Source: Candidatus Peribacteria bacterium RIFCSPHIGHO2_02_FULL_51_15
GTDB taxonomy: Bacteria; Patescibacteriota; Gracilibacteria; Peribacterales; Peribacteraceae
DNA: 40,561 bases
Reading direction: 5' to 3'
NCBI GenBank assembly: GCA_001788965.1
Contig: MFXU01000047.1
Span: forward strand, 1 to 40,561
In this document: piece by piece, positions 1-40,561 of the stretch
Layout: each line of letters begins with the position of its first letter
Position numbering within the stretch: position 1 is the first letter of the stretch
Program-made: the position numbers and the translations under genes
Notes under the pieces: generated by a model
The model's input: only the letters and a program-made list of their open reading frames with translations
The model's database searches: none
Told to the model about the DNA's origin: nothing

Positions 1-1
1 T

Positions 2-505
2 GCTTCCGTCGGAATAATTCTCTATCTGGCTTTTGCCTTTCGTAAAATCCCCAGGCGCTACAATCCCTGGAAATTCGGCATCGCCGCAGTCGTCACTCTG
101 CTTCACGACGTGATGATAACGACCGGAATTTTCGTAATTTTGAGTTATTACACCAGCTTCGAGGCGGACACCCTCTTCGTCACTGCTCTTCTCACGATCC
201 TCGGCTACTCGGTAAACGACACCATCATCGTTTTCGACCGCATCCGCGACAATCTTTTCGTCCAGGAACGCAAGGAATCTTTTGCCGAAATATCCAACCG
301 GTCGGTTAATCAGGTTTGGAAAAGGTCGGTTTATACCTCCACCTCCACTTTGATCATGCTTTTCGCTTTGCTGCTGCTTGGCAGCGAGTCGATCCGCTGG
401 TTCGTGCTGACTCTGATCATCGGGATAATTATCGGCACGTATTCCTCCGTCTTCGTCGCCACTCCCCTGCTTGTTTATTGGAACGACCGAAAGAAAACTC
501 AATGA
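2..505 (+). CDS. secF: SecF, protein translocase subunit (5' end outside window)
   Basis: C-terminal part of SecF, the membrane partner of SecD that uses the proton-motive force to help the Sec translocon export proteins. The frame is open from base 2 and continues upstream of the window; TGA at 503-505 ends it. The family signature is clear: a transmembrane helix with VVTLLHDVMITTG, then GYSVNDTIIVFDRIRDN, which matches the conserved SecF GYSLNDTIVVFDRIREN block, followed by two more hydrophobic helices and a short basic tail. About 167 residues are visible, corresponding to the last four or so membrane helices. Trigger factor follows after 45 bases on the same strand, so both genes serve handling of newly made proteins. 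Confidence 0.95.
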   Translation, partial: ASVGIILYLAFAFRKIPRRYNPWKFGIAAVVTLLHDVMITTGIFVILSYYTSFEADTLFVTALLTILGYSVNDTIIVFDRIRDNLFVQERKESFAEISNRSVNQVWKRSVYTSTSTLIMLFALLLLGSESIRWFVLTLIIGIIIGTYSSVFVATPLLVYWNDRKKTQ

Positions 506-515
506 TTTTAAATTT

Positions 516-549
516 TTGATTCCTGGTTCTTGATTCCTGATTCTTTTTT
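516..549. repeat. Short-word repeat (TTGATTCCTG type)
   Basis: The secF-tig gap consists of near-repeats of TTGATTCCTG/GGTTCTTGATTC followed by a T tract that runs directly into the tig start codon. The same word family occurs at about 9163-9262, 22176-22198 and 38416-38455. Confidence 0.75.
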
Positions 550-550
550 T

Positions 551-1849
551 ATGCAACCCATCGTCGAAAAACTCAAGCAATCGCGCATCAAAACAACGAT
601 AGTCATCTCGGCGGATGACAGGAAAAAAGCCGAGGAAGCAGCTCTCGTAAAGCTGGGTCAAAACATCGAGATCAAAGGTTTCAGGCAGGGCAAGGCGCCG
701 AGCAGTCTCATCCGCGAACGCGTGAAAGACGATGATTTGCTGGAACAGGTTGTCTCTTACCTGCTGCCCGGCATAGTCACCGAGTCACTCAAGCTCAGCG
801 GCGCAAAACCAGTGATCCGCCCGGTGGCGAATATAAAATCCTTTGACCCGCTCACAATCGAGCTGATCTTCGTCGAACGGCCGGCAGTAATTCTCAGGAA
901 GCCGGAAAAAATTTCAGTTGAGAAGAAGAAGCCCCAAGAAGCGACGGCGGAAGAAATCAATGATTTTATCAAAAAAATTATGATGCATGACCGGACCGAG
1001 ACTTTAGCCGACCGCCCGGCCGCGAAAGGTGATCTTGTCCGTATGTCGCTTTCGGCGAAGGATGAAAAGGGGACAATGGTGCAGGAACTCGTTATCGGCC
1101 ATTACAATATCCTGATGGGATCGGATGACCTGCTTTCCGAGCTGGAACCGGCCCTAATCGGCATGAAGAAAGGTGAAAAAAAGACGGCAGAAGTTTCATT
1201 CCCGCAAGACCATGACATCACGACTGTCCGCGGTAAAAAAATTCAGGTCGAAATGAACGTCAAAGAAGTCGCCGAAGTCAAAATGCCCGAGCTGACCGCG
1301 GAATATATAAAAACCCGCCTGGGAGCCGACCGCACGCCGGAAGTTTTCAAAGCCGACATAAAGGAAATGCTTACGCGGAAAAACAGGGAGCAGGAACTGA
1401 AACGGCGCGAAGAAGAGCTTTTTGAAAAGGTCAGCCAGTCGACCTCGGTCGACCTGGCCCCGGAGTTTATCGAAACCGAAGTCCGTGAAATGCTCCATGA
1501 TCTGGGAGAAAGGCTCAAAAAACAGCAGATGACGATGGAAGACTGGCTGAAATCCACGGGGAAGGAAGCGAAAACAGTCACCGACGAAATGCGAAAAATA
1601 GCGGCGGACAGGATAACCCTGCGTTTCGGAATGCAGGAGCTGGCCAAACACCTGAAAACCGAACCTGCGGAAGATGAAATCAAAAAAGCCCTGGCGGAAG
1701 CGCAGAAAAACGATTCGCATGCGGGACATCACCATCCTGAAGAGGACTCTCTATCCGGCGGCGCGCTCTATGAAGATGTCCGGTGGGAGCTTACCATCCG
1801 GAAATTGATGGAAGAGATCATCGGAGAGGTCACGCCCACCTCACTTTAA
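551..1849 (+). CDS. tig: Trigger factor, ribosome-associated chaperone and prolyl isomerase
   Basis: 432-residue trigger factor, which binds the ribosome exit tunnel and folds nascent chains. The N-terminal domain carries the ribosome-docking signature GFRQGKAP near residue 45 (family GFRxGxxP). A FKBP-type prolyl isomerase domain follows at about residues 150-240 (KGDLVRMSL through GKKIQVEMNVKEV), then a long helical C-terminal chaperone domain. A His-rich stretch (HAGHHHPEE) lies near residue 400. The start at 551 is preferred over an in-frame ATG at 530 because the extra seven residues only translate the repeat upstream. There is no Shine-Dalgarno, just a T tract. Its 3' end overlaps the convergent rel gene by 20 bases. 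Confidence 0.95.
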   Translation: MQPIVEKLKQSRIKTTIVISADDRKKAEEAALVKLGQNIEIKGFRQGKAPSSLIRERVKDDDLLEQVVSYLLPGIVTESLKLSGAKPVIRPVANIKSFDPLTIELIFVERPAVILRKPEKISVEKKKPQEATAEEINDFIKKIMMHDRTETLADRPAAKGDLVRMSLSAKDEKGTMVQELVIGHYNILMGSDDLLSELEPALIGMKKGEKKTAEVSFPQDHDITTVRGKKIQVEMNVKEVAEVKMPELTAEYIKTRLGADRTPEVFKADIKEMLTRKNREQELKRREEELFEKVSQSTSVDLAPEFIETEVREMLHDLGERLKKQQMTMEDWLKSTGKEAKTVTDEMRKIAADRITLRFGMQELAKHLKTEPAEDEIKKALAEAQKNDSHAGHHHPEEDSLSGGALYEDVRWELTIRKLMEEIIGEVTPTSL

Positions 1850-3761
1850 TCCTCCGTTGCGGATTTATGCCCCGCACCATCCGGCATTTGTCTTTATGAA
1901 TACTGATGTGGCCGCTGCGCGAAACCACCCCCACCAATTTTTCCGGCCGCGGATCGGCGGCCTGGGCGTTGCAGCATTTGGCGAACCGGTAAGGCATGCC
2001 GGTCGGCGCGCCTTCCAGGACAACAGGTTCCTTCTCTTTTTTCGTCAGGGTTTTTTTTGCCGGTGAATTTCGTTGCCGTTTTTCGGGCAGCGAACCCGAG
2101 AAGACATGCCTGAGCACGGCCGAGGTGCGGACCGAACCCATCCCGACCTTCACAATCAGGTCTTCCCGCTCTTTCATGCTTTGTTCTTTCCCGTCAAAAG
2201 ACGCCAGCGCACTCAGATCGTTGTCGAGCTTTGGGAGCCCCCGGGTCTTTAGTTCCGCGTTTATCGCTTCGCGGCCCTGGAGCAGGAATTGCGGGCGGTT
2301 ATGCGCGAAAAAGTATGTTTTCAGCTTCGACCGGGCCGATGGCGTTACCATTTCTTCCAGCCATTGGAGCGCCGGGCGGGGATTTTTGTGAGTCAATACC
2401 TCGACCACATCGCCGTTTTCCAGCTTGTGGGAAATGGGGACGATCCCGCCGTTTACCCGCGCCGCTTTGAACCTGAGCCCCAGATCGGTATGCAGCACAA
2501 ATGCGAAATCCAGCGGCGTGCCGCCTTCCGGCAGCTCGATTATGTCTCCGCGCGGAGTGAGGACATAGATGTGGTCCGCCAGCTTGAAATCCGCCGGCTG
2601 GTTACCTCCGCCCGGTTTGCCGATGCCGACTGACTGCTGTTTGAAAAGTATATCGGTAAGCTGCATGTTCTCGGCCCCGCGCATCACCCGGCTGTCCCTT
2701 TTTTGCTCTTTATACAGCCAATGCGCAGCCACGCCGTATTCCGCCTTGCGGTGCATTTCGAATGTCCTGATCTGCACCTCCATCATCGCGTTCTTCGGAG
2801 AACCGGGCAGCCCGATGAGGCAGGTATGGAGACTCTGGTATCCGTTTGGCTTGGGGAAAGAAATATAGTCCTTGAACCGGTGACTGAATGGCGTCGCGAT
2901 CCGGTGGAGCAGCCCCAGTGTCTGGTAACAATCGGGAATCGTCGGAACCACTACGCGGACTGCGAAAAGGTCTGTGATTTTTTGCAGATCGCTCAGGCTT
3001 TTCACGCTCATTTTCTGAAAGATCGAGTATGGCTGTTTTTCCCGGGCGATTACTTCGGCTCCTATCCCCTCTTTTTTCAGAAAAGCCTGGAGCTGGCCCG
3101 ACATGCCGGGAAGGAACGAACCGTACTCCTCATGAAGCAGCTTCAGTTGTCCGTCAATATGCACCGAGTCAGTCAGGTAACACTCGGGAAAAGCATGCCG
3201 TTCGAGCCGGTACTTGAGCGCGTAAATGCCGAGCCTCGCGGCTACCGGCGCAAAAAGCTGCAATGATTGGCGCGCCAGCCTGGTCCTGAATTCCGGCCGG
3301 ACGTCACTCAAGTGCTCCATCAAATAGGATTGGACCGCCAAAGCGATCAGCAGAACCCGGATATCATCCGAAACCGATACCAGCATGATTTTCATGTCAT
3401 CCACCGATTTCCTCCAGTCGCTTGTGTGCAAATGCGACAAAAGATGGATCCGGCTGACAATGTCCCGTACGTTTCTGCCGAAAAGATCCTTTATCTGCTG
3501 CAGCGAACAATCGGGGACTTTCAGGGCATGCTGAAGCAGGCAGGCTATCAGCGCGTCTTCATCCGGACAAAATTCGGACAAAAGCCCGGCGACTTCGCTG
3601 GCCTGACGGGTCAAAGTCATTGTCATCAGCTGGCATTGCCGGTCGCCGTATGTCTGCTTTATGAATTTCTGGGCTTTTTTTAAACGTTCCTCGTCAAGCA
3701 CCGGTACTTGGCGCCGGATCGCTTCCATGGAAGAGCCTGCACTGGACAAACTGGTATCCAT
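1830..3761 (-). CDS. rel: Rel/RelA-type (p)ppGpp synthetase, hydrolase site degenerate, no ACT domain
   Basis: 643-residue RelA/SpoT homologue that makes the stringent-response alarmone. The synthetase domain (about residues 230-355) keeps the hallmark FKDYISFPKPNGYQSLHT and the EVQIRT...AEYGVAAHW block. A TGS domain follows (ADHIYVLTPRGDIIELPEG, near 395), then a C-terminal zinc-finger-like segment (RFAKCCNA ... ISIHKDKC). In the N-terminal HD region the usual LLHDVIEDT is replaced by LLQHALKVP, and the earlier metal-binding His is also missing, so pyrophosphohydrolase activity is probably lost. The protein stops about 20 residues after the zinc finger and lacks the ACT/RRM domain; typical full-length enzymes are about 740 residues. 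Convergent with tig, 20-base overlap. No second Rel/SpoT or small hydrolase is in the window. Confidence 0.93.
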   Translation of the reverse strand: MDTSLSSAGSSMEAIRRQVPVLDEERLKKAQKFIKQTYGDRQCQLMTMTLTRQASEVAGLLSEFCPDEDALIACLLQHALKVPDCSLQQIKDLFGRNVRDIVSRIHLLSHLHTSDWRKSVDDMKIMLVSVSDDIRVLLIALAVQSYLMEHLSDVRPEFRTRLARQSLQLFAPVAARLGIYALKYRLERHAFPECYLTDSVHIDGQLKLLHEEYGSFLPGMSGQLQAFLKKEGIGAEVIAREKQPYSIFQKMSVKSLSDLQKITDLFAVRVVVPTIPDCYQTLGLLHRIATPFSHRFKDYISFPKPNGYQSLHTCLIGLPGSPKNAMMEVQIRTFEMHRKAEYGVAAHWLYKEQKRDSRVMRGAENMQLTDILFKQQSVGIGKPGGGNQPADFKLADHIYVLTPRGDIIELPEGGTPLDFAFVLHTDLGLRFKAARVNGGIVPISHKLENGDVVEVLTHKNPRPALQWLEEMVTPSARSKLKTYFFAHNRPQFLLQGREAINAELKTRGLPKLDNDLSALASFDGKEQSMKEREDLIVKVGMGSVRTSAVLRHVFSGSLPEKRQRNSPAKKTLTKKEKEPVVLEGAPTGMPYRFAKCCNAQAADPRPEKLVGVVSRSGHISIHKDKCRMVRGINPQRRIKVRWA

Positions 3762-3816
3762 CCGTTGTAGGAATTTGATTTTACCATAACATGCGTAGAT
3801 TTTTTGCGTTTTTTGG

Positions 3817-4047
3817 AAAGAAACCGAGGAGTCCGAAGAGTCCGAGGATTTAAAGGAATATATTATAGGAACATCTGAAAAATTGTTAAATTGCTAAATT
3901 GTTAAATTGCTAAGAATGTATAAAACGTGCGTTACGCTTGCGAACAATTTAGCCATTTAACAATTTAACAATTATGTCAGGGTAACAATAAAAAGCAGTT
4001 AATCAGAGCTTCCTATACATAATTCTTCGGTTTCTTCGGTTTCTTTT
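3817..4047. repeat. Nested inverted repeats made of two word families
   Basis: The divergent rel-rplJ gap holds an outer pair (GAAACCGAGGAGTCCGAAG type at about 3819-3847 against TTCTTCGGTTTCTTCGGTTTC at about 4024-4045) enclosing an inner pair (TTGTTAAATTGCTAAATTG at about 3885-3912 against CAATTTAGCCATTTAACAAT at about 3947-3973). Each arm is itself a tandem of short words, so the gap can fold into stacked hairpins. The rplJ promoter starts just after it. Confidence 0.7.
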
Positions 4048-4057
4048 ATAAATCGCA

Positions 4058-4085
4058 TTGACATTTTTCTCCCTATCGTTAAGAT
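4058..4085 (+). promoter_or_regulatory. Promoter of the rplJ-rplL operon
   Basis: TTGACA at 4058-4063, a 16-base spacer and TAAGAT at 4080-4085 give a near-consensus housekeeping promoter. Transcription would begin near 4092, leaving a leader of about 155 bases before rplJ. Confidence 0.8.
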
Positions 4086-4091
4086 GTAGCC

Positions 4092-4232
4092 AAGTCCGAA
4101 GACCGGAGGCACTAGGCCTTAGGCTGAAAGTAAGCCCTCCCGAGGAGTACAGCAGCGCTCACCCGGCCCCGGCTTGGTGGATCGTGCCGTGTTCCTCGCT
4201 GGTCTCCCGGACCCTAAGGGAGACCTTTTTTT
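4092..4232 (+). promoter_or_regulatory. Ribosomal protein L10 leader RNA with attenuator
   Basis: The leader contains AAGACCGGAGGCAC and later CCCTCCCGAGGAGTAC, resembling the paired AGACCGnAGG ... CCUnCCGAGGnGU blocks known in L10 leaders, the autoregulatory site where L10(L12)4 binds its own mRNA. It ends in the hairpin and T tract at 4201-4232. The position directly before rplJ fits. Known family behaviour is that L10 binding promotes termination; that step is inferred here. Confidence 0.8.
4201..4232 (+). terminator. Attenuator hairpin of the L10 leader
   Basis: GGTCTCCC (4201-4208) pairs with GGGAGACC (4218-4225) and is followed by seven T (4226-4232), 14 bases before the rplJ start. 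A perfect 8-bp stem plus T run is an intrinsic terminator; placed between promoter and gene it acts as an attenuator. Confidence 0.85.
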
Positions 4233-4246
4233 ATTACCCGTGTTTT

Positions 4247-4801
4247 ATGGCTCTTACCAGGCAACAAAAAGAATCCCAGCTAAGTGAGCTGCAAAAGAAA
4301 ATCCAGGAAGCCAAATCCGTGATATTTGCCAATTATATCGGGTTGACTGTGGCTGACATTTCCAAGCTGCGCTCGGAATTGAAAAAAGGAAAAGCGGAAT
4401 TCAAAGTGGCAAAAAAGACCCTGATCCAGCTCGCGCTGAAACAGCTTAATTCACCTGAGATCAGTCCGGATGCTTTGCCGGGTCCTGTGGCCTGTATTTT
4501 CAGCATGGAGGAACCCGTGAGCGGAGCCGGCATCGCCTTCAGGTTCGGCAAGGACCATACTCAGGTGAAGTTAATTGGCGGACTCTTCGGTAAGCAGGTT
4601 CTGTCCGCGGCGGAAGCAATTGAATTTGCCTCCATCCCTTCGAAGCCCCAGCTCCTGGCCATATTTATGTCGATGTGCAATTCTCCGCTGACCCAGTTTG
4701 CCACTACCTGTTCTTCTCCCCTTTCCGGTTTCGCCCGCGCTTTGAGTGAATTAGCCACCAAACGCTCTGCCAACCCTAACCCTAACCCTAACCCTTCTTA
4801 A
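4247..4801 (+). CDS. rplJ: 50S ribosomal protein L10 with Asn-Pro repeat tail
   Basis: 184-residue L10, base of the L7/L12 stalk. It begins MALTRQQKESQLSELQKKI and contains the family segment SVIFANYIGLTVADISKLR, then KKGKAEFKVAKKTL and LIGGLFGKQVLSAAEAIEFA. The start at 4247 is chosen because upstream in-frame codons translate the structured leader. There is no Shine-Dalgarno. Unusually, the last residues are (NP)4-S, encoded by four tandem copies of a CCCTAA-type hexamer at 4772-4797, apparently a repeat that captured the stop region. rplL follows after 17 bases and is the partner protein in the stalk. Confidence 0.95.
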   Translation: MALTRQQKESQLSELQKKIQEAKSVIFANYIGLTVADISKLRSELKKGKAEFKVAKKTLIQLALKQLNSPEISPDALPGPVACIFSMEEPVSGAGIAFRFGKDHTQVKLIGGLFGKQVLSAAEAIEFASIPSKPQLLAIFMSMCNSPLTQFATTCSSPLSGFARALSELATKRSANPNPNPNPS

Positions 4802-4818
4802 ATTTTCCCCAAATTTTT

Positions 4819-5211
4819 ATGTCAGATACTTTAACTCTCGCGAAAGAGGAGCAAGCCGTAATCGATGCACTGGAAAAGCTGAATGTCATCCAGCTGAATA
4901 ACGTCGTCAAATTCATGGAAAAGCAATACGGCATTTCGGCTGCCGCACCGGTTGCTGCTGCTGCCGCTCCGGCCGCCGCTGCCCCGGATGCAGAGGAGAA
5001 ATCCTCATATGACGTCGAGCTGACCGATGCCGGCGCGCAGAAAATCGCGGTCATCAAGGTACTGCGCGAGCTGACCCAGCTGGGCCTGGGCGAAGCCAAA
5101 GAAATGACCGAGAAAACCCCCGCCATGATCAAGAAAGGCGCAGCCAAGGCCGATGCCGACGCGATGAAGAAGAAGATCGAGGCGGCGGGAGGGAAGGTTA
5201 CATTGAAGTAA
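4819..5211 (+). CDS. rplL: 50S ribosomal protein L7/L12
   Basis: 130-residue L7/L12, the multi-copy stalk protein that recruits translation factors. The N-terminal dimerisation and L10-binding helices (residues 1-40) are followed by an Ala/Pro hinge (AAAPVAAAAAPAAAAPDAEE) and the globular C-terminal domain with KIAVIKVLRELTQLGLGEAKE and the end AAGGKVTLK. The length is typical. It is co-transcribed with rplJ and closed by a clear terminator at 5229-5256. The start is preceded by an A/T-rich stretch with no Shine-Dalgarno. Confidence 0.97.
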   Translation: MSDTLTLAKEEQAVIDALEKLNVIQLNNVVKFMEKQYGISAAAPVAAAAAPAAAAPDAEEKSSYDVELTDAGAQKIAVIKVLRELTQLGLGEAKEMTEKTPAMIKKGAAKADADAMKKKIEAAGGKVTLK

Positions 5212-5228
5212 ATCCGGTAAATGAAGTT

Positions 5229-5256
5229 AGAGGTGGCCAAAGCTGCCTCTTTTTTT
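5229..5256 (+). terminator. Terminator of rplJ-rplL
   Basis: AGAGG (5229-5233) and CCTCT (5246-5250), with partial pairing of TGGC and GCTG inside, are followed by a run of seven T. Confidence 0.75.
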
Positions 5257-5338
5257 AATGTAAAATGTACAATGTAGAATGAAAATTTTTAAAGGGTTGT
5301 TTCCATTCTAAATTCTACATTTTACATTTTACATTTTT
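5257..5338. repeat. Short-word inverted repeat (ACATTTTACATT type)
   Basis: AATGTAAAATGTACAATGTAG at the left and CTACATTTTACATTTTACAT at the right are reverse complements built from a repeated word. The same family recurs at 28956-29062. It fills the whole gap between rplL and the next gene. Confidence 0.75.
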
Positions 5339-5342
5339 TTCC

Positions 5343-5759
5343 ATGCGTTCCCTTCTCCAGGAATATATATTTCTCATCCCGCTTTTCGTCGGAATTTTCT
5401 CCGAAGCTGTGAAAATCTTCACCGAAGGCATCCAGCGCGGAGCCTGGCACGAAGGTCTGTTCCGCCCCGGTGGCATGCCATCAACACACTCCGCCTTCGT
5501 CACGGCGCTGCTTATCGTCGTGGCGAAAAAGCTCGGCGCGGATTCCACGGAGTTCGCTATCGCGTTCGTTTTTGCCTGCCTGGTCTGGTATGACGCCATC
5601 AGTTTTCGCCATGCTTTGGGCGAACAGGCCAAAGTCTTAAACCGCCTGCAACATTGGGAACATTTCTCGGAACGACTCGGGCATTCACTCAAAGAAGTAG
5701 TCGGCGGAATACTCTTCGGAGCACTGGTGACGATGCTTGTAATATGGATTTCGGGCTAA
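5343..5759 (+). CDS. Divergent PAP2 family membrane protein (DUF212)
   Basis: 138-residue membrane protein of the divergent PAP2 family (YuiD-like, Pfam DUF212). The family core is visible: a first helix at about 7-24, GGMPSTHSAFVTAL near residue 45 holding the phosphatase-like Ser-His pair, a second helix (FVFACLVWYDAISFR), and the C-terminal SERLGHSLKEVVGGILFGALV block. Relatives resemble phosphatidic-acid phosphatases but their substrate is not established. It stands alone between a word-repeat hairpin and a promoter of the next gene. The start follows a T tract, with no Shine-Dalgarno. Confidence 0.88.
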   Translation: MRSLLQEYIFLIPLFVGIFSEAVKIFTEGIQRGAWHEGLFRPGGMPSTHSAFVTALLIVVAKKLGADSTEFAIAFVFACLVWYDAISFRHALGEQAKVLNRLQHWEHFSERLGHSLKEVVGGILFGALVTMLVIWISG

Positions 5760-5835
5760 AAAGAATTTCACCTTCCTTACTTTCCTTACATCTCTTACCT
5801 TTTCATTCAAGTCCTCTTGCCATCCTTTAATATTA

Positions 5836-5865
5836 TTGACTTATCACAATTACCTACTCTATAGT
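5836..5865 (+). promoter_or_regulatory. Promoter of the zinc-ribbon gene
   Basis: TTGACT (5836-5841), an 18-base spacer and TATAGT (5860-5865). Predicted transcript start near 5872, giving a leader of about 90 bases, unusually long for this window. Confidence 0.7.
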
Positions 5866-5868
5866 TTC

Positions 5869-5957
5869 CGGTAAGCAAACGCCTTCGTCTCAGTCGATCG
5901 GACCATTACCGAGGACGCCAGAAAAGAAGGAAGGTTGCGTTCTCTACTTCTTTTTTT
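5869..5957 (+). promoter_or_regulatory. Structured 5' leader of the zinc-ribbon gene
   Basis: Two hairpins are possible: CGGTAA against TTACCG across the first 50 bases, then AGAAG against CTTCT followed by eight or nine T, which looks like a weak terminator or attenuator just before the start codon. No known riboswitch was recognised. Confidence 0.4.
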
Positions 5958-5964
5958 TTATTAT

Positions 5965-6267
5965 ATGGCTGATCAGCAGATCACCTGCCGCGACTGCGGT
6001 AATGCTTTTACGTTCACCGAAGGTGAGCAAGCCTTTTATACCGAGCGTGGGCTCGCGGCACCGCAGCGTTGCAAGGACTGCCGCGTGAAGCGCAAAAACG
6101 AGCGGCTCAGTAACCGCCAGATGTATCCCGCTGTCTGCGCCAAATGCGGCGCGGAATGCGAGGTGCCGTTTAAACCGCGCCCGGAATCCGAAGGAGGCCG
6201 GCCGGTTCTCTGTCTCGCCTGTTTCAAGGCCGAGAAAGAAGCTGCCCCGGCTCAAAGCCCCGCCTGA
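5965..6267 (+). CDS. Small double zinc-ribbon protein
   Basis: 100-residue protein with two zinc-binding modules. The first matches the zinc-ribbon family ITCRDCGNAFTFTEGEQAFY ... PQRCKDCRVKRK (CxxC ... CxxC, residues 7-43). The second is CAKCGAEC ... LCLACF, two CxxC pairs about 21 residues apart, near residues 57-85. Such proteins are common in Patescibacteria; their function is not known, though nucleic-acid binding is plausible. The start at 5965 is preferred over 5935, which would translate the T-rich leader. It has its own promoter, a structured leader and a strong terminator at 6290-6315, so it is a single-gene unit. Confidence 0.85.
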   Translation: MADQQITCRDCGNAFTFTEGEQAFYTERGLAAPQRCKDCRVKRKNERLSNRQMYPAVCAKCGAECEVPFKPRPESEGGRPVLCLACFKAEKEAAPAQSPA

Positions 6268-6289
6268 TCGCGACAAAAATCCACAAAAG

Positions 6290-6315
6290 AGCCCGGGGAA
6301 AACCGGGCTTTTTTT
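6290..6315 (+). terminator. Terminator of the zinc-ribbon gene
   Basis: AGCCCGG (6290-6296) pairs with CCGGGCT (6303-6309), followed by a T run. Confidence 0.9.
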
Positions 6316-6328
6316 AAAAAAATTTTCA

Positions 6329-6424
6329 CCTTCCTTACCTTCCTTACCTTCCTTACCTTCCTTACCTTCCTTACCTTCCTTACCTTCCTTACCTTCCTTA
6401 CCTTCCTTACCTACCTTACCTTTT
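6329..6424. repeat. Tandem nonamer array, (CCTTCCTTA)n
   Basis: About nine to ten copies of a 9-base unit CCTTCCTTA in direct repeat, ending in slightly diverged units. The array runs into the 3' end of the next gene on the minus strand and supplies its TAG stop codon. The same unit or its one-base variant CTTTCCTTA occurs at 5768-5800, 10220-10307, 25783-25891 and 28193-28357. Confidence 0.9.
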
Positions 6425-7421
6425 CCCGTAATGCTTCCACCCCCTTCAAATCACAAACCAAAGTAGATTGCGTCACCCGGTGTACCGGTGTTTCCCCCGC
6501 CAGCCATTCATTAATCGAATGAAAAGACTCTTTATACATCTTTTGCGTGCTTTCCTCGGCATAAAAAGCGATATGCGGAGTTACCAGCACGTTGGGATGA
6601 CTGATCAGTTTTTCATTCCACTGGAAATCTTTTTCATGCTCCAGCACGTCAAGTAATGCATGCGAGATCTTCCCGTCGTCCAGAGCTTTAAGCAGCGCGT
6701 TTGAATCAATCAGCTCTCCCCGTGCCGTATTGATGATGATTGCCCCCGGTTTCATCTTGTTCAGCGCATGTTCGTTTATCAGGTGGTTTGTTTCCGGGAG
6801 AAGCGGCACATGCAGGCTTACTACATCGCTCAAACCCAGTACTTCCTCGAAATCCACATACTTAACCCCAAATTGAGTCTCCAGCTCGATAACCCGGCAT
6901 TTGTCGCAAGCCAGGATGTTCATGCCAAATCCGTGTGCGATTTTGGCCGTATTTATGCCGATCTTGCCGGTCCCTATTATCCCCATCGTTTTCCCCATAA
7001 GCGCCATCCCCCTAAGCCCGTGGTAATCGAAATTGCCTTCCCGGACCTGCGCTTTTGCCTCGGTGATCCGGCGCAACGCCGACAAGAGAAGGGCGAATAC
7101 ATGTTCGGCGATTACATGCGAGCCGTAATCCGGAACATTGCATACCGCGATATTCCGGGCTTTGCATGCATCGAGATCGATGTGGTTGAAACCCACTGAA
7201 CGGGTGGAAATCAGTTTCAGTTTGGGAAGTGACTTTATGACTTCCGCGGTAAATTTTGAATATATGAAACCGCTAACGACATCTTTATCCTTGCAGGCCC
7301 GGATGAGATCGATTCCGTTCAGAGATTCCGTGCGAATCTCGGCTTTGGGATATTGGTCCAGAACTGTTTTCAGGTCTTCGGAATCGACTTCAAGAAAGAG
7401 AATCGAAGGAGGCGGAGGCAT
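6411..7421 (-). CDS. D-2-hydroxyacid dehydrogenase (D-lactate dehydrogenase-like)
   Basis: 336-residue NAD-dependent 2-hydroxyacid dehydrogenase, soluble, reducing a 2-keto acid (probably pyruvate) to the D-hydroxy acid. The nucleotide-binding loop is MGIIGTGKIG (GxGxxG) near residue 150. The catalytic triad is visible: Arg in INTARGELID, Glu in LLDVLEHEK and His in VTPHIAFYAEE. Family resemblance is to D-lactate dehydrogenase, but substrate choice cannot be read from sequence alone. An in-frame ATG at 7475 would add 18 residues that merely translate a GAATTGA word repeat, so 7421 is preferred. The last codons (EKVR, stop) are encoded inside the CCTTCCTTA array. Confidence 0.9.
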   Translation of the reverse strand: MPPPPSILFLEVDSEDLKTVLDQYPKAEIRTESLNGIDLIRACKDKDVVSGFIYSKFTAEVIKSLPKLKLISTRSVGFNHIDLDACKARNIAVCNVPDYGSHVIAEHVFALLLSALRRITEAKAQVREGNFDYHGLRGMALMGKTMGIIGTGKIGINTAKIAHGFGMNILACDKCRVIELETQFGVKYVDFEEVLGLSDVVSLHVPLLPETNHLINEHALNKMKPGAIIINTARGELIDSNALLKALDDGKISHALLDVLEHEKDFQWNEKLISHPNVLVTPHIAFYAEESTQKMYKESFHSINEWLAGETPVHRVTQSTLVCDLKGVEALREKVR

Positions 7422-7430
7422 AGAAAAAAT

Positions 7431-7502
7431 TGAGAATTGAGAATTGAGAATTGAGAATTGAGAATTAATTGTCAATTGTCAATTGTTAATTGTTAATTGT
7501 TA
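7431..7502. repeat. Short-word inverted repeat (GAATTGA / TCAATTG)
   Basis: Tandem GAATTGA units turn into TCAATTGT and TTAATTGT units, forming a palindromic array between two divergent genes. A related stretch (TTCTCAATTCTCAATCATC) encodes the C-terminus of the small gene at 15413. Confidence 0.8.
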
Positions 7503-7559
7503 TTCTGTTCACCTTCAAACGATAGCAATCCCCGGTTAATTCGTTTACAATTCCCCCCG

Positions 7560-9155
7560 ATGTCTTTCACAGTCCGACCTGTCCGCGAGGAGAGGAAGTC
7601 TGATGTCAGGTTCAAGAAGTACGTTCTTCTGGCTGCGGCTTTCGTCCAATCGATATTTCATTTGTATCGGTGGAAAAAGGAGCGTAACCAAAAGGAGCGA
7701 AAGGAGCTCAAACGGATCGCTACGCTCAAAAAAACAGTGACAGTGTTGCTCGCCGTCCTTATCGCGTTCCTGCTGATAATCGGGACGCTGCGGGTTCTGC
7801 TCCGGTTGAAAGCTTTTTCTTTGACCGGAATGTTTTCCGCAGTCAGCGCCGATCTCCCCGCGGACGAAAACGGCCATACCAACGTATTGCTGCTTGGCGT
7901 CGGCGACTCCAATCACGATGGCGTTGACCTGACCGACACGATAATGGTGGCCAGCCTGGATCCGGCTAAAACCCGAAGCGCCGTCCTGCTGTCCCTGCCA
8001 AGAGATTTGTACATATTGAATTCGGAAAAAATGGGCAAAGGCCGCATAAACGACCTGTACAGAGACTACAAGTCCTTTCTGATCTCGCAGGGATCCGACA
8101 AAGCGAAAGCCTCCGGTGAAGCCATGAAGCAGCTGGCGAAAGAAATCGGATCCTTTGTCGATTTGCCGATACACGGCGTGATAAAAATAAATTTCTCCGG
8201 CTTCACCCAGGCGGTTGATGCCATCGGCGGCGTGGATGTTTTCGTTCCGGAAGACATAAGTGACCCCGAATATCCGGGGCCGAATTACACTTTTGAGACT
8301 TTTGCATTGACGAAGGGGCCGCAGCACCTGAGCGGGGAAACGGCGCTGAAATATGTCCGCAGCCGCCATTCGACCAGCGATTTTTCCAGATCGGCGCGCC
8401 AGCAGCAGGTTATGGCCGCAGCCGCAGCCAAAGTGAGGGGAAGCGGACTTTTAAAAAACGCGAGCAAGATGACGGATCTTCTGAGCATAATTTCAAAAAA
8501 TATGGAAACGACCTTCACGACCCGGGAACTTTTCGGCTTGGCCGGCCTGGGCCAGAAAATAGACCAGAAAAAAATTGTTTCGACGCAGCTTTCGGATCAA
8601 AACGGCCTGTATGACGGCCCTGCCGGACGCGGAGGTTTCTTGTATGCGCCTCCCCGCGAACAATTTGAGGGAGCTTCTATCCTGCTGCCGGTCTCCATGC
8701 CGGAAATGCCAGTGACCTGGAAACAGATCAGATCACTCAGCCGTCTGCTTTTTGAAAACCGCGAATTGTTTGTCCGTCCGCCAGCCGTCGCCGTATTGAA
8801 CGCCGGGGCCAGAGAAGGATCGGCCAGGAAACTCGCCGGTGAGCTTTACAAGTACGGCTTCAATGTCGTCGATTCACGAAATTTTTTGAAGGGTGACAAT
8901 CCTTCATTTGAAAAATCGTTCGTCGCCGTTTACCCTTCCCAGAAAACCGAAGAAGCAACGGAAGAAGCGGCCAATAAGCTTTCCAAGGCAGAGGACAACG
9001 CCGATTTTTTCAAAAAACTTTTCAAATTTTCCTCTCCTTTGTCCACGGTCGACATTGCGGCTTTCGGGGAAAATCCCGCAGATATCATCATCGTTTTGGG
9101 CAAGGATTACCGTTTCGGCAATCTGCAAGATTTGATTCTCACTTCAACCGAATAA
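7560..9155 (+). CDS. LytR-CpsA-Psr (LCP) family envelope protein
   Basis: 531-residue membrane-anchored LCP protein. LCP enzymes transfer lipid-linked glycopolymers to the cell wall. A basic cytoplasmic part (residues 1-55) leads to one transmembrane helix (VTVLLAVLIAFLLIIG, about 60-78). The LCP domain (about 105-300) shows NVLLLGVGDSNHDGVDLTDT, SLPRDLYI, GRINDLY, DAIGGVDVFVP and KYVRSRHSTSDFSRSARQQQ, with the conserved Arg and Asp residues. A LytR C-terminal-like domain follows (AVAVLNAGAREGSARKLAG ... DIIIVLGKDY, about 415-525). Start 7560 is favoured over the in-frame ATG at 7497 because TACAAT at 7546-7551 would place transcription at the ATG itself. Confidence 0.92.
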   Translation: MSFTVRPVREERKSDVRFKKYVLLAAAFVQSIFHLYRWKKERNQKERKELKRIATLKKTVTVLLAVLIAFLLIIGTLRVLLRLKAFSLTGMFSAVSADLPADENGHTNVLLLGVGDSNHDGVDLTDTIMVASLDPAKTRSAVLLSLPRDLYILNSEKMGKGRINDLYRDYKSFLISQGSDKAKASGEAMKQLAKEIGSFVDLPIHGVIKINFSGFTQAVDAIGGVDVFVPEDISDPEYPGPNYTFETFALTKGPQHLSGETALKYVRSRHSTSDFSRSARQQQVMAAAAAKVRGSGLLKNASKMTDLLSIISKNMETTFTTRELFGLAGLGQKIDQKKIVSTQLSDQNGLYDGPAGRGGFLYAPPREQFEGASILLPVSMPEMPVTWKQIRSLSRLLFENRELFVRPPAVAVLNAGAREGSARKLAGELYKYGFNVVDSRNFLKGDNPSFEKSFVAVYPSQKTEEATEEAANKLSKAEDNADFFKKLFKFSSPLSTVDIAAFGENPADIIIVLGKDYRFGNLQDLILTSTE

Positions 9156-9162
9156 TATTTAT

Positions 9163-9262
9163 GGAATCAAGAATGAAGGCAGAAATGTTTACCGACCTTT
9201 CCCCCTTTTCTGCCCTTTCTCACTTTGATACCTGATTCTTGATTCTTGATACCTGATTCTTT
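9163..9262. repeat. Inverted word repeat (GAATCAAGAAT / TTGATTCTTGAT)
   Basis: GAATCAAGAATG with GGCAGAAA at the left are mirrored by TTTCTGCCC and repeated TTGATTCTTGATACCTG at the right. It may act as the terminator of the LCP gene. Confidence 0.6.
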
Positions 9263-9265
9263 TCC

Positions 9266-10222
9266 ATGCTGACACCACGCGAGATCATTGCGCAGGCCTG
9301 GACCATAACCACGACCGAGCGTTCGTTGAAACGCTGGGGGTTTGTCGGCTCTTTCTTCCGTCTGCTACTGGATATCAAGCTGGTCGCTTATCAGATTTAT
9401 TTCTCTTACGCATTCATGGTGGCCGGCAAGGAAGTGGGGCTCTTTGACGACATCATCTGGGCCTATGACCGCCTGCCTTTCGGGCTGTTTGTAACCTTGT
9501 TTGTCGGCTTCATACTGCTGCTAGGCGTTGAGTTCCTGCTGCCGAGTTTCACCGACGGAGCCATCATCGGCCTCGGAGCCAAGTCTCACAATAAGGAAGA
9601 GGTCAAAGGCGGTTTTGTCCTTGGGATGTACAATTTCTTTCCCATTTTTACGGTACATGAAATTTTCGTATTCAGCGGCCTGAACCTTCTGATCACGGCC
9701 GTATCGATACTTTTGCGCTACGGAAGCGGACTTCAGGGTTTCCTGATCGTTGTCGCAGTATCCTTGTGGTGCGTATCGGGCATCCTGAAGTTTTTCTCCA
9801 ATTTCGCCGAACCGGCGATAGTGATAGACAAGGAAAATGTGTTTATGGCGATCGGCAAAAGCATGAAACTGGTGATCAGTTATCTCTGGCATGTCATATT
9901 TCTGGTCATGCTGATGCTCATAATCAGTATCCGCATTTTCATAAACACCGTAATCGCCGTCCTCATTCCCGTCGCGGTATTCGGCATCGGGATAGTTCTG
10001 ACTTACATTTTCACCCCGGCGGTCAGCTATACCATCGCCGGCATAGTCGGACTGGTTTTGATCTTCATCGCGGCATATTTCTTCACTTATCTGCATGTCT
10101 TCAAACAAACGGTCTGGACGATCCTCTATATGGAGCTGGTGAAAGAAAAGGAGCTGGACCGGATAGAAATCAAAAATGAGGACGTTATCTTGCCGCAGGT
10201 TCAAGCAGTACCGCAAATTTAG
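9266..10222 (+). CDS. Polytopic membrane protein of unknown function
   Basis: 318-residue integral membrane protein with about six or seven hydrophobic helices, at roughly residues 33-55, 72-96, 120-150, 156-178, 208-235, 236-255 and 260-290. The N-terminus MLTPREIIAQAWTITTTERS is amphipathic and cytoplasmic by charge; the C-terminal 30 residues are soluble and charged. It looks like the glycerophosphodiester-phosphodiesterase-like or DUF975-type helical membrane families found in Patescibacteria, but no catalytic motif is seen and no function is proposed. It sits between the LCP gene and lexA with word-repeat gaps on both sides. No Shine-Dalgarno is visible. Confidence 0.75.
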   Translation: MLTPREIIAQAWTITTTERSLKRWGFVGSFFRLLLDIKLVAYQIYFSYAFMVAGKEVGLFDDIIWAYDRLPFGLFVTLFVGFILLLGVEFLLPSFTDGAIIGLGAKSHNKEEVKGGFVLGMYNFFPIFTVHEIFVFSGLNLLITAVSILLRYGSGLQGFLIVVAVSLWCVSGILKFFSNFAEPAIVIDKENVFMAIGKSMKLVISYLWHVIFLVMLMLIISIRIFINTVIAVLIPVAVFGIGIVLTYIFTPAVSYTIAGIVGLVLIFIAAYFFTYLHVFKQTVWTILYMELVKEKELDRIEIKNEDVILPQVQAVPQI

Positions 10223-10307
10223 GTAAGGAAAGTAAGGGAGGTAAGGGAGGTCATATTTTTTACCTTCCTTACTTTCCTTACTTTCATTACCTTCCTTACC
10301 TTTCTAA
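10220..10307. repeat. Inverted nonamer array (GGTAAGGAA / TTCCTTACC)
   Basis: GGTAAGGAAAGTAAGGGAGG on the left and CCTTCCTTACTTTCCTTAC on the right are complementary, so the array can fold as a hairpin with a T-rich loop. It ends seven bases before the lexA -35 element. Confidence 0.8.
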
Positions 10308-10313
10308 AATCCC

Positions 10314-10359
10314 TTGACTTGTGAACGATCGTCCACCATTCTGGTGTACGATTGTATCC
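10314..10359 (+). promoter_or_regulatory. lexA promoter with two LexA-type operators
   Basis: TTGACT at 10314-10319 is a likely -35 element. Directly after it lies GTGAAC-GATC-GTCCAC (10321-10336), and 23 bases further GTGTAC-GATT-GTATCC (10344-10359). Both fit the plan GTGnAC-N4-GTnnnC. The first is nearly identical to a perfect palindrome in front of the rmuC-like gene at 20470-20485. Overlap with the promoter is what negative autoregulation by LexA requires. The -10 element is not clear. Confidence 0.65.
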
Positions 10360-10367
10360 AATCTTTT

Positions 10368-10976
10368 ATGACCCTTACGCCTCATCAAAGAACGGTTCTG
10401 AACTATATCACTGAATTTCAGAACAAACGCAGCTACTCGCCGTCGCTGGCCGACCTCGCCGTGGCCTTCGGTGTACGCAGCAAGAACTCGGTTGCCAAAG
10501 TGGTGAACACTCTGGTCCACGAGAAACAGATTGAGAAAGATCCGAAAGGCCGGATAAAAATCATCGCTATGGCTCATTTCGACGACCGGCCCGCTCCCCT
10601 GACTCTGCCGCTCTTCGGTCCCATTGCCGCCGGTTTTGCCGCCGCCGCCGAGCAGGACGCCACGGAACAAATACGGCTCGATCAATATCTGATCAAAGAC
10701 CGGGCTGCGACTTTCCTGCTGCGGGTAAAAGGCGACAGCATGATCAATGCCGGCATCCACGAGGGTGATCTGGTGATAGTTGACCGTACCTTTGAACCCC
10801 GGCCAGAGAATATCGTTGTCGGCATTATGGACGGCGAATTTACCCTGAAACGCCTGAAGAAAGACAAGGGAAAATATTATCTAAAAGCCGAAAATGACGA
10901 ATTCCCGGATCTGCACGCCCTCGACGAACTGAAGGTGGCGGGAGTAGTGGTGGGGGTGATTAGAAAATATCACTGA
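10368..10976 (+). CDS. lexA: LexA repressor, SOS response
   Basis: 202-residue LexA. The N-terminal winged helix-turn-helix (residues 1-65: LTPHQRTVLNYITEF ... SYSPSLADLAVAFGVRSKNS) binds operators. The cleavage site is the Ala-Gly of PIAAGFAAAAEQ. The peptidase domain holds the nucleophile Ser in VKGDSMINAGIHEGDLV and the general-base Lys in GEFTLKRL. RecA filaments on damaged DNA trigger self-cleavage and derepression. Start 10368 is chosen because the in-frame ATG at 10314 would run through the operators. The gene stands alone; repeats lie on both sides. All catalytic residues are present, so it should be functional. Confidence 0.95.
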   Translation: MTLTPHQRTVLNYITEFQNKRSYSPSLADLAVAFGVRSKNSVAKVVNTLVHEKQIEKDPKGRIKIIAMAHFDDRPAPLTLPLFGPIAAGFAAAAEQDATEQIRLDQYLIKDRAATFLLRVKGDSMINAGIHEGDLVIVDRTFEPRPENIVVGIMDGEFTLKRLKKDKGKYYLKAENDEFPDLHALDELKVAGVVVGVIRKYH

Positions 10977-10997
10977 GAATTTTTTTCGCCGTATACA

Positions 10998-11024
10998 CCG
11001 CGGCCGGGAACGTCTGCTGCTGAT
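10998..11024. repeat. GC-rich GCTGCTGA-family hairpin
   Basis: CCGCGGCCGGGAACG followed by TCTGCTGCTGA. Related copies lie at 14743-14766, 15320-15348, 16889-16914, 16930-16957 (minus strand) and 34728-34755. Confidence 0.5.
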
Positions 11025-11049
11025 TTCAATTTTTAAAAGCTTCCTTAGT

Positions 11050-11091
11050 TTTTAATTGCAAGTTGGTATCAGAGCGGGCGTTCGCGCCCGC
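11050..11091. repeat. Decayed right end of the 137-bp element plus UUCG hairpin
   Basis: Bases 11050-11071 match the right end of the 137-bp element at 19 of 22 positions (TTGCAAGTTGGTATCA against ATGCAAAATGGTATCA). Next to it GCGGGCG-TTCG-CGCCCGC (11074-11091) forms a perfect 7-bp stem with a stable tetraloop. It looks like the remnant of an older insertion. Confidence 0.5.
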
Positions 11092-11107
11092 GGTTTGGAT
11101 GAGATTC

Positions 11108-11244
11108 ATACCACTTCGCGTTTAAAACGTTCTTAATCAGACGCGCTGGCGGTATGGAGTTCTTGGCTTGAGTAAACGCTACGCGGTACGAGATGATGCC
11201 GTTACGAATGACCGATTAGTTATGTTTTAAATGCAAAATGGTAT
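11108..11244 (+). mobile_element. 137-bp inverted-repeat element, copy 1
   Basis: Begins ATACCACTTCGCGTTTAAAA and ends TTTTAAATGCAAAATGGTAT. The two ends are imperfect inverted repeats over 31 bases (24 matching). Its sequence is identical to copies at 11435-11571 and 19711-19847 and to the visible part of a fourth at 40471. It has no open reading frame of note, so if mobile it is a MITE moved in trans. All copies have the same orientation. Confidence 0.85.
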
Positions 11245-11434
11245 CACTTTGCGAATAAACCAGCTGATTCTTTGCTGTTCAAATTTCTCTGCCCTTTCTT
11301 TGTGCGCGACAAAAAAAAGGGCGAAAGAAAACGCGCGCGCCACAGTCCCTCCTTTGGGCCGCTCTGAACCCCATGGCGCGCACCCACATGGCTCAATTAT
11401 TTATCGCCAACGCAGGTTCTTTTGCTCAAAGCTG
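11245..11434. other. 190-bp spacer between element copies 1 and 2
   Basis: No convincing gene. It carries an inverted repeat GCCCTTT ... AAAGGGC (about 11289-11321) and a second one, GCGCGCCA ... TGGCGCGC (about 11335-11382). With the flanking 137-bp copies it makes a 464-bp composite block of repeats. Confidence 0.6.
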
Positions 11435-11571
11435 ATACCACTTCGCGTTTAAAACGTTCTTAATCAGACGCGCTGGCGGTATGGAGTTCTTGGCTTGAGT
11501 AAACGCTACGCGGTACGAGATGATGCCGTTACGAATGACCGATTAGTTATGTTTTAAATGCAAAATGGTAT
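11435..11571 (+). mobile_element. 137-bp inverted-repeat element, copy 2, inserted in the valS 3' end
   Basis: Identical to copy 1. Its last 29 bases overlap valS, which is read from the opposite strand: the nine terminal ValS residues (HTILHLKHN) and the TAA stop are element sequence. The insertion replaced the original stop region without damaging the folded part of the enzyme. Confidence 0.88.
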
Positions 11572-14455
11572 GAGCCAACCGCTCATCGATTTTCTTCAGC
11601 TTCTCTTCGACCTCCGTAAGCTTCCCCTTTTCCGCTTCCACAAGCGATGCCGGCGCACGTGAAACGAAGTCCTGATTCCGGAGCTTCTGTAAGAGGCCAT
11701 CACGATACCGCACGAGCGACGTCTGTTCCTTCAGGAGACTCTTTTTGACCTTCACCGGATCGAAGAGGCCCTCGAGTGAGAGATGAATCTCCGTGCCGGA
11801 GAGGAATGCGCTCGCGACGTTCGTGTGCTTGACCGGCTTCGCATCGATCATGAGCGTCCCCACATGCCCAAGTCGCCGGATGTGGGCCTCCTGGGACTGA
11901 AGGAGCTCGGCATGCTTCTTCGTGTAAATGAATACCGCAACGTCCTTCCCCGCTTCGATCTCCTGCTCCACCCGCAGCTTGCGAATCGCGGAGATGACAT
12001 CAATAAGTACTTGAAACTGCTCACGCGGAGTTATCCCTTTGCCCTCAGCAAGAGCAATGTCTACCGGCCAAGGATGTTTAATAAGAATATCGGCATTTTC
12101 ATGTTTTAGAGATGACCAAAGCTCCTCTGTGACAAAAGGACAAAATGGATGAAGTAATTGCAAGATTTCTCTGAGAGCGTTAACAAGAAATGGGAGATTC
12201 GATTCCCCTTTAGAAAGTTCCAGGTACCAATCACAAAAGAAGTCCCAAACAAAACTATATAAAGAATCCCCTGCAACGCTAACAGCATAATTTTCTAGGC
12301 CTAACGTAACTTTGCCACGCACAGATAATAGCTCGGAAAACAAAGCGAAATCTGCAAGTGTTTTTGGCTCATAAGCACTAGGTATTATTGCTTTCGGATC
12401 TAATTTCTCCTTTTCACACTGTATCAACACGAACCGTGCCGCGTTCCAGAGCTTGTTGACGAAATTTCTGTACCCCGCGATTTTCTCTTCATAAAGCCGC
12501 GTGTCGTTTCCCGGGCTTTGCCCAATGGTCATGGAAAGTCTCAAGGCATCTGCTCCGTATTTCGGGATGATATCGAGCGGATCGATGGCGGTTTCCGGGT
12601 GGCTCTTGCTCATCTTTTCCCCGTTTCTGTCCAAAACCAATCCGTGGAGATAAACCGTTTCAAAAGGAATTTCACCCGTCGCGTAAGTCGTCATCAGGAT
12701 CATTCGCGCCACCCAGAAAAACAGTATATCGGCGGCGGTTTCCAGAATCTGCGTCGGATGAAAATCCTGAAAATCAGGACTTCTCTTCAACATTTCATCG
12801 AGAGAGATGGAAAAATCATCGGCCAGTGAGGGATCTATAAGCGTCGACCATGTCCATAGTCCAGAAGAAAACCAGGTATCAAGCGTATCAGGATCCTGAT
12901 GAACCACCCCGCCGCAATGAGGACAACCGTCGATCGGTCTCGAAGAAACAATAATGCCGGATTGCCCACCGGCTGTGAGCTGTGAGCTGTGAGCTGTGAG
13001 CTGCTCATCACTCATAGCTGACCGCTCATCGCTTGTCTGCGCATTCTTTGCGTCACCGCACTTCGAGCAATAGTAAACAGGCACCCTGTGTCCCCACCAG
13101 ATTTGGCGGGAAATACACCAGTCCCGGAGATTATCTATCCAATTGAAATAAACTTTTTCAAATCTCTCAGGAATAATTTTTATTTCTCCGTTACGCACAA
13201 CAGATTGCATAATTTCCTTCAAGCTGAACAATTCTCCTTTCCTTGCCCCGCGTAGCCCGAAGGGCGTAGCGGGGTGCCTTCTTGCCCCTTCTTGTCGGCC
13301 GAAACCTTGGCGAAGGCTGATGCCTTCTTGCTCTTCCCAGGTGACTACCTTTTTATTTACATCAATAAACCACTGCTCCTTTATCTGCGGCTCCACTATC
13401 CCCTTCCCGCGATAGCTAACCGCTACCCGGTGAACGTAATTTTTATCCACTTTGACCAGTAATCCTTTGGCCTTCAATTTCTCGACGACTTTCGGCCGGG
13501 CTTCCTCGATCGGCATCCCCGCAAATTCGCCGGCGATCTGAAGCAAGCGGCCGTCGAAGCCTATTATCTGCTCGCGCTCAAGCTTGTGCCGCTCACTGAG
13601 CTCAAAATCGGTCATGTCGTGCCACGGCGTGATGGTCATCACTCCGGTTCCGAATTCCGGATCGACGATCTTGTCTTTTATCACCGTGGCTTTCACCGGC
13701 CCGTTTATCCATTCGGCGGTGAAAGTTTCCCCATCCTTGTATTTCGCGTACCGCTTGTCAGCGGGGTGCATCACGACATACTTGTCGCCGAATTTTGTCT
13801 CCGGGCGGGCGGTGGAGATCTGAAAGGGACCGTATTGAAAGGTGTAGTACGGCGTCTTTTCCTCGATGTATTCGATCTCGTCATCCGAAACCGTCGTCTG
13901 CATCTTCGGGTCCCAGTTCACCGCACGGTGGCCGCGGTAAATCAAACCATCTTGGTACATTTTCACGAAGACCTCGCTCACACAGCGGTTGAGCGTCGGA
14001 TCCAATGTGTAACGCTCCCGGGACCAGTCGCAGCTGGCACCCATCTTCCGGACTTGTCCGCGGATAGTCCCGCGGCTTTTGTCGACGAAATCCGCGATCC
14101 GCCGGATCAATTCTTCGCGCCCGAGCTTGGCCCGGGGGTCGGGAATATTCTCTTCTTTCTGAATCTGTTTTATCACGACGCTTTCGGTGGCGATGGAAGC
14201 ATGGTCGGTGCCCGGCACCCAGAGCACGCGCTTGCCGCGCATACGATTGAACCTGATAAAAATATCCTGTAGAGCGAGCATCACCGAGTGTCCCAGATGC
14301 AGCTGCCCCGTCGCATTCGGCGGCGGCATGCTTATCGTAAAAGTTTCAGCTTTCTCATCTTTGCAACTTTCCGGCCGGAAAGCTCCGCTCTTTTCCCACA
14401 TTTCATAAATCCGATCTTCGGAGGCCTTCGGGTCGTAAGTTTTGGGAAGCGGCAT
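11543..14455 (-). CDS. valS: Valyl-tRNA synthetase with repeat-derived insertions
   Basis: 970-residue class I synthetase charging tRNA-Val. HIGH motif as PNATGQLHLGHS near residue 50; KMSKS motif as NGEKMSKSHPE. The editing domain, anticodon-binding domain and C-terminal coiled coil (LRNQDFVSRAPASLVEAEKG) are all present. Three odd spots are visible. About 30 extra residues (QGFGRQEGARRHPATPFG) interrupt the region before SLKEIMQSVV. About 25 more (SDEQLTAHSSQLTAGG) sit between the zinc-binding CxxC pairs and translate an AGCTGTG tandem. The last nine residues come from a 137-bp element. Start 14455 (MPLPKTYDP) rather than 14491: TAGACT lies eight bases before it. The stretch 12060-12425 is more AT-rich than the rest. 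Confidence 0.95.
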   Translation of the reverse strand: MPLPKTYDPKASEDRIYEMWEKSGAFRPESCKDEKAETFTISMPPPNATGQLHLGHSVMLALQDIFIRFNRMRGKRVLWVPGTDHASIATESVVIKQIQKEENIPDPRAKLGREELIRRIADFVDKSRGTIRGQVRKMGASCDWSRERYTLDPTLNRCVSEVFVKMYQDGLIYRGHRAVNWDPKMQTTVSDDEIEYIEEKTPYYTFQYGPFQISTARPETKFGDKYVVMHPADKRYAKYKDGETFTAEWINGPVKATVIKDKIVDPEFGTGVMTITPWHDMTDFELSERHKLEREQIIGFDGRLLQIAGEFAGMPIEEARPKVVEKLKAKGLLVKVDKNYVHRVAVSYRGKGIVEPQIKEQWFIDVNKKVVTWEEQEGISLRQGFGRQEGARRHPATPFGLRGARKGELFSLKEIMQSVVRNGEIKIIPERFEKVYFNWIDNLRDWCISRQIWWGHRVPVYYCSKCGDAKNAQTSDERSAMSDEQLTAHSSQLTAGGQSGIIVSSRPIDGCPHCGGVVHQDPDTLDTWFSSGLWTWSTLIDPSLADDFSISLDEMLKRSPDFQDFHPTQILETAADILFFWVARMILMTTYATGEIPFETVYLHGLVLDRNGEKMSKSHPETAIDPLDIIPKYGADALRLSMTIGQSPGNDTRLYEEKIAGYRNFVNKLWNAARFVLIQCEKEKLDPKAIIPSAYEPKTLADFALFSELLSVRGKVTLGLENYAVSVAGDSLYSFVWDFFCDWYLELSKGESNLPFLVNALREILQLLHPFCPFVTEELWSSLKHENADILIKHPWPVDIALAEGKGITPREQFQVLIDVISAIRKLRVEQEIEAGKDVAVFIYTKKHAELLQSQEAHIRRLGHVGTLMIDAKPVKHTNVASAFLSGTEIHLSLEGLFDPVKVKKSLLKEQTSLVRYRDGLLQKLRNQDFVSRAPASLVEAEKGKLTEVEEKLKKIDERLAHTILHLKHN
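12966..13028. repeat. In-frame word repeat inside valS (AGCTGTG)n
   Basis: Tandem GAGCTGT units followed by GCTCATCACTCATAGCTGACC lie inside the zinc-ribbon loop of ValS and keep the frame. Related GCTCATCGCTTATCGC words occur next to the pnp stop at 17125-17152. Confidence 0.7.
13233..13330. repeat. In-frame palindromic insertion inside valS
   Basis: Contains the inverted repeat CCCCGCGTAGCCC-GAA-GGGCGTAGCGGGG in two halves and the segment GGCCGAAACCTTGGCGAAGG. The core CCGAAACCTT..GCGAAGGC is shared with the insertion in rsmA at 26181-26221, and both are read in the frame giving GFGR. Confidence 0.7.
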
Positions 14456-14501
14456 TGGGAGAAAGTCTACTACATGAGAGCTGTAAGCCAAATTATGATT
14501 A

Positions 14502-14529
14502 TTGACATTTATTATTTTTCTAATATATG
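14502..14529 (+). promoter_or_regulatory. Promoter of a candidate small RNA
   Basis: TTGACA (14502-14507), 16-base spacer, TATATG (14524-14529). No open reading frame begins within the transcript it would make; a strong terminator lies about 70 bases downstream of the predicted start. Confidence 0.65.
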
Positions 14530-14535
14530 AACATA

Positions 14536-14653
14536 ACTCCTTTCAACGGTTTTTGGAGTTGGGATAGGTAAGCCTGCATTGTGGGCGACCACTATCCACC
14601 CCGGGGCGATGCTTCTCCTCTTTTCTCTCTCAAAGAAGCATCGCCCCATTTTT
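14536..14653 (+). ncRNA. Candidate small RNA of about 118 nt
   Basis: Bounded by a near-consensus promoter and a perfect 14-bp terminator stem (14603-14616 against 14634-14647) with five T. Inside, GGATAG (14562-14567) pairs with CTATCC (14592-14597), enclosing GCC/GGC pairing, so the body is structured. It lies between valS (opposite strand) and the gene at 14825, and neither is in position to be controlled in cis as a leader, because the terminator closes it 170 bases before the next start. It lacks the SRP RNA apical motif and does not resemble tmRNA. A riboswitch remnant is an alternative. Confidence 0.55.
14603..14653 (+). terminator. Terminator of the candidate small RNA
   Basis: GGGGCGATGCTTCT and AGAAGCATCGCCCC form a perfect 14-bp stem with a 17-base pyrimidine-rich loop, followed by ATTTTT. 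No T run exists on the other side, so it acts on the plus strand. Confidence 0.9.
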
Positions 14654-14742
14654 AAATGTTTTGATTTTTTCAAGCTGCCCTTCAACTTCGCTCAGGGTAA
14701 ACAAGCCATCAGCTACCAGTGACGCCAAAGCTTTTAGTTGCC

Positions 14743-14766
14743 GCGCCCGCGGAGGGGCGCTGCTGA
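14743..14766. repeat. GC-rich GCTGCTGA-family hairpin
   Basis: GCGCCC-GCGGAGG-GGCGC stem followed by TGCTGA. One of at least six dispersed copies. Confidence 0.6.
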
Positions 14767-14811
14767 GTGGAAAAAATAACTGTTTTTTTACAAATTTTGT
14801 AGATAAAGACC

Positions 14812-14817
14812 TATAAT
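14812..14817 (+). promoter_or_regulatory. -10 element for a leaderless transcript
   Basis: Perfect TATAAT ending seven bases before the ATG at 14825; TTACAA 18 bases upstream is a weak -35. Transcription would begin at or next to the start codon. Confidence 0.6.
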
Positions 14818-14824
14818 TACCAGC

Positions 14825-15310
14825 ATGGAACGAGAGCATATATTTCTAGGGTCAAAAGAAAACCGCCTGATACCGAGAGGGGTTTTCGGCAATTTGAAAA
14901 ATGTTGTGGCCGGCTCTTTCGATGAAAACGTTATCGTCCCCGCGGAAAAAGGCAATGTGCCCAAAGCGCTGCTGGGCGTTCCGATCGCGGTAGCGGATAC
15001 CGTCCTTACGGCGCCGGACGCCGCACTGGCGGGACTTGCGGGCGAGGATATCGAGCCGCTCAAAGCCCAGTCCTTCGCCCGAACCAGCCGCGATATTCCG
15101 CTGATCGTAAGTCATACACTGGATACCATCGCGAACCTGCTGACACTGAAACCATGGCAAGCAACCAAAAGTTTTGTAAAAGGCGGGCTGGGAGTACTTC
15201 GCCTGCCCTCCGATATCCCGATGGATATCGTCAATGACGCGACGGGGGTGAGCGTCATCGAAAGAAAACAGGCACATTACCATGACAAAATTCTCGCGCT
15301 CGCGGCATGA
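14825..15310 (+). CDS. Unknown 161-residue protein
   Basis: I do not recognise this family. The protein begins MEREHIFLGSKENRLIPRG and contains a mildly hydrophobic Ala-rich segment (KALLGVPIAVADTVLTAPDAALAGLAGEDI, in two halves around residues 45-75) and a second one near 95-110. There are no Cys residues and no clear signal peptide. The text VPIAVADTVLTAPDAA suggests a helix that could lie in or on a membrane. Codon use looks like its neighbours and the frame is open across 486 bases, so it is likely real. A perfect TATAAT lies seven bases before the ATG, which supports this start and a leaderless mRNA. Confidence 0.7.
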   Translation: MEREHIFLGSKENRLIPRGVFGNLKNVVAGSFDENVIVPAEKGNVPKALLGVPIAVADTVLTAPDAALAGLAGEDIEPLKAQSFARTSRDIPLIVSHTLDTIANLLTLKPWQATKSFVKGGLGVLRLPSDIPMDIVNDATGVSVIERKQAHYHDKILALAA

Positions 15311-15412
15311 GCTACGATCCGCGGACTTATAAAGGCTGCTGCTGAACCTAAATTACTATTTTTTATGATTCCATTTTCACCGTTTTTCTGCTAGAATAAG
15401 AGCATAAAACCT

Positions 15413-15664
15413 ATGCAAATATCGCCCGAAAATTTGCCTGTCGCGCCGAACCTGGCAAATTCGCCATCCGTTGCTCCAGTCGTTTTCGCCACCCAGTCGG
15501 TGGGAAGAATTTTCAATTTTGTCGGAACCATCGCTCCCCCATTGCTTACTCTGGCCATCGCCGGTATGGGACTGAAGATTTTGACGGGAAAAAACCCGAA
15601 ATACTCGGAAAAAGCTGAATTCTCAATTCTCAATCATCAATTATCAATTTCATCTAAACTCTAA
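15413..15664 (+). CDS. Small single-helix protein of unknown function
   Basis: 83 residues. A Pro/Ala-rich N-terminus (SPENLPVAPNLANSPSVAPV) leads to one hydrophobic helix (FVGTIAPPLLTLAIAGMGLK, about 36-56), then a short basic tail. The last 15 or so residues (FSILNHQLSISSKL) translate a TCAATT-type word repeat, so the ancestral stop was probably upstream. TAGAAT at 15392-15397 lies 15 bases before the ATG. No relative is recognised. The size and composition suggest a small membrane protein; confidence that it is translated is moderate. Confidence 0.5.
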   Translation: MQISPENLPVAPNLANSPSVAPVVFATQSVGRIFNFVGTIAPPLLTLAIAGMGLKILTGKNPKYSEKAEFSILNHQLSISSKL

Positions 15665-15704
15665 AAGAAAAAAACCGTTAAAATCCAGTCAAGCCTCAAG
15701 CCAT

Positions 15705-15995
15705 ATGCCGACTTACGATTATAAATGCACAGTCTGTTTCGCCTCTTTTCGGAAGGTACTGCCTTTCGGAACGGACGAAATCCCGCAGTGTCCGAGGTGC
15801 GGAGGGGTGTCACAAAAAATCATCATTCCTCCCATGATCCACTTCAGGGGAAACGGTTTCTATAAGACCGACAGTTCCGTGAAAAAGGAGTCTAACCCCA
15901 ACCCCAACCCCAACCCCAACCCTAACCCTAACCCTAACCCTAACCCCAACCCAAGCCCCAACCCAAGCCCCAGCCCCGCTTCCGCCAAAACATGA
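15705..15995 (+). CDS. FmdB-type zinc-ribbon protein with long Asn-Pro tail
   Basis: 96 residues. The first 60 match the FmdB/CxxC putative regulatory zinc ribbon: MPTYDYKCTVCFASFRK ... IPQCPRCGGVSQKIIIPP. Members are small, zinc-binding and of unclear role. After residue 63 the protein becomes a low-complexity tail of NP, then SP repeats, encoded by tandem CCCCAA/CCCTAA hexamers at 15894-15975. The tail has no counterpart in the family as I know it. The gene overlaps the next by ATGA, so translation of the K+ channel gene is probably coupled to it. Confidence 0.85.
   Translation: MPTYDYKCTVCFASFRKVLPFGTDEIPQCPRCGGVSQKIIIPPMIHFRGNGFYKTDSSVKKESNPNPNPNPNPNPNPNPNPNPSPNPSPSPASAKT
15894..15975. 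repeat. Telomere-like hexamer array (CCCCAA/CCCTAA)n in coding sequence
   Basis: About a dozen hexamers, first AACCCC, then AACCCT, then AACCCA-AGCCCC variants, all in frame and encoding NP/SP. A four-copy version ends rplJ (4772-4797), and a degenerate one lies in pcrA (24232-24256). Confidence 0.85.
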
Positions 15996-16846
15996 AAAAA
16001 AACAGATCCAAAAAAATGACGGCGAATAATCCGTGGGTGACCAAGCTCACAGGACTTTCTTACCAGTCTCTCTTGTTTCTGTATGTGGGGTTGATCGTCG
16101 GTTTCGGCATGATTTATTATTTCCTTTCCACCTTTATCCCGGCCCACGGACCGGGGATCCCGCTGGGCGCGCCGGTTTGGTACCGATTTTTGGACAGTCT
16201 GTACTTTTCTACGATCACGGCAACGACCGTCGGTTACGGCGACATATCTCCTCACGGATTTTCGAAAGTCCTGGCGGGGCTGCAAAGCATTTCCGCCCTC
16301 TTCGTCTTCGCGATATTGGTATCGAAACCCATCTCCCAGAAGCAGGAGACCGCGCTTTTTGAGATGCATCAGCTGACCTTCGACGATGTTTTCACCTCGG
16401 TTCGCGAAGGTTTTTTCATAATGCGCAAAGACTTCGATGACCTGATAGTGGAAGCCCGACACCATAAAACTCTGAAACCGACTTCCTGGGAAAACCTGCT
16501 GACCGCTTACCGGCAGGGCGAAGTGCTGTTCGAGGAAATCCCGAAGTTTTACGACACCGAGAAACAGCTCTATGTCATCGATATCCACCGGGAGCAGCTG
16601 CTGATCGAATCGGTCCAGAGGACGCTCGAGCGGCTGGCATCGCTCCTGAAAACTTTCGATGAACATGAAATCGGATGGCGTGCTGACGAAAAACACACCA
16701 AGCGGTTCGACGAATTCCTCACTCTGGCGGAGAAAACCAAAAAATACTGGCACTCCCAATCCTTGAACCGGGAACGGGAAGAATTCACCGAACTGGAAAA
16801 GATCTTCACTGAAATCATCGGGTTGAGGCAGAGCGCAACTTCGTAA
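15992..16846 (+). CDS. Two-helix potassium channel protein
   Basis: 284 residues. The first half is a 2TM ion channel: a helix at about 28-52 (LLFLYVGLIVGFGMIYYFLS), a pore loop with the selectivity filter TTVGYGDIS near residue 80, and a second helix (LAGLQSISALFVFAILV, about 90-107). The remaining 175 residues are cytoplasmic, helical and charged, with no RCK-type Rossmann motif, so gating is probably not by a standard nucleotide-binding domain. ATGA overlap with the preceding zinc-ribbon gene implies co-translation. Specificity for K+ is inferred from the TVGYGD filter. Confidence 0.9.
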   Translation: MKKNRSKKMTANNPWVTKLTGLSYQSLLFLYVGLIVGFGMIYYFLSTFIPAHGPGIPLGAPVWYRFLDSLYFSTITATTVGYGDISPHGFSKVLAGLQSISALFVFAILVSKPISQKQETALFEMHQLTFDDVFTSVREGFFIMRKDFDDLIVEARHHKTLKPTSWENLLTAYRQGEVLFEEIPKFYDTEKQLYVIDIHREQLLIESVQRTLERLASLLKTFDEHEIGWRADEKHTKRFDEFLTLAEKTKKYWHSQSLNREREEFTELEKIFTEIIGLRQSATS

Positions 16847-16883
16847 AGGGAATCAATAACCAACCTGCTCAGATAATCTAGAA

Positions 16884-17152
16884 CACCGCGGCCACGGAGG
16901 GCCGCTACTGATGGAGTCTGTTATTTTTTTGCACTCAGCAGCACCCCTCCGTGGGTGCGTCGGTTCAATAAAATGGCTCTGGAAGCCGATTAAAATGTTA
17001 ACACTAATTAATAGGAGCAGGTCTCCGACCTGCGTACGCGGCTCAAGAGAGCCGTTCCTATTCTTGGAGCTCCTATTCATAAAAACCTTCGCGTTAGCGA
17101 TTAGCGGGGAGCTTTTTTCTCCCCGCTATCCGCTCATCGCTTATCGCTATCT
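16884..17152. repeat. Repeat-filled gap between the channel gene and pnp
   Basis: No gene seen. It holds an inverted pair of GCTGCTGA-family hairpins (16889-16914 plus, 16930-16957 minus), GGAGCAGGTCTCCGACCTGC (about 17018-17037), an ACGCGGCTC ... GAGCCG hairpin (about 17036-17056), CGGGGAG ... CTCCCCG with a T-rich loop (about 17106-17126), and GCTCATCGCTTATCGC words running into the pnp stop. The CTCCCCGC hairpin may terminate transcription. Confidence 0.6.
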
Positions 17153-19390
17153 CCTAAATCCGCCTCTGCCTCCCCCTCCCGGTCTGCCTCCTCCCCTCGG
17201 TCCGCCCATTCGCGGGGGCGGCGGTATCCAGCCGGCGGGAGGAGCAGTCATTTGCTTGAGCGAAAAGCGCGTCTTACCCTCGAGCGCATCGAATTCCACG
17301 CACTTGGCCTGGATGACATCTCCAACCTTCAATATGTCTTCGACCTTTTCGGTCCTGGCCCATTGCAGCTCCGAAATGTGGATCATGGCGTCCTTGCCGT
17401 GGCCGAATTCCACTATCGCTCCGACTCCGTCGATGATTCGCGCCACTTTGGCGTCGTAAATCTTCCCGACTTCCGGTTTCTCCACTATGCCGAGAACCCA
17501 TTCTTTGGCTTTCTGCATCGCTTCGCCGTTTACCGAAGTTATGAAGATCAAGCCGCTGTCCTCGATATCGATCTCGACTCCGAGATCCTTGGTGATCTTT
17601 TGGATCGTTTCGCCGCCCTTGCCGATCACCAGCCGGATATCATCCGGATTTATCTGAATCGTCTCGATCCTGGGCGCGTACGGGCTCATCTCTTTCCGCG
17701 GTTCGGCTATCTCCTTCAGCATCGTTTCCAGTATCTGTGCGCGGCCGACTCTGGATCTCTCCAACGCTTCGGCAAAAACATGATCGGGGAGCCCCTTGAT
17801 CTTGACATCCATCTGGATAGCGGTGATGCCCTTCGCCGTGCCGGCGACTTTGAAATCCATGTCGCCGCCGAAGTCCTCCTCGTCCTGAAGATCAGAGAGG
17901 ATGACGTACTTGTCTTTGGATTCATCGGAAATCAAGCCGAGTGCTATGCCGGATACCGGCGCGGTTATCGGCACACCGGCCGCCATCAGCGCAAGCGTTG
18001 AACCGCAGGTCGCTGCCATCGAAGAGGAACCGTTTGACTCCAGAATTTCCGTAACGACTCGGATGGTGTACGGGAAACTTTCGAGCGGCGGAAGCGCCGG
18101 CTCCAGCGCGCGCTGCGCCAGACTCCCGTGGCCGATCTCGCGGTTGCCGACAAAGAGACGATTACTGGTCTCCCCGACCGAGAACGGCGGGAAATTGTAG
18201 TGATGCATGTACCGGAGCTCTTCTTCACCCTCCATGCCCTCGATCAGCTGCCGGTCACCGGGTGCGCCGAAAGTACAGGTAGTGAGCCCCTGAGTTTCGC
18301 CGCGCTGGAACAAAGCCGAGCCGTGGACCCGCTTGGGCAGAATGTCCACCTGGCAGGTTATCGGCCGTATCTCATCTATTTTCCGGCTACTCATGCGGAT
18401 ACCTTTTTCCAATATCAACCGCCGGACTTCGCCTTTTATGATCTTGTCGACCATTTCGGGAGCCTTCTTGTAGAGCGTGATCAAGTCCTCATTTTCGCCT
18501 GCCGGACCGCCTGCGGTGAGCGAAGCCGAACCGTGAATGGCTTCCAGTTTTTCGGCCGCCTGGTCCATGAGACTGGTGAAAATCCTGCGGCGCGCTGACT
18601 TGGCCATGGGTTCGGTGATCGCTTTGGTGGCGATGGGCAGCACCCAGTCGGTCAACATTTTCATATCCTCTTTTGACGGCTCAAATGCTGGTTCGATTTC
18701 AAATTTCTTCTTGCCGATTTCCTTTTGAATATCAGCAAAGAACCGGGCGATTTTCTGCGCCCATTTTTTGCCGAACTCGATCGCCTTTAGGATCTCCGGC
18801 TCCGGGATCTGATTCGCCCCTGCCTCGATCATCACCACCCGCTCAAGCGAAGCAGTCACGAACATGTCGAGATCGCTCTTCTTGCGGGCTTCAACCGTCG
18901 GATTCAAAACCAGCTCCCCGCCGATGAGGCCGACTCGCACGGTTCCGAGTGGGCCGCCTGCTGGACAGTCCGACAGGGCTACAGCCAGATTCGCCGCATT
19001 CGCGGAAGTAATGTCGTGTTCGTGTTCGAAGTCGTAACTCAAGACCGTCGCGAAAACCTGTATGTCGTTTCGGATGTGTTTTGGGAACATCGGCCGAAGT
19101 CCGCGATCGATGACGCGCCCGAGTAATACATACGGATCGGCCGGTCGTCCTTCGCGCTTTCTGAAACGGCTGCCGGCGATCTTCCCTCCAGCGTAAAACT
19201 TTTCCTGATAAACGACCTGCAGCGGCAGGAAATCCACGCCTTCGCGAGCTTTCAGGCTTACGGTGCAGTTGCCAAGCGATACCGTATCGCCCATCTGGCA
19301 GACGACCGACGCGTTGGCCTGAGTCGCCAGTCCGCCGGTTTTTATAATAAGCGGCTCGTTTCCGAGTACCAACGAATATTCTTTTTGCAT
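17147..19390 (-). CDS. pnp: Polynucleotide phosphorylase
   Basis: 747-residue 3'-5' phosphorolytic exoribonuclease of mRNA decay. Two RNase PH domains flank an all-helical linker: the first with REGVDFLPLQVVYQEKFYAG and KREGRPADPYVLLGRVIDRG, the second with RRIDEIRP-like RKIDEIRPITCQV, HGSALFQRGETQGLTT and DFKVAGTAKGITAIQMD. A KH domain (IETIQINPDDIRLVIGKGG) and an S1 domain (GKIYDAKVARIIDGVGAIVE) follow. It ends in a Gly/Arg-rich tail (GGGRPGGGGRGGFRR) that could bind RNA. A short segment SASLTAGGPAGENED in the helical linker may be repeat-derived. Order rpsO then pnp on one strand matches the classical operon, here interrupted by repeats. Confidence 0.96.
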   Translation of the reverse strand: MQKEYSLVLGNEPLIIKTGGLATQANASVVCQMGDTVSLGNCTVSLKAREGVDFLPLQVVYQEKFYAGGKIAGSRFRKREGRPADPYVLLGRVIDRGLRPMFPKHIRNDIQVFATVLSYDFEHEHDITSANAANLAVALSDCPAGGPLGTVRVGLIGGELVLNPTVEARKKSDLDMFVTASLERVVMIEAGANQIPEPEILKAIEFGKKWAQKIARFFADIQKEIGKKKFEIEPAFEPSKEDMKMLTDWVLPIATKAITEPMAKSARRRIFTSLMDQAAEKLEAIHGSASLTAGGPAGENEDLITLYKKAPEMVDKIIKGEVRRLILEKGIRMSSRKIDEIRPITCQVDILPKRVHGSALFQRGETQGLTTCTFGAPGDRQLIEGMEGEEELRYMHHYNFPPFSVGETSNRLFVGNREIGHGSLAQRALEPALPPLESFPYTIRVVTEILESNGSSSMAATCGSTLALMAAGVPITAPVSGIALGLISDESKDKYVILSDLQDEEDFGGDMDFKVAGTAKGITAIQMDVKIKGLPDHVFAEALERSRVGRAQILETMLKEIAEPRKEMSPYAPRIETIQINPDDIRLVIGKGGETIQKITKDLGVEIDIEDSGLIFITSVNGEAMQKAKEWVLGIVEKPEVGKIYDAKVARIIDGVGAIVEFGHGKDAMIHISELQWARTEKVEDILKVGDVIQAKCVEFDALEGKTRFSLKQMTAPPAGWIPPPPRMGGPRGGGRPGGGGRGGFRR

Positions 19391-19431
19391 AGAAATTATG
19401 GGAAGCGGATATACGCCCTTCCCCTTTTAAA

Positions 19432-19541
19432 GGATTTTTGCTTTGAGTGGACTTACATATGAAGGTCTGGTGGCAATTGGCTATTAGCTAACTGCCAACT
19501 GCCAGCGCCGCAGGCGCTCGTACGTAAATCCACAAAAATCC
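19432..19541 (-). promoter_or_regulatory. Long stem-loop in the pnp 5' region
   Basis: GGATTTTTG (19432-19440) plus GTGGACTTAC (19447-19456) pair with GTAAATCCAC (19524-19533) plus AAAAATCC (19534-19541), leaving a 6-base bulge. An inner hairpin AGCGCC/GGCGCT sits at 19504-19518. It lies 40-150 bases upstream of the pnp start. In E. coli a comparable pnp leader stem is cut by RNase III for autoregulation; the same role here is inference. Confidence 0.5.
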
Positions 19542-19618
19542 GGTGATAAAGGAAAGAGCGTGGATCCATCATATACCGCCCCTGACGTTTTTTCCAGTTT
19601 TATGTGATAGGCGATGAT

Positions 19619-19925
19619 AAATTGCTAAATGGCTAAATTGCTACGCCCATTCAATCAACTCAGGTCGACCTTATTCAGCCACAATCCCCAATGTCATCAT
19701 GGGCGACCTGATACCACTTCGCGTTTAAAACGTTCTTAATCAGACGCGCTGGCGGTATGGAGTTCTTGGCTTGAGTAAACGCTACGCGGTACGAGATGAT
19801 GCCGTTACGAATGACCGATTAGTTATGTTTTAAATGCAAAATGGTATGAGCTTGTCGAAGGTCGCAAGCGAAACGCACGTTCTTGCTTGCAAACAATTTA
19901 GCAATTTAACAATTTAGCAATCTGT
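19619..19925. repeat. TTAGCAAT-word inverted repeat split by a 137-bp element
   Basis: AAATTGCTAAATGGCTAAATTGC (about 19620-19642, in part) faces CAATTTAGCAATTTAACAATTTAGC (about 19890-19920). The inner region also holds CAGGTCG ... CGACCTG (about 19662-19710). Copy 3 of the 137-bp element lies inside the loop. Confidence 0.65.
19711..19847 (+). mobile_element. 137-bp inverted-repeat element, copy 3
   Basis: Identical over 137 bases to copies 1 and 2, between rpsO and pnp. Flanks are GACCTG on the left and GAGCTTG on the right; no target-site duplication is obvious. Confidence 0.88.
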
Positions 19926-19940
19926 TCCGAAGTCCAAAAA

Positions 19941-20210
19941 TTACTTCTTCAAATCTAACGCATCAATAACCTTCTGGTATTCATCCGTCTTGTTCATCCG
20001 AAGATAGGACAGTAGCTTCCGGCGGCGCGAAACCTTGGCGATTAGCCCTCGTCTGGCTGAATTGTCCTTTTTGTGATCTCTGAGGTGTTTGGTCACCTGA
20101 TCTATCTCCTTCGTGAGGATCGCAACCTGGACCGACGGGGAGCCTGTGTCGCCGTCATGCAGACGATGCTTGGTGATGATTTTCTTTTTCGAGGCGCGCT
20201 TCAGAGCCAT
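19941..20210 (-). CDS. rpsO: 30S ribosomal protein S15
   Basis: 89-residue S15, a primary 16S rRNA binder of the platform. It shows HRLHDGDTGSPSVQVAILT, the signature HLRDHKKDNSARRGL and the C-terminal RRRKLLSYLRMNKTDEYQKV. The length is typical. Start 20210 (MALKRASKKK) is chosen over 20246 because the family begins at this point. It lies upstream of pnp on the same strand, 550 bases apart with a 137-bp element between them, so co-transcription is uncertain. Confidence 0.97.
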   Translation of the reverse strand: MALKRASKKKIITKHRLHDGDTGSPSVQVAILTKEIDQVTKHLRDHKKDNSARRGLIAKVSRRRKLLSYLRMNKTDEYQKVIDALDLKK

Positions 20211-20351
20211 AAAAATGGGGGTTAATTTCCCGAAGTGTAAAATCACAAACCTTCTTCGGGCCTTCTCCAGCGGATATCCGACAGGAAAAAGTGCGATAGC
20301 GGGCTTAGACTAGCGGGACTTTGTCCAAAGTCAAGAAGCTGGACACGATAA

Positions 20352-20462
20352 AGAAACCGAAGAAACCGACGAGTCCGAAGAAACCGAAGAAAAAAACCGG
20401 TTCATGACCTTCTGTTGCACTCCTCGGGTTCCTCGGTTTCCTCGGTTTCGTCGGTTTCCTCC
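20352..20462. repeat. Inverted word repeat (GAAACCGAAGAAACC / GGTTTCCTCGGTTTC)
   Basis: Tandem GAAACCGAA/GACGAGTCC words at 20352-20400 are mirrored by CCTCGGTTTCCTCGG words at 20421-20461. It fills the gap between the divergent rpsO and rmuC-like genes. Confidence 0.75.
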
Positions 20463-20469
20463 CAAAATA

Positions 20470-20498
20470 GTGGACAATCGTCCACCCTGTGCTAGTAT
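20470..20498 (+). promoter_or_regulatory. LexA-type operator over the rmuC-like promoter
   Basis: GTGGAC-AATC-GTCCAC (20470-20485) is a perfect 6-4-6 palindrome. TGGACA inside it (20471-20476) is a 5/6 match to a -35 box; 16 bases later TAGTAT (20493-20498) serves as -10. Bound repressor would cover the -35. The operator matches the one at lexA (10321-10336) in 11 of 12 arm positions. Confidence 0.7.
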
Positions 20499-20505
20499 GG
20501 CCATT

Positions 20506-21681
20506 ATGGAAACTGCTTTGATCGTTATAGGCTTACTGATTGTCGCCGGAATTGGCGTTAACATAGCTCTTCAACTTAGAACACCCCCACCCCCAACCGG
20601 TTCCAGAGACTTGAGTCTAGATTTGGCCAAAACTGAAAAAGAGCTTGAATCCGAGAAAGCGGAAAAGAACAAACTGGCCGGTATGAATAAGCAGCTTTTC
20701 GCCGAAATACAACAAATTAAAGGGGACTTGAAAGCAACAGAAAAAGAACGTGACAGTCTCCAAGCTCGCGTGACCAAATTCGAGACCAATAAGGAACATC
20801 AAGAAAAGGAGAATAAAGAAATGATTCTAAACCAGGCAAATGCCCTAAAGGCTTTGGACGAAGAGCGACAGAGAGTAACCAAAGAGGATCAGGATCGGCA
20901 AAGGCTGCGAGAAGAAGAACGTGATCGGATTTGGGGCGAGCATGAAAACGATGTCATTTCGGCACTGCTCGATCTTTGCAAGCTTCCACAGTTTCAGTTC
21001 ACCTGCTACACAAACAAAACTCTACCAGATGAATTCGACGGCAGTCTCAAGCCCGATTTTTTAATCGAATTTCTGGATCAATACGTTATTTTCGACGCCA
21101 AAGCGTCTAAAGCGCAGAGTTTGCAAACCTACATCGACGACGCTGTGAGAAAAACAGCGGACAAAGTCCGGAAAAACAAGAATATTTATCCTCACGTTTT
21201 CTTAGTCGTACCGAGCCAGGCAATATCGGAGCTGAAGAAAGTGATTTATCCAAAAGATGAATTGATATTTTACGTGATTTCCCGGGAGGCATTAGCTCCG
21301 ATTCTTGCTTCACTCAAAAGGATTTCTACTTATGAATTGGCTGAGCAACTGGATCCCCAAAAGCGCGAAAATATCATCAATATGATTGCCGAACTGGTGA
21401 CCCATATCAGTTACCGGAATGCTCACGAACTGATCCTTACCCGGATGGGAGCGGATACAGTTGAACGCATCCAGCACATCGATCCCGATTTGGCGGAGGA
21501 GATTGATCAGAAACAATCTGAGAAAAAGATGACCCAGTTGACGATGTCAGAAATAAAACGCTTGGCCTCCAGCGTTTCCGAGCAAAAAAATGCCGCTTCA
21601 CAGTTGGCTTCGCCGAAAGCTGCGGTAAAAAAACCGTTTATCCAAAGCGCTGAAACAGTCATTGCTGGAAAAATGCTTTGA
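20506..21681 (+). CDS. rmuC: RmuC-like membrane-anchored nuclease-fold protein
   Basis: 391 residues. One N-terminal transmembrane helix (TALIVIGLLIVAGIGVNIAL), a long coiled coil (about residues 40-145, rich in Glu, Lys and Gln), then an RmuC-type domain of restriction-nuclease fold: KPDFLIEFLDQYVIFDAKAS, matching the PD-x(n)-DxK core, and later DDAVRKTADKVRK and YPHVFLVVPS. RmuC limits DNA rearrangement at inverted repeats in E. coli, which is notable in a genome full of inverted repeats. Start 20506 is chosen over ATG 20497 because the -10 at 20493-20498 would place transcription at 20505-20506, making the mRNA leaderless. The promoter carries a LexA-type operator. Confidence 0.8.
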   Translation: METALIVIGLLIVAGIGVNIALQLRTPPPPTGSRDLSLDLAKTEKELESEKAEKNKLAGMNKQLFAEIQQIKGDLKATEKERDSLQARVTKFETNKEHQEKENKEMILNQANALKALDEERQRVTKEDQDRQRLREEERDRIWGEHENDVISALLDLCKLPQFQFTCYTNKTLPDEFDGSLKPDFLIEFLDQYVIFDAKASKAQSLQTYIDDAVRKTADKVRKNKNIYPHVFLVVPSQAISELKKVIYPKDELIFYVISREALAPILASLKRISTYELAEQLDPQKRENIINMIAELVTHISYRNAHELILTRMGADTVERIQHIDPDLAEEIDQKQSEKKMTQLTMSEIKRLASSVSEQKNAASQLASPKAAVKKPFIQSAETVIAGKML

Positions 21682-21705
21682 CAGAATTCCGGTAGGGACT
21701 AAAGT
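21678..21705 (+). promoter_or_regulatory. Promoter of the attenuator transcript
   Basis: TTGACA (21678-21683) overlaps the rmuC stop codon. After 16 bases, TAAAGT (21700-21705) is a fair -10. Predicted start near 21712, just ahead of the leader peptide. Confidence 0.6.
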
Positions 21706-21724
21706 TTGATTAGTGTTGTTTCAA

Positions 21725-21778
21725 ATGTCTCAATTGAATACGCTCATCAGCCTCGTCCTCGTAGTCGTCGTTCCTTAG
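21725..21778 (+). CDS. Leu/Val/Ile-rich leader peptide
   Basis: 17-residue peptide MSQLNTLISLVLVVVVP. Ten residues are Leu, Ile or Val, with four consecutive Val codons just before the stop. It resembles the IlvL-type peptides of branched-chain amino acid operons (ISLVVISVVVIIIPP in enteric bacteria). It begins about 13 bases after the predicted transcript start and ends six bases before the antiterminator strand. A ribosome stalled at the Leu/Val codons for lack of charged tRNA would favour read-through. Confidence 0.65.
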   Translation: MSQLNTLISLVLVVVVP

Positions 21779-21783
21779 GAACC

Positions 21784-21832
21784 GCGCGAGCCGTGCTGAA
21801 ATAAACCCACCTCGCGCCAAGCGGGGTTTTTT
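21784..21832 (+). promoter_or_regulatory. Transcription attenuator with competing hairpins
   Basis: GCGCGAG (21784-21790) can pair perfectly with CTCGCGC (21811-21817), forming an antiterminator. The overlapping ACCTCGC (21809-21815) can instead pair with GCGGGGT (21821-21827) and six T follow, an intrinsic terminator. The two share 21811-21815 and exclude each other. CTCG in the peptide-coding region can pair with CGAG of the antiterminator strand, giving the protector state. This is the full layout of a ribosome-mediated attenuator. Confidence 0.7.
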
Positions 21833-21853
21833 GTTTTTATTCCCATCAATACA

Positions 21854-22081
21854 ATGCCAAAATTCTCGGAAACACCACCGATGACCATCGTCCAATCCGA
21901 AGGCAATGGTTACGAGTTCTGGCACGGATCGGGGCGTATCACCGTGCGTAATTGCAATAATATCTTTCGAATGACCAGTGTGCTTGTCCGCAATATTCAG
22001 CCGGATGCCGATGTCGATAAGATAATTGAAGCGATGGGCAAAAAGGTTACTTCTGCAATTAAAAACGGATCGGATAAATAA
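21854..22081 (+). CDS. Unknown 75-residue protein behind the attenuator
   Basis: Not recognised. The sequence begins MPKFSETPPMTIVQSEGNGYEFWHG and includes SGRITVRNCNNIFRMTSVLVRNIQPDADVDKII in two parts, ending in a basic helix (MGKKVTSAIKNGSDK). It is soluble, with a probable beta-rich first half and a C-terminal helix. It starts 22 bases after the attenuator T run, so it is the only candidate for control by the Leu/Val leader peptide. Nothing in it suggests amino acid synthesis or transport. A second start at residue 10 (MTIVQSEG) is possible. Confidence 0.6.
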   Translation: MPKFSETPPMTIVQSEGNGYEFWHGSGRITVRNCNNIFRMTSVLVRNIQPDADVDKIIEAMGKKVTSAIKNGSDK

Positions 22082-22103
22082 AATCTTCGATAAACGCGCT
22101 TTC

Positions 22104-22146
22104 GCATGGGCGCAACGCCCATGCCCCCACGGCCGGGACGGCCGTG
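22104..22146. repeat. Two GC-rich palindromes
   Basis: GCATGGGCG-CAA-CGCCCATGC (22104-22124) and CACGGCC-GGGAC-GGCCGTG (22128-22146), adjacent perfect hairpins after the unknown gene. They may help terminate transcription, though no T run follows. Confidence 0.65.
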
Positions 22147-22224
22147 CCACATCGTAATCAGAAATTTTACTTGTCTTGATTCTTGATTCCTGGTTCTCAT
22201 ATGAAGCGCTAAGATCAATCGCCA

Positions 22225-24462
22225 ATGTCTTATGATGATCCGATACTCGGCCCGCTTAACGAATCGCAGAGAGAAGCGGTGCTGAAGATAAAAGGCCCAG
22301 CGCTGATACTCGCTGGAGCCGGCAGCGGAAAGACACGCACGCTGACCCATCGCATCGCTTACATGATCGAACAGGGCATACCACCCTGGCAGATATTGGC
22401 GGTTACTTTTACGAACAAAGCTGCCGCGGAGATGAAAGAACGCATTCGGACCCTGCTCAAAATCACCAACGTCGAGGGCACCGAACGCGAGCATCTGCCG
22501 GCAAGCGGGACTTTCCATTCCATTTGCGCCCGGATACTCCGCCGCGATATCGAAAATATCGGTCGAAACAGGAACTACGTGATTTACGATTCCGACGATC
22601 AGAAAAAGGTCATGCAGCATGTTTTGCGAAATATGAAGATCCCGCCGGAGGAGCTGAAGCCCCGGGCGGCCATGGCCCACCTCGGCCGGTTCAAATGCGA
22701 AGCTCTGAGTCCTCATGAAGTGAAAACCCAAGCCACGACTTACACTACCCGGCGTATGGCCGAAGTATATTCCGCTTACCAGCAGGAGCTGAAAACCGCC
22801 GACGCGCTGGATTTCGACGACTTGATACTCGAAACCATCCGGCTTTTCAAAGAATGTCCGAAAATTTTGGAAAGATACCAAATGACCTGGCGTTATCTGC
22901 ATGTCGACGAATATCAGGACACGAACCATGCGCAGTACCTTTTCATCAGCCTGCTGGCAGCAGGGCAGCGGAACCTGTGCGTCATCGGCGATCCGGATCA
23001 AGCGATCTACGCTTTCCGCGGCGCCGATATCCGGAACATCCTGGAGTTTCAAAAAGAATATCCGAATGCCGTTTCGGTGAAGCTGGAACGAAATTATCGT
23101 TCGACTCAGCAGATCCTGGATGCCGCCGACGCAATCATCGCGGCCAATCCGAACCGGCCACAGAAAAAGATGTGGACTGACCGGAAAGACGGGAAGCTGA
23201 TCACGCTGTCGGAAGTTTTGGATGAGCGGCGCGAGTCCGAGGAAGCGGTGAGAGGGGTGCTGGAACGGCAAAAAGACGGCGTGCCGCTGATCGAGCAGGC
23301 GATTTTGTACCGCACCAATGCCCAATCCCGCCTGCTTGAGGAAGCCTGCCTCCGGGCTTCGGTCCCCTACCGGATCTACGGCGGGGTGAAATTTTACGCC
23401 CGCCGCGAAGTGAAGGACGTAATCGCTTATCTGTATGTCCTCCTCAATCCGAACGACACGGTATCGCTTCTCAGAATCATAAACGTCCCTTCCCGGAAAA
23501 TCGGCGAAACGACTATCGGCCGGATGCAGAATTTTTGTAATGAACGAAGCCTGTCTCTGTGGCAGGCTCTCAGGCACATCGAAATGGTCGAAGGCCTTAG
23601 TGACCCGGTAAAGCAGCGGCTGATCGGTTTCGTGGAAATGATCGAAAGCCTGAAAAAGCTTTCGGAAACCGAAGTCGTAAGCGGTCTTGCGGCAAAACTG
23701 ATCGAAAAAACCGGACTCGAAAAACATCTGCGGGATGACACCGACGAAGGCGAGACGCGGTGGGAAAACGTGCTGGAGCTGCTCTCAGTGACCAAAAAAT
23801 ACGACTATCTCCAGCCGCCCGAATCACTTACCAGCTTCCTCGAAGAAGTCGCGTTGATTTCGGAAGTGGATGCCATGACCGAAACCCGTTCCGATTCGCT
23901 GACTCTCATGACACTGCATCTTTGCAAAGGACTGGAATTCAGCTCCGTTACGGTCGTCGGCTGCGAAGAGGGGCTGCTGCCGCACAGCGCGGGGCTTTTC
24001 GATCACAACCAACTGGAAGAAGAACGCCGCCTGCTTTACGTCGGCATGACCAGAGCGAAAGACCGTCTGACTCTGCTTCACACCATCCGCAGGACGCTGT
24101 GGGGGAAAACCGAAAGTAACCTCCGAAGCCGGTTTTTGGATGACCTGCCGCACGCAGTGATCGAAGTGAAAAGCGATACCCTAAACAGCAAGTTCGGCTG
24201 GCTCACCAGTTCTGTAGTCGCCGCAACGTCCCAACCCAAACCCCAGCCCCAACCCTATAACGACTTCAATCAGGACACTTCTGCTGAAGAATGGCTGCAG
24301 CCAATCGAGGAAGAGCTCATCGACGGAACGCGCATACTCCACCGGACTCTCGGCGAAGGCACGGTCCTAAAGCGCAGCGGCGACGTGGTGGAAGTGCTTT
24401 TCGACAATGGGAAAAAGAAACATCTGGCGCTGGGAATAGCACCGATAAAGATACTCAATTAA
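22225..24462 (+). CDS. pcrA: UvrD/PcrA-type DNA helicase
   Basis: 745-residue superfamily 1A 3'-5' helicase of repair and replication. Motifs in order: Q-motif LNESQREAV, Walker A LAGAGSGKTRTLTHR, motif Ia AVTFTNKAAAEMKERI, motif II VDEYQDTNHAQY, motif III GDPDQAIYAFRGAD, motif IV ERNYRSTQQIL, motif V LMTLHLCKGLEF, motif VI YVGMTRAKDRL. After a Pro/Gln linker (QPKPQPQPY) encoded by CCCAA-type repeats, the C-terminal segment HRTLGEGTVLKRSGDVVEV ... GKKKHLAL is the small beta domain of PcrA that binds RNA polymerase. TAAGAT at 22210-22215 precedes the ATG by nine bases. Confidence 0.95.
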   Translation: MSYDDPILGPLNESQREAVLKIKGPALILAGAGSGKTRTLTHRIAYMIEQGIPPWQILAVTFTNKAAAEMKERIRTLLKITNVEGTEREHLPASGTFHSICARILRRDIENIGRNRNYVIYDSDDQKKVMQHVLRNMKIPPEELKPRAAMAHLGRFKCEALSPHEVKTQATTYTTRRMAEVYSAYQQELKTADALDFDDLILETIRLFKECPKILERYQMTWRYLHVDEYQDTNHAQYLFISLLAAGQRNLCVIGDPDQAIYAFRGADIRNILEFQKEYPNAVSVKLERNYRSTQQILDAADAIIAANPNRPQKKMWTDRKDGKLITLSEVLDERRESEEAVRGVLERQKDGVPLIEQAILYRTNAQSRLLEEACLRASVPYRIYGGVKFYARREVKDVIAYLYVLLNPNDTVSLLRIINVPSRKIGETTIGRMQNFCNERSLSLWQALRHIEMVEGLSDPVKQRLIGFVEMIESLKKLSETEVVSGLAAKLIEKTGLEKHLRDDTDEGETRWENVLELLSVTKKYDYLQPPESLTSFLEEVALISEVDAMTETRSDSLTLMTLHLCKGLEFSSVTVVGCEEGLLPHSAGLFDHNQLEEERRLLYVGMTRAKDRLTLLHTIRRTLWGKTESNLRSRFLDDLPHAVIEVKSDTLNSKFGWLTSSVVAATSQPKPQPQPYNDFNQDTSAEEWLQPIEEELIDGTRILHRTLGEGTVLKRSGDVVEVLFDNGKKKHLALGIAPIKILN

Positions 24463-24563
24463 ATTGCTAAATTGTTAAATTGCTAAATTGTTCGCAAGCG
24501 GAACGCACGTTGTTGTGCGCTCGTCCACGAACATGGTGGTCATTCTAACAATTTAGCAATTTA
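24463..24563. repeat. TTAGCAAT-word inverted repeat
   Basis: AAATTGCTAAATTGTTAAATTGC on the left (in two overlapping words) and ACAATTTAGCAATTTAAT on the right, around GCAAGCGGAACGCACG and a GTCCACGAACATGGTGG stretch. The right arm runs into the stop codon of the convergent secreted-protein gene. Confidence 0.75.
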
Positions 24564-25745
24564 ATTTTGCCAATATGTCCCATCCGCTATCGGCGCTGGC
24601 AGCGAGACCCACTCGAATGTATTTGAGCCGTCCCACCAGCTTATCGCTCCGGAAGTCAAAATATCCCCGGCCTGGTTTATCGAAATCCGCAGGCTCGCGT
24701 TCTGCGTATTGTCGGGAATGAATACAGAGCCGTAAACCGTCAGTGTCCGCGGACCCTCATTTAGCTCTCCGAAACCGGCCGAAACCAGGCAGGTGATTTG
24801 CGATGCATTGGCCGTGCAGGACCTGCGGTCATCGCTTCCGTCGGCGCGCATATAAACATTGCTGAGCTCTATTCCTCCGGTCCGGCCGATATCAAAAACC
24901 ACTTGCTGGATCTGGATATGCGCGACCGGGTCCGATCTCCGTCCCTCGAAAGTGAAAGCGCCCAGCTTGCGGTCCTGTCCTGAGACAAGCGAATCCGTCG
25001 CGCTCAATGCGTTTGCGACTTTCGTTATCTCCGAGCGCGCAGTCAGGAAACTCGGGAAATTTTCAGTCGAGGATTTCGCGTATTTCTGGCTGGTCCATTC
25101 GCCGTTTCCCTCGACCAGCAGATTGCTCACCGCTATCACTTCATTGCTCAAAGCGCCCTGATCCCGAGAAAGCAGTTTCGGTCTCACATAAAAATGGAAA
25201 TCCTGACGCCGGGGCACGGTCAGCGCGCCGGCGGCCAGAGACAGCTTGTACTTGCGGTTCGTGGTATTTGACGGATCCATACGGGCATGGCCGAGCAAGC
25301 GGCGGTTTTCGTCGAATATCAGCAAATCGTCTATCACGTTCGTTTCGGCTGCCAGATTGACCGATATCGACGTGACAAAAAGCGCTTCATCATCCAGGAA
25401 TATTTTTGCCGCTGCGACCGTCGGCCCGGTTTCTCCGAGAAGAACGAATTGGGTGTGAACGGTCGTGTCATCGAGAGTGTCGACAGAGAAAGAAGAAACC
25501 GAGGATGCCGAAGAAACCGACGAAGAGGTTTTAGATTGAGTTGAGGCCGTGCTTGCAGCCCCCGGTAGCGCGCAATTGGCTTTCCTCCCGGCACGGATAA
25601 GCCGCTTGGCCCGGCGTATCGAAGCCCTGGATTCACACTGTTTCAAAGCCTTGTTTTGGGCTGTGAAATACGTGCTTTCCTTTGCCCAAGCTATCTGGGA
25701 AGCAAGCAAAGCACCGATAACGATCAAGGGCACGAGTAAACGCAC
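24561..25745 (-). CDS. Secreted protein of unknown function
   Basis: 394 residues from a GTG start. An N-terminal signal peptide is clear: basic start, hydrophobic VPLIVIGALLASQIAWA, then a likely cut after AWA. A short Cys-containing helix, a Ser/Thr-rich linker (SSSVSSASSVSSFSVD, about 75-92) and a beta-rich body follow, including VLLGETGPTVAAAKIFLDDEALFVTSISVN, in two parts, and DFHFYVRPKLLSRDQGALSN. The body resembles surface beta-sandwich repeats common in Patescibacteria. Two Cys near the C-terminus (RRSCTANASQITCLV) may form a disulfide. TATCAT lies six bases before the GTG. Confidence 0.75.
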   Translation of the reverse strand: MRLLVPLIVIGALLASQIAWAKESTYFTAQNKALKQCESRASIRRAKRLIRAGRKANCALPGAASTASTQSKTSSSVSSASSVSSFSVDTLDDTTVHTQFVLLGETGPTVAAAKIFLDDEALFVTSISVNLAAETNVIDDLLIFDENRRLLGHARMDPSNTTNRKYKLSLAAGALTVPRRQDFHFYVRPKLLSRDQGALSNEVIAVSNLLVEGNGEWTSQKYAKSSTENFPSFLTARSEITKVANALSATDSLVSGQDRKLGAFTFEGRRSDPVAHIQIQQVVFDIGRTGGIELSNVYMRADGSDDRRSCTANASQITCLVSAGFGELNEGPRTLTVYGSVFIPDNTQNASLRISINQAGDILTSGAISWWDGSNTFEWVSLPAPIADGTYWQN

Positions 25746-25782
25746 TTCAACATGATAGGAGAATCAAACAGTAGGAAGCAAG

Positions 25783-25891
25783 AATAAGGTAAGGAAGGTA
25801 ATGGAGGTAAGGAAGGTAAGGCAGGTGACGAAACAAAAGAAAAACGAGGCACCTTCCTTACTTCCCTTACTTTCCTTACCTACCTTACCTT
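25783..25891. repeat. Inverted nonamer array (GGTAAGGAA / TTCCTTACC)
   Basis: GGTAAGGAAGGTAATGGAGG and further units on the left, CACCTTCCTTACTTCCCTTAC and more on the right, about 30 bases apart. The hairpin sits between the divergent secreted-protein gene and rsmA. Confidence 0.85.
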
Positions 25892-25916
25892 TTGTCGCAT
25901 GAGGCATAATATCCCC

Positions 25917-26780
25917 ATGCTCCGGCAAGAAGTCACTGATTTTCTCAGACTCCATAAGATCCGCCTGGACACTCGCTCCGGTCAGCATTTTCTGGTAGAT
26001 GAAGAAGCGTTAACCGAAATCGTCGAGGTCGCGCGCCTGAAGCCGAATGACAACGTGGTAGAGATCGGCCCGGGTATCGGAATACTCACACGTGAACTGA
26101 TCAAGCATGTCACCCATGTAACCGCGGTCGAAATCGACGAACGTTTCATCAAATTACTGAATACTTTCATAACCAAAAACCCGCCTTCGCCTGAAGGTTT
26201 CGGACGGGCAGGCCAGCAACAAAAAACCAAAAAACTTACAATAGTTCATGGTAATGCCCTCCAGGCTTCCCTGCCGCTTAAACCTTACAAAGTCGTCGCC
26301 AACATCCCGTATTACATCACCTCTCCCCTGCTGCATCATCTGCTTCTGGAAAGCGCAAAACTTCCGGAAACGCTCACGCTGCTTATCCAGCGGGAAGTCG
26401 CCGAAAATATCTGTGCTCCGGGCAGCTCGGGGATACTGGCGGTGCTCGTTAAGCTTTTCGGGACACCGGCACTCATACGGATCGTCCCGAAAGATGCATT
26501 TCTTCCACCACCGGAAGTGGACTCCGCTATTCTTCATATCGATTGTTCCAGGCCAAAAATCACGGATGCCAAAACCGCAAAACAAATTTTGGGACATGCC
26601 AAGCTGGCTTTTTCAAAACGCCGGAAAATGCTCGGCAATTCAATCGGCAAAACGCCCGGCGGTATGGAGGCACTGAGAAAGGCCGCCATAGATCCGATCC
26701 GCCGGCCGGAAACACTGGAAATAGAAGAATGGATCAAATTCAACAATATTTTTAAGCAGATAAAAACTCCGAAATTATGA
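25917..26780 (+). CDS. rsmA: 16S rRNA dimethyladenosine transferase RsmA (KsgA) with in-frame insertion
   Basis: 287 residues. Dimethylates the two adjacent adenines near the 3' end of 16S rRNA. Seen: DTRSGQHFLVD, SAM loop VVEIGPGIGILTREL, acidic VEIDERF, and the catalytic NIPYYITSPLL. Between KLLNTFITKN and KKLTIVHGNAL there are about 15 residues (PPSPEGFGRAGQQQK) absent from the family; the DNA (26181-26221) shares a palindromic core with the valS insertion. An in-frame ATG at 25899 exists, but CATAAT at 25905-25910 lies six bases before 25917, so the later start is preferred. The stop overlaps comEC by ATGA. Confidence 0.93.
   Translation: MLRQEVTDFLRLHKIRLDTRSGQHFLVDEEALTEIVEVARLKPNDNVVEIGPGIGILTRELIKHVTHVTAVEIDERFIKLLNTFITKNPPSPEGFGRAGQQQKTKKLTIVHGNALQASLPLKPYKVVANIPYYITSPLLHHLLLESAKLPETLTLLIQREVAENICAPGSSGILAVLVKLFGTPALIRIVPKDAFLPPPEVDSAILHIDCSRPKITDAKTAKQILGHAKLAFSKRRKMLGNSIGKTPGGMEALRKAAIDPIRRPETLEIEEWIKFNNIFKQIKTPKL
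26181..26221. repeat. In-frame palindromic insertion inside rsmA
   Basis: CCGCCTTCGCCTGAAGG-TTTCGGACGG: GCCTTCGCC/GAAGGTTTCGG core, shared in reverse complement with 13292-13320 inside valS. Length is a multiple of three at the protein level. Confidence 0.65.
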
Positions 26781-28192
26781 AAATATCACGGCTAACTTAC
26801 GGCTTTTTGATTTCCTTTGTCATCGCCGTTTTTCTGCTTCAGTGGTGGCAAAGTCCGCATTCAGTCGCCAATCTGTGGTTTTCGATTTCCGGCGCGGGAA
26901 TATGCTCGGTGGTCATGATTTTTTTCCGCCGCAGAGAGATCGGCTTCCTGTCGCTCGCCATCTGCGCCGGCGTCTCGGCGGCCTTCATCGCGGTGATTCA
27001 CTCGGCTCACGTGACAACGAATCGGGACATCGAATCTTTTGCCGACGGGAAAAAAATGACGCTGCTCGGCCGCGTCGCGGATATGCCCGACCGCCGGCCG
27101 GATGTGACGAAATACAAAATCCAGGTCACTGCCATAACCCGCGGCAAAGTAAAAAAAGAAGTAACCGGCAATGTTTTGGTAAACGACAAAAACGGTTGGC
27201 CGAGGTATCGGTACGGTGACCAGGTCAAAGTCAGCGGAACACTCGAACCGCCGGGCAAAATAGAGGATTTCGACTATGGCGCTTACTTGAGCCTCAGCGA
27301 CATCTACGCCATAGTGCCCTGGGGCCGGATCGAAGCGGTTCCCGCAGCTGCAAAGACCGGAACAATTTCAAAAATATTTTCAGCTCTCTTCGGTTTGCGC
27401 GAAACCGCCGAAGGCTGGATAAACCGCGTGCAAACCGAGCCGCATGCCTCGCTGCTCTCAGGATTGCTCACCGGATCGCGCCGCGGCATACCGGAAAATC
27501 TGACGGCATCTTTTCGCACCGCCGGGCTGTCTCACATCGTGGCCATCAGCGGTTACAACGTGACGATAATACTGGCTCTCCTTTCCGGGCTTCTCTTTTG
27601 GCTGCCGATAAAAGCGCGGTTTCCCTTTCTTCTGATAGGCATCGTCGCCTTCACGATTTTCGTCGGCGCCGGATCGACCGTCGTCCGCGCGGCGATAATG
27701 GGCATACTGGGTTTGGCCGCTCTTGAGTCCGGCCGCCTTCCTGCCATGCGGTTAAGCATTCTCTGGACCGCGTTTTTCATGCTCATCTTCCGTCCGGCAT
27801 TCATCTGGGACGACGCGGGTTTTCAGCTTTCATTCCTGGCCGTCATCGGCATCGCCGGGCTCGGCGCGCCGTTAAAAAAAATATTGAACCGTGTGCCGGA
27901 ATCTTTCGGCCTCAGGAAAGCGCTGGTAGCCACTCTCGCCGCGCAGATCGCCACTCTTCCGCTCACAGTTTTTCTCTTCAGGCAGATTTCACTCGTCGCG
28001 CCGTTTTCAAATATCATCGTTGCTCCGCTGATCCCGGCCGCGATGCTGCTCGGCTTCATCGGCGCGATACTGGGCGCCGTCTACTGGCCGCTTGGTTTGG
28101 CCGTAAGCTATCCGGCTTGGGCGTTTCTGGAAATCATCATCAAAATCGCAACCTGGAGCGCAGCGATTCCGTGGGCAGCGATTAAATTTTAA
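26777..28192 (+). CDS. comEC: ComEC-type DNA uptake channel, no metallohydrolase domain
   Basis: 471-residue polytopic membrane protein. An N-terminal pair of helices and an OB-like extracellular domain (GRVADMPDRRPDV ... YGDQVKVSGTLEPP, about 95-165) precede the competence domain with LSHIVAISGYNVTIILALL, VGAGSTVVRAAIMG and DDAGFQLSFLAVIGI, all ComEC/Rec2 hallmarks. About ten helices. The C-terminal beta-lactamase-like hydrolase of long ComEC proteins (about 750 residues) is missing, as is common in Patescibacteria. ATGA overlap with rsmA implies coupled translation. Probable role: passage of single-stranded DNA across the membrane. Confidence 0.92.
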   Translation: MKISRLTYGFLISFVIAVFLLQWWQSPHSVANLWFSISGAGICSVVMIFFRRREIGFLSLAICAGVSAAFIAVIHSAHVTTNRDIESFADGKKMTLLGRVADMPDRRPDVTKYKIQVTAITRGKVKKEVTGNVLVNDKNGWPRYRYGDQVKVSGTLEPPGKIEDFDYGAYLSLSDIYAIVPWGRIEAVPAAAKTGTISKIFSALFGLRETAEGWINRVQTEPHASLLSGLLTGSRRGIPENLTASFRTAGLSHIVAISGYNVTIILALLSGLLFWLPIKARFPFLLIGIVAFTIFVGAGSTVVRAAIMGILGLAALESGRLPAMRLSILWTAFFMLIFRPAFIWDDAGFQLSFLAVIGIAGLGAPLKKILNRVPESFGLRKALVATLAAQIATLPLTVFLFRQISLVAPFSNIIVAPLIPAAMLLGFIGAILGAVYWPLGLAVSYPAWAFLEIIIKIATWSAAIPWAAIKF

Positions 28193-28357
28193 AAGGTAAG
28201 GTAAGTAATGGAGGTAAGGAAGGTAAGGAAGGTGACGGAACAAAGGAAAACGAGATACTTTCCTTACTTTCCTTACTTTCCTTACTTTCCTTACTTTCCT
28301 TACTTTCCTTACTTTCCTTACCTTCCTTACCTTCCTTACTTTCCTTACTTTCCTTCC
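28193..28357. repeat. Long inverted nonamer array, (CTTTCCTTA)n
   Basis: GGTAAGGTAAGTAATGGAGG words on the left, then about ten tandem CTTTCCTTA or CTTACCTTC units on the right. The right end encodes the last residues and the TAA stop of the methyltransferase on the minus strand, so convergent genes meet inside the array. Confidence 0.9.
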
Positions 28358-28929
28358 CTAATTATTTTTTGCTTTTCCCAAACATACCGATACACCTTTG
28401 TATTCCTCCCCATCCAATGCGGAACTTTTCTGGTTTCCACGGGCGTAATGCCCGGGATTTTGAAGGCATGGCTCACGATTTTCGTGCCGGGGCGCAGCTC
28501 CGATTGAAATTTTTCTCCGAGTCTTGCCATCGCCTGAGGGGAAAGATACGCGAATATCACCGAGAACTCCGACAAATCCTGCTTGTAAAAATTTTTGAGC
28601 TTCATCTCGACATCGGTTTTCGAGAGCCACACCCGCAGCCTGGCGAGCAACCATACGCCCAAAGCCCCTTCGTATCCGACAGCCGTGACTCCCGGCCGCG
28701 CTTTCTTCGCCATTATCAAAACCCGCCCGTCCCCCGCCCCGAGATCGGCGATCCTGTCACCCGGCTTGAGTCCGGCCATCTCGATCATCGCTCTTGCGAC
28801 CACCCTGGGCGTCGGCACAAAAGGCACGAGCCACTTCAGCTGCGCAACCACCGAGGTCATAAACAAGCCGAAAAAGATCAGTACCAGCGCCAACAAGGCC
28901 AGTGCGACAACCAATGCGAAGGTTTGCAT
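28345..28929 (-). CDS. Membrane-anchored SAM-dependent methyltransferase, FAM173-like
   Basis: 194 residues. An N-terminal transmembrane helix (ALVVALALLALVLIFFGLF, 5-24) is followed by PFVPTPRVVARAMIEMAGL and the class I SAM-binding loop IADLGAGDGRVLIMA. The arrangement PFVPTP ... DLGAGDGR ... GYEG is that of the FAM173/ATPSC-KMT group of lysine methyltransferases, whose eukaryotic members modify the ATP synthase c-subunit; the bacterial substrate is unknown. The C-terminal residues REGK and stop are encoded by the CTTTCCTTA array. Convergent with comEC. Confidence 0.82.
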   Translation of the reverse strand: MQTFALVVALALLALVLIFFGLFMTSVVAQLKWLVPFVPTPRVVARAMIEMAGLKPGDRIADLGAGDGRVLIMAKKARPGVTAVGYEGALGVWLLARLRVWLSKTDVEMKLKNFYKQDLSEFSVIFAYLSPQAMARLGEKFQSELRPGTKIVSHAFKIPGITPVETRKVPHWMGRNTKVYRYVWEKQKIIREGK

Positions 28930-28955
28930 TTGGATAACTATAGCGGACTTAAAAT

Positions 28956-29062
28956 GTAAAATTTAAAATGTACAATGTACAATGGGTTTAGGTTTCACAG
29001 ATTAAAAAGTTGGTGACTAAAAAACCTTATCATTTTACATTTTACATTCTACATTATACATT
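28956..29062. repeat. ACATTTTACATT-word inverted repeat
   Basis: AAATGTAAAATTTAAAATG and ACAATGTACAATGGG on the left, CATTTTACATTTTACATTC and TACATTATACATTC on the right. It precedes tRNA-Glu by about 20 bases. Confidence 0.75.
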
Positions 29063-29080
29063 CGCGCCGCAGCGCGACGT

Positions 29081-29155
29081 GGCCCCATCGTCTAACGGTT
29101 AGGACAACGGGTTTTCAATCCGTTAATCGGAGTTCGATTCTCCGTGGGGCTGCCA
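29081..29155 (+). tRNA. tRNA-Glu (anticodon TTC)
   Basis: 75 bases including an encoded CCA. Acceptor GGCCCCA pairs with TGGGGCT, D-arm GTCTAACGGTTAGGAC, anticodon loop TTTTCAA in an ACGGG/TCCGT stem, T-arm CGGAG-TTCGATT-CTCCG. The anticodon TTC reads GAA/GAG. Confidence 0.96.
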
Positions 29156-29158
29156 CTC

Positions 29159-29275
29159 GATTCGCCTCGTTCACTTCGTTCACGAGGCTCACTCGTGGTC
29201 TTCGACCAACTTCCAGCAAATCGAGTGCCTCGAGCGAAATCCGAACGAAGTGAGGATGAGCCGAGAGGCTGCGTA
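29159..29275. repeat. Hairpins after tRNA-Glu
   Basis: GCCTCGT-TCACTTCGTTC-ACGAGGC (about 29165-29189) and further CGAGTG, CCTCGAG and GAACGAAGTGAGG pieces. It probably includes the tRNA transcript's terminator-like stem, although no T run follows. Confidence 0.5.
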
Positions 29276-29309
29276 AGTCTCAAATTTTATTGAGCGATAC
29301 AATCATTCT

Positions 29310-29576
29310 ATGCCTCAGTACTTTTATATCGCTCGTTGTTCCGATGGATCACTCTACGTCGGTTCATGCAATAACTTGCAAGAACGCGAGGATCGGCATA
29401 ACGAAGGAAAAGGAGCTAAGTACACAAAGGATCGTCGCCCGATCAAGATTATCTATTCGGAAAAATTTTCAACGTTACTAGAAGCTAGGAGACGAGAGTT
29501 ACAAGTAAAGAAATGGAGCAGGGCAAAGAAGGAAAATCTTGTTGAGGGAAAACATCCGACGAAAATTACGTACTAG
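29310..29576 (+). CDS. GIY-YIG domain protein, UPF0213/YhbQ-like
   Basis: 88 residues, essentially a single GIY-YIG domain: FYIARCSDGSLYVGSCNNLQ holds the YI and YVG pair, followed by the conserved Arg in REDRHNEG, AKYTKDRRPIKIIY and EARRRELQVKKW with the catalytic-type Glu. Small members act as structure-specific nucleases or have unknown roles. The gene lies 155 bases after tRNA-Glu. TACAAT at 29298-29303 is six bases before the ATG, so the mRNA is probably leaderless. It overlaps the convergent next gene by 11 bases, and that gene also has a GIY-YIG domain. Confidence 0.88.
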   Translation: MPQYFYIARCSDGSLYVGSCNNLQEREDRHNEGKGAKYTKDRRPIKIIYSEKFSTLLEARRRELQVKKWSRAKKENLVEGKHPTKITY

Positions 29577-30417
29577 CATCAAATCGCTCATTCTCGTGCA
29601 ACGTTTTGCCTTGTTCATCTTTCCATTCATGCCAGCCATTAGCTGCTCTCGCTAAGACCATAACAGCAGCAGGTGAAGGCATGGGGAATTTATAATCACG
29701 AGTGAAACGATAGGAGTTTGCATTGGCTTCTTCAAGAACTCCATCAGCAATCATCTTTTCTCTAATGGGTTTTTCCCTATCTACTGATGGCGTCCATTCT
29801 TTTCGTGTTAAGGATCCTTTTAATACAACAAAACCTTCTTCAGTATAAATTCCTTTTGCCGCAGCGAATGGTCCTTTGCAGAAGTATTTCTTCTGCTTTT
29901 TGTTTTTACTCAGCAACGTCAAAATTGGGAAGCCAAGTGAAGGCAAAAGAATTTGAATATCTGAGAGAAATTGCATGCAGGTAATATTGTCGGACGTGGG
30001 TAGTTTCTGAGTTTGTGGGGCATTACCATTGTGAAGGTGGGTTCTGCCAGATGTCTTTGCCAAACGACAAAGACAGCTTTCCAAGAGCTTTGCATGACTT
30101 TTGTGAAGGCTCCCGTCGGAGGTTACGAAGCATACGGCGTAGTTCCAAAAATCCTTTTCGGCATCAGACACATGGCGACTAACTCTATCTAAAACGTTCT
30201 GGGCTTCGCCTATGTAGACATTGAATAAGCCCTCTTCATTCTGTTCGCCAATGAGAAAATAGACTCCCGAGTGCTGTAATTCATTCATGCTATTAGCTGC
30301 CACTTTCCAAAGCGCTCGCGGCACTACAAACGCTCTTAAGCTCTTGCTTGGAATTTCAGCCGTGCGGATCCCTAGTGGATTATCATCCGGAATGATTAAG
30401 TGTATGAGGGTTGCCAT
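29566..30417 (-). CDS. GIY-YIG nuclease with C-terminal DUF4357
   Basis: 283 residues. An N-terminal GIY-YIG domain (SGVYFLIGEQNEEG ... NVYIGEAQNVLDRVSRH, about residues 49-82, then FWNYAVCFVTSDGSLHKSH) is followed by a middle Lys-rich segment and the DUF4357 domain (VLKGSLTRKEWTPS, MIADGVLEE, YRFTRDYKFPMPSPAAVMV). This architecture occurs near restriction and other defence genes, but none lie here. The gene is visibly more AT-rich than flanking genes, which with the tRNA nearby suggests acquisition by transfer. TATGAT lies eight bases before the ATG. Confidence 0.85.
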   Translation of the reverse strand: MATLIHLIIPDDNPLGIRTAEIPSKSLRAFVVPRALWKVAANSMNELQHSGVYFLIGEQNEEGLFNVYIGEAQNVLDRVSRHVSDAEKDFWNYAVCFVTSDGSLHKSHAKLLESCLCRLAKTSGRTHLHNGNAPQTQKLPTSDNITCMQFLSDIQILLPSLGFPILTLLSKNKKQKKYFCKGPFAAAKGIYTEEGFVVLKGSLTRKEWTPSVDREKPIREKMIADGVLEEANANSYRFTRDYKFPMPSPAAVMVLARAANGWHEWKDEQGKTLHENERFDAST

Positions 30418-30578
30418 GCGATTGGATCATACGCCCAATGTCCTTGAATGACAGACTCAAGGTTTGGATCAAGCTTTAGCGACAGTTGCGATATTTTTCA
30501 GCGCTTCAAACCATCCCACCATCACTTCCCAAACGTTTGCACCGTTGCCACCAAGGGCTGCCAGCTCAAATTTAAGCC

Positions 30579-30615
30579 AAAAAAAACAGGATGAGGTAAA
30601 TCGTACCTCATCCTG
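30579..30615 (-). terminator. Terminator of the SLH surface-protein operon
   Basis: CAGGATGAGGTA (30587-30598) pairs perfectly with TACCTCATCCTG (30604-30615). Reading the minus strand, a run of eight T follows. It closes the operon 30 bases after the stop at 30646. Confidence 0.93.
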
Positions 30616-30645
30616 CTTCTCATGAACCTTGTAAAAATTTTTCCT

Positions 30646-33600
30646 CTATCGCTCCAAAGGCGCATCCGACGAGTCTTTCACATCGGAACCGGAGAATTCC
30701 TGCGTCGTCAGGTAATCCACCGCGGCCTCCTTGGTGAGGACGAGGAACTTCGTAAGCGCGGCTTTCGTGAGCTCATCCTCGGGATCATATGTTCCGTCGG
30801 CATCCACGACCCCCAAATCCGCCAGGGTGTTGATTGTCTGTTGCGTATCCCGGGGCAGGCTTCCGATATCCTTGAATTGAGCGCTTGTTGCCGTCGCTTT
30901 GAGTTCCTCCGGAAGCAGATTAGCCGCGGCCTCGGCAAATTCCGCGCGGGTCACTGCCCCGTTTGGGTCCCGGTCAAACATACTCAAATCAATATCGGCC
31001 TGAGCGAGGCCGGCTACTGCCTCCTTGGCCCATTTCGGGTATGAAGCAAACTTCGCCGGCACATCGCCCTTCGCCGGCTCGATCCCCAAAGCGTTCGCGA
31101 GCATCTTCACCGCAGCGGCGTTATTGACGGCTAAAGCGGCGCCCAGCGTCCCGTCGGGATTACCGGTGACAATACCCTCCTCCTTGGCCTTCTCCGCGAA
31201 CCCGGCATACCACTCCGGGTTGAGTTTACTGACGTCGGCAAAGGGAGCGATGCCTTTCAGATACTCCTGCTCAACCGACTTCTTGACGAGCTTCTGGTAT
31301 TCGGCCTTGGCCGTATCCACGTTCTGACCGCTTGCCGCCTGCAAAGCCAGCTCAGCGGCTTTGTCCGCAATAGCACTGTCCGCGAAGTTGAACTGCCGGA
31401 TACTGTCAATGAGCTCCGAAACGACTGCTTTTGCGGAAGCCTTGAGCGCTGAAAGCTCGGCTTTCGCATCCTCGATTTCCTTGAGCAAACTTGTTTTGAG
31501 GTCAATCAAGTTCTTCATTTCGGTGATGCTCAAATCATCGGCAACAGCCAGAAGATCAGCGCTATCGCCTTCCTGGCCCGACTGGAACTCGAGGTACTCG
31601 TCGAGGGTGTCATCATCTTTTCCTTTGTAAAAATCCTGCAGGGTATCCATGCGGGTCATATCACCGCGGTCGAAGCCCTGCGTTTCAAAATAGCCCTTCA
31701 TTTTATCGTCATATCCGTGCTTCTGAGCGAAGTCATCGTAGATCTTCCCGTTATCCGGACCGAAGCCCATGCCAAGCCCGCCGGGAGTGGACTGCCACTG
31801 CCGCTCGCGCTCCATGAGTTCCCGCTGGACTCCGTCGAGAATGGCAAAAACCTGCTGATATTGTCCCGCATCCTGTGCCGCCCGCGCCTGCTCGACCGCT
31901 GCGAATGCCTTGGCCTGCAGCGTCTTCATTTGCTGGGCAACTACCGGATTCTTGGCCGCAATCTTAGCGATCATCTCGCTCGCGCTTTTGGCACCCAGCT
32001 CCATTTCCTTGATGTAGCGCGCCGTATCAGCCTTCATACTGACTGCCTGCGACTCGTAGAAGATGGCATCGAGTTTCATCCGGTAATCATTCATCTTCTG
32101 CTGAGATGTAAACTGGAGATTACCCATGTTCTCCGGTGATGCACCGGCTACCATCGCCTCCATGTCCTTACGACACTGGTTTCCCAGATCTTTGATCTTC
32201 TGCTCGGATCCCGGAGGCCCGAACATCGTGCTGAATTGATCGCAGTTTCTCTGCAATTCAGGCGCCATTCTTCGCAGCATCTGCTGCCCCATTGCCTGCT
32301 GCGTCGGCATCGGCTGATCAAAAGGGCCGGCGCTGTGATACCCATTCTGTCCGGACCCGTATCCGCCCTGATTATATCCGCCTTGATTTAAGCCTCCCTG
32401 GTTAAAATTACCCTGATAGTCACCATTCTGGTTATACCTATACCCGCCCGTCCCCCCTTGCGAGGCGCCGGCCGGATTACAGAGCGGACGGTTATTGTAG
32501 CTGCCCGCATTCATGCACCGTGGGTCACTGCAGGAAATCGTTTCCACCGGCGTGGCGCATGCCGGCGTGCTGAAGTGGCATGCCAGGCTGAGCGTGCAAC
32601 TCATGGATCCACCTTGCGTACCACCAGACATCGGCTGCCACCTGCAGGGATTCTGAGCTGTCGGAAATTCATTCGGTCCGCAATCGCGCATCGTGGGACT
32701 CGGCATGTCGCCGCCGTAGCAACGTGTCCTGCACGCCGCATAAGCCGGGTCGGACCCCGAAATCCCGCGGCTGCAGTCCGCGAAACACTGATCAGTACCT
32801 CCTTGCATAGAACCTCCGCCTCCCGACCATCCGGATTCGCCCCCGGAGCCTCCCTGGCTCCCGCCGGAGCAGTCGGCCGTTGCACCGTTGCTCCCGACTT
32901 CCTGGGACGAAAGGATGCGTCCGCCGGCCGATTCGCTGCAGTCGACGTGCGGGCTCCTGCACCAGAGGATCTTGCCGTTGGGATAGACGCACCTCATGCT
33001 CTGCGGTCCGCCGCCCCATCCACCGGAGGAGCCGCCGCTCATGGATCCCCCGACCGGGTAGCAGCCGGACGCCTCACCATTGAACGTAATCTGGCCGGAG
33101 ACCTGCAGAGAAGAGGTTTCCGACCCTTCGCGACAGTCTGTTTTGTCCGGTTTGCAATTCAACGTCCCACCCCACTGTTTACCTTGCGACACGCTGTACC
33201 ATTCCGCGGGGAAGAAACAACGTTGAACACCTGATGTACCGGTCGTTCCACTCGTACCGCTGCTTGTCGTAGTCGTGCCGCTGCGATTGCAGGTGTCGTA
33301 ACATGCCTGCCGTGTCTCCGGAGTGGCTGATGGCATCGCGTCACACCCCTGGGTGCACGACATGCCATTCATATCGGGGCTATAGTTCGTTCCGGAGTTG
33401 TAATTTGTCCCGCTCTTCATCTGCGCACACGTCCAGTTGCCGGATGTACAGCTGAAGGTCTCACAATCCGGCCAGTTTGGTTGTGTTTCGCATGTGCCAT
33501 TGGCGGGCATGCCCTGGTTTCCGCCGGTGTAACTTCCCATATTCGCGCAGCCCGATTCGCAGGTTGCTCTCATGCTGGCGCAATCCGTATTTTCCGGACA

Positions 33601-33786
33601 TGTCATGCTCGCGCAGCCCGAGATACACGCTTGCACCGGATCGGACTGCGCTCCGATCGTGAAAATTTGGTATGTCGTGCCCCCGATAACGCCGAAGACA
33701 GCCAGCGCTATCAGCACGTGCTGCGTTTGAATAGGACCCCTCAACACTTGGGCAGCTCGTCCCAGGACAGTATTACTTCGTGACAT
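30646..33786 (-). CDS. Large cysteine-rich surface protein with C-terminal SLH-like repeats
   Basis: 1046 residues. A basic N-terminus and one helix (HVLIALAVFGVIGGTTYQIF, 23-42) anchor or export it. Residues 50-445 are Cys-, Gly- and Ser-rich with more than 30 Cys. Three units there carry twin CX3C pairs: C54/C58 with C76/C80, C144/C148 with C162/C166, and C334/C338 with C352/C356. A Gly/Gln/Asn linker (NQGGYNQGGYGSGQNGY) leads to a long helical region (about 510-845). Three SLH-like domains follow (about 849-1025: FADVSKLNPEWY, NPDGTLGAALAVNN, FDRDPNGAVTRAEFAEA, YDPEDELTKAALTKFL). SLH domains bind cell-wall polymer or an S-layer, so this is probably a surface-layer-linked protein, disulfide-rich outside the cell. 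Confidence 0.85.
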   Translation of the reverse strand: MSRSNTVLGRAAQVLRGPIQTQHVLIALAVFGVIGGTTYQIFTIGAQSDPVQACISGCASMTCPENTDCASMRATCESGCANMGSYTGGNQGMPANGTCETQPNWPDCETFSCTSGNWTCAQMKSGTNYNSGTNYSPDMNGMSCTQGCDAMPSATPETRQACYDTCNRSGTTTTSSGTSGTTGTSGVQRCFFPAEWYSVSQGKQWGGTLNCKPDKTDCREGSETSSLQVSGQITFNGEASGCYPVGGSMSGGSSGGWGGGPQSMRCVYPNGKILWCRSPHVDCSESAGGRILSSQEVGSNGATADCSGGSQGGSGGESGWSGGGGSMQGGTDQCFADCSRGISGSDPAYAACRTRCYGGDMPSPTMRDCGPNEFPTAQNPCRWQPMSGGTQGGSMSCTLSLACHFSTPACATPVETISCSDPRCMNAGSYNNRPLCNPAGASQGGTGGYRYNQNGDYQGNFNQGGLNQGGYNQGGYGSGQNGYHSAGPFDQPMPTQQAMGQQMLRRMAPELQRNCDQFSTMFGPPGSEQKIKDLGNQCRKDMEAMVAGASPENMGNLQFTSQQKMNDYRMKLDAIFYESQAVSMKADTARYIKEMELGAKSASEMIAKIAAKNPVVAQQMKTLQAKAFAAVEQARAAQDAGQYQQVFAILDGVQRELMERERQWQSTPGGLGMGFGPDNGKIYDDFAQKHGYDDKMKGYFETQGFDRGDMTRMDTLQDFYKGKDDDTLDEYLEFQSGQEGDSADLLAVADDLSITEMKNLIDLKTSLLKEIEDAKAELSALKASAKAVVSELIDSIRQFNFADSAIADKAAELALQAASGQNVDTAKAEYQKLVKKSVEQEYLKGIAPFADVSKLNPEWYAGFAEKAKEEGIVTGNPDGTLGAALAVNNAAAVKMLANALGIEPAKGDVPAKFASYPKWAKEAVAGLAQADIDLSMFDRDPNGAVTRAEFAEAAANLLPEELKATATSAQFKDIGSLPRDTQQTINTLADLGVVDADGTYDPEDELTKAALTKFLVLTKEAAVDYLTTQEFSGSDVKDSSDAPLER

Positions 33787-33823
33787 AAAAAGATGTGGAA
33801 AGAAATTGGTATGTGTATAAGTG

Positions 33824-34615
33824 CTACTTTTTCTTCTTCTTGAGCATTTGGATAAGAGGAATTTTCTTGGACTGCTGTCCGTCTACCGGGTTCTGCATTT
33901 CGACACCTGCCGGGATATTCGTTTCCGCCGGTACTGTGGGCTCCACTGGCTTGAGCGGCTTCAGCCACTTCCATTCACTCGGTGAAATGCCGGAACAGGT
34001 GATATCGGGCTCAAGCGAGAGATGCGTACCCGGATCAGCCGGCAAGCCGCGCACCCCGTCGGCATTGGCCCAGCTCCAGAAAGCAAAATTGAGCGCTCTA
34101 TTTGACCAGCAGCGCATTTCCTTCTGACTCGGGAAAACCGTTGCCAGCCATCCGGTGCAGTACCCCGACGACCCATAGTTTGCAAATCCGTTCTTGTCCG
34201 AAAATCCCTGACCAATGATGTAGACAGTCTGGTCCACCTCGGCCTTGGGAGACGGCCGCCAATACATGACATATTTTGTTCCTATGCCGATCTTCCCGTC
34301 CTCGATGACGGCGCCCTTCGTTACGTCAAACGCGACCCAGTCTCCATTCTCGTGGTAGTACGTCGCCGGATCCGCATTGACCGATGTGATTTCCCGCTGA
34401 TACATGTCATAGCACTTGCGCGTTGTGTAGACGTCAGTGGAGACGGCTGCCGATGACGAGGCAGCGCTGCCATAATTGCTGTATTGCGCATAGGTATAAT
34501 AATAGTGCACTGCGCTCTGGTAGAAGAAGAAAGCAAACGCAAGCACGACAATGCCGAATAATGTATTTTGCTTTGTACACGCATTTTGAATACGTTCTCG
34601 CACTGTTTGAACCAT
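33824..34615 (-). CDS. Membrane-anchored envelope protein, partner of the SLH protein
   Basis: 263 residues. A transmembrane helix (TLFGIVVLAFAFFFYQSAVHYYY, about 18-40), a Ser/Ala-rich stretch, then an exported globular part with four Cys (KCYDMYQREI, YCTGWL, RCWSNR, TCSGIS) and many Trp/Tyr. It ends in a Pro-rich segment (KPLKPVEPTVPAE) and a Lys run. Family unknown. It is the first gene of a two-gene operon with the SLH protein 37 bases downstream. Start 34615 is preferred to the ATG at 34639 because the consensus promoter (34640-34668) starts transcription near 34632, downstream of that earlier ATG. Confidence 0.72.
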   Translation of the reverse strand: MVQTVRERIQNACTKQNTLFGIVVLAFAFFFYQSAVHYYYTYAQYSNYGSAASSSAAVSTDVYTTRKCYDMYQREITSVNADPATYYHENGDWVAFDVTKGAVIEDGKIGIGTKYVMYWRPSPKAEVDQTVYIIGQGFSDKNGFANYGSSGYCTGWLATVFPSQKEMRCWSNRALNFAFWSWANADGVRGLPADPGTHLSLEPDITCSGISPSEWKWLKPLKPVEPTVPAETNIPAGVEMQNPVDGQQSKKIPLIQMLKKKKK

Positions 34616-34639
34616 GATTTTTATTGGTATTTCTTGCAT

Positions 34640-34668
34640 ATTATATGCTATTTTGAATTTTTTGTCAA
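34640..34668 (-). promoter_or_regulatory. Perfect consensus promoter of the surface-protein operon
   Basis: On the minus strand, TTGACA (34668-34663), 17 bases, TATAAT (34645-34640). The only perfect -35/-10/spacing match seen in the window, as expected for an abundant surface protein. Predicted start near 34632. Confidence 0.9.
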
Positions 34669-34727
34669 TGCTGGGAACCTACTCACGGATTGGCAGATTT
34701 TTTCAAAGAAGTAAGAATTATCGCATC

Positions 34728-34756
34728 GCCGCGGCCGGGGACGGCTGCTGCTGATA
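34728..34756. repeat. GC-rich GCTGCTGA-family hairpin
   Basis: GCCGCGGCCGGGGACGGC followed by TGCTGCTGA. The clearest copy of the family. Confidence 0.6.
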
Positions 34757-34841
34757 TGAGAGAAAATTTTATTAATTCGAAACAAATACTTTAGCATCGG
34801 CTTTTTTAGGCCGCAGTGACTCGGGGAAGTAAACGGATCAG

Positions 34842-35183
34842 CTAATTCGTGAGTTTATTCTGCCTGCTGTGCATCAGCTCCAGCATCTCCTGCCTCCGCG
34901 CGCGGAGATAGAGGTAAAGATCGGCCTCTGCCTCCTGCTCGGGTGTAATCGTTTGCTCGAGCTCAGCCAAAGGAGGGACTGATACGATCCTTCCGCCGAT
35001 TCCGAAATTTGGCGAGCGTCGCTGGTGGGCGACTCCCAGTAGTTCATCCCGGCGAGCGGAACTTGTCCCGGCCCAGGTTTGAAAACGCTCGCGTTCGTCC
35101 GCTGTCAGCTGATCGACGGAATGTCTCCTGACACACTCCGCGCTGTAGGTTCCGATATCCACGTCGTTCGCGGTCACAAGCAT
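34842..35183 (-). CDS. Unknown 113-residue protein
   Basis: Not recognised. From the start at 35183 (MLVTANDVDIGTYSAECVRR) the protein is charged and helical, with LTADERERFQTWAG, a basic middle (GVAHQRRSPNFGIGG) and an acidic helix near the end (LEQTITPEQEAEADLYLYL). There is no membrane segment. The frame stays open up to 35369, but that extension lies opposite the ACT-domain gene, so the shorter form is preferred. The two would then be divergent with starts about 20 bases apart. It could be spurious. Confidence 0.45.
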   Translation of the reverse strand: MLVTANDVDIGTYSAECVRRHSVDQLTADERERFQTWAGTSSARRDELLGVAHQRRSPNFGIGGRIVSVPPLAELEQTITPEQEAEADLYLYLRARRQEMLELMHSRQNKLTN

Positions 35184-35201
35184 TGTTTTACTTTGATGGG
35201 G

Positions 35202-35782
35202 ATGGCACCTCAAGTTGGCAACGGTGCCGACAAGACTTACCTCACCGTCTTGCAGGAGTCCCTGAACCGGAGGAACAAAACGGCATTCCTTCAGCCAGGC
35301 TGCGTCGGATATTTCCCCAAAATCATCGCTGTCCTCAAAAAGGTCACGCCCGAAAGCGCGAAGATGCACCTAAAGCACCTCACCATCCAGACCGGAGTAT
35401 CGATCTATACGTTCCCGCATACGAAGGAAGTCTGGAGCGGCGTGCATAAGCTGTTTGAATCACTCAAACAGAGCGCAGCTACTTCACTCTCTCGGAAGGC
35501 ATGCAGGAAATCACGTTTCTGCTGGAAACGGTGCACGAATCCCGCATCGCCAAGTACTTCGCGGCGAAGCCGAAGCATCATCTGAGCAATCTGGCGGCGC
35601 TGGGCATGACATTCGATGAGGCCTATGTCTCCGCTCCCGGCATCATCTACCTCATACTCCAACAGCTTTTGCTTCAGGGAATAAACATCATCGAAATTTC
35701 CTCAACCTACTGCGGCCTGACATTGTACGTAGCTCAAAAAGATGCAAAATTTGCGTTCGAGACGCTGTATAGGTTGCTGTGA
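35202..35782 (+). pseudogene. ACT-domain (aspartate-kinase-like regulatory) protein, frameshifted
   Basis: Two overlapping frames read as one protein. Frame one from 35202 gives MAPQVGNGADKTYLTVLQES through KEVWSGVHKLFESL. Near 35459-35475 the sense moves to another frame: TQTERSYFTLSEGMQEITFL, then LGMTFDEAYVSAPGIIYLIL and LQGINIIEISSTYCGLTLYV. The last part is an ACT fold like that of stand-alone aspartate-kinase-type regulators in Patescibacteria. One missing or extra base would restore a single frame of about 190 residues. Whether this is a real mutation, a sequencing error or programmed shifting cannot be told here. TACTTT at 35189-35194 lies seven bases before ATG 35202. Confidence 0.6.
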
Positions 35783-35798
35783 AATAACCTCTAACCTG

Positions 35799-37451
35799 CT
35801 ATCCCCTCCTCCCCATCATCACAATCCGCATCAGCCTCAGATCGTCGAAAGGAACGGTTCCGGCCAGATCATCGAAGACCGGGCGGAGGCGCTCGAGACC
35901 CCGGAAAGTGAAAGCAGAGGCGATTTTTTGGTTATCCGGGATTGATTCGGCTAAATAAGCAAAGTCTGACGCCTCGCCGCTAGTGACCATTTTCTCCAGA
36001 TAAAGCATCACCCGCTGCGGCTTGATGCCGCATTCTTTGGCGATATTTGCCAAACTGATTTTTTGCTGAACAAGTTTTGCGATGGTGCGCATACGCATCT
36101 GCCGCGTGGGTTTCATCGGCTTGGCTTTCCTTGTCGTAAATTCATCCGGAGGTCCCAGCGAAGGAACGAAAAACGGGCGGGGCACGTATTTCCTGGCCTG
36201 GTCGGCAAGGCCGTCATAAAAAGCGGTGACCAGCGGTTCGGCGCGTATTGAAGAGGGATGCCAGCGTGAGACCATCAGGCCATCACCCGAGCGCACGCGG
36301 CTGAGGGCTACATACGCCTGCCCCGGCTCCCAGAGCTGATGCAGATCGACGATCAGGCGGTCGAGCGACGCGCCCTGGGCTTTGTGAATCGTCGTCGCCC
36401 AGGCGAGTGAAACGGGGAAATTCCAGGCGGCTTGCACTTCGTTTCCGTCGCCGTCCATGACCGTGAACTTTTCTTTTTCAATCTCGATATCTTCGCCCGT
36501 AAAAAGCCGGATAGACAGCGTGTCCTCGCCGAAGCCCCGGATATGTCCCAGACTGCCGTTTACGTACCTGAATCCCGTGATATCGTTCTTGCGCATCATT
36601 ATGAGAGCGCCGACCTTGAGCATCAGCTTGTCCGGTATCGGCACGGACCGCTTCGCGGCTTCCAGATATTTTTCGGAGCCGGAGTATTCGGTGAGAAAAG
36701 TATGCAGATCCCGCGGTACGGCCTCGAGCCGCCGCAGATTATACTGCTCGGCCTGCGCGCGGTGCGGATAGAGGCGCGTGCCGTCAAAAGAGTCACCCGA
36801 AGCGACGGTGCGTGCCTGCAAATAATCTCGGACTTTTTCGTTCACAATCCCTTCCCGCACGAAATTCAATATTTCCAGAAAGTTGACATCCTGGGTCCGC
36901 ATAACTGTGGAGAGCAGCGCCGGAGTGAAATCACTCTCCGGCCAGACCGGATGCCGGAAAGCCCAGTCCTTCTGCACTTGATCCGAAGCTACGGGCGGCA
37001 GCTGAGCAAAATCTCCCACCGCGATGATCCTGAGCCCTCCCCAGGGCTTGTCCACGTTGCGCGCGCGGCGAGCCACCGTTTCCGCCGCTTTGAGCGTCAC
37101 CCCCGAAAGCATCGATATTTCATCTATGACGACGCAGCACGCGCGGTTCATACGGTTTATCACTCTGTGGTTCTTCAGCGCCTTGGCTATGGCGCTGTTC
37201 ACTCCGCCTTCGAGTATCCCGAGACCGAAGAAGCTGTGAAAAGTCCGTCCGGAGACTATGACCGCCGCGGCGCCGGTGGATGCCACAACCGGGAAACTGT
37301 CGGTCGGTTTGCCGGCGAGGTAGCGGTCTAGTAGAAAGCTTTTGCCGGTACCGGCTGCGCCGGTGAGGAATACGTTTCCCTCACGGTTCAGCATGTCCAG
37401 AGCTTTCGTCTGGCAGGAGGTGAGACAAGCCGAAGAACCGGATGAGTCCAT
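35799..37451 (-). CDS. Pif1/RecD-like superfamily 1B helicase with C-terminal HTH domain
   Basis: 550 residues. Helicase motifs: Walker A LTGAAGTGKSFLL, motif Ia STGAAAVIV, motif II CVVIDEISML, motif III VGDFAQLPPV, and C-terminal TTIHKAQGASLDRLIVDL and AYVALSRVRS, the order and wording of Pif1-family 5'-3' helicases. The last 110 residues (MRMRTIAKLVQQKISLANIAKECGIKPQRV, in two parts) form a helix-turn-helix like that at the end of some RecQ and Pif1 proteins. Pif1 enzymes unwind G-quadruplexes and stalled forks; the window has G-rich repeat arrays, which may be relevant. TAATAT at 37458-37463 lies six bases before the ATG. Confidence 0.9.
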   Translation of the reverse strand: MDSSGSSACLTSCQTKALDMLNREGNVFLTGAAGTGKSFLLDRYLAGKPTDSFPVVASTGAAAVIVSGRTFHSFFGLGILEGGVNSAIAKALKNHRVINRMNRACCVVIDEISMLSGVTLKAAETVARRARNVDKPWGGLRIIAVGDFAQLPPVASDQVQKDWAFRHPVWPESDFTPALLSTVMRTQDVNFLEILNFVREGIVNEKVRDYLQARTVASGDSFDGTRLYPHRAQAEQYNLRRLEAVPRDLHTFLTEYSGSEKYLEAAKRSVPIPDKLMLKVGALIMMRKNDITGFRYVNGSLGHIRGFGEDTLSIRLFTGEDIEIEKEKFTVMDGDGNEVQAAWNFPVSLAWATTIHKAQGASLDRLIVDLHQLWEPGQAYVALSRVRSGDGLMVSRWHPSSIRAEPLVTAFYDGLADQARKYVPRPFFVPSLGPPDEFTTRKAKPMKPTRQMRMRTIAKLVQQKISLANIAKECGIKPQRVMLYLEKMVTSGEASDFAYLAESIPDNQKIASAFTFRGLERLRPVFDDLAGTVPFDDLRLMRIVMMGRRG

Positions 37452-37497
37452 AATCGGATATTAGCAGGAAAGTGTTTCGGATCGACCCAAAAAAAAC

Positions 37498-38400
37498 TTA
37501 ACCTTCGACCCCGAACACCTGCTTCACGCCAAAACCGATGAAGAAATTCAGCGCCGCGATGGTCAGGCTGATGGCAGCCATCTCCACGAATCTTGCGCGG
37601 AAGGGCAGGCGCCGGGCGACCGACGTATAAAAAGTGAAGAGCAATATGATTATGAGTGCGACCAGCAACGTCATCAACAAAGCCGTCAAAGCATTTGAGA
37701 TGAAGAAGTACGGCAGTATCAGGAGAACGACGGTGATCAGGTAAGCGACCCCGGTCATGATTCCCGCCTGCAGCGCGTTCTTCCCCGGCTCTTCCTTGGT
37801 GGAGAGATATGCAGCGGAAGACATCGAGAGCGCCGCGGCGATGCCGGTGATCAGCCCCACGGTCGCGATAAGCCTGGTTTCATGGAGCGCGAGAGTAAGC
37901 CCCGCCAGTGCGCCGGTCAGCTCCACCAGCGCATCGTTTAAGCCCAGCACGAAAGAGCTGACGTACTGCAGCACGCGTTCGTTTATCAAGCCCAGTAATT
38001 CCTGCTCATGCCTTTGTTCGTCATCCATCACATCCAGCGCTTCGGGTATCGCCTGTCCTATTTCCCCGTAAACCTGCTGCGAGAGAGACTCGCCTTTTTC
38101 CATCAGCCGCAGCGAAAAACTGAGCCCCAGGAATCTGGCGAGGTTGGTATATAAAAAGACCTTCCATTTTGACGGAGCGACGTCCTCGCCGAGAAGCCTG
38201 CACCAGCGCTCGTAGTGGCCTTTTTCCTGCATGGCAATCTTCTCAACTACTTCGCGGTTGGGACCGGCCGGCAGTATGCGCGCCACGTTCCGGTAAATCA
38301 TGTGTTCGGTAATTTCGTTCCGGGCGGCGAAGCGCAGCCGCTTTCTAAGCCTCAAGCGATTTGCATCCCCTCCTTCGGCCTCGATGAGACTATCTTGCAT
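37498..38400 (-). CDS. Ferritin-like/VIT1 fusion membrane protein (probable iron/manganese transporter)
   Basis: 300 residues. The N-terminal half (about 15-140) is a ferritin-like helical bundle with metal-ligand patterns EITEHMIYRNVA, AMQEKGHYERW and MDDEQRHEQELLG. The C-terminal half (about 150-300) is a VIT1/CCC1 domain of five helices with the typical SSFVLGLNDALVELTGALAG and SMSSAAYLSTKEE. This fusion resembles MbfA-type proteins that sense and export iron; that role here is inferred from architecture. Start 38400 (MQDSLIEAEGG) is preferred to 38436: TAAAAT lies seven bases before it, and the extension would translate the promoter. Confidence 0.88.
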   Translation of the reverse strand: MQDSLIEAEGGDANRLRLRKRLRFAARNEITEHMIYRNVARILPAGPNREVVEKIAMQEKGHYERWCRLLGEDVAPSKWKVFLYTNLARFLGLSFSLRLMEKGESLSQQVYGEIGQAIPEALDVMDDEQRHEQELLGLINERVLQYVSSFVLGLNDALVELTGALAGLTLALHETRLIATVGLITGIAAALSMSSAAYLSTKEEPGKNALQAGIMTGVAYLITVVLLILPYFFISNALTALLMTLLVALIIILLFTFYTSVARRLPFRARFVEMAAISLTIAALNFFIGFGVKQVFGVEG

Positions 38401-38415
38401 GGAAAACATTTTATC

Positions 38416-38455
38416 ATGGGAAGAATCAAGAATCATGAATCAAGAAACAAGAATC
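38416..38455. repeat. GAATCAAGAAT word repeat
   Basis: Tandem AAGAATCAAGAATCATGAATC-type words between two minus-strand genes, same family as 516-549 in reverse complement. Confidence 0.65.
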
Positions 38456-38469
38456 AAATTTCAAAGACG

Positions 38470-39618
38470 CTATCTGATCGCATACGGATGCACGATGGAG
38501 CCCAGACCGAAAACAGCTCCCAGTCCGAGAACGAGTATTGCCAGAAGAAGCAGCTTCCCGGCCCGGCCCATTTTGCCGGCTTCATATGCAGCCAAAGGAT
38601 AAACCGGCGTTATCGCCCGTCCGATGGAAGTGATCGAACCCCAGATATGCAGCGGCATAATAAGCATTATCGCCAGATATCCGCATAAAAGCGTGAGCGT
38701 AAGCGAGATTTTTGCTTTTTCACGCCAGGCGTTTTTTAGCGCGAGAACCGCGGCCGGGGCAACGAACAAAGCGAACAAGGCGACCGAAGAAAGCGTATAT
38801 ATCGAATAGCCTTTGGTCCCGAAAAGAATCGACAAAGGCGCGATCAAAGGCCAGGTCGCGTTGTCGCTGTTCACCAGGAACGGGATTGACCCGAATATTT
38901 TTGAAAGCAGCGCCTGCCAAAGTATGAAAACCGCAATCGCCGGTAAAGTCCAAAAAACCGAAGGCCTGTCCCGCCGCAAAGAAAACCAGATAAAAACCAT
39001 TACGACCAAAGGAAAATTGATTTCCCGGGTTATGACAAGCAGGCAAAGTAGCAAGCCGTTCCAAAAATCGATGCCTTCGCGCTTCTTGAGCCGTAACAAT
39101 AAAATCGTCAAAAGCGCGATATTCAGCGGTTCGGCGGTCGAGAAATGCAGCCCGATCAAAGCAGCCGGGGAGAAAGCCATAGCACAAGTCTGGAGGCCTT
39201 TTCCGGTCATCCGATAAGTCAGATACCCGCACATAAGAAGCGAAAAAACGGAAATCAAAAGGAACGTCCAGGGCAGCCAGGCGATATTGCCGAATGCGAG
39301 TATGAAAGCCAGAAACGGGTATAAAAATCGCTGATAAGCGTAGGCTCCGGGGGAAACCCCCTTGAGCTCGTTCCACCGATCGGGGCTAAGGAAGGCGGGA
39401 ATCCGTTGCGCAATGCGGAAATATTCGGCTCCGTCATACGAAGGCACTCCGAGCACGACGAAACCCGAAGGCAGTGACTGCTGATCTGCGACCTCTTTTC
39501 CCAGGTGGAAAAGCGCTGAAACCCGAAAACCGTAAGGATATATGTACCAGACAACGATTCCGGCAAGCAATATGCAGGCTAAAACGATAAAAGCCTTTGA
39601 TTTGGTTGCTGGTTTCAT
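38470..39618 (-). CDS. Polytopic membrane protein, GT-C glycosyltransferase-like
   Basis: 382 residues with about nine or ten helices. The first helix (AFIVLACILLAGIVVWYIYP) is followed by an extracytoplasmic loop with SYDGAEYFRIAQR, where an acidic pair after the first helix is typical of GT-C enzymes that use lipid-linked sugars. RREINFPL-like TREINFPLVVMVFIWF and later WGSITSIGRAITPVYPLAAY match DUF2029-like mannosyltransferase layouts. No firm family assignment; a role in envelope glycan assembly is inferred. Neighbouring methyltransferase and LCP genes suit an envelope theme. No Shine-Dalgarno; the start follows a TTAGCAAT repeat. Confidence 0.7.
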   Translation of the reverse strand: MKPATKSKAFIVLACILLAGIVVWYIYPYGFRVSALFHLGKEVADQQSLPSGFVVLGVPSYDGAEYFRIAQRIPAFLSPDRWNELKGVSPGAYAYQRFLYPFLAFILAFGNIAWLPWTFLLISVFSLLMCGYLTYRMTGKGLQTCAMAFSPAALIGLHFSTAEPLNIALLTILLLRLKKREGIDFWNGLLLCLLVITREINFPLVVMVFIWFSLRRDRPSVFWTLPAIAVFILWQALLSKIFGSIPFLVNSDNATWPLIAPLSILFGTKGYSIYTLSSVALFALFVAPAAVLALKNAWREKAKISLTLTLLCGYLAIMLIMPLHIWGSITSIGRAITPVYPLAAYEAGKMGRAGKLLLLAILVLGLGAVFGLGSIVHPYAIR

Positions 39619-39619
39619 C

Positions 39620-39706
39620 TGAGCAATTGCTAAATTGTTAAACTGTTAGAAATAACTTGCGCTTCGCTTGTAAACAATTTAGCCATTTAACAATTTAACA
39701 ATTTGG
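39620..39706. repeat. TTAGCAAT-word inverted repeat
   Basis: GCAATTGCTAAATTGTTAAAC on the left (in part) and CAATTTAGCCATTTAACAAT plus TTAACAATTTGG on the right, around ACTTGCGCTTCGCTTG. Same plan as at 3885-3973 and 24463-24563. Confidence 0.8.
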
Positions 39707-39709
39707 TAG

Positions 39710-40366
39710 TTACTTGGCAGCCTTATTGTCCAATCTTGTTTGGATTTGCATGATCGGACTCCCCTCGGGCTTGCTCAAAACATAATGCTGCGGTGAGCCG
39801 GTTTTTTCCGCGACGTAAGATATCTGGTAAGTGAGAAACGGCAGGCGCGGGAGAAAAAAAGTCCACTTTACAATGATCAGCGAAAAGAAATTGCCGATTT
39901 CACTGAATAACCTGAATCCCGTCCGCTCCAGTATGTTCCGCATGTTTATGCGGGTAAAAGACATGAAATGGCCTTCCTGCCGCGCTTTCATCCGCGGAAA
40001 CTTCACGAGAAGATTCTGCATGTATTCCCAGTAATAATACGGATTCGGAGTGCTGACAATCAGCGTGCCGCCAGGCTTTAGGACCCGGTTTGCCTCGCAA
40101 AGCATGGCCATGGGATTGGCCACATGCTCGATGACGTCATTTGCCAGAACGGTGTCGAAAAATTCATCGGGGTACGGGATCCGCTCGGTATTGAGATCCG
40201 TTTGCTTAAGCTCTACATAATTCGGCAGCCGGTCAGCCGGCAGCGGTACGGAAATGTCTATGCCGTAAAGATTTTTGCTTACCCTGTTCGGAAATTCACT
40301 GTATCCGATATCCAGGGTCCTGCCCCGGACAAAGCGGTCCTGCGCGATATGTTTACGATGAGGCAT
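39710..40366 (-). CDS. SAM-dependent methyltransferase (Methyltransf_11 type)
   Basis: 218 residues, class I methyltransferase fold. The SAM loop is shortened: GRTLDIGYSEFPNRV takes the place of VLDxGxGxG, with one Gly missing from the usual three. Then NLYGIDIS (acidic end of beta-2), DLNTERIPYPDEFFDTVLAND (motif II), EHVANPMAMLCEANRVLKPG and GTLIVSTPN follow the family closely. The C-terminal third is hydrophobic and may lie on the membrane (LIIVKWTFFLPRLPF). Substrate unknown; relatives often modify glycans or lipids. TAAGAT at 40375-40380 lies eight bases before the ATG. Confidence 0.85.
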   Translation of the reverse strand: MPHRKHIAQDRFVRGRTLDIGYSEFPNRVSKNLYGIDISVPLPADRLPNYVELKQTDLNTERIPYPDEFFDTVLANDVIEHVANPMAMLCEANRVLKPGGTLIVSTPNPYYYWEYMQNLLVKFPRMKARQEGHFMSFTRINMRNILERTGFRLFSEIGNFFSLIIVKWTFFLPRLPFLTYQISYVAEKTGSPQHYVLSKPEGSPIMQIQTRLDNKAAK

Positions 40367-40470
40367 CCACAGTCATCTTACATCTTACGTCTTGTCTCTT
40401 ACATCTATGCAAAACAATATTGATTTTGGATATTTTTGGATAAAATTAAAACCGCATCAATACTCAGCTG

Positions 40471-40561
40471 ATACCACTTCGCGTTTAAAACGTTCTTAAT
40501 CAGACGCGCTGGCGGTATGGAGTTCTTGGCTTGAGTAAACGCTACGCGGTACGAGATGATG
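40471..40561 (+). mobile_element. 137-bp inverted-repeat element, copy 4 (cut by window end)
   Basis: The first 91 bases are identical to copies 1-3. It lies in an intergenic gap upstream of the methyltransferase start; the left flank is TCAGCTG. Confidence 0.85.

Follow-up and report, generated by a model that had tools for sequence, protein, structure and literature searches.

The Cys-rich SLH surface protein described here is probably exported and anchored to the cell wall, with an N-terminal arm of putative disulfide-bonded beads, including twin CX3C units that are probably alpha-hairpinin-like, a stalk, and a likely role in attachment. The protein has 1046 residues and is encoded on the minus strand at positions 30646..33786 of the window, the whole stretch of 40,561 nucleotides analysed, which corresponds to bases 1-40561 of contig 47 of a 1.18 Mb genome that is 97% complete. 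The gene is identified by its open frame, its SLH match and its orthologues. All features of the protein given below lie on the minus strand.

Layout of the SLH protein and its genomic setting

A hydrophobic segment, which may be a signal or a membrane anchor, was located by hydropathy at residues 24-41 (33664..33717) and is N-terminal in all seven aligned orthologues. The C-terminal part contains a helical stalk (residues about 496-843; 31258..32301) and an SLH wall-binding region (residues about 848-1020; 30727..31245). In the protein, SLH alone among Pfam families passes its threshold (residues 848-883, 41.1 bits vs. a cut-off of 20.8), and the SLH domain in the orthologues is at or above the curated cut-off. 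An NCBIfam search gave nothing useful. Over about 155 residues (865-1019), the protein can be aligned with the SLH region of Sap, an S-layer protein of Bacillus anthracis (about E 6e-7); in contrast to Sap, our protein carries its SLH region at the C-terminus, and the remainder of the two proteins is unrelated. The genome contains a single PS_pyruv_trans gene (E 2.4e-27). Judged by its family, this pyruvyl-transferase gene could encode a CsaB-like enzyme making the SLH ligand, a pyruvylated wall polymer.

Directly upstream of the SLH gene, after a gap of 37 bases, lies an ORF of 271 residues with a hydrophobic N-terminal segment (33824-34639, minus strand). We considered it as an operon partner and dropped this reading; the ORF is without a relative in 95 genomes. 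Elsewhere in the window, the minus strand at 5947-6450 holds an open frame of KEG repeats, which may be no gene but a simple repeat.

Twin CX3C units in the Cys-rich arm

The protein contains 36 Cys residues. The sequence-only reading had counted more than 30 Cys in about 400 residues, and we found 34 within residues 54-436; the other two, C515 and C538, form a pair in the helical stalk that is present in all seven orthologues. Six CX3C motifs start at residues 54, 76, 144, 162, 334, and 352 and pair into exactly three twin units (CISGCASMTCPENTDCASMRATCESGC, CTQGCDAMPSATPETRQACYDTC, and CFADCSRGISGSDPAYAACRTRC). The ORF, its frame, the residue numbers and the three CX3C-x17/x13 segments had all been read correctly. 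The range first assigned to them, 32718-33627, is one base too long, since the units extend from 33627, the first base of the C54 codon, down to 32719.

Unit 1 (C54-C80; 33547..33627) has an x17 spacer with two extra Cys, C63 and C69, in its interior. It is thus a six-Cys unit rather than a plain four-Cys unit. Unit 2 (C144-C166; 33289..33357) and unit 3 (C334-C356; 32719..32787) both have x13 spacers. When the arm was shuffled 20000 times with its own composition, at least three twin units appeared in about 0.07% of the trials (P about 0.0007), whereas a count of six or more single CX3C motifs was marginal (P about 0.05). These two figures bear in opposite directions on a rival explanation, namely that the twin spacing is incidental to a fast-evolving Cys-rich arm in which Cys pairing alone matters and no hairpin fold is defined. 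The marginal single-motif count agrees with incidental spacing, but the number of twin units argues against it.

Predicted structure

The AlphaFold model of residues 46-172 has a mean pLDDT of 54.5 and shows two helix pairs, 50-59/69-81 on unit 1 and 144-149/156-169 on unit 2, with a beta hairpin between them. The full-length model, with a mean pLDDT of 38.8, repeats both pairs (the last helix of unit 2 spans 156-168 in one run and reaches 169 in the other) and adds a third, 332-338/347-357, on unit 3. Both runs drew on a common alignment source and are not independent, and the alignment is shallow, consisting of the window protein and one orthologue (two rows for residues 46-172). Paired helices, the geometry proposed by the sequence-only reading, are therefore predicted on all three units at low confidence. 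Because confidence is low, the disulfide pairing is unreadable from the models.

Low model confidence is what incidental spacing would lead one to expect, but the predicted helix pairs coincide with the units, and little other helix is predicted in the arm: the full-length model shows a single five-residue helix in the remainder of residues 46-495. A Foldseek search of the PDB with the model of residues 46-172 returned only two matches, both to vicilin-leader hairpins, and with E values of 8.7 and 9.9 they are not significant and offer a hint only. In a fold search, the full-length model matched only coiled coils, and weakly. A profile of the unit compared with solved structures in the PDB gave a single meaningless match (E 6.4) and no hairpinin.

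Orthologues and the module mosaic

Searching 96 genomes of the same family and class, we found long relatives in G002, G014, G005, G042, G038, and G028, and a profile of another module led to two further relatives in G008 and G022. Strict twin CX3C units number three in the window protein (G000), three in G028, and one each in G002, G038, and G014, with one clear unit in G008; CX4C variants also occur in G002 and G008. In G002, which has 37% overall identity, units 1 and 2 retain their Cys, Gly and Pro at the same places. C54, C58, C76, and C80 of unit 1 are conserved there, as are all four Cys of unit 2 in a CX4C-CX3C spacing. The spacing of unit 3 is kept in G038, and G005 and G042 carry a CX8C...CX4C variant at this place within similar flanking sequence. 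No twin CX3C unit was found in G022. Conservation of Cys spacing, on which the sequence-only reading had made its proposal depend, is thus partial: strict in some orthologues and relaxed or lost in others. The shifts to CX4C or CX8C and the absence of the spacing from some orthologues favor incidental spacing, but the conservation in G002 extends to positions beyond Cys. On balance, we consider it unlikely that the twin spacing is incidental.

The profile search for the twin unit in related genomes, suggested earlier, was successful within a narrow range. Among the 96 genomes, strong matches were confined to the SLH protein, in 4 genomes, and these are not independent evidence because the profile rows were drawn from the same orthologues. 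No match was found in 286 other genomes of the phylum at E 1e-4. The nearest named orthologue, found with a two-row alignment, is JACOTD010000046 from a Candidatus Peregrinibacteria genome, which makes it very probable that the host is a member of this group. A Sporosarcina SLH protein from the same named-genome search is unrelated and was not accepted as an orthologue.

Alignment and module scan show the arm to be a mosaic of twin CX3C units, modules A, D, and B, and others, whose number and order vary. Module A, a CFYP-type four-Cys module, is present in all sequences scanned, and its profile has matches in 9 of the 96 genomes. Its first copy in our protein, found as a profile match, covers residues 190-242 (33061..33219), and its second, found by module scan and profile, residues 266-306 (32869..32991). 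Module D, with four Cys at residues 99-120 (33427..33492), is predicted to form a beta hairpin and recurs in G005, G042, G038, and G028. Module B has the form CSGSPPT..WC. Another genome, G037, encodes an SLH protein (L039:4372-7647, minus strand) in which a GSGGSGSGGS repeat runs very long and Cys-rich CGNGILEQGEQCDDGN-type repeats also occur.

Comparison with small Tims and alpha-hairpinins

The sequence-only reading compared the units with the small Tim chaperones of mitochondria and quoted a spacing of CX3C-x11-16-CX3C. Units 2 and 3 fall within this range; unit 1, with x17, lies outside it. Small Tims share the twin CX3C motif and a helical hairpin, here predicted, but they are small, free, hexamer-forming chaperones (PMC3759932) with a hydrophobic client surface, whereas our units form part of an SLH protein of 1046 residues. 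The Tim family profile had no match in the protein (E<=0.1), in the orthologues (E<=1) or in single units (E<=10), within the limits that HMMER filters set on weak matches. Homology to small Tims was therefore rejected, in agreement with the earlier preference for convergence.

The special likeness to small Tims did not hold up. There are only 2-3 hydrophobic residues per unit, the same spacing defines the plant alpha-hairpinins, and the only fold matches, although not significant, are to hairpinins. The units might still act as a small-Tim-like chaperone holding exported hydrophobic proteins, as the x13 spacing of two units and the predicted helix pairs would allow. Given the scarcity of hydrophobic residues, the missing Tim family match, and the short units fixed inside a wall-anchored chain, we regard such a function as very improbable.

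The alpha-hairpinin motif is CX3C-x(4-20)-CX3C, folded as helix-loop-helix with two disulfides, and its members may have only Cys in common (PMC11591084). All three units fit this motif, unit 1 with its two additional loop Cys. Our units resemble plant alpha-hairpinins in spacing, in the predicted helix-loop-helix, in two putative disulfides, in variable sequence, and in being repeated inside larger proteins; vicilin-buried peptides, for example, are alpha-hairpinin units within a larger protein (PMC12497738). Unlike the units, plant alpha-hairpinins come from eukaryotes and are usually excised to become free peptides, and homology to them was undetected: a Pfam search of single units gave no match to the plant alpha-hairpinin family. 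Because the alpha-hairpinin motif fits and the Tim profile does not, the unit is probably a bead that functions in the manner of an alpha-hairpinin and resembles the plant proteins more than the mitochondrial chaperones. At the sequence level, descent from either family is not apparent.

Some plant alpha-hairpinins are inhibitors or antimicrobial (PMC11591084). The shared Cys motif raises the idea that neighboring cells are the target of the hairpins, which would be either released or displayed and act as antagonistic peptides or protease inhibitors. The likeness is an analogy of spacing only, however, the units are not notably basic, and neither processing sites nor an immunity gene were identified; we give this idea little credence.

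Probable disulfides and oxidative folding

In seven sequences, the stretch from the hydrophobic segment to the SLH region contains 36, 30, 34, 62, 44, 40, and 36 Cys, and in G022 it contains 48. All eight complete sequences have an even number of Cys before the SLH region, as expected under full disulfide pairing; for independent sequences the chance of this would be 1 in 256, but as relatives they are not fully independent. A simple rule based on length defined the SLH boundary, and this matters only for G002, where one more Cys (966) lies inside the SLH region. The G008 sequence, cut by an assembly gap, has 48 Cys before the gap.

Two DsbA-like thioredoxin genes were found in the genome. One has an ordinary layout. 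The other (L064, genome contig 25, 6469-7254) has its C-terminal DSBA half (68-146) before its N-terminal thioredoxin half (174-261), and is either rearranged, permuted or an assembly artefact. The even Cys counts and the two genes support the earlier suggestion that the outer part is heavily disulfide-bonded. The oxidative folding system expected with it was found in part: DsbA-like genes are present, but neither VKOR nor DsbB was recognizable in the 97% complete genome. VKOR is above cut-off in 7 of 59 related genomes in a patchy distribution; the seven carriers of the SLH protein among those 59 (G000, G002, G005, G008, G014, G022, and G028) all lack such a match.

A DsbD/CcdA-like gene on the same contig was dropped as evidence of oxidative folding; it sits among copper-handling genes. 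Just beyond the window (L062; contig 47, 40000-58000), two tandem cupredoxin-like ORFs of 137 residues (725-1135 and 1572-1982), identical as far as printed, have as neighbors genes resembling heavy-metal P-type ATPases and a CcdA-like gene accompanied by an AhpC/TSA-type redoxin. This cluster is probably a copper-handling island.

It may be asked whether, in an anoxic habitat, the Cys remain in the reduced form and bind zinc or copper, so that the arm is a metal-binding surface layer. The missing DsbB and VKOR and the copper-handling island about 19 kb away on the same contig are in line with this, and the same twin CX3C motif serves small Tims in zinc binding when they are reduced (PMC3759932). 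However, Cys counts are even in every complete orthologue, the spacings among orthologues vary beyond what metal sites usually allow, the genome has DsbA-like genes, and the arm contains only two His. We therefore think a metal-binding arm improbable and favor disulfide-bonded beads.

Discussion

We propose that a cell wall polymer is the ligand of the C-terminal SLH region and that the long helical stalk preceding this region raises the N-terminal 400 residues, which would form a string of small disulfide-bonded beads with Gly/Ser/Thr-rich linkers. Each twin CX3C bead would consist of two short helices and a loop, held together by a pair of disulfides for which C1-C4 and C2-C3 are the likeliest partners. 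Such a fold would resemble that of alpha-hairpinins and may have been arrived at independently. Rigid beads on flexible linkers, tethered to the wall through SLH, would present a surface that resists proteases and can change in evolution; its most likely use is in attaching to surfaces or to other cells. A structural and adhesive role is most likely, judging from the domain layout and from the proposal in PMC4736985. A more specific scheme is tentative: exchangeable, independently evolved beads on a wall-anchored adhesin of a Patescibacteria lineage, oxidized without DsbB or VKOR through an unrecognized DsbA-like partner.

Large, very Cys-rich extracellular proteins of Peribacteria, with a suggested role in attachment, were described in 2016, and S-layer genes and one disulfide-bond protein were reported for Ca. 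Peribacter riflensis (PMC4736985). The Cys-rich extracellular proteins of that organism belong to the same broad lineage and are likewise large, exported, very Cys-rich and of proposed attachment function. Among open-licence papers, in the portions accessible, we found no earlier report of the module mosaic or the hairpin units, which is weak evidence of absence. The module anatomy and the hairpin reading appear to be new, whereas the existence of surface proteins very rich in Cys in Peribacteria is on record.

Twin CX3C spacing by itself is no sign of Tim ancestry. Our findings raise the question of how the carriers oxidize many probable exported disulfides without a recognizable DsbB or VKOR. 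They also replace a published remark on surface proteins very rich in Cys by an anatomy that can be tested, with defined bead types, one of them probably a helical hairpin, and these bead types vary between genera in a protein that is likely to meet partner cells.
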